The notes under the pieces were generated by a model. It was not told the DNA's origin and searched no databases. It worked only from the letters and a program-made list of their open reading frames with translations. A DNA stretch of 64,000 bases from Hoeflea sp. (GTDB lineage: Bacteria; Pseudomonadota; Alphaproteobacteria; Rhizobiales; Rhizobiaceae), in contig NZ_NVXQ01000027.1 in NCBI RefSeq assembly GCF_002733955.1, positions 26,736 to 90,735 of the forward strand. The letters run 5' to 3'. The first letter of the stretch is position 1, and each line of letters starts with the position of its first letter. Both the position numbers and the translations under genes were made by a program. Shown here piece by piece: positions 1 through 64,000 of the stretch.

Positions 1-1052
1 ATTTCAGCGCCCTGTCGAAAACCCGGGTGCTGGGTATCCTGCGCGGCACCGAACGGTTGAAACCCGAACCCGAACTTGAGCTGCACACCAACGATCTGGT
101 CATCTTTCACGCCAATCAGTCAGAACTTCTGACGCTGCGCGACCATCCCAATTACCTGCTGGGTTATTTCAAGACCCTGCTCGCTTCCGCCGACCAGTAA
201 AAGGCCGAGAAGGTCGAGGCGGTTTATGCCGGCGATGCGGGCAGCAGTGGCCGCCAATTGCGGGATCTCGGCTGGTTCAAGGCCGGCGTCCGGGTGCTTG
301 GCATTGCCCGTCGCAAACACAATCCGGGCCCCGAGCTGTCCGAAGTCCGGCTGCGCGCCGGCGACCGGATTTTGCTCGAAGGCAGCCCCGCAGACCTCGC
401 CGATATTCTGCAGTCGGAGAGCTTTGTCGCCGCGAGCGAGCCCAAGCTCAGGCCCTACAAGCGGCACCGGGCAGGCCTTGCCGTTCTGACCATGGCGGCG
501 GTCATCATGCTGTCGATCTTCAACGTGGCGCCGATCGTCACCCTGTCGCTGCTGGGAGTGGGCATCATCCTGCTCGGCCGTTGCGTCGAAGCGGAAGACG
601 CCTGGAAATCCGTCGACGGCTCGATCCTGGTGCTGATCTTTGCGATGCTCGCCATCGGGCGCGGGCTCGACAACACCGGAGTTGTGCAAAGCCTTGTCGA
701 TGCGGTGACGCCGCTCCTGCAAAACGTCTCGCCCCTGGTCGTCCTGTTTGCCATCTACGCCCTGACTTCGGTCCTCACCGAGCTGATCTCCAACAACGCG
801 GTGGCCGTCATCCTGACGCCGATGGCGATTGGACTTGCCGGCTCGCTCGGCATCGATCCCAAGCCGCTGATCTACGCCATCATGCTCGGCGCCTCGGCTA
901 GTTTCGCCACCCCGATCGGTTACCAGACCAACACGCTGGTCTACGCCGCCGGCAACTACCGCTTTGCCGATTTTCTCAAACTCGGGCTGGTGATGAACCT
1001 GGTGGTCGGCATTGCCAGCTGCCTGGCGATCTGGGCCTTTACCGGGATCTGA
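1..1052 (+). pseudogene. SLC13-type permease, 3' part, interrupted by an in-frame TAA
   Basis: This is the C-terminal part of a divalent-anion/Na+ symporter-like permease with regulatory TrkA-C domains; the 5' end lies outside the window. The frame starting at base 3 reads a first TrkA-C-like end (LELHTNDLVIFHA), then a TAA at 198-200. The same frame then continues directly into a second TrkA-C unit (KAEKVEAVYAGDAG ... LRAGDRILLEG) and about six membrane segments with the family's ELISNNAVAVILTP and TPIGYQTN loops. The protein sequence runs smoothly across the stop, so a nonsense change (for example CAA or GAA to TAA) is more likely than two genes. Restart at the TTG at 258 would cut into the second TrkA-C domain. 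The transported ion cannot be told. Family call is secure; loss of function is inferred. Confidence 0.8.
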
Positions 1053-1069
1053 GAGGGCAGAAACAGAAA

Positions 1070-1098
1070 ACCCGCGCGGCTGCTTGGCCCGCGCGGGT
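1070..1098 (-). terminator. Rho-independent terminator of the rhodanese operon
   Basis: A 10-bp perfect stem (ACCCGCGCGG / CCGCGCGGGT) lies between convergent genes. Read on the minus strand it is followed by TTTTCTGTTT, so it fits as the terminator of the minus-strand rhodanese gene. The plus-strand side has no T run. Confidence 0.65.
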
Positions 1099-1130
1099 CA
1101 GAGTAATCGATTGGTCGTGGCAAATGCGGG

Positions 1131-1514
1131 TTAACCCGTCTTCTTCATCTGCTTTGGCGCACCGGTGGCCATATCGGTGCCGGTGTAGCTGAGCCCGGCC
1201 TCCTTCCAGCCGCCGAAGCCGCCTTCCATGTGGGCGACGCGGTCGTGACCAGCCGCGAGATATTTCTCGGCGACCTTCTTCGAGCGTGCTCCCGAGCCGC
1301 AATGGAACACGATGCGCTTGTCGGTCTGTCCCGGCATGTGCGTCGGCTGAAATGCCTGCATCGGCGCCAGCAGCGCCCCTTCGATGCGCTCGAAGCTGTA
1401 TTCCTGCGGCGTGCGCACGTCGATCAGCACGATTTCGTCACGCGCGAAAGCGTCAGCCGCCTCCTGCGCAGTCCAGGTTTCAAGCGTGCCATTGGCCAGT
1501 GGTTCGGTTTTCAT
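1131..1514 (-). CDS. Single-domain rhodanese-like sulfurtransferase
   Basis: A 127-residue cytoplasmic rhodanese, expected to move sulfane sulfur from a donor to an acceptor through a cysteine persulfide. The CDC25-type fold signatures are present: LIDVRTPQEY near residue 30 and the active-site loop HCGSGARSK with Cys72. The C-terminal end MEGGFGGWKEAGL is the usual rhodanese ending. Its ATG overlaps the stop of the upstream metallo-beta-lactamase gene by four bases (ATGA), which suggests translational coupling. In many bacteria this pair handles persulfide: the hydrolase-fold enzyme oxidises glutathione persulfide and the rhodanese supplies or removes it. That pathway role is inferred from context. 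Confidence 0.9.
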   Translation of the reverse strand: MKTEPLANGTLETWTAQEAADAFARDEIVLIDVRTPQEYSFERIEGALLAPMQAFQPTHMPGQTDKRIVFHCGSGARSKKVAEKYLAAGHDRVAHMEGGFGGWKEAGLSYTGTDMATGAPKQMKKTG

Positions 1515-2425
1515 GAGGTCTCTTTCTCAAATCGGTTAAGTGGAATTTTCAGATAGCTCTCGCCATCGCTTTCAGGCTCGGGCGGACGCCCTGCCCTCAG
1601 ATTCATCTGCAGCACGTGCAGCATCCGATCCGGCAGCGCCAGGGTCCGGTCGCGATCTTCACGCAGGCTTATATAGGCATCTTTAGATGTACCGCCAGCA
1701 AGATGCTTGTTTTCGCGCCGCTGCTCGGCTGCGGTGGACTCCCAAGCTGGATCTTCCCGCTCGTCGGTGCCGTAATCATGGCCGATGAACAGCCGCGTCT
1801 CGTCGCCAAGCGACAGGATCTCTTGCAGGCTGTCATAGAGTTCGCCGGCCGAACCACCCGGGAAATCCGCGCGTGAGGTTCCCACATCCGGCTGCATGAA
1901 GGTGTCATTGACGAAGGCCGCATCCGACCCCACCACATAGGTAATGGAGCCCAGTGTATGGCCCGGCGTCAGCATCACCCGCACCGGCAGCGAACCAATC
2001 TTGAACTCGTCGCCATCGGCGAAAAGCCGGTCGAAATCCTTTTCGGGCGCAAAGGCTTCGGGCAAGTGGTAGAGGTCGCGCCACAGCTCTGCAATTTCGC
2101 CTACCTTCTCGCCAATCGCATTGGGCGCTCCGAGCTGCTGTTTCAGCCATGATGACGCCATCAGATGATCGGCATGCGGATGGGTATCGAGGATCCACTC
2201 GATCTCGATGTTGTGCTTTTGCGCGAATTGCAGGATCTCTTCCGCACCGCTGGTGTCCGTGGTCGCCTGCGCCGGGTCAAAGCCCATCACAACGTCGATC
2301 AATGCCCCCTTCCCGGTATCCGGATCGGACATCAGGTACTGGATGCTGCCGGTGTCCTCGTCGTAAAAGCCGGTGACATCCGGCGAACCGGGCCCGCGCG
2401 ACGGGCTTGTCTTGTGCAAGGTCAT
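1511..2425 (-). CDS. Metallo-beta-lactamase-fold protein, persulfide dioxygenase-like
   Basis: A 304-residue metallo-beta-lactamase fold enzyme resembling the ETHE1/Blh group (glutathione persulfide to sulfite). Metal-binding residues are visible: THPHADH (His82, His84, Asp86, His87), the GHTLGS motif and a later GHDYGTDERE. The ATG at 2425 is chosen because AAAGGAGG sits just upstream; the ORF track extends 22 residues further without support. The stop overlaps the rhodanese start, so the two are probably co-translated. A CDF metal exporter lies 90 bp upstream on the same strand. Persulfide dioxygenase activity is a family inference; a glyoxalase II-like role is the main alternative. Confidence 0.85.
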   Translation of the reverse strand: MTLHKTSPSRGPGSPDVTGFYDEDTGSIQYLMSDPDTGKGALIDVVMGFDPAQATTDTSGAEEILQFAQKHNIEIEWILDTHPHADHLMASSWLKQQLGAPNAIGEKVGEIAELWRDLYHLPEAFAPEKDFDRLFADGDEFKIGSLPVRVMLTPGHTLGSITYVVGSDAAFVNDTFMQPDVGTSRADFPGGSAGELYDSLQEILSLGDETRLFIGHDYGTDEREDPAWESTAAEQRRENKHLAGGTSKDAYISLREDRDRTLALPDRMLHVLQMNLRAGRPPEPESDGESYLKIPLNRFEKETS

Positions 2426-2514
2426 GCTTCCTCCTTTCATATCTCGTTTTCTAAATGTTTGAGCTGAGAGAAGGTTCCGCCTTGCAGGCATAACGCTGGT
2501 TATTGCCGCTCCCG

Positions 2515-3480
2515 TCAGTCCCGATGCGGGTGGCCGTGATCGTGATGATCGTGCTCTGATCCACCCTCGTCAGCGTCGCCGATTGCATCGGCTCCGATGC
2601 AGGCATGCAGCGCGCATTCGATCTCCAGCGTCGTGTGGCCAAGCCCGAAATCCTGTTTCAGGACCGTCTTCACGGCCTGCTTGATCGCATCGGCATCGCC
2701 CCAGCGGCCGGCATCGATGACAAGATGCGCGTCCAGCGCCGCCTCGTGCTCCTGCATCTGCCACACATGCAGATGGTGCACCCCGGTGACACCGTCGGTG
2801 GCTTCGATGGTCCTGAGGACTTCCCCCGCATGCAGCTCCGGCGGGCTGCCCAGCATCAGGATACGAATGACGCCGCCAATCTCGGAAAACGACATCCACA
2901 GGATGTAGCCGGCGATCGCAAGCGTCACCAGCGGATCAACGATGTGCCAGTCGAACAGGATGATCAGGGTGCCGGCAAAGATGACCGCCACCGAGCCGAG
3001 CGCATCGGCGACATTGTGCAGGAACGCGGCGCGAATGTTCACGCTGTCTTTCGACAGCGACCAGGTCAGCAAGGCAGTCACCAGATCGACCACCAGTGCA
3101 AGGCCGGCGATGATGACCACAAGCCAGCCATCAACGCCCGAGGGTTCGATGAAGCGCATCACCGCCTCGTAGATCAGATACAGTCCGATAACGATCAGCG
3201 TGGTGTAGTTGATAAGTGCTGCCACCACCTCGGCCCGGCCATAGCCGAAGGTCATGTTTTCGTCAGCCGGACGACGGGAGATCTTGCGGGCGAAAAAGGC
3301 AATCACCAGCGACAGCGCATCGGAGAGATTGTGCACAGCATCGGCAATCATCGCCAAGCTGCCCGAAAGGATGCCGCCGATGATCTGCGCAACCGTCAGC
3401 CCGAGATTGACGATCACCGCCCAGAGCACGCGGGCGTCGCCGGCATCCGGGTCTACGTGGTGATGATGATGGCCTGCCAT
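2515..3480 (-). CDS. Cation diffusion facilitator (CDF) metal exporter
   Basis: A 321-residue inner-membrane metal/proton antiporter of the CDF family, exporting a divalent metal such as Zn, Co, Ni or Cd. Six membrane segments are followed by a cytoplasmic domain of about 100 residues. The paired metal-site motifs are visible as DAVHNLSD in helix 2 and HNVADALGS in helix 5. Both ends are histidine-rich (MAGHHHHHVD at the start, HDHHDHGHPHRD at the end), typical of metal-sensing tails. The ATG at 3480 has an AGGA upstream. It probably heads the operon containing the metallo-beta-lactamase and rhodanese genes. Metal specificity cannot be read from the sequence. Confidence 0.92.
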   Translation of the reverse strand: MAGHHHHHVDPDAGDARVLWAVIVNLGLTVAQIIGGILSGSLAMIADAVHNLSDALSLVIAFFARKISRRPADENMTFGYGRAEVVAALINYTTLIVIGLYLIYEAVMRFIEPSGVDGWLVVIIAGLALVVDLVTALLTWSLSKDSVNIRAAFLHNVADALGSVAVIFAGTLIILFDWHIVDPLVTLAIAGYILWMSFSEIGGVIRILMLGSPPELHAGEVLRTIEATDGVTGVHHLHVWQMQEHEAALDAHLVIDAGRWGDADAIKQAVKTVLKQDFGLGHTTLEIECALHACIGADAIGDADEGGSEHDHHDHGHPHRD

Positions 3481-3675
3481 GATTGCTGTCCTCGGGTCCG
3501 GGATGTCCTACCGCTGACTGTGTAATCCCTCCAGCGGCTAGAGGTACAAGCGAAAAGACCGTTTCCGGTCCAGCCCCTGGAAACACTGTGTCGCCACGAA
3601 TTTGTTTTGTGCCAGGCCGATGCCCACCTATGACGGCCGAAACCTTATGAAGGATACCGGCAAAGGACGCCAGAC

Positions 3676-4431
3676 GTGAGCAGTTTCAACTATCCGGCAT
3701 TTCCAACCGCGCATGGCTACATGTCCGAAAAGATCCAGCAGGATTACATTGCCTTTGCTGTCAGCAACCGGTTGCTGCCGACCGACGCGCACCGGATCGC
3801 CGAGATCGTCTCGCTCGATGCCTCCAATGACATAGCCAAGCCGATCCAGTTCTGGCAGTTGTTTTCCGTGCTTGGCGCCGAGCGGATCGTCAGGATCGTC
3901 GAGGATTTCTACAGACGCGTGTTTGCCGATGAGGAATGGTTTGTCTCGGTGTTTGCCCGCGTCGGCGGCGTTCGTCACCACATCAACACCCAGGCCTCGA
4001 TGTGGGTCGATGTGATGGGTGGCGGACCCTATTACCACGGCGCCGATTTCCGGCTCAATTTCCACCACACCCACAACGCCATCCAGCTGATGACCGAACG
4101 CGGCGCCGAGCGCTGGACCAGGCTCATGCTGGACACGCTGGAAGACTCGGCACAACATATGACCGATGATCCGCGGGTTCGCCCGGCACTCAACACCTTT
4201 CTGAGTTTTTTCATGGAGAAGTACGCCCGGGAATTCGGTTTTGAAAACAACAGCGTGTTCGGAGAACTCAATCCACCGGTCAGGCGCAAGATCAACTTCA
4301 TGAAGATGAGCAGCGATGCGATTGAGGCCATGACAGAGCAAGAGCTTCGCGAAGCGCTGGCCGAGCATGGTGTCGACGTCTCGCTCTATCCTGGCAAGGC
4401 AGATCTTGTGAACAAGGCACAGATGCTGTGA
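3676..4431 (+). CDS. Globin-domain protein with a SAP-like C-terminal segment
   Basis: A 251-residue protein with a globin core resembling truncated haemoglobins, at about residues 60-185. The recognisable run is FYRRVFADEEW, then a glycine-rich stretch (DVMGGGPYYHG), then FHHTHNAI with a probable proximal histidine and ERWTRLM downstream. Typical truncated haemoglobins have about 130 residues, so both flanks are extra. The last 40 residues (MTEQELREALAEHGVD, then a YPGKADLV run) look like a SAP or Rho-N type helix-extended loop-helix. Translation starts with GTG at 3676, behind AAAGGA. Haem binding is likely; gas sensing or detoxification is inferred, and the SAP-like match is by eye. Confidence 0.75.
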   Translation: MSSFNYPAFPTAHGYMSEKIQQDYIAFAVSNRLLPTDAHRIAEIVSLDASNDIAKPIQFWQLFSVLGAERIVRIVEDFYRRVFADEEWFVSVFARVGGVRHHINTQASMWVDVMGGGPYYHGADFRLNFHHTHNAIQLMTERGAERWTRLMLDTLEDSAQHMTDDPRVRPALNTFLSFFMEKYAREFGFENNSVFGELNPPVRRKINFMKMSSDAIEAMTEQELREALAEHGVDVSLYPGKADLVNKAQML

Positions 4432-4455
4432 TCCATGGCCCAGGCAGGGCCGACG

Positions 4456-5454
4456 TCAGCGGACCGGCCGCAATGTCCCCCGTTCGATCACCCGGCACGG
4501 AAACAGCCGTGCTTCGGGATAGCGGTCCGGGTCTTCCAGCATTGAGGCAATCAGCTCGATCGAGGAATCGATGATCTGGCTGATCGGCTGGCGGATGGTG
4601 GTCAGGTTGATGTTTTCCCAGCCGGCCATTTCCATGTCATTGAGCCCGATCAGGCCGATGTCATCGGGCACCTTCAGGCCACTTTCGGTGACCGCACTCA
4701 AAGCCCCGATCGACAACACGTCATCACCGCAGAAATAGGCTTGAGCCGGACGGTCCTCGAGACGCTTGAGCATCTCCGCCCGCCCCGCGTTGAAGGAATA
4801 GGCCTCGGCGAAACTGTGCCGGACAGAAATCTCCGGGTGGCGCTGCAGCTCCTCGACAAAGCCGCGGAAACGGTCCTGGGTCGAAGTCGCGCTTTCCGGG
4901 CCACCGAGAAATGCCACATCGCGGTAGCCGCGGCGCACGAGTTCCCGCGCCGCCATCCGCCCGCACTCCACATTGTCAATGCCGACCACGTGCACGTCCG
5001 GGGAACTGGCGTAACGGCCGAAGCTGTTGACCACCGGCACGCCGGCGTCGCGAAACGACTTGGCAAAATCCGGCGGCAGCGTCGACGACGCCACCACCAC
5101 GCCATCGACCGAGTATTGCCTGAGCATGCGGATAGAGTGCGCCGGATCGGTTTCATCCGACAGATTGACCAGCAGCGGCCGCAATCCGCGGTCCTGCAGG
5201 CCGCGGGTGAACAGGTCGAACACTTCCAGAAAGATCGGGTTGTGGAAGTTGTTCGACACCAGCCCGATCAGCTTGGTTCGCCCGGTGGTCAGGCTCGAGG
5301 CCAGGGCGTTGGGACTGTAACCGAGTTCATCGGCCGCCTTTTCCACTTTTCTGCGCATCTTCGGCGACACCGATGCACCGTCGGTAAAGGTGCGCGACAC
5401 GGCTGCGCGAGACACCCCTGCCCGTTCGGCGACATCCTTCAGCGTGGGCGGCAT
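4456..5454 (-). CDS. LacI-family transcriptional regulator
   Basis: A 332-residue repressor-type regulator: N-terminal helix-turn-helix (TLKDVAERAGVSRAAVSRTF) and hinge, then a periplasmic-binding-protein-like sugar sensor domain (TKLIGLVSNNFHNPIFLEVF onward). The recognition helix reads VSRAAVSR instead of the common VSxxTVSR. It is divergent from the sugar ABC transporter beginning at 5652. A 24-bp perfect palindrome lies between them, so it most likely controls that transporter and itself in response to the transported sugar. The ligand is unknown. Confidence 0.95.
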   Translation of the reverse strand: MPPTLKDVAERAGVSRAAVSRTFTDGASVSPKMRRKVEKAADELGYSPNALASSLTTGRTKLIGLVSNNFHNPIFLEVFDLFTRGLQDRGLRPLLVNLSDETDPAHSIRMLRQYSVDGVVVASSTLPPDFAKSFRDAGVPVVNSFGRYASSPDVHVVGIDNVECGRMAARELVRRGYRDVAFLGGPESATSTQDRFRGFVEELQRHPEISVRHSFAEAYSFNAGRAEMLKRLEDRPAQAYFCGDDVLSIGALSAVTESGLKVPDDIGLIGLNDMEMAGWENINLTTIRQPISQIIDSSIELIASMLEDPDRYPEARLFPCRVIERGTLRPVR

Positions 5455-5536
5455 TGATCAACGTCTCCTGTTCATCCGGTTCGGATCGCCAGCATTAGTG
5501 CCCAGAAAAGCGTGCGAAAGCAAGATTTTCGGATTC

Positions 5537-5560
5537 AATTTTGCAACCGGTTGCAAAATT
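5537..5560. promoter_or_regulatory. LacI-type operator palindrome
   Basis: A perfect 24-bp palindrome centred between 5548 and 5549 with the core TTGCAACCGGTTGCAA. The central CG and flanking TTGCAA match the operator style of LacI/GalR-family repressors. It sits 83 bp upstream of the lacI-type start and about 90 bp upstream of the binding-protein gene, so it can serve both divergent promoters. Confidence 0.8.
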
Positions 5561-5651
5561 CATTGAATCGTGGTTTCTTAACCATCGAGAGACGGTGGCA
5601 GGAGGAATTCCACCGTCCTTTCGAAACTCAACACTCTGGGAGGAGATACAG

Positions 5652-6599
5652 ATGTCATTGACCAAGAAGCTCGCATTGGCCGTTGCGGTGATCGCAGCAC
5701 CGGTACTGGGCGCCACCACCGCATCCGCCGAAGGCGAACGTTACGTCCTCGTCAGCCACGCACCCGACAGCGACAGCTGGTGGAACACCGTCAAGAACGG
5801 AATTGCGCTGGCCGGCCAGCAGATGGATGTCGAAGTCGAGTACCGCAATCCGCCCACCGGCGATCTCGCCGACATGGCCCGCATCATCGAGCAGGCCGCA
5901 GCCTCGGGCCCGAACGGCATCATCACCACGCTCGCCGATTATGACGTGTTGTCCGGACCGATCCGCGCCGCCGTCGATTCAGGTGTCGACGTGATCATCA
6001 TGAACTCCGGCACCCCCGACCAGGCCCGCGAAGTCGGCGCCCTGATGTATGTCGGCCAGCCTGAATATGACGCAGGTTACGCAGCCGGCCTGCGCGCCAA
6101 GGGCGACGGCGTCGGTTCGTTCCTCTGCGTCAACCATTACATCTCCTCGCCCTCGTCCACCGAGCGCTGCCAGGGCTTTGCCGATGGGCTGGGCGTGGAG
6201 CTTGGCAACCAGATGATCGATGCCGGTCAGGATCCGGCTGAAATCAAGAACCGGGTTCTCGCCTACCTCAATTCCAATCCCGACACCGATGCGGTGCTCA
6301 CACTTGGACCGACCAGCGCAGACCCGACCCTGCTGGCACTCGATGAAAACGGCATGGCCGGCGACATCTATTTTGGCACCTTCGATCTCGGCGCCAACAT
6401 CGTCGAGGGCATCAAGGCCGGAACCATCAACTGGGGCATCGACCAGCAGCCCTTCCTGCAGGCCTATCTGCCGGTGGTGGTCATGACCAACTATCACCGC
6501 TACGGCGTTCTGCCGGGCAACAACATCAACTCCGGCCCCGGCTTCGTCACCGTCGATGCTCTGGAAATGGTTGAAAAATACGCCGGCGAATACCGGTAG
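5652..6599 (+). CDS. Periplasmic sugar-binding protein of an ABC transporter
   Basis: A 315-residue periplasmic protein of the ribose/fructose-binding (Peripla_BP_4) type, which delivers a sugar to the permease encoded next. A Sec signal peptide is clear (LTKKLALAVAVIAAPVLGATTASA). The mature part begins with the fold's ERYVLVSHAPDSDSWWNTVKNG strand-helix. The ATG at 5652 is preceded by GGGAGGAGAT; the longer ORF start at 5541 lies inside the operator and is rejected. It is first in a binding protein-permease-ATPase set that resembles rhizobial FrcBCA (fructose import). The true substrate is unknown. Confidence 0.92.
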   Translation: MSLTKKLALAVAVIAAPVLGATTASAEGERYVLVSHAPDSDSWWNTVKNGIALAGQQMDVEVEYRNPPTGDLADMARIIEQAAASGPNGIITTLADYDVLSGPIRAAVDSGVDVIIMNSGTPDQAREVGALMYVGQPEYDAGYAAGLRAKGDGVGSFLCVNHYISSPSSTERCQGFADGLGVELGNQMIDAGQDPAEIKNRVLAYLNSNPDTDAVLTLGPTSADPTLLALDENGMAGDIYFGTFDLGANIVEGIKAGTINWGIDQQPFLQAYLPVVVMTNYHRYGVLPGNNINSGPGFVTVDALEMVEKYAGEYR

Positions 6600-6614
6600 G
6601 GTTTCCTCCCAACT

Positions 6615-6646
6615 GGCAGTGGCGCCTGGCGCCGCTGCCTTTTTTT
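6615..6646 (+). terminator. Hairpin plus T run after the binding-protein gene
   Basis: GGCAGTGGCGCC pairs with GGCGCCGCTGCC through one G-U pair, and TTTTTTT follows. It lies inside the operon, between binding protein and permease. It probably acts as a partial terminator or mRNA stabiliser that keeps binding-protein levels higher than permease levels. Confidence 0.75.
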
Positions 6647-6675
6647 CCATGCATTGCAAAACTGTGTGAGGTCTC

Positions 6676-7797
6676 ATGTCCAATACGGCTGAAATCCCCG
6701 TCAGTGACGAACGGATCAAGAAGACGCCGGCGTGGCGCAAGGCCCTGATCCGTCCTGAACTGGGCGGTATCTGCGGCACGATCATCGTGTTCGTCCTGTT
6801 CGCCATCTTTGCTGGCGACAGCGGCATGTTCAACTCGCAGGGCATCCTCAACTGGTCGGTTGTTTCCGCCCAGTTCATGATCATCGCCGTCGGCGCGTGC
6901 CTGCTGATGATCGCCGGCGAATTCGACCTCTCGGTCGGTTCCATGATCGGCTTTGCCGGCATGATGATCGCGATCTTCACCATCACCCTTGGCTGGCCGG
7001 TCTGGCAGGCGATCATCGTCACCTTCGCGCTGTGCCTAGCCATCGGCGCGCTCAACGGCATCATCGTCGTGCGCACCGGGCTGCCGAGCTTCATCGTCAC
7101 GCTGGCCTTCCTGTTCATCCTGCGCGGCTTCACCATTTATCTGCCGCAGCTGATCGAACGCAAAACCATCATCGGCGGCATCGACAAGGCTGCCGAAGGC
7201 GACTGGCTGGCAGCCCTGTTCGGCGGCAAGATCCTCAAGGGCCTGTTCACCTGGCTCGGCGACGCCGGCATCATCGCGGTCTTCGAGCGCGGCAACCGTG
7301 CCGGCCAGCCGGTGGTCGACGGCGTGCCGATGCTGATCATCTGGGCGCTTGTGCTGGTGGCTTTCGGCCACTTTCTCCTGACCCGCACCAAATTCGGCAA
7401 CTGGATCTTCGCCTCGGGTGGTGATGCCCAGGCCGCGCGCTACGTCGGCGTTCCGGTCAACCGGGTCAAGATCCTGATGTTCATGTTCACCGCGTTTTGC
7501 GCCTGTGTCTTCGCCACCTGCCAGGTCATGGAATTCGGGTCCGCCGGCGCCGACCGCGGCCTGCTCAAGGAGTTCGAGGCGATCATCGCGGTGGTCATCG
7601 GCGGCGCGCTGCTGACCGGCGGCTACGGCTCTGTGATCGGCGCGGCACTCGGCGCCCTGATCTTCGGCGTGGTCCAGCAGGGCCTGTTTTTCGCTAATGT
7701 CGAGAGCTCGCTGTTCCGCGTCTTCCTTGGAGTCATCCTTTTGTTCGCTGTGGTGCTCAACACCTATATCCGGCGCATGATCACGGGGGAGAGATAA
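6676..7797 (+). CDS. Sugar ABC transporter permease
   Basis: A 373-residue inner-membrane permease of the ribose/xylose (BPD_transp_2) type with about ten hydrophobic segments. Family signatures include [19 protein letters not shown] and the NBD-contact region [26 protein letters not shown] loop of about 70 residues after the fourth segment ([15 protein letters not shown] onward) resembles the insert of xylitol/fructose-type permeases. It follows the terminator-like hairpin and ends one base before the ATPase start, so the two are tightly coupled. Confidence 0.94.
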
Positions 7798-7798
7798 G

Positions 7799-8587
7799 AT
7801 GAATCCCGAACACGCCCCCCTCATCGAAATGAAGAACATCGAGAAGCATTTCGGCTCGGTGATCGCGCTCAACGGCGTTTCGCTGGAAATCTACCCCGGC
7901 GAGTGCCATTGCCTGCTTGGCGACAACGGTGCCGGCAAGTCGACCTTCATCAAGACCATGTCCGGCGTCCACAAGCCGACCCGCGGCGAAATCCTGTTCG
8001 AAGGCAAGCCGATGCATTTCGAGGATCCGCGCGACGCCATCTCGGCGGGGATCGCGACGGTCTACCAGGATCTCGCCATGATCCCGCTGATGTCGGTGAG
8101 CCGCAACTTCTTCATGGGCAACGAGCCCGAGAAGAAATTCGGCCCGCTGAAGCTGTTCGACCATGAATACGCAAACCGCGTCACCATGGAAGAAATGCGC
8201 ACCATGGGCATCAACCTGCGCGGCCCCGAACAGGCGGTCGGCACATTGTCCGGCGGCGAACGCCAGACCGTGGCCATTGCCAGGGCGGTGCATTTCGGCG
8301 CCAAGGTGTTGATCCTCGACGAGCCGACCTCGGCACTCGGCGTGCGCCAGACAGCCAACGTGCTTGCGACCATCGACAAGGTCCGCAAGCAAGGCATCGC
8401 CGTGGTCTTCATCACCCACAATGTCCGCCATGCCATGGCTGTCGGTGACCGCTTCACCGTGCTCAACCGCGGCCAGACGCTCGGCACAGCCCAACGTGGG
8501 CAGATCACGCCGGACGAACTGCAGGACATGATGGCCGGCGGCCAGGAACTGGTGGCGCTGGAGGGCTCGCTCGGCGGCACCGTCTGA
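7799..8587 (+). CDS. Sugar ABC transporter ATP-binding protein
   Basis: A 262-residue ATPase energising the sugar importer. Walker A (GDNGAGKS), Q-loop region, signature LSGGERQ, Walker B ([12 protein letters not shown]) and the H-loop (VFITHN) are all intact. It carries one nucleotide-binding domain. The E. coli RbsA/XylG type has two domains in about 500 residues, so this belongs with the short FrcA-like ATPases and would work as a dimer. The gene starts one base after the permease stop. Confidence 0.94.
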
Positions 8588-8615
8588 TCGCTCTGCGACC
8601 GGTTTTCTCAACCAG

Positions 8616-8640
8616 AAGGCGCGCTCTCAGGGCGCGCCTT
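8616..8640 (+). terminator. GC-rich hairpin after the sugar transporter operon
   Basis: A 9-bp perfect stem (AAGGCGCGC / GCGCGCCTT) with a 7-nt loop, 29 bp after the ATPase stop. No T run follows, so termination is only inferred from position. Confidence 0.4.
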
Positions 8641-8745
8641 GCCTATGAATCAGGCCTGCATCTTCGGGCACATGCAACCATTGCGGGGCGGTTTGACCAA
8701 TATGCGGGCAATTCGTTCGGATTATCCCGGGAAACCCACAACCGA

Positions 8746-8776
8746 TTGTCACATAACTGTCATACACCCTTGTCAT
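8746..8776 (+). promoter_or_regulatory. Pho box upstream of the phosphonate/phosphate transporter
   Basis: The sequence TTGTCACATAACTGTCAT gives two 7-bp half-sites 11 bp apart, close to the PhoB consensus CTGTCAT-N4-CTGTCAT. A third half-site (TTGTCAT) follows at 8770. It lies 57-87 bp upstream of the binding-protein ATG. Phosphate-starvation control by PhoB is inferred from this match. Confidence 0.75.
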
Positions 8777-8832
8777 TTGTCCGCGCACGCAGAATAGTCT
8801 GCGCTGGGAAAAAACAGACCCGGAGGAAGACC

Positions 8833-9810
8833 ATGACATTGAAGACAATTCTTTTGAGCACCATTGCCGGTGTGGCCATGACGATCGCATCCCCGCTGGC
8901 AGCATCTGCGGCTGACTGCGAACGCGGCACGCTGGACGAACGTTATTGCGATGTCGACGGCGACCTGATTGCCGACATTCCGACCGATGAATCGGAGCTT
9001 ATTGATCCTGATACGCTGATCTTCGCCTACACACCGGTGGAAGACCCGGCTGTCTACAAGGAAGCCTGGTCGGATTTCCTGACCCACCTCGACAAGGTCA
9101 CTGGCAAGAAGTCGGTGTTCTTCCCGGTTCAGTCCAACGCCGCCCAGATCGAAGCCATGCGCTCGGGCCGTCTGCACATCGCCGGCTTCAACACCGGCTC
9201 CAACCCGCTGGCCGTCAACTGCGCCGGTTTCCGCCCCTTCACCATCATGGCCTCTGAAGATGGCGGCTTCGGCTACGAGATGGAAATCATCACCTACCCG
9301 GATTCGGGTGTCGAAAAGGTCGAGGACATCAAGGGCAAGACACTGGCCTTCACCTCGGAAACCTCGAACTCCGGCTTCAAGGCACCATCTGCCCTGCTGA
9401 AGGCCGAATACGGCATGGAAGCCGGGCGTGATTTCGAGCCTGCCTTCTCCGGCAAGCACGACAACTCGATCCTCGGCGTCGCCAACAAGGACTACCCGGC
9501 CGCAGCCATCGCCAACTCGGTGATGAGCCGCATGATCGAGCGTGAGGTGATCACGCCGGATCAGGTCAAGTCGATCTACAAGTCGCAGACCTTCCCGACC
9601 ACCGGTTTCGGCACCGTCTACAACCTCAAGCCCGAGCTTCAGGACAAGATCAAGGAAGCCTTCTTCACCTTCCCGTGGGAAGGCTCGTCGCTGAAGAAGG
9701 AATTCGAAAAATCCAACGAAGGCCAGTTCCTGGAAATGAACTACAAGGACTTCTGGGACGTCGTTCGCAAGATCGACACCGCCAACGGTGTCGAGTACAC
9801 CTGCGGGTAA
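8833..9810 (+). CDS. phnD: Phosphonate/phosphate ABC transporter substrate-binding protein
   Basis: A 325-residue periplasmic binding protein of the PhnD family. It has a signal peptide (MTLKTILLSTIAGVAMTIASPLAASAA). The type 2 binding-protein body includes VFFPVQSNAAQIEAMRSGRLHIAGFNTG and GKTLAFTSETSNSGFKAPS, the usual ligand-pocket region. The ATG at 8833 is chosen because CCCGGAGGAAGA precedes it. No C-P lyase genes are nearby, so phosphate import as in Sinorhizobium PhoCDET is as plausible as phosphonate import. The Pho box upstream fits both. Confidence 0.92.
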   Translation: MTLKTILLSTIAGVAMTIASPLAASAADCERGTLDERYCDVDGDLIADIPTDESELIDPDTLIFAYTPVEDPAVYKEAWSDFLTHLDKVTGKKSVFFPVQSNAAQIEAMRSGRLHIAGFNTGSNPLAVNCAGFRPFTIMASEDGGFGYEMEIITYPDSGVEKVEDIKGKTLAFTSETSNSGFKAPSALLKAEYGMEAGRDFEPAFSGKHDNSILGVANKDYPAAAIANSVMSRMIEREVITPDQVKSIYKSQTFPTTGFGTVYNLKPELQDKIKEAFFTFPWEGSSLKKEFEKSNEGQFLEMNYKDFWDVVRKIDTANGVEYTCG

Positions 9811-9823
9811 TCCCCTTCCCTCT

Positions 9824-9847
9824 GGCGCCGCGTATCCGCGCGGCGCC
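9824..9847 (+). terminator. Intercistronic GC-rich hairpin between phnD and phnC
   Basis: A 9-bp perfect stem (GGCGCCGCG / CGCGGCGCC) is followed by GCTTTCCTTT. It lies between binding protein and ATPase, the same position as in the sugar operon. It is likely a partial terminator or 3'-end stabiliser of the phnD message. Confidence 0.55.
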
Positions 9848-9871
9848 GCTTTCCTTTCGTGACGGGGCCCC

Positions 9872-10672
9872 ATGCTCGAACTCAAGAACCTGACCAAGAC
9901 CTATCGCACCGGCGACAAGGCACTGACGAACGTGACCCTGACCATTCCGAAGGGCCAGGTCATGGCCCTGATCGGACCATCGGGTGCGGGCAAATCGACG
10001 CTTATCCGCTGCATCAACCGGCTGGTCGAGCCGACCGAGGGCAGCGTCATCCTCGACGGCACCAATATCACCACCCTGGGTTCCGGCGCGCTCCGCAAGA
10101 TACGCCGCAAGATGGGCATGATCTTCCAGCAATACGCGCTGGTCGAACGCCTCACCGTGATGGAAAACGTGCTCTCCGGACGTCTTGGCTATGTCGGCTT
10201 CTGGCGCTCCTATTTCCGCAAATATCCTCAGGCCGATATCGACGAGGCATTCCGCCTTCTCGACCGGGTCGGCCTTCTCGCCATGGCCGACAAGCGCGCC
10301 GACGAACTCTCCGGCGGCCAACGCCAGCGCGTCGGCATTGCCCGCGCCCTGATCCAGGATCCGCGCCTGCTCTTGGTCGATGAGCCGACCGCCTCGCTCG
10401 ATCCCAAGACCTCGCGCCAGATCATGCGGCTGATCTGCGAACTCTGCGCCGAGCGCGATCTCGCCGCCGTCATCAACATTCACGATGTGGCGCTGGCGCA
10501 GATGTTCGTCGAGCGCATTGTCGGCCTCAAGGCTGGTGAACTCGCCTTTGACGGCAAACCGACCGAAATGACCGAAGACGTTCTCACCAACATCTATGGC
10601 GAAGAGGACTGGCAGGCCACAATCCGCGACGTCGACGAAGAGGATTCCGGCGCCGAGGAATCGGCTGCATGA
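9872..10672 (+). CDS. phnC: Phosphonate/phosphate ABC transporter ATP-binding protein
   Basis: A 266-residue ATPase of the PhnC type. Walker A (GPSGAGKST), Q-loop ([10 protein letters not shown]), signature LSGGQRQR and Walker B ([12 protein letters not shown]) are complete, and the H-loop reads NIHDVALA, as in PhnC proteins. Its stop overlaps the first permease start by four bases (ATGA). It powers import through the two PhnE-like permeases encoded downstream. Confidence 0.94.
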
Positions 10673-11484
10673 CCACCGCCACCCTTGAAGCCAGGCTCGG
10701 CACCGCCTGGAAGAAGCCGCCGCTAATCACCAATCCGGCCCTGCGCTGGGGCCTGTTCATCGGCGCAGCCATCTACATCGTACTCGCCGTCGCCTCGATC
10801 GACGTCAACTGGTCACGCGTTGCCGAAGGCTTGAGCCGTGGCTGGGCCTTCATTACCTCGTTTTTCAATCCCGATTTCACCTCGCGCGGCAGCGACATCT
10901 GGGACGGCATTCTCGAGAGCATCATCATCACCATCACCTCGACGGTGGTGGGCATCCTGATCTCGATCCCGATCGGCCTCGGTGCTGCGCGCAACATCGC
11001 GCCACTGCCGGTCTATCTGGTCTGCCGCGCCATTGTTGCGCTGTCGCGGGCCTTGAACGAGATCATCGTCGCCATCCTGCTGGTGGCGATCTTCGGCTTC
11101 GGCCCGCTCGCAGGCTTCCTCACGCTTTCCTTTGCCACCATCGGCTTCCTCGCCAAGCTCCTGGCCGAGGACATCGAGGAGATGGACAAGGTGCAGGCGG
11201 AAGCCATCCGCGCCACCGGCTCGACCTGGATGCAATGGATCAATTACGGCGTCCAGCCGCAGGTCATGCCCCGGCTGATCGGCCTGTCGATGTACCGTCT
11301 CGACATCAATTTCCGCGAATCCGCGGTGTTGGGCCTGGTCGGCGCCGGCGGTATCGGGGCAACGCTGAACACCGCCTTCGACCGTTATGAATTCGACACC
11401 GCGGCGGCGATCCTCTTGATCATCATCGTCACCGTCATGGCGCTGGAATATCTCTCCGGCATCATCAGGGCAAAGGTGCAATAA
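10669..11484 (+). CDS. phnE: Phosphonate/phosphate ABC transporter permease 1
   Basis: A 271-residue inner-membrane permease of the PhnE family with about six hydrophobic segments. The EAA loop that docks on the ATPase is visible ([21 protein letters not shown]). The family's C-terminal block [21 protein letters not shown] follows. It overlaps phnC by four bases, and its TAA shares an A with the next ATG. It is paired with a second PhnE-like permease, probably as a heterodimer. Confidence 0.93.
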
Positions 11485-12302
11485 TGCCGGTATCAACTGA
11501 CGCACAGGGCGCCAAAATCTGGCAATTGCGCAACCGCAACCAGACGCTCACCCGCTGGGCCGGCTATCTCGCAGCCGTCGCCATCTTCATGTGGTGCTGG
11601 CAGCGGATTTCCGAGGCCACGACCTGGTTCTTCGTCTGGGATGCGCCGCGGATTGCGGCCGATATCGGCGGCCGTGCCTGGCCACCGCGCTGGTCCTATA
11701 TGGAAAAGCTCTGGGGTCCGCTCTGGGACACGCTCAACATGGCGACGCTGGGTACCCTGCTGGCTTTGGTCATGGCGGTGCCGGTGGCTTTCCTCGCGGC
11801 CCGCAACACCACCCCGAGCACCATGTTCATCCGGCCGATCGCGCTGTTCATCATCGTGGCGACCCGCTCGATCAACTCGCTGATCTGGGCGCTTCTGCTG
11901 GTCGCCGTGATCGGCCCCGGCGTGTTTGCCGGATTGCTGGCGATTGCCTTCCGCTCGATCGGCTTCTGCGCCAAGCTGCTCTATGAGGCGATCGAGGAGA
12001 TCGACCACACCCAGGTCGAGGCGATCACCGCAACCGGCGCAAGCCGCTGGCAGGTGATGGCCTACGGCATCGTGCCACAGATCATGCCCGCCTTTACCGG
12101 CATCAGCGTGTTCCGCTGGGACATCAACATCCGTGAATCCACCGTCCTCGGCCTTGTCGGCGCCGGCGGCATCGGGCTGCAACTGCAATCTTCGCTCAAC
12201 ACCCTTGCCTGGCCGCAGGTAACACTGATCCTGATCGTCATTCTGGCGGCAGTGGTGATCGGCGAATGGGTATCCGCCAAGGTGCGCGGAGCCATCATTT
12301 GA
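11484..12302 (+). CDS. phnE: Phosphonate/phosphate ABC transporter permease 2
   Basis: A 272-residue second PhnE-like permease with its own EAA loop (EAITATGASRWQVMAYGIVPQ) and the matching block [21 protein letters not shown]. It is clearly a paralogue of permease 1. Two permease genes in tandem are usual for this transporter class in Rhizobiales (PhoE/PhoT in Sinorhizobium). Its TGA stop lies inside the TTGA overlap with the downstream HAD gene. Confidence 0.93.
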   Translation: MPVSTDAQGAKIWQLRNRNQTLTRWAGYLAAVAIFMWCWQRISEATTWFFVWDAPRIAADIGGRAWPPRWSYMEKLWGPLWDTLNMATLGTLLALVMAVPVAFLAARNTTPSTMFIRPIALFIIVATRSINSLIWALLLVAVIGPGVFAGLLAIAFRSIGFCAKLLYEAIEEIDHTQVEAITATGASRWQVMAYGIVPQIMPAFTGISVFRWDINIRESTVLGLVGAGGIGLQLQSSLNTLAWPQVTLILIVILAAVVIGEWVSAKVRGAII

Positions 12303-13222
12303 GCACGGGTGCAGCAATCCTTGAAGGCGCGGACACGGCTGTCGCCTTTACCGAATACGAATCCGTGCGCCACCGCTTGCCGGCTCCGCGCGCGCCGATG
12401 GCCCCGGTCCGCGCAGAGCATCTGGATGCCATCGCCGATCATTTCGACGTTTTTCTGCTCGATGCCTTCGGCGTGCTCAACATCGGCGAGAGGGCCATTC
12501 CCGGCGTGGTCGACCGCGTCAACGGATTGCGTCAGCGCGGCAAACAGGTGCTCGTGGTCACCAATGCCGCCGGCTACCCCTCCTCGGTGCTGCATGAGCG
12601 CTACCGGCGGCTTGGCTACAGCTTTGAGACCTCGGACGTAGTCTCGAGCCGGATGGCGCTGCTCAAGGGCTTGAGCAACCATGCGCATCGCAAATGGGGC
12701 CTGGTGGCAGCGCCGAAATTCGGCCGCGAAGAACTGCCCGAAGGCGCGGTCTTTCTTGAGGACGATCCGGCTGCCTATGCTGAAGCCGAAGGTTTTCTGA
12801 TGCTCGGCGCATCGGCCTGGAGCGAGACCCGGCAGGCACTGCTCGAACAGGCACTCAAGGACAACCCGCGCGAGCTGCTGGTCGGCAATCCCGATCTGGT
12901 CGCCCCGGTGGAATCGGGCCTGTCGCGCGAACCCGGCCACTACGCCCACCGGCTGGCCTCCGCCAGCGGCGTTGAACCGGTGTTTTACGGCAAGCCCTTC
13001 CCCGCGATCTTTGACCTGGCGCGTGAGCGGATCCGCCCGGGCACCCCCGATGATCGTGTGGTCATGGTCGGCGACACGCTGCACACCGATATTCTCGGCG
13101 GCAGCGCGGCCGGGTTCCGCACCGCTCTGATCCAGGGCTACGGCTTCTTCGATGGCGCCGATCCGGATGCGTCGATTGCCGGCTGCGGCATCACGCCCGA
13201 CTTCATTCTCGACCGCCCCTGA
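12299..13222 (+). CDS. HAD-superfamily class IIA hydrolase (TIGR01459-like)
   Basis: A 307-residue phosphatase-fold protein of the NagD-like class IIA HAD group. Motif I is FLLDAFGVLN: the nucleophile Asp is present, but the usual second Asp is Phe, as the related TIGR01459 proteins carry Trp there. Motif II is VVTNAAGY, a conserved Lys is in FYGKPFP, and motif IV is MVGDTLHTDILGG. The TTG start at 12299 overlaps the phnE2 stop (TTGA); the ORF track start at 12266 lies inside phnE2. Last in a Pho-box operon, it may release phosphate from an imported or internal ester. The substrate is unknown. Confidence 0.82.
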   Translation: MSTGAAILEGADTAVAFTEYESVRHRLPAPRAPMAPVRAEHLDAIADHFDVFLLDAFGVLNIGERAIPGVVDRVNGLRQRGKQVLVVTNAAGYPSSVLHERYRRLGYSFETSDVVSSRMALLKGLSNHAHRKWGLVAAPKFGREELPEGAVFLEDDPAAYAEAEGFLMLGASAWSETRQALLEQALKDNPRELLVGNPDLVAPVESGLSREPGHYAHRLASASGVEPVFYGKPFPAIFDLARERIRPGTPDDRVVMVGDTLHTDILGGSAAGFRTALIQGYGFFDGADPDASIAGCGITPDFILDRP

Positions 13223-13366
13223 ACGGTCCGGACCGCAAGGCCCGTGCTCTGAACACGGCTGCGCCGGTTTCACCCGGCACTCTTGATGCACGTCAAGGCG
13301 GCAATGCCCGCGGCTTCTATGATCCCTCCCGAACAGCCTGTTTCAATCAGCCTCCGGGAGGGCCCC

Positions 13367-15757
13367 ATGTCCGCAGCCAACAAGAATGTCATCTGGTTTG
13401 AAGATCTGTCGCGCGGCGATGTCGGCCTTGTCGGCGGCAAGAACTCGTCGCTGGGCGAAATGGTGCAGCAGCTGGGCGAAAAGGGCATCGATGTGCCGCC
13501 GGGCTTTGCCACCACCTCCGATGCCTTCCGCGCCTTCATCAAGGCCAACAATCTCAACGAGGTGATCGCCGAGGCGATGGTGATGCTCGACAGCGGCAAA
13601 CGCACGCTGGCCGAAACCGGCAAGGCGGTCCGCGCGGCCATCGTCGCGGGTGACTGGCCAGACGACATCCGCGAGGCGATCCTCTCGGCCTATCGCGAGC
13701 TCTCCGAACGCACCGGCAACACCGAGTTGTCCGTCGCCGTCCGCTCGTCAGCCACCGCCGAAGATCTGCCCGACGCGAGCTTTGCCGGCCAGCAGGAGAC
13801 CTATCTCAATGTCCGCGGCGAAGACGCCCTGCTGTCGACCTGCCGCCGCTGCTACGCGTCGCTGTTTACCGACCGGGCCATCACCTACCGCAAGATCCAG
13901 GGTTTTGATCACAACCAGGTGGCGCTCTCGATCGGCGTTCAGCTGATGGTGCGCTCCGACATCGGCGGCTCCGGCGTGATGTTCTCCATCGACACCGAAT
14001 CCGGCTTTGACAAGGTGGTGCTGATCAACGCCGCCTGGGGCCTGGGCGAAAACGTTGTGCAAGGCGCGGTCACCCCGGACGAGTACGAAGTGTTCAAGCC
14101 GCTGCTCGACACACCCGGCCTCAAGCCGATTGTGGAGAAGACCTGCGGCGCCAAGGAGATCAAGATGATCTACGCAGGCGCAGAGGGCGGTGAAACGAAA
14201 AACGTACCGACCTCGAAGGCCGAGCGCGGCGCCTATGTGCTCTCCGACGAGGAAATCCTCAACCTTGCCCGCCAGGCCGCGACCATCGAGAAGCACTACG
14301 GCCAGCCGATGGACATGGAATGGGCCAAGGACGGCGAGACCGGCAAGCTCTACATCGTCCAGGCGCGGCCCGAGACCGTGCAGTCGCGCATCGATGTCAC
14401 AGCGCTGAAAACCTACACGATCGGCAAGACCGGCAAGCCCCTGATCACCGGCCTGAGCGTCGGTGCCGCCGTCCGCGCCGGGCGCGTCTGCATGATCGAA
14501 AACGTCAAGGACATCGACAAGTTCATCGACGGCTCGATCCTGGTGACGTCGACCACCGACCCGGACTGGGTGCCGATCATGAAGCGCGCCACGGCCATCA
14601 TCACCGACCATGGCGGACGCACCTCGCATGCGGCCATTGTCAGCCGCGAACTGGGACTTCCGGCCATTGTCGGCACCGGCAACGCCACCCATGTCCTGCA
14701 CGACCAGCAGGAAGTCACCATCTCCTGCGCCGGCGGCGAAGACGGCACGGTTTATGAAGGCATAGCCGAATACGAGGTGCATGACGTCCATCTCGACCAC
14801 GTCCCCCAGACCAAGACGCGCATCATGCTCAACCTCGCCGATCCTTCGGCGGCGTTCCGCTGGTGGCGGTTGCCCGCCGAGGGCGTTGGCCTGGCGCGCA
14901 TGGAATTCGTGGTCAATTCGGCCGTCCGCGTCCATCCGATGGCGCTGGTGCATTTCGACACCCTCATGGACGAAGCGGCCAAGGCAGAGATTGCCGAGCT
15001 GACCCGGCGCTATGACAACAAGGCCGATTACTTCGTCGAGACCCTGGCCCGCGGCCTGTCGCGCATCGCCGCCGTCGCCTATCCGAAGCCGGTGATCGTG
15101 CGGATGAGCGATTTCAAGACCAATGAATATGCCGAGCTTCTGGGCGGTCACGCCTTCGAGCCCAAGGAAGAAAACCCGATGATCGGCTTCCGCGGCGCCT
15201 CGCGCTACTATTCCGACAATTACCGCGAGGGCTTTGCGCTCGAATGCAAGGCGATCAAGATGCTGCGCGAACAGATGGGCTTTGACAATGTCGTGGTCAT
15301 GATCCCGTTCTGCCGCTCGCCCGACGAGGCCGACAAGGTGCTCGCCGTGATGGCTGACAACGGCCTCAAGCGCGGCGAAAACGGGCTTCAGGTCTACGTC
15401 ATGGGCGAGATCCCCTCCAATGTCATCCGGGCTGCCGAATTCGCTGAACGCTTTGACGGCTTCTCCATCGGCTCGAACGATCTGACCCAGCTGACACTCG
15501 GCGTCGACCGCGATTCCGGCGAACTGGCCGACCTGTTCAGCGAAGACGACCCGGCGGTGATCTGGATGATCGAAACCCTGATCGAGCGGGCCCATTCGGC
15601 CGGTGCCAAGGTCGGGCTTTGCGGCCAGGCGCCCTCCAACAACCCCGCATTCGCAAAACTGCTGGTGCAGGCCGGCATCGACACCATCTCGGTGACACCG
15701 GACAGTTTCGTGGCGGTCAAGGAGAATGTCGCCGAGGCGGAGAAGGCAGGAAAATAA
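13367..15757 (+). CDS. ppsA: Phosphoenolpyruvate synthase
   Basis: A 796-residue pyruvate, water dikinase making PEP from pyruvate and ATP for gluconeogenesis. Order: N-terminal ATP-grasp domain (residues 1-350; LVGGKNSSLGEM, AVRSSATAEDLPDASFAGQQ), central phosphohistidine domain with catalytic His in GGRTSHAAIVSRELGLPAIVG, and C-terminal PEP/pyruvate barrel (GFRGASRYYS, SIGSNDLTQLTLGVDRDS). The length matches PpsA rather than pyruvate phosphate dikinase (about 880). The ATG at 13367 follows CCGGGAGGG; the upstream ORF extension lacks support. A PfkB-type kinase lies 62 bp downstream on the same strand. Confidence 0.95.
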   Translation: MSAANKNVIWFEDLSRGDVGLVGGKNSSLGEMVQQLGEKGIDVPPGFATTSDAFRAFIKANNLNEVIAEAMVMLDSGKRTLAETGKAVRAAIVAGDWPDDIREAILSAYRELSERTGNTELSVAVRSSATAEDLPDASFAGQQETYLNVRGEDALLSTCRRCYASLFTDRAITYRKIQGFDHNQVALSIGVQLMVRSDIGGSGVMFSIDTESGFDKVVLINAAWGLGENVVQGAVTPDEYEVFKPLLDTPGLKPIVEKTCGAKEIKMIYAGAEGGETKNVPTSKAERGAYVLSDEEILNLARQAATIEKHYGQPMDMEWAKDGETGKLYIVQARPETVQSRIDVTALKTYTIGKTGKPLITGLSVGAAVRAGRVCMIENVKDIDKFIDGSILVTSTTDPDWVPIMKRATAIITDHGGRTSHAAIVSRELGLPAIVGTGNATHVLHDQQEVTISCAGGEDGTVYEGIAEYEVHDVHLDHVPQTKTRIMLNLADPSAAFRWWRLPAEGVGLARMEFVVNSAVRVHPMALVHFDTLMDEAAKAEIAELTRRYDNKADYFVETLARGLSRIAAVAYPKPVIVRMSDFKTNEYAELLGGHAFEPKEENPMIGFRGASRYYSDNYREGFALECKAIKMLREQMGFDNVVVMIPFCRSPDEADKVLAVMADNGLKRGENGLQVYVMGEIPSNVIRAAEFAERFDGFSIGSNDLTQLTLGVDRDSGELADLFSEDDPAVIWMIETLIERAHSAGAKVGLCGQAPSNNPAFAKLLVQAGIDTISVTPDSFVAVKENVAEAEKAGK

Positions 15758-15819
15758 ACCCCTGAGACACCTTCGAAGCGGTATTGAATCCGCCCTGCTC
15801 CCTGTGTGATGGTCTGCGC

Positions 15820-16767
15820 ATGTCCGACATCCTAACCATCACTCTCAATCCGGCCCTTGATATATCGACCGCGGTCGGAACGGTGACACCTGGGCCGAAA
15901 CTCAGGTGTGAAGAGCCGCGTTACGACCCCGGTGGCGGCGGGGTCAACGTCTCGCGTGCCATCAAGCGGCTGGGCGGCCAGTCGAAAGCCTTCGTGGCGC
16001 TCGGCGGCGAAAACGGTGCGGCGTTCAAGGCATTGCTTGATGCCGAAGACATTGCTGTCGAGCATTTTGAGGTGTCGGGAAACACCCGCCAGTCTTTCGC
16101 CGTTCTTGAAAGCACGACCGGACGTCAGTACCGATTTCAATTGCCCTGCCCGCCCTGGTCGTCGGACCAGACCGACAGCGCGCTTGCGAGATTGGAGCCG
16201 CTGTTAAGTGGTGGCAGCATCGTTGTTCTGTCGGGCAGCATGCCGACGGAAGTGCCTGCGGCGATCGTTGAAACCATCAACAAGATGGCGGTTGAGAGCG
16301 GTGCCGAGCTCATTCTCGACACATCCGGGCAAGCTCTTACAGCGGCTGCGGCCAACCGCGGCCCCGCTTTCGCACTTTTGCGGATGGATGGTGCCGAAGC
16401 CGCAGAGGTTTCGGGCAGGACATTTTCCTCACCTGCTCAACTGGCAGATTACGGCATGGAGCTGATCCGCGCCGGCGCGGCCCACAGGCTGGTGATGTCG
16501 ATGGGGGCTTCGGGCACCGTTGGCGTGTCGGCCACCGAGCGGTTCTTCTGCAGCCCGCCAAGGCTTGAAACACTCAGCGCGGTCGGCGCCGGCGACAGCA
16601 TGGTCGCGGCCATCGCGCTTGAACTGTCGCGCGGCGGCAGCTTGCGCGATGCGGTTCGTCACGGCGTAGCCGCTGCCGGATCAGCCGTGCTGACGCCAGC
16701 CACCGAACTCTGCTCCAAGGCCATGGCAGACGAGATCCTGGAGAAGGTGGTGACGAAGGAGATCTGA
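15820..16767 (+). CDS. pfkB: PfkB-family phosphofructokinase
   Basis: A 315-residue ribokinase-fold kinase, most like 6-phosphofructokinase 2 or 1-phosphofructokinase. The N-terminal ITLNPALDIS and PGGGGVNVSRAIKRLGG segments are typical of the hexose-phosphate branch, and the catalytic Asp lies in GAGDSMVAAIA. The ATG at 15820 is used because the family begins at MSDILTITLNPALD. It shares a strand with ppsA, so one transcript could carry enzymes pulling in opposite glycolytic directions. Fructose-1-phosphate or tagatose-phosphate kinase remains possible. Confidence 0.85.
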   Translation: MSDILTITLNPALDISTAVGTVTPGPKLRCEEPRYDPGGGGVNVSRAIKRLGGQSKAFVALGGENGAAFKALLDAEDIAVEHFEVSGNTRQSFAVLESTTGRQYRFQLPCPPWSSDQTDSALARLEPLLSGGSIVVLSGSMPTEVPAAIVETINKMAVESGAELILDTSGQALTAAAANRGPAFALLRMDGAEAAEVSGRTFSSPAQLADYGMELIRAGAAHRLVMSMGASGTVGVSATERFFCSPPRLETLSAVGAGDSMVAAIALELSRGGSLRDAVRHGVAAAGSAVLTPATELCSKAMADEILEKVVTKEI

Positions 16768-16825
16768 GCGCTCGTCCACCGCCTGACCGTGCAGAGGTCG
16801 CATCACCGCTGCAACAGTCGTCCAC

Positions 16826-17725
16826 TCAGTCTGAACTCTCGGTGATCACCCCGGCATCAAGCAGCTCCCCAGCCTCCGGGTACCACATGCTTCCCGGCGC
16901 CGCTGAATGCATGCGCGAGACGAAATCCCGGCTGACGCCGGCCTCGAGAAACAGCTTCTGGTCCTTCTTCTCCTCGGCTCTCGGATCAGCGCCGAGAACA
17001 TGGTAAGAAGCCAAGATCCTGTATTGATGAAAACCAAGTTTGGCACCGGGCCTAAGCTGCCGCTTGCGCCCGCCGATAAATGCGGTGGTGCAGGCGGATG
17101 AGCATTCATCCGTCACCGTGGTTGTCAGGCCATTCTCCCGAAACAGACGCGACAGACCGCGCGCCTCATAGATGTTCCCGCCCTCGCTCGACAGGGCGAT
17201 CTCGTAAATTTCACTGTCTTGCGCAAGCAAGGCCGCAAGCCGCCGGGTGATCCCAAGTTCCAGCGTACCCTTGATCGACAACACCCCGTCCGGCTGGGCT
17301 GCAATCATATATTTTGCGGCGCGCTCGGCCTCCATGGTCGAAGCAAAATTCTTGTAGTCCGGCGCCTCGATCGTCATCTGCCAGGCTTGCAGCGAATAGC
17401 TGGCGGTAAACCAGAAGGCGATCAGCAGGCCGAGTTGTCCGCCCCAGTGAAGCGCGATCCCGCCATGATCGACAATATGCGCTTCCCCCGCGCGGATCAC
17501 GCCCACCGCCTGCCAGACAAAGACAATGCCGTGCAGGAAGAAGGCAGCAATCAGCACCGCCGGCGCCCAGTCATGATAATCCTGGTACTGGGCAGGTTTC
17601 GCAATTTCCTGCAACACGAAGATTGCCGCACGGACGCCAACGAGATTAACGAGGAAGGACCATGCCAGCCCTTGTTGGCCCCGCCAATGGGCGACGATAT
17701 AGCATTGAACGGCACCTGATGTCAT
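16826..17725 (-). CDS. Membrane protein with a ClpP/crotonase-like serine hydrolase domain (COG3904-like)
   Basis: A 299-residue protein with three hydrophobic segments in the first 130 residues and a ClpP/crotonase-like domain in the C-terminal half. The catalytic-serine block is LSSEGGNIYEARGLSRLF followed by TDECSSACTTAFIGG, as in the uncharacterised COG3904 group. A GFHQY segment carries a candidate histidine. The active domain probably faces the periplasm. It could clip membrane or periplasmic proteins, but no substrate is known. The gene ends close to pfkB, which converges on it. Confidence 0.65.
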   Translation of the reverse strand: MTSGAVQCYIVAHWRGQQGLAWSFLVNLVGVRAAIFVLQEIAKPAQYQDYHDWAPAVLIAAFFLHGIVFVWQAVGVIRAGEAHIVDHGGIALHWGGQLGLLIAFWFTASYSLQAWQMTIEAPDYKNFASTMEAERAAKYMIAAQPDGVLSIKGTLELGITRRLAALLAQDSEIYEIALSSEGGNIYEARGLSRLFRENGLTTTVTDECSSACTTAFIGGRKRQLRPGAKLGFHQYRILASYHVLGADPRAEEKKDQKLFLEAGVSRDFVSRMHSAAPGSMWYPEAGELLDAGVITESSD

Positions 17726-17785
17726 GCCGCCAGGATATCACACCCTGGCGCGCTTCACCCAATCGGCTGCGGCACAGGTGCGTCG

Positions 17786-18718
17786 TCAGAACTTCAGTTT
17801 CGACGTGTAATCCGAGATCACCCCGGCGCTTCGCTTGAGCGCCGCCCGCTCGTCTGCGTCCAGGTCCGGCATCAAGGTTGCCACGATCCCCTCGCGGCCA
17901 ATGATGCGTGGCAGCGACAGGGCGATGTCGCGCACGCCCTCGATCTCGTCGGTGACCTGGGAGACGCTGAGCACAGTGCGCTCATCATCGGTGATGGAAC
18001 TCACAATCCGGGCAAGCCCGGCGCCGATGCCGTACCAGGTCGCTCCCTTGCCCTCGATGATGGTATAGGCGGCCCCGCGCACCTGCTCCGCAATTGAGGA
18101 ACGGGCGGCTTCATCGAGCGGGCGGCCGATCTGCTTGGCAAATGACACGATCGGGACACTGCCGGCCATCGCGCTCGACCAGACACAGACTTCGCTGTCG
18201 CCATGCTCGCCCAGCACATAGGCATGCACGGAATTCGGCGCGATGCCGAGATGGTCGCCGAGCAGGCTTCTCAGCCGCGCTGTATCAAGGATGGTGCCGG
18301 AGCCGATCACCCGTTCGGGCGGCAGACCGGCAATGCGTTGTGCGGCGAATGTCATCACATCAAGCGGATTGGTGGCAATCAGCAGGATAGCGTCGGGAGC
18401 AGCCTGCATGACACCGCCGATAACCGCCTTGAACACCTCGACATTGCGCTCGAGCAGCGCCAATCGGCTCTCGCCCGGCTTCTGGCTGACACCGGCGGCG
18501 ATGATGACCACCGCAGCCCCGTCCAGATCGGCATATTCACCGGCCCGAACGGCCACGGTGGTGGCAAACGGCGTGGCGTGGGCAATATCCTGCGCCTGGG
18601 CGCGGGCCAGGGCACTATTGTGATCCACCAGCACGATCTGCGTGCCGACCCCCATCAGCGCCATGGCATAGGCGCTCGCGCTGCCCACCATTCCGGTCCC
18701 GACGATTCCGATTTTCAT
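17786..18718 (-). CDS. ldh: L-lactate dehydrogenase
   Basis: A 310-residue NAD-dependent L-lactate dehydrogenase interconverting pyruvate and lactate. The N-terminal Rossmann motif is GIVGTGMVGSASAYA. The substrate loop is SQKPGESRLALLERN, and the active-site histidine lies in GEHGDSEVCVWS, the lactate rather than malate dehydrogenase form (malate enzymes read GGHGD). Length is normal. It lies downstream of an L,D-transpeptidase on the same strand, separated by 234 bp of structured non-coding DNA, so it probably has its own promoter. Confidence 0.93.
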   Translation of the reverse strand: MKIGIVGTGMVGSASAYAMALMGVGTQIVLVDHNSALARAQAQDIAHATPFATTVAVRAGEYADLDGAAVVIIAAGVSQKPGESRLALLERNVEVFKAVIGGVMQAAPDAILLIATNPLDVMTFAAQRIAGLPPERVIGSGTILDTARLRSLLGDHLGIAPNSVHAYVLGEHGDSEVCVWSSAMAGSVPIVSFAKQIGRPLDEAARSSIAEQVRGAAYTIIEGKGATWYGIGAGLARIVSSITDDERTVLSVSQVTDEIEGVRDIALSLPRIIGREGIVATLMPDLDADERAALKRSAGVISDYTSKLKF

Positions 18719-18822
18719 CTGGCTTCTGCTCCGAAGATTGATCCGCGCTGTTTCACGCGCCTGATAATCTACTAGCAGACCTGCCGGCCCGGCAATGTGA
18801 CAAAGGTCAAATCAGCTCAAGC

Positions 18823-18948
18823 GTCCGCTGCTTCCAGAGGGAGCAGCCGACCGCCCCCTGCCCGGCGCAGCCAGCGGAACAACACTGGCTGCCGGAAGCA
18901 GCGGACCGGTTCCTGCAAACTGGGGCCGCGTCGGCAACGCGGAGCCCC
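18823..18948. repeat. Branched inverted-repeat element between the L,D-transpeptidase and ldh genes
   Basis: GTCCGCTGCTTCC at 18823-18835 is perfectly complementary to GGAAGCAGCGGAC at 18894-18906. Inside lies a second perfect hairpin, GCAGCCAG (18867-18874) with CTGGCTGC (18885-18892). A further hairpin (GGGG-CCGCGT / ACGCGG-CCCC) spans 18922-18948, next to the transpeptidase stop. The whole can fold as a branched RNA on either strand. It resembles intergenic palindromic elements of rhizobia (RIME-like), or it may be a terminator or stabiliser. Identity is not established. Confidence 0.55.
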
Positions 18949-18952
18949 GGTG

Positions 18953-20830
18953 TCAGGACGAGCGGGCGTCTTCTGTGGCGTCGATCGCCTTGCGCAGGTA
19001 GCTGTCGCGATCATAAACATCGGCAAAATACTCGACATTGCCGCTGTCATCCGGCCACGCCGTGAAATAGGCCACATGCACAGGAATTTTCGAGGACAGC
19101 TCGACCCGCTTGTTCTGGCCTCCGGCAATATGGCCGCCGATATCGTCGACAGAGGTGCCCAGAACCTTTGCGGCCATGGCACGGGGATCCTGCAGGCGGA
19201 TGCAGCCGTGGCTGTAGGCACGGGTGTCGCGCTCAAACAGCGATTTCGAGGGCGTGTCGTGCATGTAGATGGCGTGGCTGTTGGGGAACAGGATCTTCAG
19301 TTCGCCCAGCGCGTTGCGGCTGCTCGGCGGCTGGCGCACGCCGATATTGCTGCTGCGACCGACCGTCGACCAATTGATGTTGCTCGACGACACCCGCTTG
19401 CCGCCCGCAGTCACCTCGTAGCCGAGACGATCGAGATAGGACGGATCGGACCTGAGCTTCGGCACCATCTCGTTGAAGATGATCGACTGCGGCACACCCC
19501 AATAGGGATTGAATTCGACCAGTTCGATCTCGTCATCGAAAAAGTTGGTCTGGTTTGAGCGTTTGCCGACCACGACCCGCATCGACAGATCGGATTTGCC
19601 TTCGTTGAAATAGGTCGCCGTGTAGGCAGGCTGGTTGATGAACACCCGCCGCGCGGCCAGAACACCCGGCAGCCAGCGCGCCCGCTCCATGGCAAGCCGC
19701 ACCTTTTCGATCTTGTCTTCGTTGGTGATGCCGACCAGCGCACGGCGCGTGGCCGGACCGACGACACCGTCGGGCTTGAGCCCGGCTTCCTTCTGGAACG
19801 CCTTCACCAGGCCCACCAGCTCCTGGTCATATTCAGGCTTGCCGGCATAGCTGGCAAACAGCAGCGCGTTGTCGGTCTTCAGCGCATCGCTGCCCTTCAT
19901 TTCGATCGCCGCCATCACGTTGGCGAGCTCGGGATTGGACTGGCCCGGCTTCAGCAGAACATTCGGGGCGATCTCGATACGTTGGACATCGTCAAGGTCG
20001 TGCAGGCGCTTGAGCTCGGCGATCAAGGCTTCGAAATGCGCGCCCTGCGGGTTTTGCGCCAGCAGCGCCGCTGCAGGATCGTCAGCCTTGGAAAGGGCTT
20101 CGAGCTGCTTGACCAGATCCGGGCTCTTGCGCTTGAAATCGTGATAGCCGGAGATCCGGTTGGGATCGACGCGGCCGCGCGTGGCATCGAGAATGTAGCT
20201 TGCAACGGCCACCGACAGCTTCATTTCGAACGCCATCAGCTCCTTCTGCCGTTCGGTGCCTTGCGTGACATCGAAGGCATCGGCGGGCACATCCACCTTG
20301 TAATCGGCCGCTGACAATCCGACGGATTCTGCGGATTCGAGAACCTCGATCACCGCGCGGGCACGATCAGTGATCGCCGTGCCTGCGACCCAGACATAGT
20401 CCGGATGCACGGAATAGTGTTCAACGACCGCCTCGGCCACCTCCGGCAGCGCCCGGACCGACAGATCAGCCAGCGCCGGCCGGCCTTCGGCAAAGGGATC
20501 AATCCCCAGCGGTGCCAGCCCCATGTCCTCGATCCCGCCGGTGACGACGGGATCTGCGATCTCGTTGAAGGCAACCTGAACCAGGGTGTCGGGCTTGTAG
20601 CGGCGGTAGCTCGGCCCGCTGATGCGAACCTGCTTGACCGGCTTCTTCGGAGCCGCGGCTTCCTGCCTCGCACGTTCCCGGGCAACGTTCTCACGCTTGC
20701 GCTGAGCCGGGCTCTTGAACAAGGCATCAAGCAGGCCTTGCGCCTGGACAGGAGGTGTCGGCGCAACAACGCCAGTAAATGTCACCGCGATGGCGATCAA
20801 CGCCACACCTGCACGTATCTTGATACTCAT
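18953..20830 (-). CDS. L,D-transpeptidase with peptidoglycan-binding domain (YcbB-like)
   Basis: A 625-residue periplasmic L,D-transpeptidase forming 3-3 cross-links in peptidoglycan or attaching envelope proteins. It has a signal peptide (ALIAIAVTFTGVVAPTPPVQA), a scaffold region, a peptidoglycan-binding motif (LVKAFQKEAGLKPDGVVGPATR, about residues 345-370), then the YkuD catalytic domain with FPNSHAIYMHDTPSK and SHGCIRLQDP (Cys543). The large size and order match E. coli LdtD/YcbB. A second, small L,D-transpeptidase is at 25.3 kb. Confidence 0.92.
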   Translation of the reverse strand: MSIKIRAGVALIAIAVTFTGVVAPTPPVQAQGLLDALFKSPAQRKRENVARERARQEAAAPKKPVKQVRISGPSYRRYKPDTLVQVAFNEIADPVVTGGIEDMGLAPLGIDPFAEGRPALADLSVRALPEVAEAVVEHYSVHPDYVWVAGTAITDRARAVIEVLESAESVGLSAADYKVDVPADAFDVTQGTERQKELMAFEMKLSVAVASYILDATRGRVDPNRISGYHDFKRKSPDLVKQLEALSKADDPAAALLAQNPQGAHFEALIAELKRLHDLDDVQRIEIAPNVLLKPGQSNPELANVMAAIEMKGSDALKTDNALLFASYAGKPEYDQELVGLVKAFQKEAGLKPDGVVGPATRRALVGITNEDKIEKVRLAMERARWLPGVLAARRVFINQPAYTATYFNEGKSDLSMRVVVGKRSNQTNFFDDEIELVEFNPYWGVPQSIIFNEMVPKLRSDPSYLDRLGYEVTAGGKRVSSSNINWSTVGRSSNIGVRQPPSSRNALGELKILFPNSHAIYMHDTPSKSLFERDTRAYSHGCIRLQDPRAMAAKVLGTSVDDIGGHIAGGQNKRVELSSKIPVHVAYFTAWPDDSGNVEYFADVYDRDSYLRKAIDATEDARSS

Positions 20831-21033
20831 GCCCAGCCCAGATTGTTGTGCGCAAGCCTGACGGCTCCACGCGTTCAGAGGAAATTGCCGATTTGCGCAA
20901 AGCTTACCAAAGGATGGTTGCCAAGGAAAGAATGCGAGCCAATTTCAATGACCTGAATTGTCACCCTTTCGTGAGCGCCGGAACCCTCCGGCCGTGATAC
21001 CGTGACAGCGATTGCAAGGCTTCTCAACGGGGA

Positions 21034-22077
21034 TCAGGCCTGCCGGGACGAGGCCGGGGTCATCTCGTACCAGCCCTTTGAGCGGTTGACGACCCAGACC
21101 AGCGACAGCATCACCGGCACCTCGATCAGCACGCCCACCACCGTGGCGAGCGCAGCACCCGAGTTGAAACCGAACAGGCTGACGGCGACAGCGACGGCCA
21201 GTTCAAAGAAATTGCTCGCCCCGATCAGCGCCGACGGGCCCGCGATCACATGGGTCTCGCCGACCACCCGGTTGGCCACATAACCAATGCCGAAAATCAG
21301 ATAGGTCTGAATAATGATCGGCACCGACAGCAGCACGATGATCATCGGCTGGGCCAGAATGGCCTGCCCCTGGAAGGCAAACAGCACCACAAGCGTCGCC
21401 AGCAACGCGAGGATCGACAAGGGCTGCAGCTTTGACAGCAGCGCTTGAAGCCTTGCCTCGCCCCCCGTGGCCAGCATGCGGCTGCGCAGGACCTGGGCAA
21501 TGATCACCGGCACCACGATATAGAGGGTCACCGACAACAGCAGCGTCTGCCAGGGCACGGTGATCGCTGAAATCCCCAGGAGCACGGCGACAATCGGGGC
21601 GAAGGCAATCACCATCACCATGTCATTCAGGGTCACCTGGCTCAGGGTGAACAGCGGATCGCCCTTGGTCAGGTTGCTCCAGACAAACACCATCGCGGTG
21701 CACGGTGCAGCGCCGAGCAGGATCAATCCGGCGATGTAGCTGTTAACCTGTTCCGCAGGCAGCAACGGCAGGAACAGCCAGCCGATGAAGAACCAGGCCA
21801 TCACCGCCATGGTAAACGGCTTGATCGCCCAGTTGACGATCAAAGTTACTGAAATGCCGCGCCAGTGCCGGCTCACCTGCCCCAGCGATGCAAAGTCGAT
21901 CTTGACCAGCATGGGAATGATCATCAGCCAGATCAGTACCGCGACGGGCAGATTGACATTGGCGATTTCAGCCGACCCGATCATCTGGAAAAAGGCCGGG
22001 AACACATAACCAAGCGCAATTCCGGCAATGATGCACAAGGCGACCCAGAGTGTCAGATACCGCTCGAAAGTCGACAT
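21034..22077 (-). CDS. acr3: Acr3-type arsenite efflux transporter
   Basis: A 347-residue inner-membrane arsenite exporter with about ten membrane segments. The hallmark GAAPCTAMVFVWSNLTKGDP contains the conserved Cys needed for As(III) transport in Acr3 proteins. The ATG at 22077 is preceded by AGGAGCAGGAC; the ORF track's 28-residue extension is rejected. No arsR, arsC or arsH lies within the window around it, which is unusual because Acr3 genes normally sit in an ars cluster. A 17-bp inverted repeat lies 64 bp upstream of the start. Confidence 0.92.
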   Translation of the reverse strand: MSTFERYLTLWVALCIIAGIALGYVFPAFFQMIGSAEIANVNLPVAVLIWLMIIPMLVKIDFASLGQVSRHWRGISVTLIVNWAIKPFTMAVMAWFFIGWLFLPLLPAEQVNSYIAGLILLGAAPCTAMVFVWSNLTKGDPLFTLSQVTLNDMVMVIAFAPIVAVLLGISAITVPWQTLLLSVTLYIVVPVIIAQVLRSRMLATGGEARLQALLSKLQPLSILALLATLVVLFAFQGQAILAQPMIIVLLSVPIIIQTYLIFGIGYVANRVVGETHVIAGPSALIGASNFFELAVAVAVSLFGFNSGAALATVVGVLIEVPVMLSLVWVVNRSKGWYEMTPASSRQA

Positions 22078-22140
22078 GTCCTGCTCCTGTTGATAAGTCC
22101 GGCTGCGTGGCTTCGTCGTCCGAGCCATGCCAAACACTTG

Positions 22141-22157
22141 TTGACGAAAACCGTCAA
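22141..22157. promoter_or_regulatory. Inverted repeat upstream of acr3 (possible operator)
   Basis: TTGACG-AAAAC-CGTCAA is a 6-5-6 perfect inverted repeat between divergent acr3 and fumarase genes. A second pair (CTTG / CAAG, 22184-22198) lies further upstream. The acr3 promoter should be here, so an ArsR-type or other repressor site is possible. No regulator gene is adjacent to support it. Confidence 0.3.
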
Positions 22158-22298
22158 TCATTCAAATCCATAAATCATGATATCTTGAATTATACAAGGT
22201 TCATTCCCGGCGACATTCATGCAATTGCATTTGACCGGCCTTCATCCTAAGACCGTGCCCACAATTCCGCGACAAATGAGTGACTGGAAAGGCATCCC

Positions 22299-23906
22299 GT
22301 GGCGAACGATCTCTTCCCCCTAGGCCCCGACACGACCACCTGGAAAAAACTGACCGACAAACACGTCAGTGTCGAGGAGTTCAAAGGCCAGGAAATCCTC
22401 ACGGTCGATACCGACGGGTTGCGGATGCTTTCGGAAGCCGCCTTTGGCGATATCAATCACCTACTGCGGCCAGCACACCTGAAGCAACTGGCAAAGATCC
22501 TCGACGATCCGGAAGCCACCGAAAACGACCGTTTTGTCGCCTTCGACCTGCTCAAGAACGCCAATATTGCCGCCGGCGGCGTATTGCCGATGTGCCAGGA
22601 CACCGGCACCGCCATCATCATGGCCAAGAAAGGCCGCAGGGTCTGGACCGAGGGCGGCGATTACGAAGCCCTGGCCGGCGGCGTGATGGACGCTTACGAG
22701 CGCCGCAACCTGCGCTATTCGCAGCTCGCACCGCTGTCGATGTTCGAGGAAAAGAACACCAAGACCAACCTGCCGGCGCAGATCGACATCTACGAAGAGG
22801 GCGAGGACAGCTACGACTTCCTGTTCGTCGCCAAGGGTGGCGGCTCGGCCAACAAGACCTTTCTGTTTCAGGGCACCCCTTCACTGCTGACCCATGACCG
22901 GATGATCGAGTTCCTGCGTGAAAAGATCCTGACGCTCGGCACGGCTGCCTGTCCGCCCTATCACCTGGCCATCGTCATCGGCGGCACATCGGCAGAGATG
23001 AACTTGAAGACGGTCAAGCTGGCCTCGACCAAGTATCTTGACGAGCTGCCGACCGAAGGATCGGACTCGGGCCACGCCTTCCGCGATCTGGAGATGGAGG
23101 CCGAGGTCCACAAGCTCACCCAGCAGATGGGCGTTGGCGCCCAGTTCGGCGGCAAGTATTTCTGTCATGACGTGCGGGTGATCCGCCTGCCCCGTCACGG
23201 CGCCTCGCTGCCGATCGGGCTCGGCGTCTCCTGCTCGGCTGACCGCCAGGCCAAGGGCAAGATCACCAAGGAAGGCATATTCCTCGAGCAGCTGGAAACC
23301 GACCCGTCGAAGTACCTGCCGGAAATCGACGAGGAAAAGCTCTCCCAACACGTGGTCAAGATCGATCTCAATCGGCCGATGAGCGAAATTCTGGCAGAAT
23401 TGTCGAAACATCCCATCAAGACGCAGCTGTCGCTGACCGGCTCGATCATCGTCGCGCGCGATCTGGCGCATTCGAAGATCAGGGCGCGGCTCGAAGCGGG
23501 CGAGCCAATGCCCGACTATCTCAAGAACCACCCGGTCTATTACGCCGGGCCGGCCAAGACGCCGGAAGGTTTCGCCTCAGGCTCGTTCGGCCCGACGACA
23601 GCAGGCCGGATGGACTCCTATGTGGACCAGTTCCAGTCCTTTGGAGGATCCATGGTGATGCTCGCCAAGGGTAATCGTTCCCGCTCGGTACGTGACGCAT
23701 GCGCAGCCCATGGAGGTTTCTACTTGGGTTCCATCGGCGGCCCGGCCGCCAGACTGGCTCAGGACTGCATCAAGAAAGTCGAGGTTGTCGAGTATGCTGA
23801 ATTGGGCATGGAAGCAATCTGGCGCATTGAGGTCGAGAACTTCCCCGCCTTCATCGTGATCGATGACAAGGGCAATGATTTCTTCAAGGAACTGAACCTC
23901 GGATAG
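22299..23906 (+). CDS. fumA: Fumarate hydratase, class I (iron-sulfur)
   Basis: A 535-residue class I fumarase hydrating fumarate to malate in the TCA cycle, carrying an oxygen-labile [4Fe-4S] cluster. Candidate cluster cysteines lie in [30 protein letters not shown] and near [11 protein letters not shown]. The C-terminal beta domain reads [13 protein letters not shown]-like ([27 protein letters not shown] here, split for reading). Length fits E. coli FumA/FumB (548). The GTG start at 22299 follows GGAAAGG. It is monocistronic and divergent from acr3. Confidence 0.94.
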
Positions 23907-24047
23907 AAAATTACAATAAGTTCGAAAATCTAGACGTCAGCATTGCAACAACAGGGTAACGGACGGCTGCGCTATTAACATTTCCCCAAGATTTAACCCG
24001 TAAGAATAACGGTATTAGAGCTATGACAGCGACTGTGGGGACGAAAA

Positions 24048-25118
24048 ATGACGGTAGCACCTTCCAACAAGGTCCAATCCATGGACACAGCTACCCTGGT
24101 GCTGGCCACCATGCGCCGTCGTGGGATTTCGGGCCTGCCCCGGAACTATGAGCTTGTCTATGAGGCGCTGAATTCTTCCAATCCGACGCTGACCAAACAG
24201 TTTGATGCACTCGGCCGCAACCCCGCCCAGGCCGATCTGGATGCCCTGGGCAAGAAGGTTTTCCCGCACCACCACCGCACCGGTGTTGTGGAAGGGGCTC
24301 ATGACAAGATTTCCGGCGAGCTCGACGGCATGCTGCGCCTGCTCAAGCAGGAGCAATCGTCGATGGAGAGTTATTCCAAACTGCTCGGCGAAGCCTACAA
24401 CCGCATTTCGACCAAGAGCATGGCCAGCGCCGAAATTCTCAGCAATGTCATTGGCGTTCTCTCCAATGCCACCGGCGACAACATGGAAAAAGGCAAGGTC
24501 GTGGTCGAGCATATGGTCGAACGCGCCCGCGAGATGGAGCAGGTCAAGCTCGAACTCGACGAGTACAAGCGCATCGCCAACACCGATCCACTGACCCGGC
24601 TGGCCAACCGCCGCGCCTTCGATGATGTGCTGGCCAATATCTACAATGAGCAGCGCAACGCCATGTATTATGCCCTGATCGTGGCGGATATCGATCATTT
24701 CAAGAAATTCAACGACACGTACGGACACCCGGTCGGCGACAGGGTTCTTGGTGTTGTCGCTGCGGTGATGAAAAGCACCCTTCGCAAGGACGTGTTCATT
24801 GCCCGCACGGGCGGCGAGGAATTCGCGGTAATCCTGCAGGGCACCAGCCTCGAGATCACCATGGAAATTGCCGAGCGGTTGCGCAACGCAGTCGAATCCA
24901 CCCCGCTGAGAAACCAGAAGACAGGTGTCAATTACGGCCCCATCACCCTGTCTTTGGGCATCTGCATGGCCAGTGACGCCGACAGCGCTGAAGAACTCTA
25001 CAACAAAGCCGACGTGGCGCTCTATACAGCCAAGCACAGTGGCCGCAACAGATCTCAGCTCTACAAGCCGGAACTGAACCAGGAATTCGAAAAGAACTGG
25101 GCCATCTACAAGACTTGA
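24048..25118 (+). CDS. Diguanylate cyclase (GGDEF domain)
   Basis: A 356-residue cytoplasmic protein predicted to make cyclic di-GMP from two GTP. The C-terminal GGDEF domain (about residues 185-345) carries ADIDHFKKFNDTYGH and the active-site ARTGGEEFAVI. The inhibitory RxxD site is not conserved: the aligned residues read RKDV, so product feedback may be weak. The N-terminal 180 residues are helical, have no membrane segment and match no sensor domain I know. It stands alone, with no EAL or response-regulator partner nearby. Confidence 0.92.
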   Translation: MTVAPSNKVQSMDTATLVLATMRRRGISGLPRNYELVYEALNSSNPTLTKQFDALGRNPAQADLDALGKKVFPHHHRTGVVEGAHDKISGELDGMLRLLKQEQSSMESYSKLLGEAYNRISTKSMASAEILSNVIGVLSNATGDNMEKGKVVVEHMVERAREMEQVKLELDEYKRIANTDPLTRLANRRAFDDVLANIYNEQRNAMYYALIVADIDHFKKFNDTYGHPVGDRVLGVVAAVMKSTLRKDVFIARTGGEEFAVILQGTSLEITMEIAERLRNAVESTPLRNQKTGVNYGPITLSLGICMASDADSAEELYNKADVALYTAKHSGRNRSQLYKPELNQEFEKNWAIYKT

Positions 25119-25314
25119 CCCATGTTGCTGCACCGCTTGCCAACTGAACGTTTGTTTCGGGCTCGATCAGGACCAAAACCGCATATGGTACGCCGTCAAA
25201 CTGGACAGCCCTGTGCGAAGCAGTTACCGATTGTGATCTGGGGTGAAGGCGGAATGCCGAGACCTCGATGAACCACCGCACCGCCAATCTTTAACGCCAG
25301 CCCCGGATCGTGAT

Positions 25315-25935
25315 ATGAAACGCCTGATTTCCTCCGCTTTTCTGGCCCTCTGCCTGATGATGCCTGCCGCCGTGCAGGCCCAGCCGGCCGGCCAGTCTTC
25401 CGCAGAGTCCAAGACTCTGCTGCAAATTCTGTTTCCGCCCTCGAAGAACTACAACAAGTACCGCCGTTCCGATAAGTCGCCGATCAAGCGCAAGGTGGTG
25501 TCTTTCAAGGAAAATCATCCGAAGGGCACGATCGTCATCGATACGTCTGATCGCCGACTTTACCACGTGATGGGCAAGGGAAAGGCCATGGCCTACGGCA
25601 TCGGTGTCGGCCGCGAAGGCTTCACCTGGCAGGGCAAGAACCGTATCACCCGCAAGGCTGAATGGCCGGGCTGGACGCCGCCAAAGGTGATGCGTGACCG
25701 GGTCAGGCGCCAGGAAGGCCGCGTGCTTCCGGCTTACATGCCGGGCGGCCCCGACAACCCGCTGGGTGCGCGCGCGATGTATATCGGCTCCACCATCTAC
25801 CGCATTCACGGCACCAATCAGCCCTGGACCATCGGCAAGGCAATGTCCTCGGGCTGCATCCGCATGGCCAATGACGACGTCGAGCATCTTTATGAAAAGG
25901 TGGATGTTGGCACCAGGGTCATTGTCCGCAAATAA
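25315..25935 (+). CDS. Small L,D-transpeptidase (YkuD/ErfK family)
   Basis: A 206-residue secreted protein with a signal peptide (MKRLISSAFLALCLMMPAAVQA) and one YkuD domain. Active-site features are YRIHGTNQPWTIGKAMSSG and CIRMANDD, with Cys181. It likely cross-links peptidoglycan or links lipoproteins or outer-membrane proteins to it. The ATG at 25315 gives a clean signal peptide; the ORF track adds 24 unsupported residues. It is followed by a strong terminator and appears monocistronic. Confidence 0.92.
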   Translation: MKRLISSAFLALCLMMPAAVQAQPAGQSSAESKTLLQILFPPSKNYNKYRRSDKSPIKRKVVSFKENHPKGTIVIDTSDRRLYHVMGKGKAMAYGIGVGREGFTWQGKNRITRKAEWPGWTPPKVMRDRVRRQEGRVLPAYMPGGPDNPLGARAMYIGSTIYRIHGTNQPWTIGKAMSSGCIRMANDDVEHLYEKVDVGTRVIVRK

Positions 25936-25962
25936 GTGACCAACGATTACCATCCAAACATG

Positions 25963-25987
25963 AAACCGGCCGCAATGGCCGGTTTTT
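25963..25987 (+). terminator. Rho-independent terminator
   Basis: A 9-bp perfect stem (AAACCGGCC / GGCCGGTTT) with a GCAAT loop and trailing T run, 28 bp after the L,D-transpeptidase stop. Confidence 0.9.
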
Positions 25988-25990
25988 TTG

Positions 25991-26599
25991 TCACCAAAGG
26001 CTGTTTTTTGCCCGCTCCGGCCATTCCCGGTCATAACTCTGACTGTCGAAATCCTGCTTGAGCTCGCGCATCAGACTGCCGGGCGTGGGAAGCCCTGCCG
26101 GATCGGACCAGGTGGAACTGTCCCAGATCTGCGCGCGCATCAGCGCCCTGGCACACTGAAAATAGATCTCGTTGATGGTGATGATGATGACGGTCCGCGG
26201 CGGCTTGCCTTCCGTGGCGAGGTTCGCCAGCAGATCCGCATCCACCGAAATTTCCGCCCGGCCGTTGATCCTCAGCGTGCTGTTGGATCCGGGGATCAGG
26301 AACAGCAGCGCAACCCGCCCGTCGCGCACGATATTGCGCAGCGAATCGATCCGGTTGTTGCCGCGCCTGTCGGCCAGCAACAATGTCCGGTCATCCTTGA
26401 TGGCGACCACCTGCCCCGGATCACCACGCGGCGAACAATCCAGCCCCTCCGGCCCGCAGGTCGCCAGCGCCATCAGCGGCGAAGCTTCGATCAGCTTTCT
26501 ATAGCCGGAGGTCAGACGGTCGCTGACCTTGATCCGTGAAGCTTCCCCGGTCTCTCCGTAGATCGCCTCAAGTTCCGCCACTGTCTGGATGAGTGTCAC
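25991..26599 (-). CDS. Pyridoxamine 5'-phosphate oxidase-like flavoprotein (MSMEG_1061-like)
   Basis: A 202-residue split-barrel flavin-binding protein of the PPOX class. The conserved run is LIEASPLMALATCGPEGLDCSPRGDPGQVV, followed by LLLADRRGNNRIDSLRNI and NSTLRINGRAEI, which fits the MSMEG_1061 subfamily (TIGR04025). It probably binds FMN or F420-like cofactor, with unknown substrate. The GTG start overlaps the stop of the upstream hydrolase by four bases (GTGA), so the two genes form an operon divergent from a MarR regulator. Confidence 0.8.
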   Translation of the reverse strand: MTLIQTVAELEAIYGETGEASRIKVSDRLTSGYRKLIEASPLMALATCGPEGLDCSPRGDPGQVVAIKDDRTLLLADRRGNNRIDSLRNIVRDGRVALLFLIPGSNSTLRINGRAEISVDADLLANLATEGKPPRTVIIITINEIYFQCARALMRAQIWDSSTWSDPAGLPTPGSLMRELKQDFDSQSYDREWPERAKNSLW

Positions 26600-27582
26600 G
26601 CGAGCCTCCGGGGTCTCCTGCTTTGGCTGGCCGCAACACTATCGCCTTGCTGCCCGGATGGAAGTGGCAGATCGAGGATTTCGGCTTCCTTCGCCGCTTC
26701 GCCGAGAAATTCGACAACCGCACGTGTCACCGGTTCCGCGGACACGATGCGGCGGTGGCCGAAGCCATTGGCCTTGACCAGCCGGACATGCGATCCGGTG
26801 CGCGCAATTGCTTCGGCATTGGTATAGGCCACTTCCTTGTCATCCTCGGCATGGATCACCAGGGTGCGGATCTTGAGATCATGCATCATCCGGTCCACGC
26901 GGAATTCCGACAGCGGACGGCCCGCGAAGCGCAGCACCTGGCGTTCAAAGGCGTTTTGCGCTGCAGCGCCGAGCCCCATCAGCTTGCCGGCCCAGCGGAA
27001 CACATCGTTCATGTCCGAGGGCGCCGCAATGGTGACGATACGGTCCGGCCGCCGCTGCGGCACATGCAGGATCGAGCCCGCGGCCGCTGCCATCACCGAG
27101 GGACCGCCAAAGGAATGGCCGACAAAGGCATCAAATGCCCCGTGCTGGCGCCAGGCCGCATCGATCGCCTCCACCGCCTTGCCCAGATGCAACGCCCGCC
27201 CGCTCGAGGCGCCGTGCCCCGGCAGATCGAGACAGACCACGGTGTGCCCTGCAGCCACCAGTGCATCGGCAAGCGTGACCATGTGATCGCTGCGCGAGCG
27301 GTAGCCGTGCACCACCAGAATTTTCTGTCCGGTCGCTGCCGCAGACGCCGGCCGGAACACATGGGTCGCGATCACGCTGCCGGGAATCACCAGCTGGACG
27401 GTTTCACTTTCGGCCATTCGCGCCTTGGCGCGTTCGAGCGCCTTGCGCTCCTTCTCGCTCTGCGGCTTGGTCGAGCGGGTGCGGGTGAACAGCCAGAACG
27501 CCAGTTCACCGGCCTTTTGCGGCGATTGCGCAGCAACCAGACGAAGCGCTGCACGGGTGACCTTTACAACAAGAGATGCCAT
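26596..27582 (-). CDS. Alpha/beta hydrolase
   Basis: A 328-residue alpha/beta-hydrolase with a complete catalytic triad: nucleophile Ser in FVGHSFGGPS, Asp in VIHAEDDKEV and His in NGFGHRRI. The oxyanion-side HGYRSRSDH motif is also present. The first 60 residues are basic and amphipathic and may contact membrane. The ATG at 27582 is preferred over the TTG at 27606, which lies in the operator-like repeats. The gene is co-transcribed with the PPOX protein and divergent from marR, so its induction by a small aromatic or toxic compound is a reasonable guess. Confidence 0.88.
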   Translation of the reverse strand: MASLVVKVTRAALRLVAAQSPQKAGELAFWLFTRTRSTKPQSEKERKALERAKARMAESETVQLVIPGSVIATHVFRPASAAATGQKILVVHGYRSRSDHMVTLADALVAAGHTVVCLDLPGHGASSGRALHLGKAVEAIDAAWRQHGAFDAFVGHSFGGPSVMAAAAGSILHVPQRRPDRIVTIAAPSDMNDVFRWAGKLMGLGAAAQNAFERQVLRFAGRPLSEFRVDRMMHDLKIRTLVIHAEDDKEVAYTNAEAIARTGSHVRLVKANGFGHRRIVSAEPVTRAVVEFLGEAAKEAEILDLPLPSGQQGDSVAASQSRRPRRLA

Positions 27583-27600
27583 AGTGGGCTTTCCAGATTG

Positions 27601-27634
27601 GTTCAACTATGAACAGAATTGTACAACCATGAAC
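27601..27634. promoter_or_regulatory. Paired MarR operator candidate
   Basis: GTTCAACTATGAAC (27601-27614) and GTACAACCATGAAC (27621-27634) are near-identical 14-bp sites spaced exactly 20 bp apart, about two DNA turns. The first is an inverted repeat (GTTCA / TGAAC). The second overlaps the marR start codon. This fits autoregulation of marR plus control of the divergent hydrolase operon. Confidence 0.6.
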
Positions 27635-28129
27635 AAAAAGCAAGCCCTGCCCTGGGACAACCCGCGTTTTCACAACTGGATTGCCGTGGGGCGCGCCTGT
27701 CAGGTGATGGGCTTGGCGCTGGCGCGCGCGCTGGCGCCGCTCGACCTGAAGCCCCCGCACCTTGATATTCTGGTCAACCTTTACCGCACGCCGGGCATCT
27801 CGCAGCAGGATCTGGCCGACAAGCTTCTGGTCGGGCGCTCGAACCTCTCCATGCTTCTGCCGCAGCTGGAAAAACGCGGCCTTCTGGTCAGAAGCAATGA
27901 TCCCCAGGACCGCCGCATCCTGCGCCTCGAGTTGACGCCGGAGGGAACCAGACTCACCGAGGAAGCCATCGTCATTCAGTCTCAGATCATCGACCGCGCC
28001 ATGAAAACTGCGGACACTGACGAATGCAATCTGGTTGGCGAAGTCATGACCCGCATCATCCGCGAACTGACAACGAGTGATACCGAAAAACAGCAGGACG
28101 CCGGCAAGTCTCTTCAAAAAAACGCTTGA
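27629..28129 (+). CDS. MarR-family transcriptional regulator
   Basis: A 166-residue winged-helix repressor of the MarR type. The DNA-binding region reads ISQQDLADKLLVGRSNLSML, then the wing KRGLLVRSNDPQDRRILRLELT. The ATG at 27629 lies inside an operator-like repeat; the ORF track extends 68 residues through the divergent hydrolase gene and is rejected. It is divergent from the hydrolase-PPOX operon and likely represses both. The ligand is unknown. Confidence 0.92.
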   Translation: MNKKQALPWDNPRFHNWIAVGRACQVMGLALARALAPLDLKPPHLDILVNLYRTPGISQQDLADKLLVGRSNLSMLLPQLEKRGLLVRSNDPQDRRILRLELTPEGTRLTEEAIVIQSQIIDRAMKTADTDECNLVGEVMTRIIRELTTSDTEKQQDAGKSLQKNA

Positions 28130-28138
28130 ACCGCGCGG

Positions 28139-28507
28139 TCAGAAAATTCTCGACATGCCCTTGTCTGCGAGCTCTGCGATATATTCGGCCCAGCGCTCCT
28201 CTTTGGCTTCACCCAGTTCGGACAGGAATGCCCAGGTGAAGATGCCGGTGTCATGGCTGTCGTCAAACACCAGTCTGACTGCATAATTGCCGACCGGCAG
28301 AACCTTGGAAATGGTCACTTCCGACTTGCCGCCCACGGTCACCCTTTGCCCCGGCGCGTGTCCCTGCACTTCCGCCGACGGCGAACGAACCCGCAGCAAT
28401 TCGGCTTCGATCTCGTAGGACCGGCCGTCGTTGAACCGGACCGTCAGCATCCTGCGATCGGGAGATACCCGCAATTCCTTCGGCCATGCAGTTTCATGGT
28501 TGCTCAT
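28139..28507 (-). CDS. DUF971 domain protein
   Basis: A 122-residue DUF971 protein, the fold also found at the N-terminus of gamma-butyrobetaine dioxygenases. The start (WPKELRVSPDRRMLTVRFNDGRSYEIEAELLRV) and end (GIFTWAFLSELGEAKEERW) match the family. Members have been linked to iron-sulfur or molybdenum cofactor genes by proximity, and here moaA lies about 170 bp away on the opposite strand. No catalytic residues are evident. Function is unknown. Confidence 0.82.
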   Translation of the reverse strand: MSNHETAWPKELRVSPDRRMLTVRFNDGRSYEIEAELLRVRSPSAEVQGHAPGQRVTVGGKSEVTISKVLPVGNYAVRLVFDDSHDTGIFTWAFLSELGEAKEERWAEYIAELADKGMSRIF

Positions 28508-28672
28508 AGGTCCGGTCCTCGCATAAACGCTTCGTCACGCTGATCTAGAACCGATCCGGCAGCTTCACAAGCCAAACCGGACATACTTCATCCCGGTCGT
28601 CTTGACGCGGGCCCTTGACGCGGCACCCGGCGATGACGACATTGCAATTTAGAGAATGAAGGATCATCCGCC

Positions 28673-29686
28673 ATGGAAGCCACCGCTGCCCCGATCATGA
28701 TTGACCCGTTTGGACGGTCGGTGGACTATCTGCGTGTTTCGGTCACCGACCGATGCGATTTCCGCTGCACCTATTGCATGGCGGAAAACATGACATTTCT
28801 GCCCAAGAAGGACCTTCTGACGCTGGAGGAACTGGATCGGGTGTGCACGGTCTTTGTCGAAAAGGGCGTGCGCAAGATCCGCCTCACCGGCGGCGAGCCG
28901 CTGGTGCGCAAGAACATCATGCAGTTCGTCCGCCAGATCGGACGCCACATCGATGCCGGCCGCATGGATGAGCTGACGCTGACCACCAATGGATCGCAAC
29001 TCGCAAGGTTTTCGTCCGAACTCTACGATTGCGGCGTTCGCCGCATCAATGTCTCCATCGACACGCTTGACCCGGACAAGTTCCGCAAGATCACCCGCTG
29101 GGGCGAATTGAGCAAGGTGCTCGAAGGTATCCGTGCAGCCCAGGCCGCAGGCTTGAAGATCAAGCTCAACGCCGTGGCGCTCAAGGGTTTCAACGACACT
29201 GAAATTCCCGAGATGCTCAGATGGGCTCACGGCCAGGGCATGGACATGACGGTGATCGAAACCATGCCGATGGGGGAGATCGACGAGGACCGCACCGATC
29301 AGTACATGCCGCTGTCGCTGCTCAGAAGCAATCTCGCGCGCCAGTTCACGCTCGAAGACATCCCCTACCAGACCGGCGGCCCGGCCCGTTATGTCCGCGT
29401 GGCGGAGACCGGCGGCAAGCTCGGCTTCATCACCCCGATGACCCACAATTTCTGCGAAAGCTGCAACCGTGTCCGGCTGACCTGCACCGGCACGCTCTAC
29501 ATGTGCCTCGGTCAGAACGACGCGGCCGACTTGCGCGTGCCGCTCAGAGCGTCGGAAGGCAACGAGCTGTTGTCCGCGGCCATTGACGAAGCCATCACCC
29601 GCAAACCCAAGGGCCACGACTTCATTATCGACCGCACCACCAAGCAGCCCGCGGTCTCCCGCCACATGAGCGTGACCGGCGGCTGA
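28673..29686 (+). CDS. moaA: GTP 3',8-cyclase, molybdenum cofactor synthesis
   Basis: A 337-residue radical SAM enzyme converting GTP to 3',8-cyclo-GTP, the first step of molybdopterin synthesis, together with MoaC. The N-terminal cluster motif is CDFRCTYC. The C-terminal cluster uses [13 protein letters not shown]. The protein ends in the expected Gly-Gly (SRHMSVTGG), which is required for catalysis. Length is normal. No other moa gene is in the window; mobA or moaC must lie elsewhere. Confidence 0.96.
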
Positions 29687-29844
29687 TCTTCCTGCAATGA
29701 CCGGGCCTCTCGGCCCGGGCGCGGCCCGCGACTGATCAATTTCCGTGATGGACCGGCAGTCTCGCGTGACTGTGTCCCCCCTTGCAACGATGTTAGGGTG
29801 AAGCTCAAGCCAGCGATTCCACGCTGCCAATTTCCGGATGTATC

Positions 29845-30753
29845 ATGGCATTTTCCAGCAACATGCGCGGCGCGTTGTTCATGTCCCTGTCAATGGCGGG
29901 CTTCACCTTCAACGATTCGATCGTCAAGCTGCTGACCGGTGACATCTCCGTTGCCCAGGTGATGTTTCTGCGTGGAGTGGTCGCCACCCTTCTGATCTTT
30001 CTCCTGGCCAGACACCGCAAGGCCTTGCGCCCGCTGTCGGTCCTGCGTGATCGCTGGATCGCTCTGAGGGTTGTGGGAGAAACCGGAGGCACACTGACAT
30101 TTCTGGTTGGTCTTTCCCACATCCCGCTCGCCAATGCATCGGCCATTCTTCAGGCTCTGCCATTGGCGGTGACCATGGGAGCGGCGATCTTTCTGGCCGA
30201 GCCGGTGGGCTGGCGCCGCTGGGGCGCCATTCTGGCCGGTTTTGCCGGTGTCCTGATCATCGTTCGACCGGGCCTTGAGGGCTTTTCGCCCTTCTCGCTG
30301 ATGATTGTCGGCACCGTCATCTTCGCCGCAACGCGCGACATCGCCACCCGCAAGGTCAACGCGGCCATTCCGTCCCTGTATCTTTCGACAGTCACCGCAG
30401 CGGCCGTCGCCATAGCCGGGCTGTTGCTGATTCCGCCGATGGGCGGCTGGAAACCGGTCTCCGCATCCGATCTGGCCTTGATCAGCCTGGCGGCCTGCCT
30501 GCTGCTGGTTGGCTACCAGTTCATCATCATGTCGATGCGCGAGGGCGAAATCTCCTTCATCGCCCCCTTCCGCTACACAGGCTTTCTCTGGGCCCTGTTG
30601 CTGGGGATGGCGGTGTTTGGAGAATACCCAGACATCTACATGGTTACCGGCGGACTTGTCGTGATCGGCTCGGGCCTCTACACGCTTTACCGCGAACGGA
30701 TCAAGAGCACAGCCAAGCCGGCAACCCGTGCCCCGGCGCGTCACTCACCATGA
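29845..30753 (+). CDS. EamA/DMT-superfamily transporter
   Basis: A 302-residue inner-membrane protein with ten membrane segments in two EamA repeats. The repeats are marked by SMAGFTFNDSIVKLLTG with LPLANASAILQALP-like text (HIPLANASAILQALP), and by IMSMREGEISFIAPFRYTGFLWALLLG. Such proteins export amino acids, nucleosides or other metabolites. The ATG at 29845 starts the first helix. No partner gene suggests the substrate. Confidence 0.88.
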   Translation: MAFSSNMRGALFMSLSMAGFTFNDSIVKLLTGDISVAQVMFLRGVVATLLIFLLARHRKALRPLSVLRDRWIALRVVGETGGTLTFLVGLSHIPLANASAILQALPLAVTMGAAIFLAEPVGWRRWGAILAGFAGVLIIVRPGLEGFSPFSLMIVGTVIFAATRDIATRKVNAAIPSLYLSTVTAAAVAIAGLLLIPPMGGWKPVSASDLALISLAACLLLVGYQFIIMSMREGEISFIAPFRYTGFLWALLLGMAVFGEYPDIYMVTGGLVVIGSGLYTLYRERIKSTAKPATRAPARHSP

Positions 30754-30981
30754 GCAAAGCACAGGCTTGTTCGAATCAGTTTTCCGGGTCGCGCCACCGC
30801 CGGGGGCGGAGTTGCCTGCCGGTAGACGAGAATCCTCGCCGGCTTCAACACAGGCGGGCGGCTCTGGCTTCATCCGGGCCGATGCTTCGCCCTCCAGCCC
30901 AAGGAGCAACTTGATATGCAAGCAGCTTCCCCACTTCACGTCACAGAACGGGCATCGGTCGACTTCGCTTTTGTCGGTCAT
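30745..30981 (-). CDS. Small hypothetical protein with a CxxC/CxH motif
   Basis: A 78-residue ORF beginning MTDKSEVDRCPFCDVKWGSC followed by LHIKLLLGLEGE. The Cys-x2-Cys ... Cys-x2-His pattern in the first 25 residues looks like a small zinc site. A GGTAGGTGA precedes the ATG. The tail is low-complexity and overlaps the DMT stop by nine bases. I do not recognise the family. The motif and ribosome site favour a real gene, but the ORF could be chance in a 440-bp gap. Confidence 0.45.
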   Translation of the reverse strand: MTDKSEVDRCPFCDVKWGSCLHIKLLLGLEGEASARMKPEPPACVEAGEDSRLPAGNSAPGGGATRKTDSNKPVLCSW

Positions 30982-31196
30982 ACGGCGTCACCTACCCCAA
31001 ACAATAGACCCGACCGAGAGTCGGTGAATTCTACCGCACTCAAGTTCTCAATCCAGAATCGCAAAGTAATTCCTATTGCATTGCCATGCAACTCCGGTGT
31101 CCGAATGCCCCATGACAGCAATGAGCAATCAACCGGATCCGCGGTTCAGTCGGATTTCGATTGCATCTCCACTCCTGAAGCCACAAAACACACCCG

Positions 31197-32423
31197 ATGA
31201 ACAAGACAGTCTTTCTCAATCGCACAACCCCGCCGCACATTGCCACGCTCGTGGTGATCGCAGGGCTGAGCGCGTTGAACATGAACCTCATTCTTCCCTC
31301 GCTTCCGGGCATCTCCACCTATTACCAGGCCGACTATGCCCTGGTTCAGCTGGCCGTATCGGGATACCTGGCCGTGACCGGTCTGCTGCAGCTGATCATC
31401 GGCCCGTTGTCGGACCGCTATGGCCGGCGCCCGGTGATGATCGTGAGCCTCTGCATCTTTCTCGTGGCCACGGCTCTTACGCCGTTTGCGCCCAGCATCG
31501 AGGCATTTCTGGCCATCCGCATGCTGCAGGCCGCAGTGGTCTCCGGCATGGTGCTGTCGCGGGCCGTGGTACGCGACATTGTCGGCCCCGAGCAGGCAGC
31601 CTCGATGATCGGCTATGTCACCATGGGCATGACACTGGCGCCGATGATAGGGCCGGCCCTGGGCGGCGTCATGGAGGAACTGTTCGGCTGGCAGTCGGTG
31701 TTTGCGCTGCTGTTTGTTTTCGGCCTGGGAGCTTTCGTTCTGTTGCTCACCGATCTGGGAGAAACCAACCATAACCGCTCGTCCAGCATGCTGGCGCAAT
31801 TCGGCGCCTATCCGGAACTGCTTCGTTCACGCCGGTTCTGGGGCTATTCGCTGACAGCCACCTTTGCATCGGGATCGTTCTTTTCGTTCCTGGGCGGCGG
31901 CCCGTTCGTGGCCACCAGGATCCTCGACATGGAGCCGTCCGAACTGGGGTTCTATTTCGTGTTCATCGCGCTTGGATACATGACCGGGAATTTCATATCC
32001 GGCCGCTTTGCCAGCCGCATCGGCATCAACCGCATGATGGTGACGGGCTGCATCATTGCCACGTTCGGCATGACCGTGACACTGGTGCTGTTTCTCGCCG
32101 GACAGTGGCACCCGTTGTCGTTTTTCGGCCCGATCTTCTTCCTCGGGCTTGGAAACGGGGTCACGCTGCCCAGCGCCAATGCCGGTATTGTCAGTGTCCG
32201 CCCGCATCTGGCCGGGTCGGCCTCGGGCCTCGGCGGCGCAATGATGATCGGCGGCGGCGCGGCCCTGTCCGCCCTGGCCGGTGCAATCATGTCGCCCGAA
32301 ACAGGCCCCTACCCGCTGATCACCGTCATGCTGATCTCCTGTATCCTTTCCATTTTCGCAACGCTTTACGTCATCCGGGTCGAGAGCAGCCTCGCCGCCG
32401 ATGCAAGGATTGACGGGGCCTGA
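31197..32423 (+). CDS. MFS drug-resistance transporter, Bcr/CflA type
   Basis: A 408-residue, twelve-segment major facilitator of the drug/proton antiporter family. Family motifs are visible: GPLSDRYGRRPVM between helices 2 and 3, the RMLQA region, the RAVVRDIVG stretch typical of Bcr/CflA proteins, and GPALGGVM (motif C) in helix 5. It probably exports a drug or sulfonamide-like compound, but the natural substrate is unknown. A GC-rich hairpin follows the stop. Confidence 0.9.
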   Translation: MNKTVFLNRTTPPHIATLVVIAGLSALNMNLILPSLPGISTYYQADYALVQLAVSGYLAVTGLLQLIIGPLSDRYGRRPVMIVSLCIFLVATALTPFAPSIEAFLAIRMLQAAVVSGMVLSRAVVRDIVGPEQAASMIGYVTMGMTLAPMIGPALGGVMEELFGWQSVFALLFVFGLGAFVLLLTDLGETNHNRSSSMLAQFGAYPELLRSRRFWGYSLTATFASGSFFSFLGGGPFVATRILDMEPSELGFYFVFIALGYMTGNFISGRFASRIGINRMMVTGCIIATFGMTVTLVLFLAGQWHPLSFFGPIFFLGLGNGVTLPSANAGIVSVRPHLAGSASGLGGAMMIGGGAALSALAGAIMSPETGPYPLITVMLISCILSIFATLYVIRVESSLAADARIDGA

Positions 32424-32437
32424 CCCCGACACGGTGC

Positions 32438-32464
32438 ACCGCCGGCATCGTCACGGCCGGCGGT
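32438..32464 (+). terminator. GC-rich hairpin downstream of the MFS gene
   Basis: ACCGCCGG pairs with CCGGCGGT around a 9-10 nt loop, 15 bp after the MFS stop. No T run follows, so termination is uncertain. Confidence 0.35.
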
Positions 32465-32637
32465 ACCGTCGCCCTTGCTGAATATCTTACCTGAACTGGC
32501 TTTGGGTAAGCTTGCATTTCCTGTTGCAATCGCCCGCAAAACAGTGGGAATATCCGTCCCAGCGCGGTGAACACCACCTGCGATCATGGGAATGCGGCGG
32601 TCAACAAGCCGCAATCCTGCCAACAGAGAGGACACCT

Positions 32638-33435
32638 ATGTTTATTTCCAAACGCATCACGCTGGCAGTCTCCGCTGCAGCCCTCATCCTGTCGATGGGC
32701 GCAGCGGCCCAGGCAGCCAGCCATGGCGGCATCAAGAAGGTCGTCATCGGCACCGAAGGCGCCTACCCTCCCTTCAACAATCTCGAATCCGATGGCAGCC
32801 TCGTCGGCTTCGACATCGACATCGCCAAGGCGCTGTGTGAAGAGATGAAGGTCGAGTGCGAATTTGTCACCCAGGATTGGGACGGCATCATTCCGGCTCT
32901 TCTCGCTGGCAAGTTCGACGCCATCATCGCCTCGATGTCGATCACCGAGGAACGCAAGGAGAAGGTCGACTTCACCAACAAGTACTACAACACGCCGCCG
33001 GCCATCGCCGTGCCGAAGGACAGCCCGATCACCGAGGCGACCGACGCCGGTCTCGCCGGCAAGGTGATTGGTGCGCAGTCTTCGACCACCCACTCCAACT
33101 ACGCCGAAGAGAAGCTGCCGTCGGCCGAGCTCAAGCTCTACCCGACTCCGGACGAGTACAAGCTCGACATCGATTCCGGCCGTGTCGACGCGGTGATCGA
33201 CGATGTCATCGTGCTCTCCGAATGGCTCAAGTCCGATGCCGGCACCTGCTGCAAGCTGCTTGGCACGCTGACGCCTGATCCGGTGATCAACGGCGAAGGC
33301 GCCGGCATTGCCATCCGCAAGGGCGAAACCGAGCTGCGTGACATGTTTAACACGGCCATCGCCGCAATCCGTGCAAGCGGCACCTACAAGGAAATCAACG
33401 ACAAGTATTTTGACGTTGATGTCTATGGCGACTAA
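32638..33435 (+). CDS. Polar amino acid-binding periplasmic protein
   Basis: A 265-residue type 2 periplasmic binding protein of the lysine/arginine/ornithine-octopine type. A signal peptide (ITLAVSAAALILSMGAAAQA) precedes the family signature GAYPPFNNLESDGSLVGFDIDIAKALCEEM. FDAIIASMSITEERKEKVDFT marks the domain crossover. The ATG at 32638 follows GAGAGGACA. Two permease genes follow, but no ATPase gene is present in the cluster. A cationic amino acid or opine is the likely ligand. Confidence 0.92.
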   Translation: MFISKRITLAVSAAALILSMGAAAQAASHGGIKKVVIGTEGAYPPFNNLESDGSLVGFDIDIAKALCEEMKVECEFVTQDWDGIIPALLAGKFDAIIASMSITEERKEKVDFTNKYYNTPPAIAVPKDSPITEATDAGLAGKVIGAQSSTTHSNYAEEKLPSAELKLYPTPDEYKLDIDSGRVDAVIDDVIVLSEWLKSDAGTCCKLLGTLTPDPVINGEGAGIAIRKGETELRDMFNTAIAAIRASGTYKEINDKYFDVDVYGD

Positions 33436-33466
33436 GCCGGATAGTCACCGGTAACCACCGCAAACG

Positions 33467-33495
33467 GGCGGCGGGCGAGGCTTTCGTCCGCCGCC
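33467..33495 (+). terminator. Intercistronic hairpin in the amino acid transporter operon
   Basis: GGCGGCGG pairs with CCGCCGCC, extended inward by GCGA / TCGT with one wobble. It is placed between binding protein and first permease, as in the other two importer operons of this window. No T run. Confidence 0.4.
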
Positions 33496-33538
33496 GCACA
33501 CCAAGACCGCACCAATGCGGCAAGGCTCAGGGGACAGC

Positions 33539-34339
33539 ATGGAACCGACGGCAACGCTGGGAGGCCAGCTATATGCGTTCGTATCGCTGTTCGATCCGTT
33601 CTGTGGTCCTGTCGGGGTGCTCAACCTGTTGCCGGAAGGCTCGCTGCTGTCCTGCGGCGACACCGGCTGGGGTGACGAGGTCGCGCGCGGCTTCTTCGTC
33701 ACAATCACCCTGGCGCTCTGCACGCTTCCCATCGGCCTGATCATCGGCCTGTTTCTCGCACTCGCCAAGCAGACCGACATCCGCTCGCTTCGCGCTGCGG
33801 CCGACATCTACACCACCATCTTTCGCGGCCTGCCGGAACTTCTGACCATCTTCATGATCTATTTCGGCCTGCAGATCGCGGTCCGTGAAGTGGCGATCGC
33901 GCTCGGCTTCGAGCGCGGCTTCGACATCAATTCCTTCATTGCCGGCACCATTGCGCTGTCGCTGGTGTTCTCCGCCTACGCCTCGGAAGTGCTCTCCTCC
34001 GCCTTCAAGGCGATCCCCAAGGGCCAGTACGAGGCGGGCCATGCGCTCGGCCTGCGCCCGGGCAAGACAATGCGGCTGATCATCCTGCCGCAGCTTGTCC
34101 GCATCGCCCTGCCCGGCCTGGGCAACCTCTGGATGATCCTGATCAAGGATACCGCGCTGATCTCGGTGATCGGGCTTGGCGACACGCTGCGCCAGACCGG
34201 CATTGCCGCCAAGGTCACCAAGGAAGCCTTCTTCTTCTACGGCACCGCCTGCCTGCTGTTTCTCGCCTTGGCGATGGCCTCCTCGGTCGTGTTTTCGAAG
34301 ATCGAGACCCGGGTACGACGTTCGGGGGTGAGCCGATGA
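33539..34339 (+). CDS. Polar amino acid ABC transporter permease 1
   Basis: A 266-residue inner-membrane permease of the HisQ/OccQ type with about five membrane segments. The N-terminal family region is ARGFFVTITLALCTLPIGLIIG. The EAA loop that contacts the ATPase is YEAGHALGLRPGKTMRLIILPQ. The ATG at 33539 follows AGGGGACAG; the ORF track adds eight residues. Its stop overlaps the next permease start (ATGA). Confidence 0.92.
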   Translation: MEPTATLGGQLYAFVSLFDPFCGPVGVLNLLPEGSLLSCGDTGWGDEVARGFFVTITLALCTLPIGLIIGLFLALAKQTDIRSLRAAADIYTTIFRGLPELLTIFMIYFGLQIAVREVAIALGFERGFDINSFIAGTIALSLVFSAYASEVLSSAFKAIPKGQYEAGHALGLRPGKTMRLIILPQLVRIALPGLGNLWMILIKDTALISVIGLGDTLRQTGIAAKVTKEAFFFYGTACLLFLALAMASSVVFSKIETRVRRSGVSR

Positions 34340-35166
34340 GCATCGCCCACGACCTGATTCCGCCGCAACCGCCACCGCCGGTCAAAGCCTTCCGCTGGAG
34401 CGGCCTGCGCATTCTCGGCGCCATCCTGCTTGGCCTGTGGATCGTGGCGGGCATTGCCCTGGTGCTCTGGCTGGTGGACGCCTGGGACATCGACAAGGTC
34501 ACCACCTACGGGCCGAAATTCCTCTCCGGGCTGGGCGTCACGCTGACCCTGGTGGCCATATCGGTGTCGCTCGGCGCGCTGCTGTCGGTCCCCATCGCCT
34601 TCGGGCGGATGTCGTCCAACCGCTTTCTCTCTTCGATCGCCTACGGCTATGTCTACTTCTTCCGCGGCACGCCGCTGATCGCGCAACTGTTCCTGATCTA
34701 TTACGGCTTCGGCAGCTTCCGCCACGAACTTGAGGCCGTCGGCCTCTGGGTATTCTTCCGCGATGCCTGGAACTGTGCCCTGTTCGCGTTCACATTGAAC
34801 ACCGCCGCCTACCAGGCGGAGATCCTGCGCGGCGCCATCGAGAGCGTCACCCGCGGCCAGCACGAGGGCGCCGCAGCCCTCGGACTGACCCGGTTCCAGA
34901 CCTTCCACCGCATCATCCTGCCCCAGGCGATGATCGTGGCGCTCAGACCTTACGGCAACGAGATCATCCTGATGATCAAGGGCTCGGCGATTGTCGCCAT
35001 TGTCACCGTGTTCGACCTGATGGGCGAAACCCGGCGCGCCTATTCCCGCACCTTCGATTTCCAGACCTATATCTGGGCCGCGGTGTTCTATCTCGTCATC
35101 GTCGAGGCCTTGCGCAACATCTGGGAAAAGCTCGAACAGCGCCTCACCCGCCACCTCAAGAGGTAG
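34336..35166 (+). CDS. Polar amino acid ABC transporter permease 2
   Basis: A 276-residue permease of the HisM/OccM type, the partner of the preceding one. Signatures include FLSGLGVTLTLVAISVSLGALL, VYFFRGTPLIAQLFLIYYG and the EAA loop HEGAAALGLTRFQTFHRIILPQ. It ends the transporter cluster; the next gene is an unrelated methyltransferase 72 bp away. The required ATPase must be encoded elsewhere or shared. The complete transporter at 60.5-62.7 kb contains one of the same class. Confidence 0.92.
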   Translation: MSIAHDLIPPQPPPPVKAFRWSGLRILGAILLGLWIVAGIALVLWLVDAWDIDKVTTYGPKFLSGLGVTLTLVAISVSLGALLSVPIAFGRMSSNRFLSSIAYGYVYFFRGTPLIAQLFLIYYGFGSFRHELEAVGLWVFFRDAWNCALFAFTLNTAAYQAEILRGAIESVTRGQHEGAAALGLTRFQTFHRIILPQAMIVALRPYGNEIILMIKGSAIVAIVTVFDLMGETRRAYSRTFDFQTYIWAAVFYLVIVEALRNIWEKLEQRLTRHLKR

Positions 35167-35237
35167 CGCACCAATCGCTGCTTGCCGCGCCCGCGCCTTT
35201 GTATAAAAGGAGCGCGAAACCGAAATTGGAGCCTTCC

Positions 35238-36050
35238 ATGGCCAGAACCGACGACGATGCCTTGGCGGAAGCCTACAACCGCGCGCTGTCGCTGGAAAAA
35301 TCCGGCGATTTTGACCTGGCAGCAGCCGCTTACGCCGAAGTCTTGGCGCTCGATCCCGACGATCACGGCGGCGCAGCGGTGCGGCTTGCCTCAATGAAGC
35401 GTGGCGAGGTGCCCGCCCGTGCGCCAGAAGCCTATGTCACCACCTTGTTCGACCAGCATGCCGAAGTCTTCGACAAGGTGCTGGTCGAGGATCTCGGCTA
35501 TCACGTGCCGCTGTTGCTCAGACAGCGGCTGATCGAGCTCGGCGAAACCAGCTTCGAGCGCATGCTCGATCTCGGCTGTGGCACGGGCCTGACCGGCGGC
35601 GCGCTGGAAGACATGGTCGATGACGCCACCGGCCTCGACCTGGCTGAAAACATGGTCGAGATCGCCCATGAGAAAGGCCTCTACGACACGCTTTATGTCG
35701 CCGACGCCGTTGACTATCTTCAGGACAATGAGGACGACCCGTTCGACCTCATCGCCGCCACCGACGTACTGCCCTATCTCGGCGCACTCGAGCCGCTGTT
35801 CGAGGCGGCGGCGAAAAACGCCCTGCCGAACGCGCTGTTCTGCTTCTCCAGCGAAACCCTGCCCGATGCCGATTTCGAGGGCCGTCCCTACACGGTCGGC
35901 CGTTTCCAGCGCTTCGCCCACACCGAGACCTATGTCCGCGATGCCCTCGACGCGGCAGGCTTCGACACACTCGAGGCCGGCGACATCATTGTCCGCCACG
36001 AACAGGGCCTGCCGATTGCCGGGCATCTGTTTATCGCAAGGAAGAGATAG
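35238..36050 (+). CDS. SAM-dependent methyltransferase with N-terminal TPR-like repeat
   Basis: A 270-residue protein with one tetratricopeptide-like helix pair at the start (AEAYNRALSLEKSGDFDLAAAAYAEVLALDPDD). A class I methyltransferase domain follows, with SAM-binding motif MLDLGCGTGLTG and motif II region ATGLDLAENMVEIA. The TPR-methyltransferase pairing is seen in proteobacterial homologues annotated as predicted methyltransferases. The substrate is unknown. The ATG at 35238 has GGAG upstream; a 13-residue track extension is rejected. Confidence 0.82.
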   Translation: MARTDDDALAEAYNRALSLEKSGDFDLAAAAYAEVLALDPDDHGGAAVRLASMKRGEVPARAPEAYVTTLFDQHAEVFDKVLVEDLGYHVPLLLRQRLIELGETSFERMLDLGCGTGLTGGALEDMVDDATGLDLAENMVEIAHEKGLYDTLYVADAVDYLQDNEDDPFDLIAATDVLPYLGALEPLFEAAAKNALPNALFCFSSETLPDADFEGRPYTVGRFQRFAHTETYVRDALDAAGFDTLEAGDIIVRHEQGLPIAGHLFIARKR

Positions 36051-36185
36051 ATCCTGCTCCAGCCAGAGCTGATCGAGAGCCGCGACACCTTATCCGGCAC
36101 CTGCACCGCAAATCCCCTCTGCGCTGGCGGTTAGATGCGCAAAATTCCGCTTGTCGGGAACCCCATGCAGGCATAGCATCTCGGC

Positions 36186-36272
36186 ATGAAATCAGATGTT
36201 TCCCTCGGCGGCCGCGCCATCGGCTCGCCCTATGGCAAGACCCAGGGCTGGTGGCCGCCTCCCGGCCACTGA
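36186..36272 (+). CDS. Possible 28-residue peptide ending WWPPPGH
   Basis: An ORF too short for the track encodes MKSDVSLGGRAIGSPYGKTQ then GWWPPPGH. Nearly all its codons end in G or C, like the real genes here, and it stops 76 bp before the dioxygenase ATG. The Trp-Trp-Pro-Pro-Pro run would slow ribosomes and need EF-P. No good Shine-Dalgarno is seen. It could be a leader peptide for the downstream gene or a stand-alone small protein. Confidence is low because no homology can be checked. Confidence 0.35.
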   Translation: MKSDVSLGGRAIGSPYGKTQGWWPPPGH

Positions 36273-36348
36273 GTGTTGTGCTGACCGGACGGCTGCGACG
36301 CAGACCGCGCCGGTCATTTTTGCCCACATGAAACAATCTGGATCTCCC

Positions 36349-37479
36349 ATGACTATAACAGACCTTTCGGTCCGTCCCGACACGCTTGTCGTGACCTGGA
36401 CAGACGCCACCTCAACCCGTTACCCGACGATTTGGCTGCGCGACAATTGCCCGTCCGGCCTGCACCCGCAGACCCATGAACGCGTACTCGATCTTCTGGC
36501 GCTTGATGACGCGCCAGTGCTCACTGGCGCACAGATGGACCAAGACGTTGCCGTGCTGACCTACGCAGACGGACATGTCAGCCATATGCCGGTGTCCCTG
36601 CTGAATGCCCACCGTCCCGGACGGCCAGCTGAAGACCCCGGCGCGATTGCAGCACAGCCTTGGCGCGGCGATCTCGGCGCAGCCGGTATCTCGCGGCACA
36701 AGGCGGCCCAAATCGGGGTCGATGACGTGGCTCTGAACGCCTGGATGCGCGACACGGCCAGGCTTGGCCTCTCGATTGTCGAGCATCTGGAAGACCGGGT
36801 CGGCGCGGGCGTGGATGTGGCCGAACGGATCGGCTTCTTGCGGCAGACCAATTTCGGCACCACGTTCGAGGTGATCAACAAGCCCGACCCCAACAACCTG
36901 GCTTACACATCCGTGGCCCTGCCGCTGCACACCGACCTGCCCAACCAGGAAGTGCCGCCAGGTTACCAGTTCATGCATTGCCTCGCCAACGAGGCGACGG
37001 GCGGCGGCTCGATTTTCGCCGACGGCTTTGCCATGGCGGAAGACCTTCGCAGCGAGGATCCCGAAGCCTTCCGTCTGCTTTGCGGCGTGTCGATCCCGTT
37101 CCGCTTTCATGACGGGGAGGCAGACATCCGAGTGCACGAGCCGGTGATCACGCTGGATGCGAAAGGAGAGGTCATCGAGATCCGCTACAACGCCCATCTG
37201 GCGGCGATCTTCGACATGAGCCCCGACATCATGCCCGCCTATTATCGCGCCTACCGCGCCTACATGGCCAAGACGCGCGATCCGAAATACCGGCTGACAC
37301 TGAAGCTGAAAGCCGGCGAAATGGTGGTGTTTGACAATCGCCGGGTGCTGCACGGACGCGACGCCTTCGACCCCTCCACCGGCTACCGGCACCTTCATGG
37401 CTGCTATGTCGACCGCGGCGAGTTTTCCTCCCGTCTGCGCCTGCTGGCCCGCAGCAATGACGCCGCAAACGCAGCCTGA
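36349..37479 (+). CDS. Gamma-butyrobetaine dioxygenase-like Fe(II)/2-oxoglutarate oxygenase
   Basis: A 376-residue two-domain oxygenase. The N-terminal DUF971-like domain carries TIWLRDNCPSGLHPQTHER with candidate zinc ligands. The C-terminal TauD-fold domain carries LPLHTDLPNQEVPPGYQF (iron-binding His-x-Asp) and the distal His and Arg in NRRVLHGRDAF. The order and length match gamma-butyrobetaine hydroxylases, which make L-carnitine. The ATG at 36349 is preferred over 36328 by its spacing to GGATC. Trimethyllysine-type or other betaine substrates cannot be excluded. Confidence 0.85.
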   Translation: MTITDLSVRPDTLVVTWTDATSTRYPTIWLRDNCPSGLHPQTHERVLDLLALDDAPVLTGAQMDQDVAVLTYADGHVSHMPVSLLNAHRPGRPAEDPGAIAAQPWRGDLGAAGISRHKAAQIGVDDVALNAWMRDTARLGLSIVEHLEDRVGAGVDVAERIGFLRQTNFGTTFEVINKPDPNNLAYTSVALPLHTDLPNQEVPPGYQFMHCLANEATGGGSIFADGFAMAEDLRSEDPEAFRLLCGVSIPFRFHDGEADIRVHEPVITLDAKGEVIEIRYNAHLAAIFDMSPDIMPAYYRAYRAYMAKTRDPKYRLTLKLKAGEMVVFDNRRVLHGRDAFDPSTGYRHLHGCYVDRGEFSSRLRLLARSNDAANAA

Positions 37480-37518
37480 TCAGAAGTCTGGAAAGGCGCT
37501 CTGAGCGCCAAACACCAA

Positions 37519-37550
37519 GATGCGGGCGAAACCATCGCCCGCATCCTTTT
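37519..37550 (+). terminator. Rho-independent terminator
   Basis: An 11-bp perfect stem (GATGCGGGCGA / TCGCCCGCATC) with an AACCA loop is followed by CTTTT, 40 bp after the dioxygenase stop. Confidence 0.85.
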
Positions 37551-37590
37551 CAAGGTTCGGCATCGACAACCAGGCGATGACCGGACCTGC

Positions 37591-38421
37591 TTACATCAGC
37601 TTGAACACTGACGGATCGGGGCCGTTGCGCAGGCCGATATCGAGGCCTTCGATGGCTTTCATCTCGTCATCGGTCACTGTGAAATCGAACACATCGAGGT
37701 TTTCCGCCTGCCGGCCCGGATTGACCGAGCGCGAAATCGCCGCGTGACCGAGTTGCAAATGCCAGCGCAACACCACCTGTGCCGGGCTCTTGCCGGTCCG
37801 CGCCGCGGCCGCCTTGATCGGATCTGCCTCGAACGACTTGCCATTGCCGAGCGGTGTCCAGGCCTGGGCGACGATCTTGTGGCTGTCGCAGAACGCCCGC
37901 AGCTCCGGCTGCTGCAGTTGCGGGTTGATCTCGATCTGGTTGAGCACAGGCGCCTCACCGGTCTCCTCGATAATCCTTGTCAGATGGTCGGCATTGAAGT
38001 TCGACACGCCGATCGAGCGCATCAGCCCCTCATCGCGCATCTCGATCAGCGCCTTCCAGGTCTCGACATAGAGGTCCAGGCCCGGGACCGGCCAGTGGAT
38101 CAGCACCAGGTCGAGCTTGTCGACGCCGATGCTCTTGAGGCTGCGCTCGAGCGAGGCCCGGGCCTTGTCACGTCCCTGGTCACGGTTCCAGACCTTTGTG
38201 GTGACGAAGATCTCGTCGCGCGGCACGCCTGAGTTCCTCAGGCCCTCGCCAAGACCGGCTTCATTGCCATAGATGAAGGCGCCGTCGATCAGCCGGTAGC
38301 CGGTCTTGATGGCGCTTTCGACCGCTGCTGCAGTGTCGTCCTGCGGGATCTGCCAGATGCCGAATCCGAGCTGCGGGATTGAGTTTCCGTCATGAAAGGC
38401 AATGTTCTTTTGATCAGTCAT
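37591..38421 (-). CDS. Aldo/keto reductase
   Basis: A 276-residue NADPH-dependent oxidoreductase of the aldo/keto reductase family (2,5-diketogluconate reductase-like). Catalytic tetrad positions are visible: Asp and Tyr in IDGAFIYGNE, Lys in VTTKVWN and His in LVLIHWPVP. The residue after Asp is Gly where most members have Thr (DTA). Cofactor-binding residues are in the ISRSVNPGRQAENL segment, in place of the usual IPKS. The ATG at 38421 removes a 19-residue track extension. Reduces an aldehyde or ketone; the substrate is unknown. Confidence 0.92.
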   Translation of the reverse strand: MTDQKNIAFHDGNSIPQLGFGIWQIPQDDTAAAVESAIKTGYRLIDGAFIYGNEAGLGEGLRNSGVPRDEIFVTTKVWNRDQGRDKARASLERSLKSIGVDKLDLVLIHWPVPGLDLYVETWKALIEMRDEGLMRSIGVSNFNADHLTRIIEETGEAPVLNQIEINPQLQQPELRAFCDSHKIVAQAWTPLGNGKSFEADPIKAAAARTGKSPAQVVLRWHLQLGHAAISRSVNPGRQAENLDVFDFTVTDDEMKAIEGLDIGLRNGPDPSVFKLM

Positions 38422-38658
38422 TCTCGTTCCTTGATCTGAATGGAGGCAAGCTGCGATTGCAGCGCTCGCAGGTCTCACTTAATCGCTGAGCCCGAAGCTG
38501 CAACCCCGACCGGCCATTCTTTGCCGGCAGTTTGCGAGACCACCGCCTGCACCGATTTGCGCTGTCCTTGACATGCGTCAACGGAAATCGGGCCGATTTG
38601 CGGTCAAATGCCGGCAAGGCTTCACCATGCTGGGGTGCCGTGCCGGGGAGGATAAGCC

Positions 38659-39609
38659 GTGAGCTTTTTTCGCGCAATCATATCGGGAATTGTGAACCAT
38701 CCGTATCAGGCATCGTTTCTGCTGATCGTGATCCTGTGGATCTTCGGGGTGCGGACCTACAACATTCTCACGCTCGAAAGAGGCTATGCAAGGATCGCAG
38801 GTCTGCTGGAATCGGTCGACGACCTGAAGAAGGGCACGACCGCCTCGAACCTTTACGAGGCCAAGTATTTCGCCGCGATGAGCGCCGAAGTCTACCGTCT
38901 CTCAGACAGTCCGAAGCCCAAGACCGCCGCGGCAGCCTGTGACCTGGCCGAGATTCTTGCCGACTGGACACGCCTGCCGGCATCCGCGACAGTACCGGAC
39001 AGGCCGGATCACCGCGACGGCAACCAGGCGAGATGGGACGGCACATTGAGTTATGGCGTCTGGTACCGAAGGATCGATCCGGAGAAGATCCAGGTCGCGC
39101 TGGTCTTTCGCGGCACCCAGACCTGGGGCGACTGGTGGAGCAACGCACGCTGGATCACCAGCTATTTTGGCGCCGGCTGGGACCAGTATGATCTCGCCCG
39201 CAGCATCGCCATCCACGTTGCCGACAATCTGCTGGTCGACCATCCGGAGCTGCAGGGGCTGGACACGCCGGAATTCATCGCCGCCGGCCATTCCCTCGGC
39301 GGCGGTCTGGCCCAGCACGCAGGCTATGCCAGCTCGCGCATCGGCCGCGTCTACTCCTTCAACGGCACCAGCGTCACCGGATTTTACGACATTCCGGACC
39401 GGGACGTGAACAAGCAGGGCCTGCGGATCTACCGCATCAGCGAGCGCGGCGAGATCCTGGCTCTGCTGCGTGCCTTCATGAAGATCATCTACCCGGTGGT
39501 CGAAAAGAACCCCAAGATCATCGAGGCGACCTACAATTACGGCATCCGCGGGCTGGTGACCCAGCACAGCATCGAAGATCTTGCCTGCGCGCTGGCAAAC
39601 GACTTCTAG
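38659..39609 (+). CDS. Membrane-anchored lipase-like protein
   Basis: A 316-residue protein with one N-terminal membrane helix (FLLIVILWIFGV, about residues 17-30). A class 3 lipase/Mbeg1-like hydrolase domain follows. The nucleophile elbow is AAGHSLGGGLAQH, preceded by VALVFRGTQTWGDWWSN, the usual strand before the oxyanion site. The helix suggests an inner-membrane enzyme. The GTG start follows GGGGAGGA. It converges with the penicillin acylase-like gene. Substrate unknown. Confidence 0.8.
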   Translation: MSFFRAIISGIVNHPYQASFLLIVILWIFGVRTYNILTLERGYARIAGLLESVDDLKKGTTASNLYEAKYFAAMSAEVYRLSDSPKPKTAAAACDLAEILADWTRLPASATVPDRPDHRDGNQARWDGTLSYGVWYRRIDPEKIQVALVFRGTQTWGDWWSNARWITSYFGAGWDQYDLARSIAIHVADNLLVDHPELQGLDTPEFIAAGHSLGGGLAQHAGYASSRIGRVYSFNGTSVTGFYDIPDRDVNKQGLRIYRISERGEILALLRAFMKIIYPVVEKNPKIIEATYNYGIRGLVTQHSIEDLACALANDF

Positions 39610-39614
39610 CCGGA

Positions 39615-42080
39615 TCAGCGCGCCGGGCTGAGCCTCCATACCCCTGCCGGATCCACCACATCGGCCGCCGGGATCTCGATCGAGTTCACATCGGCCCAGA
39701 TCGGGGCGAAATCGCTGTAGTGGCCGGAAAACACGTTGCCCGACTGACCGGTGGTCTGGATGTAGGTGGCACCGTCAAGATCGGCCAGATCGAAGATGCC
39801 GCGATAGCTCGCCGCATTGGTGTTGGCATAGGGATCCTCGTCATCCTGGACCTGGGTGCGTCCACGATCCAGCGTGAACGGCCCGCCGCCGCTTTCGACT
39901 TCGACATTGAAGAAGCGCCTGAGCATCCCGACTTCGCCGAACGGCCGGTGCGCGCCCCTGGCATAATGCGCCTCACCCCAGCGCCATTGGCTGGCGTCGT
40001 CACCGTAGCGGGCCTTGAGCTCCGCAACAGCGGCATCGAACGCGTCGCCCACGATCTGCTCGCAGCTTTCCTCGGCGTCGGTAGATTTGATATCGCACCA
40101 GTCGCGCGCGGTTTCGCCGTCAAGCAACCGCTCCATCACCTTGCCGCGGATCTTGAACCAGTCCTTGAACAGGAAACCCAGATCATCCTCGAATGCCATG
40201 ATCATGGTGTGGCGGACCCAGGCCATGAACAGCAGCGGTTCGCTTGCGTCACGCGCCATGGTTTCGTCCCATGATGCAAGGCTGGCGACCAGATCCTGAT
40301 CGGCCGGAGACAGCGCTTTGCCCTCCAGTGCCTTCAGCATCCGCGGCTTCAGGCTGGCGAAAGCCGGCGAGTAGATATCGGCCTGCACCTGCCGCGACAG
40401 TGCCGCAGTATGCTTTTCCTCCGTGCCGTTGATCAGTGTTTCGATGCGGTCCTGACGGAAAGGCTCGTCCCAGTCGAAGGTCAGGTGCAGCGGATAGTCG
40501 GGGCCGACGATCTTGGTATTTGCGGTGGCAATCAGCCCGCTTTCGGGATTGTTCTGGCGCGGCAGATCCCGGTAGGGCGCATAGCCGCGCCAGTCATAGA
40601 TCGCGTTCCATCCCGGCGCAGGCGCGCGCCCCATCAGCTGGTTGGCCGGATCGCGCCGCGGCAGCCGCCCCGCGGCAACAAAACCGATATTGCCCGACCG
40701 GTCGCCCACCACCATCGACTGCATCGGCGTCAGGAACACCTCGAAGCCGGCCTGGAAATCCTCGACCGTGCGCATGTTGTAGAGGCGCGGCCCGGCCATC
40801 GCCGTGGTGTCGTCATGCGCCAGCGCCACCCATTGCAACGCCGCAACGGTGTTTTCCGGCAGCAGCTTGTCGAAATTCTTGTAGCTGGCCGGAAACACCG
40901 GCCCATGCCGGGTCCACCGGCGGGTAAAGCGCTGGTCCGCACCGCCCTTGACCTTGATGACTTCATCCTTCGCGCCGAATTTCGCCCAGCCCGTCGGCGT
41001 CAGGTACTCATCCGCATTGTCCGGATTGACCCGCTCGACAAACACATCCTGTGCGTCCGATGCGGTGTTGGTGAAGCCCCAGGCGATGTCGTTGCCGCGT
41101 CCCAACAGCACGAAAGGCGTGCCCGGCAGCGACGCGCCGATCAGATGCCGTGGCTCGTCGAACTCCTCGGTGACTTCCGTGTGCGCAAGATACCAGACCG
41201 ACGGCGCCATCAGGCCCAGATGCGGATCATTGGCCACGATCGGCAAGCCGGACTGGGTGCGCTCTCCCGAAATTACCCAGTTGTTGGAGGCGCCGGTCGC
41301 CAGCACGCTGTCGATACCGGCAAAGCTGTCCGATGCATCGGCGGAGACCATCGCAGCCCCGATCGGGCCGGTGTCGAGCCCGAGCAGCTCGGTCAGGTCA
41401 GGCATCGCGGGCGCAGTGTCGACATCGAGATAGGGCAGCAGATCCTGTATTTCCGCCTCGCTCAATCCGAGACGGGCAAACCCCAGCCGCAACGCTTCTT
41501 CGCCGAGGTTTTGCGCCAGCGAGATCGACATCATCTTGATGGAGGTCAGCGTGTCGACCGGTCTCCACGGCTCCGGCTCATGGCCAAGAATCAGAAATTC
41601 GGGCGGCAGCCTGGCTGAAAACACCTGCGGGTTGCGCTCCATCCAGGCGTTGACGCCGCGGGCATAACCTTCGAGCATCGCCATTGTGTCCGCATCCATG
41701 ACACTGAGTGAGCCTTCCGCCGCTTCATGAATACCCATGGTGCGAAGCCAGATATCGGTGCTGACGGTGGCATCGCCGAACATCTCCGACAAACGTCCCT
41801 GCCCCGCCATGCGGCTGACTTCCATCTGCCACAGACGGTCCTGGGCATGCGCGAAACCGAGTCCGGCGGCCGCGTCGGCGCGGGTCCTGGCCTTGATATG
41901 CGGCACCCCGTTGCTGTCGCGGGTGATTGTCACATCCTCGCCCAGACCGGCGATCTGCATGCTGCCGTCCGAGGGCGCTTGCGATCGCGAAGCCCACAAG
42001 ATTCCGGCTCCCGCAACCATCACGACCAGGGGAACAAGAAACAAAATGAGCTTGATAAGCCCTTTGAGGATGCGCATCAT
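39615..42080 (-). CDS. Penicillin acylase-family Ntn-hydrolase
   Basis: An 821-residue exported hydrolase of the penicillin/acyl-homoserine lactone acylase family. It is made as a precursor and self-cleaves before a serine nucleophile. An N-terminal hydrophobic segment (LIKLILFLVPLVVMVAGAG) gives export or anchoring. The A-chain motif HIKARTRADAAAGLGFAHAQDRLWQME and the autocleavage site TGASNNWVISG with Ser are clear. It could degrade beta-lactams or N-acyl homoserine lactones. The ATG at 42080 is behind GGGAGGG. It is divergent from the dehydrogenase at 42175. Confidence 0.92.
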   Translation of the reverse strand: MMRILKGLIKLILFLVPLVVMVAGAGILWASRSQAPSDGSMQIAGLGEDVTITRDSNGVPHIKARTRADAAAGLGFAHAQDRLWQMEVSRMAGQGRLSEMFGDATVSTDIWLRTMGIHEAAEGSLSVMDADTMAMLEGYARGVNAWMERNPQVFSARLPPEFLILGHEPEPWRPVDTLTSIKMMSISLAQNLGEEALRLGFARLGLSEAEIQDLLPYLDVDTAPAMPDLTELLGLDTGPIGAAMVSADASDSFAGIDSVLATGASNNWVISGERTQSGLPIVANDPHLGLMAPSVWYLAHTEVTEEFDEPRHLIGASLPGTPFVLLGRGNDIAWGFTNTASDAQDVFVERVNPDNADEYLTPTGWAKFGAKDEVIKVKGGADQRFTRRWTRHGPVFPASYKNFDKLLPENTVAALQWVALAHDDTTAMAGPRLYNMRTVEDFQAGFEVFLTPMQSMVVGDRSGNIGFVAAGRLPRRDPANQLMGRAPAPGWNAIYDWRGYAPYRDLPRQNNPESGLIATANTKIVGPDYPLHLTFDWDEPFRQDRIETLINGTEEKHTAALSRQVQADIYSPAFASLKPRMLKALEGKALSPADQDLVASLASWDETMARDASEPLLFMAWVRHTMIMAFEDDLGFLFKDWFKIRGKVMERLLDGETARDWCDIKSTDAEESCEQIVGDAFDAAVAELKARYGDDASQWRWGEAHYARGAHRPFGEVGMLRRFFNVEVESGGGPFTLDRGRTQVQDDEDPYANTNAASYRGIFDLADLDGATYIQTTGQSGNVFSGHYSDFAPIWADVNSIEIPAADVVDPAGVWRLSPAR

Positions 42081-42174
42081 TGGTCTATGTCCCTCCCAGG
42101 ATCTGACAAGTTGCATTACGTAACTTGCAATCAGGTGAGGCGTAAAGCGTATTTGTGATAGGAGGATAGGCGAA

Positions 42175-43044
42175 ATGGCAACAGTAGCATTCATTGGTCT
42201 GGGGGTTATGGGCTACCCCATGGCAGGACATCTCAAGACCAAGGGCGGCCATGAACTCCGGGTCTACAACCGGACCGCCGAGAAGGCCCGCAAATGGGCC
42301 GACGAGTTTGGCGGCACCGCTTGCGACACCCCGGCGGACGCCGCCAAGGGTGCCGATTTCGTCTTCACCTGCGTTGGCAACGATGATGATCTCCGCGCAG
42401 TCACCCTGGCGCCCGGCGGCGTTTTGCACGGCATGAGCGAGGGCGCGATCCTGATCGACAACACCACCGCGTCTGCCGAAGTGGCGCGCGAACTGGCCGA
42501 TGCCTGCAGCGACAAGGGCTGCGGCTTTCTCGATGCGCCGGTGTCGGGCGGCCAGGCCGGAGCCGACAATGGCGTGCTCACCGTCATGGTGGGCGGCGAT
42601 GAGGCCACCTTCGCGAAGGCCAACCCTGTCATCGACGCCTATGCCCGCATGGTCGGCCTGATGGGCCCGGTCGGCAGCGGTCAGCTGACCAAGATGATCA
42701 ACCAGATCTGCATCGCCGGCCTGGTTCAGGGGCTCTCCGAAGGCATCCATTTCGGCAAGAAGGCCGGCCTCGACATCGAGAAGGTGGTCGACGTGATTTC
42801 CAAGGGCGCCGCCGGCTCCTGGCAGATGGAAAACCGCCACAAGACCATGAACACCGGCAGGTATGATTACGGCTTTGCCGTCGACTGGATGCGCAAGGAC
42901 CTCGACATCGTGCTCACAGAAGCCAGGCGCAACGGCGCGACGCTTCCGGTGACCGCGCTCGTCGACCAGTTCTACGCCGATGTCCAGGCCATGGGCGGCA
43001 ACCGCTGGGACACCTCCTCGCTGCTGGCACGCCTCGAGAAATAA
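42175..43044 (+). CDS. Beta-hydroxyacid (3-hydroxyisobutyrate-like) dehydrogenase
   Basis: A 289-residue NAD(P)-dependent dehydrogenase of the 3-hydroxyisobutyrate/tartronate semialdehyde/glyoxylate reductase group. The Rossmann motif FIGLGVMGYPMAGHL starts the protein. The substrate motif is FLDAPVSGGQAGADNG, and the catalytic Lys lies in GSGQLTKMINQICIAG. Length is typical. Its TAA is immediately followed by the ATG of a DNA alkylation repair gene, so the two are co-transcribed though functionally unrelated. The exact substrate is unclear. Confidence 0.93.
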   Translation: MATVAFIGLGVMGYPMAGHLKTKGGHELRVYNRTAEKARKWADEFGGTACDTPADAAKGADFVFTCVGNDDDLRAVTLAPGGVLHGMSEGAILIDNTTASAEVARELADACSDKGCGFLDAPVSGGQAGADNGVLTVMVGGDEATFAKANPVIDAYARMVGLMGPVGSGQLTKMINQICIAGLVQGLSEGIHFGKKAGLDIEKVVDVISKGAAGSWQMENRHKTMNTGRYDYGFAVDWMRKDLDIVLTEARRNGATLPVTALVDQFYADVQAMGGNRWDTSSLLARLEK

Positions 43045-43761
43045 ATGCCGCCCCGCCGCCCGCCCGAAAATGCGGATTACACCGTGCCGGACATCCTGGC
43101 ATGGCTGGAAGCAAACGGGTCGGCGCACAACATTGCCGGTATGGCGCGCTTCGGCATCCATACCGGCAACGCCTACGGGGTCGGCAACTCAGTGCTTCGC
43201 CCTTTCGCCAAGACGCTGGGCCGCGACCATGAACGAGCGCTGGAGCTGTGGCAGACCGGGAACCGCGAAGCCCGTCTGCTGGCACTGTTCACCGAGGAGC
43301 CCGGGCGGGTGAGTCCAACCCAGGCCCGCGACATGGCCCGCGATTTCAACAGCTGGGAAATCGTCGATCACGCCGCCAACCTGTTCGTCGATGCGGGACA
43401 TCTCGATGAGCTGGCACCGGACTTCGCAAGCGACGAGCGTGAATTTGTCCGCCGCACCGCTTTTGCGATGCTGGCCTGGGCCGCGGTGCATCTCAAGAAA
43501 CGCGACGATGCCGATTTCATCGCATTCCTGCCGCTGATCGAAAGACACGCCACCGATCCGCGCAATTTCGTGAAGAAGGCCGTCAACTGGGCGCTGCGAC
43601 AGATCGGCAAGCGCAACCTGGCCTGCCACGCCCCTGCCCTTGCGCTGGCGGAAAAGCTCACAGCATCTGATGACAAGGCCGCCCGCTGGGTCGGCAGGAA
43701 CGCCGTCAAGGAACTGACCGAAGACAAGGTGCTCAAGCGTCTGGCGTCAAGACGGCCTTGA
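43045..43761 (+). CDS. DNA alkylation repair (AlkD-like) HEAT-repeat protein
   Basis: A 238-residue all-helical protein of the AlkD-like glycosylase family, which removes alkylated bases. It shows the family's HEAT-like repeats, with NSWEIVDHAANLFVD (the catalytic-region Trp and Asp) and VKKAVNWALRQIGKRN near the C-terminus. The ATG directly abuts the dehydrogenase stop (TAAATG). Specificity for 3-methyl- or 7-methylpurines is assumed from the family. Confidence 0.88.
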   Translation: MPPRRPPENADYTVPDILAWLEANGSAHNIAGMARFGIHTGNAYGVGNSVLRPFAKTLGRDHERALELWQTGNREARLLALFTEEPGRVSPTQARDMARDFNSWEIVDHAANLFVDAGHLDELAPDFASDEREFVRRTAFAMLAWAAVHLKKRDDADFIAFLPLIERHATDPRNFVKKAVNWALRQIGKRNLACHAPALALAEKLTASDDKAARWVGRNAVKELTEDKVLKRLASRRP

Positions 43762-43774
43762 TCCGCCCGACAGC

Positions 43775-44230
43775 TCAGAACCCGTCGGCTGCATCCTTGA
43801 TGATCTCGGACAGAAGCGTGTTCACGGCATCGCGCTCAGCGCCATCCGGCAAGCGTCTGAACCCGATGGTCACAGCACCCGGCGCTTCTTCGGTCTCGTA
43901 GGCGAACACCACATAGGGGCAATAGGCGATATCAGCGATATCGGCCTCCATCACCTTGCGCGACACCACCGCCGAGCAGAAGGTGAAGAATTCCGCGTCC
44001 TTGTAGAGCGCCTTGCCGGCTTCGACATCGGTTGCGGTGCGCTTGAGCATGTCGCCGATGAAGCCGTGATAATCGACCTTGTAGCCGCGATTGACGATGG
44101 CATTCTCGATCCCGGACGCAACATCGGCAAAAGCCGCATCACTTGTGACGGTTGTCACATCGTCACCCGCGGCATTGGCGGCGTTTGCCATGAACAAGAC
44201 GGCCATCGCTGTGGCAAGAAGCGTTTTCAT
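43775..44230 (-). CDS. Secreted DUF302 protein
   Basis: A 151-residue protein with a signal peptide (MKTLLATAMAVLFMANAANA) and a DUF302-type domain. The body has SDAAFADVASGIENAIVNRGYKVDYHGFIGDMLKRT and YCPYVVFAYETEEAP, resembling the fold that binds small ligands in periplasmic proteins. CAATAT-like promoter is not evident. The ATG at 44230 follows GGGAGGATA. Function is unknown. Confidence 0.75.
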   Translation of the reverse strand: MKTLLATAMAVLFMANAANAAGDDVTTVTSDAAFADVASGIENAIVNRGYKVDYHGFIGDMLKRTATDVEAGKALYKDAEFFTFCSAVVSRKVMEADIADIAYCPYVVFAYETEEAPGAVTIGFRRLPDGAERDAVNTLLSEIIKDAADGF

Positions 44231-44413
44231 GAGTATCCTCCCGGTGGGGCAATCCCCACAACATATCGCATTTTCAGCATACACCGAAAACGCGAGATGC
44301 GTGAGCGATTTGACCGCGGCGTTTTGCCGTGCCGTCCCTGCAGCAGGTCCTGCAGCCGCGCGCGTCCGGAATTTGATTGCGTCCTGACTGACGCGCTTCA
44401 GGCCGCACCCGGC

Positions 44414-44902
44414 TCAGCTGGCTTCGGACTTTTCCTTGGCCAGCTGGATATAGTCGAGCGGCAGCTGTGTCGTGTACTTGATCTGCTCCATGGCAAAGGA
44501 GGACGACACATCGCGGATCTCGATCTTGGCGATCAGTCGTTTGTAGAAGGCGTCATAGGCGGCGATGTCGGGCACCACCACGCGCAGCAGATAGTCCACA
44601 TCGCCACTCATCCGGTAGAACTCGACCACTTCCGGAAACTCGATGATCACCTCGGAAAAGCGCTTGAGCCATTCATTCGAGTGGGAATTCGTGCGGATCG
44701 AGACGAACACCGTCACCTTGGCGTTGACCGAGGCAGGGTCAAGCAGCGCCACGCGGCGCTTGATGATCCCGTCTTCCTCGAGCTTCTGGATGCGCCGCCA
44801 GCAGGGCGTTGTCGAAAGCCCAACCTTCTTGGCGATTTCAGCCACGGCCAAAGTGGCGTCTTCTTGCAGCAGGCGAAGAATTTTGCGGTCGAGGCGGTCC
44901 AT
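44414..44902 (-). CDS. Lrp/AsnC-family transcriptional regulator
   Basis: A 162-residue feast/famine regulator: N-terminal helix-turn-helix (EIAKKVGLSTTPCWRRIQKLEEDGII) and the RAM ligand-sensing domain (EVVEFYRMSGDVDYLLRVVVPDIAAYDAF). The TTPCWRR recognition helix is the usual Lrp form. The ATG at 44902 starts directly at MDRLDRKILRLLQ. The target gene is not evident, since no amino acid catabolic gene is divergent from it. Confidence 0.93.
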   Translation of the reverse strand: MDRLDRKILRLLQEDATLAVAEIAKKVGLSTTPCWRRIQKLEEDGIIKRRVALLDPASVNAKVTVFVSIRTNSHSNEWLKRFSEVIIEFPEVVEFYRMSGDVDYLLRVVVPDIAAYDAFYKRLIAKIEIRDVSSSFAMEQIKYTTQLPLDYIQLAKEKSEAS

Positions 44903-45007
44903 GAGCGTCTCCAGGATCAGGAATGAACTCCCTGATATCGCGCACACCCAGCCGTGACAAAGAAAATTTTTCTATTGCAGAGCGTCTTCGAGCACTCTCA
45001 GTTCACA

Positions 45008-45667
45008 TCAACGGTCAACAAGCAACGACACGCGGCGTTTGAGTTCAGGCAGGAGGTCTGTTTCGAACCAGGGATTCTTCCGGATCCAGCCGCTGTTGCG
45101 CCAGGAGGGGTGCGGTAGCGGCATCACCGGCGTGGGCGTATCATTGGCATAGAGGATAGAACGCCAGTTGCGGACCGTTTCCGTCAGCGTCCTTTGCCTC
45201 AGCGATCCCAGGTGCCAGGCGTGCGCGTACTGGCCAATGACCAGGATCAGCTTGAGCTGCGGCATTTGCGCCATCACCTCGTCACGCCAGGTCGGCGCAC
45301 ATTCCTTGCGCGGCGGCAGGTCACCCCCCTTGGCGTCCTGGCCGGGGAAACAGAACCCCATCGGCACGATGGCGAAAAGATCCGGATCGTAAAACTGCGC
45401 TTCGTCCACCCCGAGCCAGTCCCGCAGCCTGTTGCCGGACGCATCGGTGAACGGCTTGCCGCTCGCATGCACCCGCGTGCCTGGCGCCTGCCCCGCGATC
45501 AGGATGGGCGCACGCGAGGAGGCCACGCAGACCGGCCGCGGCTCGTGTGGCAGGGCGCGTTCAGGGCCACCCGCCGGATTGTCGCGGCAAATCCGGCAGG
45601 CCGAAATCCTGGCAAGCAGCGCGCTCAGCTCCGGATCCCGCTCCTGTTCGTCGGTGGCCCTGCTCAT
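45008..45667 (-). CDS. Uracil-DNA glycosylase-superfamily protein
   Basis: A 219-residue protein of the uracil-DNA glycosylase superfamily, in the COG1573-like group. Motif 1 appears as LIAGQAPGTRVHASGKPFTD and motif 2 as MPLPHPSWRNSGW. A CRIC pair at residues 24-27 recalls the iron-sulfur cysteines of family 4/5 enzymes, but a complete four-cysteine set is not obvious. It may excise uracil or deaminated bases, or be a non-catalytic relative. It is eight bases downstream of the GST gene. Confidence 0.78.
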   Translation of the reverse strand: MSRATDEQERDPELSALLARISACRICRDNPAGGPERALPHEPRPVCVASSRAPILIAGQAPGTRVHASGKPFTDASGNRLRDWLGVDEAQFYDPDLFAIVPMGFCFPGQDAKGGDLPPRKECAPTWRDEVMAQMPQLKLILVIGQYAHAWHLGSLRQRTLTETVRNWRSILYANDTPTPVMPLPHPSWRNSGWIRKNPWFETDLLPELKRRVSLLVDR

Positions 45668-45674
45668 CTTTACC

Positions 45675-46286
45675 TTACACCTGGGCACTCGGCCGCGACG
45701 ACACCGCCTTGTACCAGCGCATCACATTGGTGAGATGCTCCGGCCGCTCGATCCGTGCCGGCTTCATGAAGTCGACCCCGATCATCCCGGTGATGTCGGC
45801 GATGGTGTAGCGATCGCCGGCGATGAACTCGCGCTCGGCCAGCTCCTTGTCGAGCAGTTCCAGGAACGCCAGTGCCTTGGGCCGGTTGATTTCGCCCCAT
45901 TCTGCCAGCTGCGGCACTTCCCATTCCTTCATCGCCGGGTGGGTGTGGCGGAAAGCATTGGCGACAGCGCCGAGAAAGATCAACTCCACCCGACGGTTCC
46001 ACATCTCCACAATGGCCTTGTCCCGGGCGTCCGTCCCCATCAGCGGCGGTTCGGGATGCAGTTCCTCGAAATAGCGACAGATGGCCACCGTTTCCGAGAT
46101 CGCCGTGCCGTCATCGAGCTCGAGCACCGGCAGCCGCTGCAACGGGTTGAGCCGGGTGACCTCTTCGGACTTGTGCCCCAGCTTGCCCATGTCCACCGGC
46201 ACCTTTTCGACCTCGATGCCCTTTTCGACCAGGAACACCGTTACGCGACGTGGGTTTGGCGCCCGGCCTCCATCATAAAGCTTCAT
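45675..46286 (-). CDS. Glutathione S-transferase family protein
   Basis: A 203-residue GST: thioredoxin-like N-domain (MKLYDGGRAPNPRRVTVFLVEKGIEVEKVPVD, then LNPLQRLPVLELDDGTAISETVAI) and helical C-domain (FIAGDRYTIADITGMIGVDF). The ATG at 46286 is behind GGGAGAGGAAA; the ORF track extends 42 residues without support. It conjugates glutathione to electrophiles or acts as a stress protein. Possibly in one transcript with the nuclease upstream and the glycosylase-like gene downstream. Confidence 0.92.
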   Translation of the reverse strand: MKLYDGGRAPNPRRVTVFLVEKGIEVEKVPVDMGKLGHKSEEVTRLNPLQRLPVLELDDGTAISETVAICRYFEELHPEPPLMGTDARDKAIVEMWNRRVELIFLGAVANAFRHTHPAMKEWEVPQLAEWGEINRPKALAFLELLDKELAEREFIAGDRYTIADITGMIGVDFMKPARIERPEHLTNVMRWYKAVSSRPSAQV

Positions 46287-46321
46287 GTAATATTTCCTCT
46301 CCCTCAAAAAGATAGTGTCGA

Positions 46322-46918
46322 TCAGACACCAAACAACCGCCTCGCGATAGCCATCAGCGAAGACAATCCCGTGTGAAAATCCTCGTTCAGCCCTCCATGC
46401 ACCGCGCGCCATTGCTTCGGCAAGTCAAACTCTCCGGCCCAAAGCCCTGCCTGTTCGCTGCGCGCGTCGGCTTCGGCGATGCGGTAATCTCCGAAGGCCA
46501 CGGCGTGGCCTGAACGCACCATGGTCTGGTTCAGATCCACACCGGCCGCGGTGCAACGGACAAGATCCCGACCGTAACGGTCCATACCCTCGCCCTTGCA
46601 GGTTACCTCATGGTTTCCCACCAGACCGCGGAGAAAAGATGCCGCCTCGAAGCCGCAGCCATACGCTTCGCCCCCCTTGCGGCAAACCTGCTTGAGTTCG
46701 GGCGCATCAATTCCCTTGAGCCGAAGGCGGCGCGTTCCCAGAGCCAGACTGTCGCCATCAACCACACGCATCGCACCGGAAATGTCAGGCGCTGCGAAAT
46801 GCTCCATACGCGCGGCGATGAACGCCGCCCCTGCAAAAACCACAATGGCCAGACAGAAATCGAGAAATTTGCGCCACCGCGGACGCTGTCGCCTTGACCT
46901 GAACTTTCGGAATCTCAT
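46322..46918 (-). CDS. Membrane-anchored thermonuclease-like (SNase) protein
   Basis: A 198-residue protein with a basic start, one membrane helix (FCLAIVVFAGAAFIAA, residues 20-35) and a staphylococcal nuclease-like domain. Active-site features are MRVVDGDSLALGTRRLRLKGIDAPE and DRYGRDLVRC, which hold the calcium and phosphate-binding Asp, Arg and Glu residues. The four cysteines in the domain may form disulfides, fitting a periplasmic position. It likely cleaves external or periplasmic nucleic acid. Confidence 0.85.
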   Translation of the reverse strand: MRFRKFRSRRQRPRWRKFLDFCLAIVVFAGAAFIAARMEHFAAPDISGAMRVVDGDSLALGTRRLRLKGIDAPELKQVCRKGGEAYGCGFEAASFLRGLVGNHEVTCKGEGMDRYGRDLVRCTAAGVDLNQTMVRSGHAVAFGDYRIAEADARSEQAGLWAGEFDLPKQWRAVHGGLNEDFHTGLSSLMAIARRLFGV

Positions 46919-47038
46919 GCCGCCAGATGCCCCTATTCACTCCGCTGTTTCAAGCCGATTGATTGGCCAGAACCGTTAAGATGCAAACAGGTTCTTAAAC
47001 TTTAGCGACTAGATTTAGGTACGAACCGTAGAGAACCG

Positions 47039-48580
47039 ATGACTGTGTCGACGCCCCAGACCATGACCGACAAGAACATTGTCGATCGCTCGCGTACCCA
47101 CAAGAACGCGGCGGTGATGAAAACCGTGCGCAATACGCGCGAGCAGTTGCAGCATGGCCGCGAAAAGCTCCATGGCTTCGACAACGAGATGCTGCGTCTG
47201 CACATCAACGCAGTGTTGCAGGGCGCTGCCGCGCCACCTGTGCTGGTCATTCTCACAGCGGTCGGCGGCCTCTGGTTTGACGATGCCGTATGGTTGCTGG
47301 CCTGGGCCTTGATGACGCTGGTCGTCTATGCCGGCATGATCATGGTTGCCCGCCGCGCCTCGCGCGAACACAGCAACGACGAAAATTTCGGACGTTGGCG
47401 CAACCGGTTCCTGGCCGCCTACACCATCCTGGGCCTGACCTGGGCCTTCTTTGCCTATCAGGACTGCACCACCTGCCAGGGCGATACATTTGTCTTCTAC
47501 AAGTCCGCGGTCCTGTTGATCGCGCTTGCGGCAACCGCCATGGCCGCCTTTGCCTTGCGCCGGGCCCTCTATTTCGCCGCCGTACCGGTCATTGCTGCAC
47601 TGGCCCTGCGCGCAGCCGTCAGCCAGGACATGGCTGATGTATCAATCCTTGCAATGATCCTCGCCGCCGCGCTGTTCTTTGTCTTCATGTCGAAGCGGCT
47701 CTACACCACCAATGTGAAGATGCTCGGCTATCAGACCGAGAAGGATGATCTCATTGCCGAACTCGAGGTCGCCAATTCTGTCTCGGACGAGGCCCGCCGC
47801 CGCGCCGAGGAATCCAATCTCGCGAAATCACGCTTCCTGGCATCGATGAGCCACGAGTTGAGAACGCCGCTCAACGCCATTCTGGGCTTCTCGGAAGTCA
47901 TGTCCGGGGAAGTTCTGGGCCCGATAGAGAATGCCAGCTACAAGGAATATGTCGGCGACATTCACCGCTCCGGCCAGCATCTTCTCAACCTGATCAACGA
48001 GATTCTCGACCTGTCGCGCATTGAAGCCGGGCGCTACGAGCTCAACGAGAACGCGCTCTCGCTCGCCGATATTGCCGAGGATTGCATCAGCCTGGTGCAG
48101 CTCAAGGCGCGCAGCAAGAACATTCGCATCATAGAGGCGTTTGAAGAAAACCTTCCGATGGTCTGGGCGGATGAGAAATCCATGCGCCAGGTCACCCTCA
48201 ACCTGCTTTCCAATGCAGTCAAGTTTACCCCCTCGGGCGGCGAAATCCGGGTCAAGCTTGGCTGGACCGCCGGTGGCGGTCAGTATCTGGCAATCAAGGA
48301 CAATGGCCCGGGCATTGCCGAAGAGGAAATCCCGGTGGTGCTATCCGCCTTCGGCCAGGGATCGGTCGCCATCAAGAGCGCCGAACAGGGCACCGGCCTC
48401 GGCTTGCCGATCGTGCAGGCCATCCTCGCCAAGCATGGCGGCGAATTCGTGCTGAAATCCAAACTGCGTGAAGGCACCGAAGGCATCGCCATCCTGCCAG
48501 CCAAGCGGGTGCTCGAAAGCATGGCGCCGGTCGAAGGCCTGCCCAGCGCGGCGGTAAAGAAAAAGCGCGCCTTCAGCTAG
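47039..48580 (+). CDS. Sensor histidine kinase, PleC/PdhS-like
   Basis: A 513-residue histidine kinase. Several hydrophobic segments between residues 62 and 220 and a short coiled linker precede HisKA with the phosphoacceptor His in LASMSHELRTPLNAILGFSE. An ATPase domain follows, with MRQVTLNLLSNAVKFTPSGG (N box), DNGPGI (G1) and GTGLGLPIVQAI (G2). The LGPIENASYKEYVGDIHRSGQHLLN stretch is typical of the alphaproteobacterial DivJ/PleC/PdhS group that controls cell-cycle regulator DivK. No response regulator gene is adjacent, which also fits this group. No strong ribosome site precedes the ATG at 47039. Confidence 0.85.
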   Translation: MTVSTPQTMTDKNIVDRSRTHKNAAVMKTVRNTREQLQHGREKLHGFDNEMLRLHINAVLQGAAAPPVLVILTAVGGLWFDDAVWLLAWALMTLVVYAGMIMVARRASREHSNDENFGRWRNRFLAAYTILGLTWAFFAYQDCTTCQGDTFVFYKSAVLLIALAATAMAAFALRRALYFAAVPVIAALALRAAVSQDMADVSILAMILAAALFFVFMSKRLYTTNVKMLGYQTEKDDLIAELEVANSVSDEARRRAEESNLAKSRFLASMSHELRTPLNAILGFSEVMSGEVLGPIENASYKEYVGDIHRSGQHLLNLINEILDLSRIEAGRYELNENALSLADIAEDCISLVQLKARSKNIRIIEAFEENLPMVWADEKSMRQVTLNLLSNAVKFTPSGGEIRVKLGWTAGGGQYLAIKDNGPGIAEEEIPVVLSAFGQGSVAIKSAEQGTGLGLPIVQAILAKHGGEFVLKSKLREGTEGIAILPAKRVLESMAPVEGLPSAAVKKKRAFS

Positions 48581-48631
48581 AGCATCGTTCGATAAATAAG
48601 CCTCAGGCGCGCCTCTCCTTCTTTGACTGTT

Positions 48632-49648
48632 TCAGCCCTTGTCGGCGACACCCGCCTGGGCAAAGGTGGCCATGCCGGAGTGGCATTGCGCCGCCGCCTT
48701 GACGATGCCCGCGGCAAGCGCCGCCCCGGTCCCCTCGCCCAGACGCATGCCCAGCGCCAGCAGCGGCGTCTTGCCGAGCTTCTCGATCGCAGCCATGTGG
48801 CCCGGTTCGGCTGACACGTGTCCGATCATGCAATGATCAAGGGCGGCCGGGTTCACCGCATGCAGCACGGCGGCTGCAGCCGTTGCCACGTAACCATCGA
48901 TCAGCACCGGGATCCGTTCGGTGCGCGCGGCCAGGATCGCGCCGGCCATGGCGGCAATCTCGCGCCCGCCCAGACGCCGCATGAGTTCCAGCGGATCATC
49001 GAGATGCGCCTTGTGCAGAGCCACCGCGGTTTCCACCGCGGCGATCTTGCGCGCCAGAACCTCGCCTTCCGAGCCGGTGCCGGGGCCGACCCAATCAACC
49101 GCGGAGCCACCATAAAGTCCGTAGAAGATGGCCGCCGCGATCGTGGTGTTGCCGATGCCCATTTCCCCGATGCAAAGCAGATCCGTGCCACCTGCGATCG
49201 CCTCCATGCCGAAGGCCATGGTGGCAGCACAGGTGCGCTCATCCATCGCGGCCTCGGTGGAGATGTCGCCGGTCGGCACTTCCAGAGCCAGGTCGAAGAT
49301 CTTCAGCCCCAGATCATTCGCCACGCAGATCTGGTTGATGGCGGCTCCGCCGGCGGCAAAGTTTTCCACCATCTGCGCCGTCACCGAGGACGGGTAAGGC
49401 GTCACCCCCTGTTGGGTCACGCCGTGGTTGCCGGCAAAGATAGCAACCAGCGGTCGCGTGACCTGCGGTGTCCGCCCGGTCCAGGCTGCCAGCCAGAACG
49501 CGATTTCTTCCAGCCGTCCCAGGGCGCCTGCGGGCTTGGTCAGTTGCGAATCGCGTTCGCGCGCCGCTGCCAGAGCCTCGGTGTGGGGCCCCGGCAGGTT
49601 GCGCAGGAGTTCGCGAAAATCATCAAAGGGCAAACCGCTGGCACTCAT
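48632..49648 (-). CDS. cobT: Nicotinate-nucleotide-dimethylbenzimidazole phosphoribosyltransferase
   Basis: A 338-residue CobT/CobU enzyme activating the B12 lower ligand by moving ribose-phosphate from nicotinate mononucleotide to dimethylbenzimidazole. Signatures are FAGNHGVTQQGVTPYPSSVTAQMVENFAAGGAAINQ (split), LCIGEMGIGNTTIAAAI and LALGMRLGEGTGAALAAGIV. The ATG at 49648 gives the usual length, with GGAGAAAAAA just upstream; the track's TTG adds four residues. It is divergent from cobS with 131 bp between. Confidence 0.95.
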   Translation of the reverse strand: MSASGLPFDDFRELLRNLPGPHTEALAAARERDSQLTKPAGALGRLEEIAFWLAAWTGRTPQVTRPLVAIFAGNHGVTQQGVTPYPSSVTAQMVENFAAGGAAINQICVANDLGLKIFDLALEVPTGDISTEAAMDERTCAATMAFGMEAIAGGTDLLCIGEMGIGNTTIAAAIFYGLYGGSAVDWVGPGTGSEGEVLARKIAAVETAVALHKAHLDDPLELMRRLGGREIAAMAGAILAARTERIPVLIDGYVATAAAAVLHAVNPAALDHCMIGHVSAEPGHMAAIEKLGKTPLLALGMRLGEGTGAALAAGIVKAAAQCHSGMATFAQAGVADKG

Positions 49649-49779
49649 TTTTTTCTCCAAGGTAGTTCTGGCGCATGACGCGCGACGCGGCCCGGTGTAA
49701 TTGTCATTTCACCCAAGGACAACAACGTTAGCGACATCCGGGGTCTTGATCCGTATTTTGACGCTGGCCGGAGACCCAT

Positions 49780-50562
49780 ATGCAGATCAGCGACTATATC
49801 GACGACATTGCCCGTTCAACCGGTTTCCTGAGCCGGCTGCCAATGCCGGCGCGCCATTTTTCCGGGCACGACGGATCGCTGGCGCGGGCTTCTGCGATGT
49901 TTCCCGTCGCCGGCCTGCTGATCGGCCTGTGTCCTGGGTTGGTGGTTGCGCTGCTGTCTGCCGGGGATGCCAATCCCGCGCTCACGGCTGTTCTCGCGCT
50001 TGCGGTCCTGATCGGCGTTACCGGCGCGCTGCACGAGGACGGACTGGCCGATTCCGCCGACGCATTCGGCGCGCGCGGCGGACGCGAGCACATGCTCGAG
50101 ATCATGAAGGACAGCCGCATTGGAACCTATGGCGTGCTGGCCCTGCTGATCAGTTTTGCGCTTCGCGCTATAGCCCTGACCATCATTCTCTCGGTGATCG
50201 GCGGCTGGAACACGCTGCTTGTCCTTCTTGCCGTCGCCGCAGCCTCCCGCACAGCCATGGTCTGGCATTGGAACGTGCTGCCCCCTGCCCGCCAGAACGG
50301 CGTCGCAGCCTCTGTGGGCGCGCCTGATCAAGACGCCCGGACACTGGCACTGGTGGTGGGCGGGCTGGTGTGTGTCATTCTGGCAAGCCTGGCTTGCGGC
50401 CTTTTTCCTGCACTGTTTGGCCTGGCGCTTCTGGCTGCAATCGCCAGCCTCTGGACGTCGCTGGTCCGCAACAAACTCAACGGCCATACCGGGGACACGA
50501 TCGGCGCAACTCAACAGCTCACAGAGACTGTTTGCCTCACCGCCCTTGCCCTTTTGCTGTGA
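49780..50562 (+). CDS. cobS: Adenosylcobinamide-GDP ribazoletransferase
   Basis: A 260-residue membrane enzyme (cobalamin synthase, CobS/CobV) joining alpha-ribazole to adenosylcobinamide-GDP, the last step of B12 assembly. The conserved acidic motifs ALHEDGLADSADAFGARGGREHMLEIMKDSRIGTYG (split) and the C-terminal NGHTGDTIGATQQLTE are clear. About six membrane segments. With divergent cobT this gives lower-ligand assembly. I see no cobalamin riboswitch between the two. Confidence 0.95.
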   Translation: MQISDYIDDIARSTGFLSRLPMPARHFSGHDGSLARASAMFPVAGLLIGLCPGLVVALLSAGDANPALTAVLALAVLIGVTGALHEDGLADSADAFGARGGREHMLEIMKDSRIGTYGVLALLISFALRAIALTIILSVIGGWNTLLVLLAVAAASRTAMVWHWNVLPPARQNGVAASVGAPDQDARTLALVVGGLVCVILASLACGLFPALFGLALLAAIASLWTSLVRNKLNGHTGDTIGATQQLTETVCLTALALLL

Positions 50563-50608
50563 AGCGACGATATAAACTGTCGATACCGACCGTAAACGAG
50601 CAAAATCC

Positions 50609-50836
50609 ATGAGCATTGAATCGCCTTGCATCCTGATATGCTCGATTGACCTGAAAACCGGTTATTGCTTCGGCTGCGGCCGTACCCGTGGCGAGATCGC
50701 CGAGTGGGTAAGCTATTCGCCGGAAGCCAGGCGTGAAGTCATGGCCGAGTTGCCGGCCCGACTTGAAACCGTTGAGCGCAAACCGCGCCGGGAAACCAGG
50801 CGGCAGCGCATGGCGCGTGAACGGCAGGACAGCTGA
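50609..50836 (+). CDS. Small DUF1289 protein
   Basis: A 75-residue DUF1289 protein. The cysteine pattern [21 protein letters not shown] is the family signature and probably binds zinc or a cluster. The basic C-terminal tail ([13 protein letters not shown]) may bind nucleic acid. Function is unknown. It is five bases upstream of the aspartic protease gene and may be co-transcribed with it. Confidence 0.85.
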
Positions 50837-50841
50837 CGGGC

Positions 50842-51531
50842 ATGGTAGTTATCCTCGCCCTGATGGGCGCCACCCTCGCCGTGCTGATCTACAATCATGA
50901 GACCGGGCTGAGTTTCGGCATTCCCAATGCGGACCTTGCCAGCCTTGTCTATCTCGGACTGATTGGGGCGGTTGTCGGCGCCGCCGTGGTCGGCGGGCAT
51001 CGCAATATCGGCGAAATGATCCGCAATCTGCTGATCTGGGTGGTGTTGATCCTCGGCCTTGCCACCGGCTGGCTTTACCAGGACCAGGCCCGGGACATGG
51101 TTTTGCGCGTGGCCGGCGGTCTGGCGCCCGGCAAGCCGGTCACGGTATCGGATGCAAATGGTCAGGCTGTGCTGATCCGCAAATCATTGAACGGTCACTT
51201 TGAAGCGGCCGGCGATGTCAACGGCGAGCCGGTGAGCTTCCTCATCGACACCGGTGCAACCTCGATCGCGCTGTCACATGCCGATGCCTTGCGCGTCGGA
51301 TTTTCGGAGGGTGACCTCAGCTACACGCTGATCATAAACACCGCCAACGGCAGAGCACGCGCAGCACCTGTCAGGCTCGACACGGTCACCATCGGCACAG
51401 TAGAGCGCCAGGGCTTGCGGGCCATGGTGGCAGAGCCGGGACAGCTGGAACAAAGCCTGCTCGGGATGAACTTCATCTCATCGCTGACAGCCTTTGAAAT
51501 GCGCCGGGACGAAGTCATCCTGCGCGACTGA
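50842..51531 (+). CDS. Membrane-anchored retropepsin-like aspartic protease (TIGR02281)
   Basis: A 229-residue protein with two or three N-terminal hydrophobic segments (ILALMGATLAVLIYN, DLASLVYLGLIGAVVGAAVV, LLIWVVLILGLATGW). A clan AA retropepsin-like domain follows, with the catalytic motif FLIDTGATSIALS and the end motif LLGMNFISSLTAFEM. One catalytic Asp is present, so it must act as a dimer. The domain probably faces the periplasm. Substrate unknown. Confidence 0.88.
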   Translation: MVVILALMGATLAVLIYNHETGLSFGIPNADLASLVYLGLIGAVVGAAVVGGHRNIGEMIRNLLIWVVLILGLATGWLYQDQARDMVLRVAGGLAPGKPVTVSDANGQAVLIRKSLNGHFEAAGDVNGEPVSFLIDTGATSIALSHADALRVGFSEGDLSYTLIINTANGRARAAPVRLDTVTIGTVERQGLRAMVAEPGQLEQSLLGMNFISSLTAFEMRRDEVILRD

Positions 51532-51716
51532 GGCGCCGCAACCAACTGCAGCGCCATGCGGACGCGACACCCCGCCAGTTCAGGCCGTACCGGGCACCGG
51601 GCGGAAAGCCTCAGGCAAGCGACTCGTGGCACAACGTGTCCGATTCCATCCTCGCGATGCGGATTGTCGTCAGTTTGTCGATTGCCTTGTTTGCTTTTCC
51701 GGTCACAGGTCGCGCC

Positions 51717-54023
51717 ATGATTTCAAGTTACCAATCCTATAATTTCTACACCAACGACATCAATCTGACGCTGAGCCGGAAGGCAGCCGACCCGGTAATC
51801 ACCAGGGAAGCGCAGTACTACCGCGACACGATCGGATCGATCAAAACGGTCGATGATTTTCTCGCCGATGACCGGGTCTACGCCTACGCAATGAAGGCCT
51901 ACGGGCTTGAGGACATGACCTACGCCAAGGCCTTCATTCGCAAGGTGCTTGAAAGCGACCTGACCGATACCAACAGTTTCGCAAACCTTCTCACCGACAG
52001 CAAATACAAGACCTTGGCCGCAGCCTATGACTTCGGCAACACGGTCACATCCGAAATCATCCAGACCACAAGCCAGATCGACGCCCTGATCGGCACCTAT
52101 GAGCAGTCCATTCAGAACAATGATGACCTGCTGCGCGAGGAAACCAACTACTTCAAGGCGGTGTCCCAGACCTTTACCAACGTCGACGACCTGCTGCAGA
52201 ACACCCGCGCCCGCGACTACGTCTTTTCCACCTTCGGCATCGATCCCAAGACCTATGACTACGAAACCCTCAGAGGCGTGCTCACCAGCGACATTGCCGA
52301 TGCGAACAGCTACGTAAACTCAGTCATTGCGCCCAAGGTCAATGACTGGCTGGTTCTGGTTGACGACCTCAACACGCAGTTGACCGATCCGCTGAAGACA
52401 CCGGCGCAGAAAGAGAAGATCAACTACCTGATCACCCAGTACACCAAGGCCATCGACAAGGCCGACATGTATTACAACATGGCCGCCTCCTTCAATTTCA
52501 GCGCCGATGGCAGCCTGGATACGGGCGTGGCCCCGATGACAGAAGCCCAGCTCAAAATGGTCACGGAGAGCTACGTGCTGTCGCAGCCAAGGCTGACCTC
52601 CACCGGCGCACTGCTCAACAAGCAGTATTACGAGGAAACCATTCCCACCATCACGACGCTTGAGGAGCTTCTCAACAATTCCCGTCTCAGCGTGATGATG
52701 CTGACGGCCTATGACATCCCACTGACCACCAGCCGCGCCGACGTCGAATGGGCTTTGCAGCAGGACACATCTGATCCCGACGGCGAAATCTACACCAAGA
52801 GCGAGGGAATGATCGCCTTGGCCAAGGCCTTCAATTTTGAAGCCGATGGCTCGATCACGCCCGGCATGGACATCCAGGACGCAGACCAACTCTACACGAC
52901 GACATCCAACTACATCGGCAAATACAACGACGCCGATGAAGAGGCCGATGCCGCGGCCATCGCCAAGTACAAGCTCTACATCGGCCTGACCAGCAACCTC
53001 GACGACTTCCTGTCTGCCGAGCCTGCGGCGATCACCATCCGTGAATTCGCCCTCAAGGCGTTCAACATTTCCCCCGATGAAGTCTCCACCTACAAGCTGA
53101 AACAGGTCTTCACAAGCGATCCCTATGATCCCAACAGCTACGTCAACAGCATGAAGGATGACCGCTTCGTGCAGCTGGCAAAGGCCTTCAACTTTGCCCC
53201 TGACGGCAGCATCGGCTCGCCACGCTATGCCCAGTCCGAAAATGAGATCACCCGGATTACCAAGGCCTATTACACCGCCGTGACCAGGCTTGATGACAGC
53301 GAATCCTCAAAGGCCGCGACGGAAAAGGAAGCCTCCTATTATCGGACCAGGCTGCAGACGCTGGAGACCGTGGACGAGCTTCTGGCCGACACGCGGCTAC
53401 GCAACGTGCTGCTGGTTGCCGAAGGTCTCAGACCGGTTGACGTGAGCACAGAGATGCTCCGGGCAGTTCTCACGTCTGACCTCGATGATCCGAACAGCTT
53501 TGCCAATCAGCAGACCGATATCGGCTTCCAGAAGATTGCCGGATCCTTCAACTTCGATGCCGAAGGCTACATCCGCACAGTGTCCGACCCTGGCGCACAG
53601 AATGAACGCGGCCTGGTGGAAACCCAGCGGCTCTATCTGACACAGGCAATCGAAGAAGAAGCCGGAGAGGAAAGCCTGGGCGCGCGTCTGGCTCTCTATT
53701 TCGAGCGCATGGCGCCTTCTCTGACCAGCAACTACGACATTCTGGCTGACGAAGCCCTGGCGCAGTTCGTCCGCACCACATTCTCGATTTCCGATGAGAC
53801 CGCGGGCAGTGACATCGACAAGCAGAAGGCCATGCTCGACCGGTATCTTGACGTGGACGATCTGCTCGATCCGGAAAAGGTCGACACTCTGGTCCGACGG
53901 TTCCTCGCGCTTTATGACATCGACAATGGTGCCCAGGACCCGATATTGTCTGTTCTCAACGGCAATTCGTCGATCAATTTCGAAACCGTGGCAACACTGG
54001 CTCAGCTGCGCTCCAGCTTGTAA
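51717..54023 (+). CDS. Large protein with about six tandem DUF1217 modules
   Basis: A 768-residue protein made of repeated DUF1217 units of roughly 100-130 residues. Each carries a helical DDLL or DEFLAD-type start, a LKAFNI or YALKAYGLE middle, a DPNSYVN or DTNSFAN motif and a LAKAFNF-DGSI end. DUF1217 proteins are often encoded in rhizobial flagellar loci, but no flagellar gene is near. The ATG at 51717 matches family starts (MISSYQSYNFYTNDINLTL). An ATG at 51657 would add a signal-like MRIVVSLSIALFAFPVTGRA segment and cannot be ruled out. Function unknown. Confidence 0.8.
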   Translation: MISSYQSYNFYTNDINLTLSRKAADPVITREAQYYRDTIGSIKTVDDFLADDRVYAYAMKAYGLEDMTYAKAFIRKVLESDLTDTNSFANLLTDSKYKTLAAAYDFGNTVTSEIIQTTSQIDALIGTYEQSIQNNDDLLREETNYFKAVSQTFTNVDDLLQNTRARDYVFSTFGIDPKTYDYETLRGVLTSDIADANSYVNSVIAPKVNDWLVLVDDLNTQLTDPLKTPAQKEKINYLITQYTKAIDKADMYYNMAASFNFSADGSLDTGVAPMTEAQLKMVTESYVLSQPRLTSTGALLNKQYYEETIPTITTLEELLNNSRLSVMMLTAYDIPLTTSRADVEWALQQDTSDPDGEIYTKSEGMIALAKAFNFEADGSITPGMDIQDADQLYTTTSNYIGKYNDADEEADAAAIAKYKLYIGLTSNLDDFLSAEPAAITIREFALKAFNISPDEVSTYKLKQVFTSDPYDPNSYVNSMKDDRFVQLAKAFNFAPDGSIGSPRYAQSENEITRITKAYYTAVTRLDDSESSKAATEKEASYYRTRLQTLETVDELLADTRLRNVLLVAEGLRPVDVSTEMLRAVLTSDLDDPNSFANQQTDIGFQKIAGSFNFDAEGYIRTVSDPGAQNERGLVETQRLYLTQAIEEEAGEESLGARLALYFERMAPSLTSNYDILADEALAQFVRTTFSISDETAGSDIDKQKAMLDRYLDVDDLLDPEKVDTLVRRFLALYDIDNGAQDPILSVLNGNSSINFETVATLAQLRSSL

Positions 54024-54148
54024 GACGCACCAGCCCACAAGGTTGGCATTGGGTTTCGCTTGCGCGCCGTGAACGGGTGACGGGATTCCGCACGCCTCCA
54101 GACCAAGGGACATCTGAGTATTGTTCAGCTGTTGCGCAGATCGCTCGA

Positions 54149-54967
54149 TCAGACCAGGCTGTAGAGAAACCGGGCCGCCACGGACAGTATGAACACGCCA
54201 AAGCCGATCTCGAGCTGGCGCTTGTTGAGCGCATGCGCCAGCCGGACACCCAACGGCGCCACCAGCAGCGTGATCGGGATGATCAGCCCCACCACCACCC
54301 AGTTTATGTAGCCTGTCGAAAATGGCGGCAGGCCAGCCGATCCCCACCCTGCCCAGATATAGCCGAACAGGCCGGGCACCGCGATCAGCACACCGACCCC
54401 GGCAGAGGTTGCCACGGCCTGGTGCACGGGACGGCCATATAGCGTCATGAAGGTGTTGTTGAGAACGCCGCCGCCAATGCCCATGAGACCGGACAAAAGC
54501 CCGATAACCCACCCGACGAGAGCTCTGACGGGATTTTCCGGCAATTGCCCGCCAAGCCGCCAGTGCTCTTTGTTGAGCAGCATTCGCAACCCGACCAGAA
54601 TGGCAATCAGCGCAAAGATTGCCCGCAGTCCGGCACTTGAAACCGAAGCCGCGATGAAGGCCGCCGAAAACACGCCAAGCGGCACCGCCAGGATCCAGTT
54701 GCGCAACAGGTCCTGATCCACCGCGCCGCGCTTTCGGTGTGACAGGAACGATCGGATCGACGTCGGAACGATGATCGCCAGCGAGGTGCCGACGGAGAGA
54801 TGCATGCGCACCGCGTCATCCACCTGCAGCATGCCGAAAAGCTGGTAGAACACCGGCACGAGGATAGCCCCGCCGCCAATGCCGAACAGGCCCGCGAGCA
54901 CACCGGCAACGCCTCCGGCTGCAGCAAGAGCCACCGCAAACCAGATCAGATCTTCTGGAGCTGGCAT
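54149..54967 (-). CDS. Sulfite/organosulfonate exporter TauE/SafE family protein
   Basis: A 272-residue inner-membrane protein with about eight membrane segments of the TauE/SafE family. Repeated small-residue segments VLAGLFGIGGGAILVPVF and LSGLMGIGGGVLNN are the family signatures in the two halves. Members move sulfite, sulfoacetate or related anions across the membrane. No sulfonate catabolic gene is adjacent. The ATG at 54967 is taken from the ORF track. Confidence 0.88.
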   Translation of the reverse strand: MPAPEDLIWFAVALAAAGGVAGVLAGLFGIGGGAILVPVFYQLFGMLQVDDAVRMHLSVGTSLAIIVPTSIRSFLSHRKRGAVDQDLLRNWILAVPLGVFSAAFIAASVSSAGLRAIFALIAILVGLRMLLNKEHWRLGGQLPENPVRALVGWVIGLLSGLMGIGGGVLNNTFMTLYGRPVHQAVATSAGVGVLIAVPGLFGYIWAGWGSAGLPPFSTGYINWVVVGLIIPITLLVAPLGVRLAHALNKRQLEIGFGVFILSVAARFLYSLV

Positions 54968-55009
54968 GTAGGGTCCTCGTTTGCAGTGTCCCGGCTGGTG
55001 CCAGCATGA

Positions 55010-55224
55010 TCACGCCGCATGTGTAGTCAAAATCGCATGCGTCATCAAACAGAGACAATCAGCGCGCATTGTGAAGCCGTTGGCCGGAGAAACGAAACCG
55101 GCCGCATAGGCTCTCCCAAAACCCGCTCCCCGCCACGGGCCCGCGTCAGAGCCTTCCCGTACCGGGCAGACGCCCCATCCCCCGGCAAACGGGCTGAAGG
55201 CTGGCTTGGCCAGCCTTCTTTTTT
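55010..55224 (+). ncRNA. Candidate small RNA ending at an orphan terminator
   Basis: No convincing gene covers this gap, yet a strong plus-strand terminator ends it. Upstream hairpins can form: GGCCGG-N10-CCGGCC near 55085-55110, then CCCG with a CTCCCCGCCA loop and CGGG near 55121-55142. A loop with CTCCCC could pair with Shine-Dalgarno sites, as in rhizobial trans-acting small RNAs. The start is not defined and no clear promoter is seen. The exact boundaries are a guess. Confidence 0.35.
55196..55224 (+). terminator. Orphan Rho-independent terminator
   Basis: A 10-bp perfect stem (GAAGGCTGGC / GCCAGCCTTC) with a TTG loop is followed by six T. No plus-strand gene precedes it for more than 1.1 kb, and both neighbouring genes are on the minus strand. 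Confidence 0.85.
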
Positions 55225-55263
55225 GCGCAAACGCCCTGGATCTGCACCATCACGCTTTGCCGC

Positions 55264-56331
55264 TCAGTCGCAGTGGCGGTACCCGGCCTTGCGCGTCCTG
55301 AGGTCGAAATGAAAGTGATCCCGGTGATGGATGTCACTGCCCGGACCGAGAACGGTGGTGAAATACTTGCAGCTGTCGCTGCGTACGGTTTTCAGCAGGC
55401 TCTTCTCGCGAAACGAGAAGAACCCGGGCTTTCGCACCGCAATCGACTGGCCGTTGTTGAGCGTGATCTTGCCGACATCGATGGCGTTGCCGCTGGCATG
55501 CTCGGACATCGGCGCGCCGCGCTTCGAATTCATGGTCCGGCAGGAATAGCTGGAAAGCTGGCGGATGGAACTGACCCCAGAGAGGTAGCGAAGCCGGGCC
55601 GCCGGTGCGAGCTCGTTCTTGACCCACTGCGCGAATGCATCGGTAATCTGGCAATTGAGCTTGGCCGCGGGCTTGATCTGGATGCCACCCGACAATTCGG
55701 TGACTTCGACCGGATAGGGAATGGAACAGCCCTTGCCGCTGTTGATGGCCGGAAGGTCGCGATAGGTAACCCCAAGACGCTTGAGCCGGTTGCGGCACGC
55801 CTTTTCCGAAGCCGGCATTCCGCCCGCCCATTTCGGCGCACTCATCGGGTTGCTGATCCGGGGCATCAGTCCCGCAAGCCTGACCGGTTGCTCCTCGGCC
55901 TGATTTTGCTGAACCTGCAGCTCGGAACCGCTGGTTGGATAGCCGGACACTGACGCCAGCTGCGGGTTGTCGGTGCCGATACCGGTCACGATCGGCTGCT
56001 CGACACTGCCTTCCGGCAAGGCCGATGTCATCTGTTTGGTGTCGACCCCTGCGGAGACCGGATAGACCAGCACATTCTGGACCGGCGCATCGACCCCGTT
56101 GGGGATGCGTGTATCGGCGGGGTCGGCAAACATTGCAGGTGCAAGCGGAGCGCTGGCCATCATCGGCGCCGCAGGTTCGCTGAGGATCGCGGACTGGGTC
56201 GGCTGCACAGAAAGCAGATCACCGGGAGGCGCCATGTCGCCTGAACACCCGCCGGCAATGAGCGCCGTCGTCAACACCAACCCCGCTGAGATCAGCGACA
56301 GGCGGCGGGAACTGGATACACAAGACAACAT
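55264..56331 (-). CDS. Extensin-like C-terminal domain lipoprotein
   Basis: A 355-residue exported protein with a signal ending in a lipoprotein-like site (TTALIAGGCSGD), a long variable low-complexity region and an extensin-like C-terminal domain (about residues 195-355). The domain has cysteine pairs (MPASEKACRNRLKRLGV, SGKGCSIPYPVEV, YSCRTMN) and the HASGNAIDVGKITLNNG and DIHHRDHFHFDLR metal-site stretch related to D-alanyl peptidase folds. The lipobox is slightly unusual (AGGC). The ATG at 56331 removes 45 unsupported residues. It likely acts on or near peptidoglycan. Confidence 0.85.
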   Translation of the reverse strand: MLSCVSSSRRLSLISAGLVLTTALIAGGCSGDMAPPGDLLSVQPTQSAILSEPAAPMMASAPLAPAMFADPADTRIPNGVDAPVQNVLVYPVSAGVDTKQMTSALPEGSVEQPIVTGIGTDNPQLASVSGYPTSGSELQVQQNQAEEQPVRLAGLMPRISNPMSAPKWAGGMPASEKACRNRLKRLGVTYRDLPAINSGKGCSIPYPVEVTELSGGIQIKPAAKLNCQITDAFAQWVKNELAPAARLRYLSGVSSIRQLSSYSCRTMNSKRGAPMSEHASGNAIDVGKITLNNGQSIAVRKPGFFSFREKSLLKTVRSDSCKYFTTVLGPGSDIHHRDHFHFDLRTRKAGYRHCD

Positions 56332-56574
56332 GGATTGCTCCGATACAACGCAAAACTTTAATTCAAACTCCCACACAACAGTAAAGGAAGGCTGATCTTT
56401 GCCGTTAACCTCTGGGGCAATATTGCGGCAGCCCCGGAGATCACCGACCTGACCGCAGAGGACCACAGACCAGATGATGAATGCGGTTTGCAGTCATCCC
56501 CACAATCTCGCCCGCGCTCCCTTCAAAACCATCCGGCTGCAGGGTAAACCTGAAGCGGCAACAAGGAGAAGAGC

Positions 56575-56952
56575 ATGAGCACGCCGACGGGTGAACTGAC
56601 TTTGCGGACACTGGCCATGCCGGCTGATGCCAACGCCGCCGGCGATATTTTCGGTGGATGGGTGATGGCCCAGATGGACCTGGCCTGCGGTATCCGTGCC
56701 GCCGAGCGCGCAAGGGGACGCGTGGTCACCGCAGCGGTCAATGAAATGTCCTTCGCCATGCCGGTCAAGATCGGCGACACACTGTGCATCTATACCGATA
56801 TCGTCAAGGTCGGGCGCACCTCGATGACGCTGCTGGTCGAAGCATGGGCCCAGCGCTATCTGTCTCCGCAAATGGACAAGGTCACCAACGCCCTGTTTGT
56901 CATGGTGGCGCTGGATGTGAACAACAAACCGACCCCACTGCCCGCAGAGTAA
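56575..56952 (+). CDS. yciA: Acyl-CoA thioesterase, YciA type
   Basis: A 125-residue hotdog-fold acyl-CoA thioesterase of the YciA family. The key run is PADANAAGDIFGGWVMAQMDLACGIRA, which holds the catalytic Asp, followed by VTAAVNEMSFAMPVKIGDTL. A good AAGGAGAAGAG site precedes the ATG. It hydrolyses short to medium acyl-CoA and acts as a hexamer in the family. It is divergent from the extensin-like gene. Confidence 0.92.
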   Translation: MSTPTGELTLRTLAMPADANAAGDIFGGWVMAQMDLACGIRAAERARGRVVTAAVNEMSFAMPVKIGDTLCIYTDIVKVGRTSMTLLVEAWAQRYLSPQMDKVTNALFVMVALDVNNKPTPLPAE

Positions 56953-57075
56953 GACGCCAGGGCAGCCGCACCGCAGATTGAATCGACACCGCAAGCGCCG
57001 GATTCAATCTGGCAACACCGTCACCTATGCCGTTGATACGAAACAACTTTTAAGAACCAGGACGAACAGCCGCCA

Positions 57076-57885
57076 CTATTGACCGACAGCCGCCTTGGCA
57101 CCATCGGTCGAAACAGACGGCCGCTCACTCATCTCGTAGAGATACAGCCGAGTCTTGCGCCGGTCGGGCAATTCCCAGGTCTCTGACGGCTCGACGCCCG
57201 GGACGGCAAAGCTGTTGGAGACCAGCAGGCTGCCCGGCTTCATCTCCCGAGCCGCCTTGTCATAAAGTGCGGGCATCGGCTCTGGCGAAAGGAAGGCATA
57301 GACGATGTCGTCGCCCGATATGTCCGCTGACCAGATATCCTGCCGCAGGATCCGGCCACGCCTGAAGATCTTTGACACCAGGACAGACAGCAACCAGACC
57401 ATCGGCGCGGTCTCCACACCCCTTGCCTGCCTGCCCTCGCCATCGAGCGCGCGGACGACGCCGCCAAGACCCGACCCGAGATCGACGAAACGGCTCGCCC
57501 CGCGTTGCTGCATCAGTGACGCCAGCGCCTCGGTCGTCGCCCTGTTGGTGAGATAGAGCGGCACCCGCTCGCGCGCCGTGTTGGAAAAGAAAAGATACAG
57601 GACCACGAAACCGACGCCGAACGGCCAGGCCGGCAGCTCTCCGGCATTCAGCGCCAGCACCATCGCCGCGGGGAAACAAAGCCCGATCCAGACCCACCAG
57701 ACTGGAAGACCGATGAGTCTGGTGATCAAAGCCGCCGCCAGGCTCTGCATCAGAAGCGCCATCCAGAACAAGCCGCGCGCATCTAGTGTTCCGGCAAGGC
57801 CCATGAGCAGCAGCCACACGAGCGCACCGGCAACGACCTGGGCGGCGATGGCGCCGATGATCGGGTAGGAGCGGAGAAGCTTCAT
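57076..57885 (-). CDS. Membrane-bound class I SAM-dependent methyltransferase
   Basis: A 269-residue protein with about four membrane segments in the first 105 residues (VAGALVWLLLMGLAG, LFWMALLMQSLAAALITRL, WWVWIGLCFPAAMVLAL, FGVGFVVLYLFF) and a methyltransferase-like domain after residue 120. The SAM-binding motif reads FVDLGSGLGGVVRAL, and a DDIVYAFLSPEPMPALYDKAAREM segment follows. The helices and domain are a combination I do not recall with a known function. It lies between the thioesterase and dusA genes; substrate unknown. Confidence 0.75.
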   Translation of the reverse strand: MKLLRSYPIIGAIAAQVVAGALVWLLLMGLAGTLDARGLFWMALLMQSLAAALITRLIGLPVWWVWIGLCFPAAMVLALNAGELPAWPFGVGFVVLYLFFSNTARERVPLYLTNRATTEALASLMQQRGASRFVDLGSGLGGVVRALDGEGRQARGVETAPMVWLLSVLVSKIFRRGRILRQDIWSADISGDDIVYAFLSPEPMPALYDKAAREMKPGSLLVSNSFAVPGVEPSETWELPDRRKTRLYLYEMSERPSVSTDGAKAAVGQ

Positions 57886-57925
57886 GTCATGTCCCGTCGA
57901 TTGGCGACATTGCTGGGGTGAGCGA

Positions 57926-58921
57926 TCAGGCGGCTTCTGTCAGATCTGCGAAGTTGATGGCCTCGAAAGCGGCGGCGATCACCTCCGGCCCCGCTCCCGG
58001 ACGCACAGCGTCAGTCGACAGGATTTGCCGGAAACGGCGCGCGCCGCGTACGCCCTGAAACAGGCCGATCATGTGCCGGGTGACATGAATGAGCCGGCCA
58101 CCCGCGGCCAGATGCGCCTCCGCATGGGCCATCATCGACGCGCAGACAGCGCCCCAATCGGTCTCTGCCACGTCGTCACCATAGACCTGGCGGTCCACCT
58201 CTGCGAGCAGCGACGTGTTGTGATAGGCAGCCCGCCCGAGCATCACGCCATCAACATGATTCAGATGCTCATCAGCCTGATTCAGCGTGGCAACACCGCC
58301 ATTTATGCCGATGAAAAGATTCGGGTAATCTCGTTTGAGACGATAGACGATGCCGTAATCGAGCGGCGGAATATCCCGGTTCTCCTTGGGCGAAAGCCCT
58401 TCGAGCCAGGCCTTGCGCGCGTGCACCCAGAGCGCATCCACACCGGCGTCGACGACGGTCCTGACAAAGTCCGGCAAAACGATTTCGGGATCCTGTTCGT
58501 CCACCCCGATCCGGCACTTCACCGTCACCGGCACATCCGCGACGGTTTTCATCGTCGTAACGCAGCGCGCCACCAGCTCCGCCTCGCGCATCAGGCAGGC
58601 GCCGAAGGCACCCGATTGCACCCGGTCGGACGGGCAGCCGACATTGAGATTGATTTCGTCATAGCCAAAGTCTGTCGCAATTCGCACGGCCTCGACCAGC
58701 TTGTCGGGTTCCGATCCGCCCAGCTGCAAGGCCACAGGATGCTCCACCTGATCAAAGCCAAGCAGCCGGTCACGGTCACCATGGATGATGCCGTCAGCCA
58801 CCACCATCTCGGTGTAAAGCAGCGCCTGGCGCGACAGTTGACGGTGCAGGAACCGGCAGTGCCGGTCAGTCCAGTCCATCATCGGTGCGACGGCAAATCG
58901 GTGTTGAGGGTATCTACTCAT
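57926..58921 (-). CDS. dusA: tRNA-dihydrouridine synthase A
   Basis: A 331-residue FMN enzyme reducing U20 of tRNA to dihydrouridine. The flavin-barrel motifs RFAVAPMMDWTDRHCRF, VALQLGGSEPDKLVEA, EINLNVGCPSDRVQSGAFGACLM (split) with the catalytic Cys, and GINGGVATL are all present, in the DusA order. The ATG at 58921 starts at MSRYPQHRF; the track extension of 23 residues is rejected. Confidence 0.95.
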   Translation of the reverse strand: MSRYPQHRFAVAPMMDWTDRHCRFLHRQLSRQALLYTEMVVADGIIHGDRDRLLGFDQVEHPVALQLGGSEPDKLVEAVRIATDFGYDEINLNVGCPSDRVQSGAFGACLMREAELVARCVTTMKTVADVPVTVKCRIGVDEQDPEIVLPDFVRTVVDAGVDALWVHARKAWLEGLSPKENRDIPPLDYGIVYRLKRDYPNLFIGINGGVATLNQADEHLNHVDGVMLGRAAYHNTSLLAEVDRQVYGDDVAETDWGAVCASMMAHAEAHLAAGGRLIHVTRHMIGLFQGVRGARRFRQILSTDAVRPGAGPEVIAAAFEAINFADLTEAA

Positions 58922-59094
58922 CTCGCCTGTTTCATAAACTGTGCAGGCCCGGTCTCCAGGCCCGAATTCATTCGCCTGCCTATAGCGCAAATCCCATCCG
59001 CGCGAAACCGTGCCATCTGAGTGCCGAGATCAAGGGATCAGTGGAACCAGTTGACCTTTGTGGCGTTGAAGCAGCAGCATCAACGGAGACTACA

Positions 59095-59364
59095 ATGCCG
59101 ATAGAGAAAAACAGTTCATTCATTGATCCTGTCGACGTCCAGATTGGCGGCGATGCGGATACTGACGGCATCGCCCAGACACTGACCGCCGACGACATCA
59201 ACGCGGTCCTCATGTCACCCAAGCCGGTTGACGAGCGTCTTGAGACATTGAAATCGATGCGCTCCGAACTCGAGGCCCGGTCCCACGCCGATTTTGGCAA
59301 CGACATGGCGCCGCTGATCAACGATATCGATGCCGCGATCGATCAGCTCTCGCCCCGCATCTAG
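59095..59364 (+). CDS. Small hypothetical acidic protein
   Basis: An 89-residue acidic soluble protein (MPIEKNSSFIDPVDVQIGGD then a helical SMRSELEARSHADFGNDMAPLI stretch). ACGGAGA lies six bases upstream of the ATG, and codon use matches the neighbours, so it is probably real. I do not recognise the family. It is followed 36 bp later by another small protein gene on the same strand. Confidence 0.65.
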   Translation: MPIEKNSSFIDPVDVQIGGDADTDGIAQTLTADDINAVLMSPKPVDERLETLKSMRSELEARSHADFGNDMAPLINDIDAAIDQLSPRI

Positions 59365-59400
59365 GACAGGTCCCCGGCAAACAGAGTGAGGAGAAAGGCC

Positions 59401-59667
59401 ATGGCCAGCAGCAAACACGGATCGTCCGTCAAGGACGACGACACCTATGAAGCCTTGCGCGACGACGGCGCCTCCAAGGAAAAAGCCGCCCGTATCGCCA
59501 ATGCGCAAGCCAATGACAGCCAGAAGCCATCCAGGAAAGGCGGCAAGGCGCAGCCTTATGAGGACTGGAGCAAGGACGAGCTCTACGAACGCGCCCAGGA
59601 ACTCGACATCGACGGCCGCTCCGACATGACCAAGGGCGAGCTCATTGAGGCGCTGAGAAACAACTGA
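59401..59667 (+). CDS. Small Rho-N/SAP-like protein
   Basis: An 88-residue protein. The first half resembles small stress-type proteins (ASSKHGSSVKDDDTYEALRDDGASKEKAARIANAQA), as in the DUF7218 group. The second half has a Rho-N-like helix pair (WSKDELYERAQELDIDGRSDMTKGELIEALRN). The latter fold binds nucleic acid or acts as a protein contact. GGAGAAAGGCC precedes the ATG. A bidirectional terminator follows. A role in stress protection is only a guess. Confidence 0.75.
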   Translation: MASSKHGSSVKDDDTYEALRDDGASKEKAARIANAQANDSQKPSRKGGKAQPYEDWSKDELYERAQELDIDGRSDMTKGELIEALRNN

Positions 59668-59694
59668 CACCCCCGGCCTGCCGCGGCAGGCCCG

Positions 59695-59731
59695 AAAACC
59701 CCGCACGGACGCCCCTCCCGTGCGGGGTTTT
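59695..59731. terminator. Bidirectional terminator between convergent genes
   Basis: A 14-bp perfect stem (AAAACCCCGCACGG / CCGTGCGGGGTTTT) with a 9-nt loop. T runs occur on both strands, so it can serve both the small protein gene and ribH. Confidence 0.9.
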
Positions 59732-59761
59732 CAAATTATTGAGCTGCTTTAAAAACCCTTG

Positions 59762-60199
59762 TCAAACGGGCAGACTGGCCACCTGCGCCACTGCGTCGGC
59801 TGCTTCCCGGCCTTTCTTGACGAAATGCTCCGTGAAGAAGGTCTCGTGCTCGCCCGTGGGCTGGAAATGGTGCGGCGTCAGCGACACCGAGAAAACCGGC
59901 ACTTCGGTCTTGAGCTGTACATCCATCAGTCCGGTGACCACGGCCTGGGCCACAAAATCATGCCGGTAGATGCCACCATCCACGACCAGCGCCGCAGCAA
60001 CCACGGCTTGGTACTGGCCGGTCTTGGCAAGCTTTTGCGCCAGCAGCGGCATCTCGAATGCACCCGGCACATCGAAACTCACCACCTCGGCATCGAGACC
60101 CAGCTCTTCAACCCGCGCTTTGAACCCGACAAACGCCTGATCGACGATATCGGCGTGCCAGCGGGCCTTGATGAAAGCAATTTTGAGGGATTTTGTCAT
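59762..60199 (-). CDS. ribH: 6,7-dimethyl-8-ribityllumazine synthase, type II (RibH2-like)
   Basis: A 145-residue lumazine synthase joining ribulose-derived dihydroxybutanone phosphate to aminoribityl-uracil in riboflavin synthesis. The run SFDVPGAFEMPLLAQKLAKTGQYQAVVAAALVVDGGIYRHDFVA (split) is the type II form (RibH2 of Brucella and Mesorhizobium), with a SVSLTPHHFQPTGEHETFF end. The ATG at 60199 follows the FMN riboswitch by 80 bp; the track start at 60283 falls in the leader. Single-gene control by flavin is clear from the context. Confidence 0.92.
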   Translation of the reverse strand: MTKSLKIAFIKARWHADIVDQAFVGFKARVEELGLDAEVVSFDVPGAFEMPLLAQKLAKTGQYQAVVAAALVVDGGIYRHDFVAQAVVTGLMDVQLKTEVPVFSVSLTPHHFQPTGEHETFFTEHFVKKGREAADAVAQVASLPV

Positions 60200-60278
60200 T
60201 GCTCGGATCCTTTCAATAATGACAAGATCCCAGAGCGCACAAGCGTTCAGCACAGGTCTCGCAACCCGTTGCCTCACA

Positions 60279-60405
60279 CCCATTCTCTACCATCCGGACT
60301 CTAACCGTCGGCCCTGGAATTCCACCAGTGTCTGCTGACCCACCCGAAGGTGGCGCTCGCGGGCTGTAACCGCCGGTGGGGAATTTCGCCCCGCCCTGAG
60401 AATGG
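60279..60405 (-). promoter_or_regulatory. FMN riboswitch (RFN element) upstream of ribH
   Basis: Reading the minus strand gives the classic RFN element: closing stem CCATTCTC / GAGAATGG, the conserved AGGGCGGGGCGAAATTCCCC and CACCGGCGGT, then AGCCCGCGAGCG, GGTCAGCAGAC and CAGGGCCGACGGT. It ends 80 nt upstream of the ribH ATG, so it should reduce expression when FMN is plentiful. Confidence 0.95.
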
Positions 60406-60472
60406 ATTTTACCTAGTGTGTCACTGGCCGTGAGTCAAACCGTTCCGGCGCGCAAAACGCCATCGCGCAGGC

Positions 60473-61204
60473 CTATCCGACACGGCGCAGGAAATCGCGC
60501 GTTCGCGGGTCGTGCGGAGCATCGAAAATCTGGCTTGGCGGCCCCTGCTCGACGATCCGTCCGCCTTCCATGAAGACGATGCGGTCGGCGATCTCGCGGG
60601 CAAACTGCATCTCATGGGTGACGATCAGCATGGTCTGCCGTTGCTCGGCCACCCGCCGCATCAGGTCCAGAACCTCGCCGACCCATTCCGGATCCAGCGC
60701 CGAGGTCGGTTCGTCAAACAGCATCAGGTCGGCATCCAGCGCCATCGCGCGACCGATACCGACACGCTGCTGCTGTCCGCCCGACAGTGCCGCGGGATAG
60801 GAGTTCGCCTTTTCCGTCAGGCCGGTCTCACGCAACACCTCATCCGCCCGTGCTTCGGCCTCCGCACGCGAGCGCTTCTGTACGGTGACAAGCGCTTCGG
60901 TGATGTTCTCCCGCGCGGTCTTGTTGGCAAAGAGCGCATAGTTCTGGAACACGAAGGCCGTCCGGCGCCGCAAAGCCAGAATGTCCTTGCGGCTGGCGCG
61001 CGCCGCATCGACGCTGAGATCACCGACGGTGATGGTGCCGGCATCGGGATGATCGAGAAAATTGATTGCGCGCAGCAAGGTCGACTTGCCGGTGCCCGAC
61101 GGGCCGATGATCACCACCCGCTCGCCGTCCTTGATCTCGAGGTCGATCTTGTCGAGCACCGTGTTGGCGCCAAACCGCTTTGTCAGCCCGCTCACGCCCG
61201 TCAT
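60473..61204 (-). CDS. Polar amino acid ABC transporter ATP-binding protein
   Basis: A 243-residue ATPase of the amino acid/cystine importer type. Walker A (GPSGTGKST), Q-loop (FVFQNYALFANKTARENI), signature LSGGQQQRVGIG, Walker B (LMLFDEPTSALDPEW) and H-loop (MLIVTHEMQFA) are all intact. Its start overlaps the permease stop by four bases (ATGA). It is the last gene of the operon. Confidence 0.94.
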   Translation of the reverse strand: MTGVSGLTKRFGANTVLDKIDLEIKDGERVVIIGPSGTGKSTLLRAINFLDHPDAGTITVGDLSVDAARASRKDILALRRRTAFVFQNYALFANKTARENITEALVTVQKRSRAEAEARADEVLRETGLTEKANSYPAALSGGQQQRVGIGRAMALDADLMLFDEPTSALDPEWVGEVLDLMRRVAEQRQTMLIVTHEMQFAREIADRIVFMEGGRIVEQGPPSQIFDAPHDPRTRDFLRRVG

Positions 61205-61875
61205 CGCGAATACGCCTCTTCCATGCGGCCCTCAAGCAGACGTTGCCCATAGGACAGCACCTCGACGATAATCCAGTAGATCACCGCCACCACGATAAAG
61301 CTTTCGAAATAAAGAAAGCTTCCCGCCGCCTCCTTCTGGGTCGCGCCCATCAGTTCGGTGACCCCAAGCGTGAACGCCAGCGAGGTGCTCTTGATCATGT
61401 CGATGAAGTAATTGACCAGCGTCGGCGCCGCCACCCGCGAGGCCTGCGGCAGCACGATCCGCCTGAGCATCTGGCCGCGGGTCATGCCCACAGCCATCGA
61501 GGCTTCCCACTGGCTGCGATCAACGCCGATGATGGCGGCGCGGATGCTCTCCGCCATATAGGCCGAGAAATGCAGTGTCAGCCCCATGATCGCGGCGGTG
61601 ACACCGTTGATCTGGGAGAGAAACGACACCAGCTGCGGCAGGCCGTAATAGAACAGGAACAGCTGCACCAGAAGCGGCGTGCCGCGGAAGAAGCTGATGA
61701 ACAGCATCACCGCCTGATCGAGCACCGGCACGCGGATGACCCGCTCCACGGCCAAGAGCGCGGCAAGCACCAGCGCTAACGCCATCGACGCCAGCGCCAT
61801 GCCGAGCGTGAGCGGGACATATCCCAGAAGCACCGGGACAAGTCCCAGCATGTAGTCGATGTCTAGCGGTTGCAT
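61201..61875 (-). CDS. Polar amino acid ABC transporter permease
   Basis: A 224-residue inner-membrane permease with about five membrane segments. Family signatures are MLFISFFRGTPLLVQLFLFYYGLPQ and the EAA loop (QWEASMAVGMTRGQMLRRIVLPQA). A single permease in the operon would form a homodimer, as in cystine-type systems. It is 24 bp downstream of the binding-protein stop. Confidence 0.93.
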   Translation of the reverse strand: MQPLDIDYMLGLVPVLLGYVPLTLGMALASMALALVLAALLAVERVIRVPVLDQAVMLFISFFRGTPLLVQLFLFYYGLPQLVSFLSQINGVTAAIMGLTLHFSAYMAESIRAAIIGVDRSQWEASMAVGMTRGQMLRRIVLPQASRVAAPTLVNYFIDMIKSTSLAFTLGVTELMGATQKEAAGSFLYFESFIVVAVIYWIIVEVLSYGQRLLEGRMEEAYSR

Positions 61876-61899
61876 GGCCCTGCCCCGTGTGCTGCCTGC

Positions 61900-62661
61900 C
61901 TATTCGGCTGACGTGATGTCGGCTCCGAACCAGGTCTGGGAGATCTCCGCAAGCGTGCCTTTCTCGCGCAGAGCCGTCAGAGCTGCATCAACCCTGTCAC
62001 GCTGCGCCCGCCCGGCTTCGTCATCACGGAACGGCAATGCGTTGCGGATTTCCGAGAAGGGCTGGCCGGCAAGCGCCAACGGCAGCGGGCTTTTCTGGAT
62101 CACTTGGGTGGACGACACGCGATCCATCACGAAGGCGTCGACGCGGCCAAGCGCCGTGTCCTGTTCGATGTTGGATTCATAGGTGCGGATATCGATTTCG
62201 GCGGCATAGGGCAGTTCGCGCAACAACTGCTCGAAGTTCGATCCCAGATTGACCGCAACCACGCGCCCGCGCAGATCTTCCGGACCGCTGATCGTGTCCT
62301 CATTGCCCTTCTTCACCACCACCTGCGCACCGTCATAGACGTAGGGCTGAGTGAAGACGAACGCCTCTTGGCGCTCCGGCGTGATGGTGATCTGGTTGGC
62401 GATGGTATCGATACGCCCGGAGCTCAGCGCGCCGATCAGTCCCGAAAACGACATGGTGACGTATTCCACATTCATGCCGGTTTCCGCGGCGACCGCGTTC
62501 ATCACGTCGACCTCGAAGCCCTGCAGCTTGTCCTGCTGCACGAAAGTGAAGGGGAAATAGCCTCCGGACATGCCCACACGCAGTGTGTCATTGTCCTGGG
62601 CAGCAGCAATTGAAACGAAACTGGCCGCGGCGAGCGCGGCAATGGCGATGGATTTGAGCAT
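61900..62661 (-). CDS. Amino acid-binding periplasmic protein
   Basis: A 253-residue type 2 binding protein with a signal peptide (LKSIAIAALAAASFVSIAAA). The core is TLRVGMSGGYFPFTFVQQDKLQGFEVDVMNAVA and LSSGRIDTIANQITITPERQEAFVFTQPYVYDGAQV, which fits cystine/glutamine-type ligand recognition. It heads a complete transporter operon with the permease and ATPase downstream. Confidence 0.93.
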   Translation of the reverse strand: MLKSIAIAALAAASFVSIAAAQDNDTLRVGMSGGYFPFTFVQQDKLQGFEVDVMNAVAAETGMNVEYVTMSFSGLIGALSSGRIDTIANQITITPERQEAFVFTQPYVYDGAQVVVKKGNEDTISGPEDLRGRVVAVNLGSNFEQLLRELPYAAEIDIRTYESNIEQDTALGRVDAFVMDRVSSTQVIQKSPLPLALAGQPFSEIRNALPFRDDEAGRAQRDRVDAALTALREKGTLAEISQTWFGADITSAE

Positions 62662-62892
62662 TTCTGTCCCTCTCGTGACAAGCCACCGGCCGGGTTGCGC
62701 GGTGCGGCTTCAAAGTTGAACGCCACAGATGGGTGCTGGTTCCACCTTTGCAATCTTGGGCCCTGTGCCGCCCGGGAACGTGAAGCGGCGTGATGGCGCG
62801 TGAGCACCGGCCACTTTTTCCGGGTTGCGACGGAACTCACGGCAGAAACAGGCGTTGGGTGGCAGTAAGTTTCACGAACCAAGGAGCACAAG

Positions 62893-63462
62893 ATGCCCAA
62901 CATGGAAGACGCAAAAATCCTCATCATGTCCACCAACGGTTTCGAGCAGTCCGAGCTTGAGTACCCGCTCGAACACCTCAAGAAGGCAGGCGCCACGGTT
63001 CACGTTGCCACGCTCGACGGCAAGGCCATCAAGGGCTGGGACAAGGACGACTGGGGCGACACGGTCGAAGCCGACCTGAAGATCTCCGACGTCAAGGTCG
63101 ACGACTACATCGCTCTGGTGCTGCCCGGCGGACAGATCAACCCTGACCTGCTGCGTGTCGAAAAAGATGCCGTCCAGCTGGTCCGCGATTTCGTCACCAA
63201 CGACAAGATTGTCGCCGCCATCTGCCACGCCCCGTGGTTGCTGATCGAAGCCGGCGTCATCAAGGACCGCGAGGCAACCTCCTACCACTCGATCCGCACC
63301 GACTTGGAAAATGCCGGCGCCAAGTGGAAAGACACCGAGATGGCCATCGACAACGGCATCATCACCAGCCGTTCGCCCGAAGATCTCGAGGTGTTTGTCA
63401 ACAAGATCATCGAGGAGGTACGCGAAGGCGAACATCACCGCGATTCCGCCAACGCTGCCTGA
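62893..63462 (+). CDS. DJ-1/PfpI-family protein
   Basis: A 189-residue class I glutamine amidotransferase-like protein of the DJ-1/PfpI group. The nucleophile is Cys111 in AAICHAPWLLIEAG, next to His112, and VLPGGQINPDLLR is the usual loop. Members act as proteases, deglycases or chaperones in oxidative or carbonyl stress; the activity here is not determined. AAGGAGCACAAG precedes the ATG. It is followed by a host-attachment-family gene 98 bp downstream. Confidence 0.92.
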   Translation: MPNMEDAKILIMSTNGFEQSELEYPLEHLKKAGATVHVATLDGKAIKGWDKDDWGDTVEADLKISDVKVDDYIALVLPGGQINPDLLRVEKDAVQLVRDFVTNDKIVAAICHAPWLLIEAGVIKDREATSYHSIRTDLENAGAKWKDTEMAIDNGIITSRSPEDLEVFVNKIIEEVREGEHHRDSANAA

Positions 63463-63560
63463 TCCGGATTTGGGGCGGCCGCGCTGCGGCTGCCCCCAAC
63501 CCGCCGCATTGGTCGCCATAGTGGTACAGGCCAATCCATTCACACTAAGCGGGAGGTCGC

Positions 63561-63971
63561 ATGTCCAACCTACCAGTCCCTCACAACACCCTCATCGTCG
63601 TCGGCACCGGTGAAGGCGCCAATTTCTACCGCAATGCCGGCAAGAATGGCGAACTCAAGCTGCAGCACTCCAAGGATCTGGAACCCGGCAACCTTGCCGA
63701 CCAGGGACCGGCCGGAAAGCAGCCGCCCGACACCTCGGCCAAGGAATCGATGGAGGCCACCTTCGCCAAGATCCTGGCCAATCACCTTTATGACCTGGCC
63801 CAGCAGCACAAATTCGACAAGTTGATCCTCGTGCTTGACCCCGACACGCTCGGCGAAACCCGCCCGAGCCTGCATGTCAGCGTCACCGACAAGATCATGC
63901 TCGAATTGCCCAAGACCCTGATCAACAGCCCGACCGACCAGATTGAAAAATCGATTCAGGCGGCCCTCTGA
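63561..63971 (+). CDS. Host attachment family protein
   Basis: A 136-residue protein of the host attachment family, originally linked to Agrobacterium plant binding and now grouped with release-factor-like (baeRF) proteins. The body carries NTLIVVGTGEGANFYRNAG and the long acidic stretch HKFDKLILVLDPDTLGETRP, then LPKTLINSPTDQIEKSIQA. A GGGAGGTCGC site precedes the ATG. Its role is unclear in the absence of plant-interaction genes nearby. Confidence 0.85.
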   Translation: MSNLPVPHNTLIVVGTGEGANFYRNAGKNGELKLQHSKDLEPGNLADQGPAGKQPPDTSAKESMEATFAKILANHLYDLAQQHKFDKLILVLDPDTLGETRPSLHVSVTDKIMLELPKTLINSPTDQIEKSIQAAL

Positions 63972-64000
63972 TCCAGACCAATCGAACCGGCCGGACCCTG

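Follow-up and report, generated by a model that had tools for sequence, protein, structure and literature searches.

The gene at 51,717–54,023 on the forward strand of the Hoeflea window, by which we mean the whole 64,000-nucleotide stretch that was analysed, encodes a 768-residue protein of six DUF1217 units that is probably a flagellar-assembly protein, expanded and relocated, whose most likely point of action comes once flagellin has been exported. That this long form of DUF1217 serves the flagellum is well supported, and a role at the filament tip is only suggested. As read from the genomes, the family co-occurs with flagella almost perfectly, and the long form occupies the flagellar slot in some relatives and is the sole copy in many others where that slot is empty. 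DUF1217 is a known, functionally uncharacterised family; the six-unit relocated version is new.

A Pfam scan matched the protein to DUF1217 (PF06748) over five stretches (E=1.7e-89), with 298 bits against a curated cut-off of 22.9. When the protein was compared with itself, off-diagonal 30-residue windows scored up to 74, above the maxima of 30–46 obtained in 20 shuffles, and the comparison linked starts at residues ~30, 141, 301, 415, 537 and 657. This bears out the original prediction of about six modules, of which at least five are clear and a sixth diverged, and of more than two on self-alignment. An iterated unit HMM likewise gave six units, all on the forward strand: unit 1, the head (residues 30–108; 51,804–52,040; 106 bits); unit 2 (residues 141–211 and 248–267, separated by an insert of ~36 residues; 52,137–52,517); unit 3 (residues 301–381; 52,617–52,859); unit 4 (residues 415–499; 52,959–53,213); unit 5 (residues 537–619; 53,325–53,573); and unit 6, the tail, whose HMM match covers residues 657–702 with conservation continuing to ~740 (53,685–53,936). 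The five Pfam hits fall short of six because the tail unit is too diverged to give a sixth. Residues 741–768 (53,937–54,020) form a low-confidence C-terminus with a terminal helix (pLDDT below 50 for 740–768).

The start codon at 51,717 is supported because the Hoeflea orthologues share ATGAT at that position. Relative to the nearest species, Hoeflea halophila, dN/dS for the long-form gene was 0.064, indicating purifying selection, and values of 0.06–0.11 were found across its whole length, with all units kept in Hoeflea orthologues. NCBIfam held no family for the six-unit protein. The Pfam scan returned, beyond DUF1217, only a weak, sub-threshold match to DUF3209; this and an antibody-chain match were discarded as chance, and neither FliD_N nor FliD_C was present. 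No hydrophobic signal peptide was found at the N-terminus.

The ordinary DUF1217 protein has ~260 residues and two units, so the long form does carry more modules than is usual for the family, as had been predicted. Across proteins, unit 1 of the long form had a mean identity of 53% to the ordinary first unit, and unit 6 had 47% to the ordinary second unit. The inner units were ~32–35% identical among themselves and 27–31% identical to the ordinary first unit. Because the head and tail match the ordinary units and the inner units do not, we describe the long form as a head, four inner units and a tail. On sequence comparison, then, it has ends like those of the ordinary protein and four faster-evolving, helical inner units, the whole being under purifying selection.

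Consistent with this, Agrobacterium AGR_C_984p (PDB 2o8s), the one relative whose structure has been solved, aligns only with residues 2–128 and 640–748, the latter with 2o8s_A 180–289. AlphaFold models of both proteins were mostly confident (pLDDT 84.5 and 86.8) and almost all-helical, and the long form was modelled as a chain of helical units. Its sole significant structural match in the PDB was 2o8s (E=5.8e-8), which the model of the ordinary copy matched at E=9e-18 and a TM of 0.80. Neither model retrieved FliD or a flagellin, hook, rod or other axial-protein fold from the PDB.

The genome is that of a Hoeflea, its protein being 92% identical to that of H. halophila. In that species, as in the further Hoeflea loci that were examined, the six-unit gene is surrounded by genes for a histidine kinase, CobT, CobS, an aspartyl protease and TauE, so that the site is conserved and non-flagellar in all of them. 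In the window, the gene lies between the retroviral-type aspartyl protease gene (50,842–51,531, forward strand) and the TauE/SafE transporter gene (54,149–54,967, reverse strand), outside the motA/flgF-fliI position. Flagellar queries against the window matched the six-unit gene alone, in agreement with the earlier statement that no flagellar gene is found here. Three adjacent ORFs at 56,494–59,020, without any Pfam family, are kept in most Hoeflea loci examined. Upstream of the gene, the block AGNNTCRGRCAAG (51,607–51,619, forward strand) lies 97 bp before the start codon and was found 84–97 bp upstream in 9 of 9 Hoeflea orthologues; it resembles a promoter or operator element. The idea that this block ties the gene to the regulation of flagellar genes was rejected, as seven genome hits against six for the reversed control gave no enrichment.

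Across 249 genomes of the family, with counts compiled by hand from listings, DUF1217 and flagellar MotA agreed in 246 (201 with both, 45 with neither). The three discordant genomes comprised two with DUF1217 only, both incomplete drafts, and one, G278, with flagellar MotA and no DUF1217 match. Of the 202 MotA-positive genomes, 43 carried both a slot copy and an orphan long form, 42 an orphan only, 116 a slot copy only, and one neither. Loss of the slot copy was thus seen in 42 of 85 genomes with a long form versus 1 of 117 without (naive Fisher p=2e-18, uncorrected for shared ancestry), and the orphan-only genomes span ~20 genera. When 20 motA-flgF slots were read, 17 were empty (gaps of 61–319 bp between matches), two held an ordinary copy, and one, in G201, held a 171-codon DUF1217 remnant (L058, 5119–5619). 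In 24 of the 42 genomes with an orphan only, the slot is taken to be empty from the lack of a second DUF1217 match. G201 also carries an orphan long form, and its remnant is an intermediate of slot loss. The presence of the orphan as the sole DUF1217 copy in dozens of relatives suggests that the long form does the flagellar job itself, and the 42 flagellated genomes of this kind run counter to the original reading of distance from flagellar genes as the sign of a non-flagellar gene.

The same Hoeflea genome carries, on C5, a 260-residue ordinary copy between motA-fliM-fliN-fliG-flhB and flgF-fliI; the Brucella gene lies at the equivalent position (PMC7410920). Slot proteins were found with two units, three (G069, G136, G180), five (G105) or six (G090, G124), the last being full-length relatives of the window protein. 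Orphan long forms mostly have six units, with eight in G187 and ten in G023. Counting modules in relatives, as had been proposed, therefore gave a series of 2, 3, 5, 6, 8 and 10. A midpoint-rooted tree built from head and tail only contained a group, with a modest support of 73, that took in every orphan together with the six-unit proteins of the slot and a single three-unit slot protein; the slot proteins of G069, G136 and G105, with three or five units, grouped elsewhere.

Several plasmid-borne long forms lie beside hook or filament genes: next to flgL-flgK-flgE on R. johnstonii pRL12, next to flgE and a hook-associated (FlgL-type) gene on R. etli p42f, and, as a 768-residue six-unit protein, next to flgE and two flagellin genes on a Pseudorhizobium flavum plasmid. 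Small hook/filament sets, made up of flgE with flgK/flgL or flagellins, accompany the six-unit gene at three Rhizobium/Pseudorhizobium plasmid loci (L099, L102, L103), and in L099 and L102 a gene for an EF-hand protein stands between the two. No flgE, flgK, flgL or flagellin gene was found near the chromosomal orphans in loci covering ~5–7 kb on each side, and the plasmid linkage is therefore not general. A position of the gene in a flagellar cluster in relatives was to count against the original reading, and this applies in part: the six-unit proteins of G090 and G124 are in the flagellar slot, plasmid long forms have hook and flagellin neighbours, and the ordinary copy of the Hoeflea genome is in its flagellar cluster.

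Outside Rhizobiales, the gene order fliC-flaF-flbT-(flaG)-DUF1217 was found in Cereibacter, Paracoccus, Salipiger, Loktanella and Azospirillum, the last having flaG between flbT and DUF1217; Pseudoroseomonas has a similar order, with a hypothetical gene preceding DUF1217. Previous work placed fliC-flaF-flbT-CP1 together on the C. sphaeroides plasmid of 124 kb (PMC12363192), and we found the DUF1217 gene directly after flbT on the 124,316-bp plasmid of that species. By position, rather than by the Phaeobacter sequence, the DUF1217 protein of Rhodobacterales is thus CP1. The CP1 mutant of Phaeobacter inhibens is immotile and lacks flagella, with FliC in the medium, and still secretes most flagellar proteins, flagellin included (PMC12363192). 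Export of flagellin without a filament points to filament assembly after export, and we propose this step for DUF1217 because the equivalence with CP1 by gene order joins the two observations.

S. meliloti SMc03023, the DUF1217 locus by gene order, goes up with the flagellar regulon on surfaces. A near-saturating screen for non-motile mutants of Agrobacterium fabrum named four genes of unknown function, none of them the DUF1217 gene. The closest sampled genome (G383, 92% identity to AGR_C_984p) has three DUF1217 genes (C1:1062711, C1:1164108 and C12:44492), namely a slot copy and a pair of long forms, and redundancy from the two extra copies is a plausible explanation of the screen result. The examined passages of the R. 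etli exoproteome paper make no mention of the DUF1217 protein.

Taken together, we favour a model in which the long form would act in trans on the flagellum, with ends that make contacts equal to those of the ordinary protein and inner units that serve as a spacer of variable length. Less firmly, the step served could be filament assembly after flagellin export, with the protein perhaps exported to act at the tip or at a junction, or else escorting flagellin. In Hoeflea, where the ordinary copy is also present, the long form may be specialised. More tentatively, DUF1217 might be an unrecognised filament-assembly factor of alphaproteobacterial flagella without FliD, made in lengths of 2 to 10 whole helical units between fixed ends, whose long form left the cluster and replaced the original gene across ~20 genera.

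The closest competitor, which we regard as possible though doubtful, is that DUF1217 never leaves the cell and is a cytoplasmic escort or assembly checkpoint for flagellar export substrates. The Phaeobacter exoproteome contained no CP protein, the authors of that study propose chaperone roles for CP proteins (PMC12363192), and the ordinary gene lies directly against flgF. However, a role in export is not required by the data, given what the CP1 mutant still secretes, and inner units whose number varies freely would be unusual for a chaperone. Rather less likely is that DUF1217 takes over the function of FliD as the missing filament cap. The CP1 phenotype is what one would expect of a cap mutant, DUF1217 follows flaG in Azospirillum, and FliD has been reported absent from Rhizobiaceae (PMC6913195) and P. 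inhibens (PMC12363192). Among DUF1217 genomes, those lacking another, strongly scoring FliM type had FliD in 0 of 33 cases, and those carrying that type in 6 of 10. Yet FliD was detectable in only 9 of ~105 flagellated relatives without DUF1217, so one does not simply replace the other and strict complementarity was not found; it is for this reason that the cap role, which the missing FliD invites, is held to be unlikely. Neither FliD nor any axial protein resembles DUF1217 in structure, and this, like the exoproteome result, also weighs against a cap.

The remaining two alternatives concern the long form itself. That it left the flagellum and became a separate structural protein of the surface or envelope, in line with the rod or surface structure first suggested by the regular repeat, seems improbable to us, even though its neighbourhood is stable and non-flagellar in all Hoeflea loci examined and 43 genomes keep an ordinary flagellar copy as well. 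In one genome with a long form, G112 (L047), the only FliM is of the other, strongly scoring type and the Rhizobiaceae type is missing, which also suits a surface protein; this long form was possibly acquired. Such a protein would leave unexplained both the loss of the slot copy in 42 of 85 versus 1 of 117 genomes and the near-absence of long forms without this kind of flagellum, and without a signal peptide its ordinary export would be unexplained as well. That the long form is a redundant duplicate drifting towards loss has very little left in its favour: the Hoeflea genome does hold an intact ordinary copy, but the dN/dS values and the retention of every unit in the orthologues largely refute drift.

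If the long form is indeed an expanded flagellar-assembly protein, it offers a route to a filament-building factor in bacteria without the usual tip protein. No filament cap is recognised in the swimming Rhizobiaceae and Rhodobacterales, and DUF1217 is a specific candidate in that it tracks Rhizobiaceae flagella almost one to one and matches the CP1 mutant by gene order; the survival of the long form as the sole copy in many genomes adds to its candidacy. The natural range of unit numbers provides a ready series for probing the effect of length. Furthermore, a redundant copy outside the cluster can escape screens for flagellar genes that look only within it.

Among known systems, FliD would share with DUF1217 the proposed step, filament growth after export, and is missing from the flagella of this family; the two have no sequence or fold similarity, and their distributions are not strictly complementary. 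Like the long form, the axial proteins flagellin, FlgK and FlgL combine conserved ends with a middle of variable length. However, there is no fold match, and the middle of the long form consists of copies of the end unit, whereas the axial middles are unrelated domains. CP1 of P. inhibens, the DUF1217 equivalent by gene order, is required for flagella; the Cereibacter protein at the CP1 position has 262 residues and one clear unit, against six in the window protein. The nearest known counterpart is the ordinary DUF1217 protein (PF06748), represented by AGR_C_984p/2o8s, Brucella BMEII1108 and, by gene order, S. meliloti SMc03023. The head and tail units, the Pfam family and the helical make-up are common to both, but the ordinary protein has two units and lies in the flagellar cluster, whereas the window protein has six and lies outside it.
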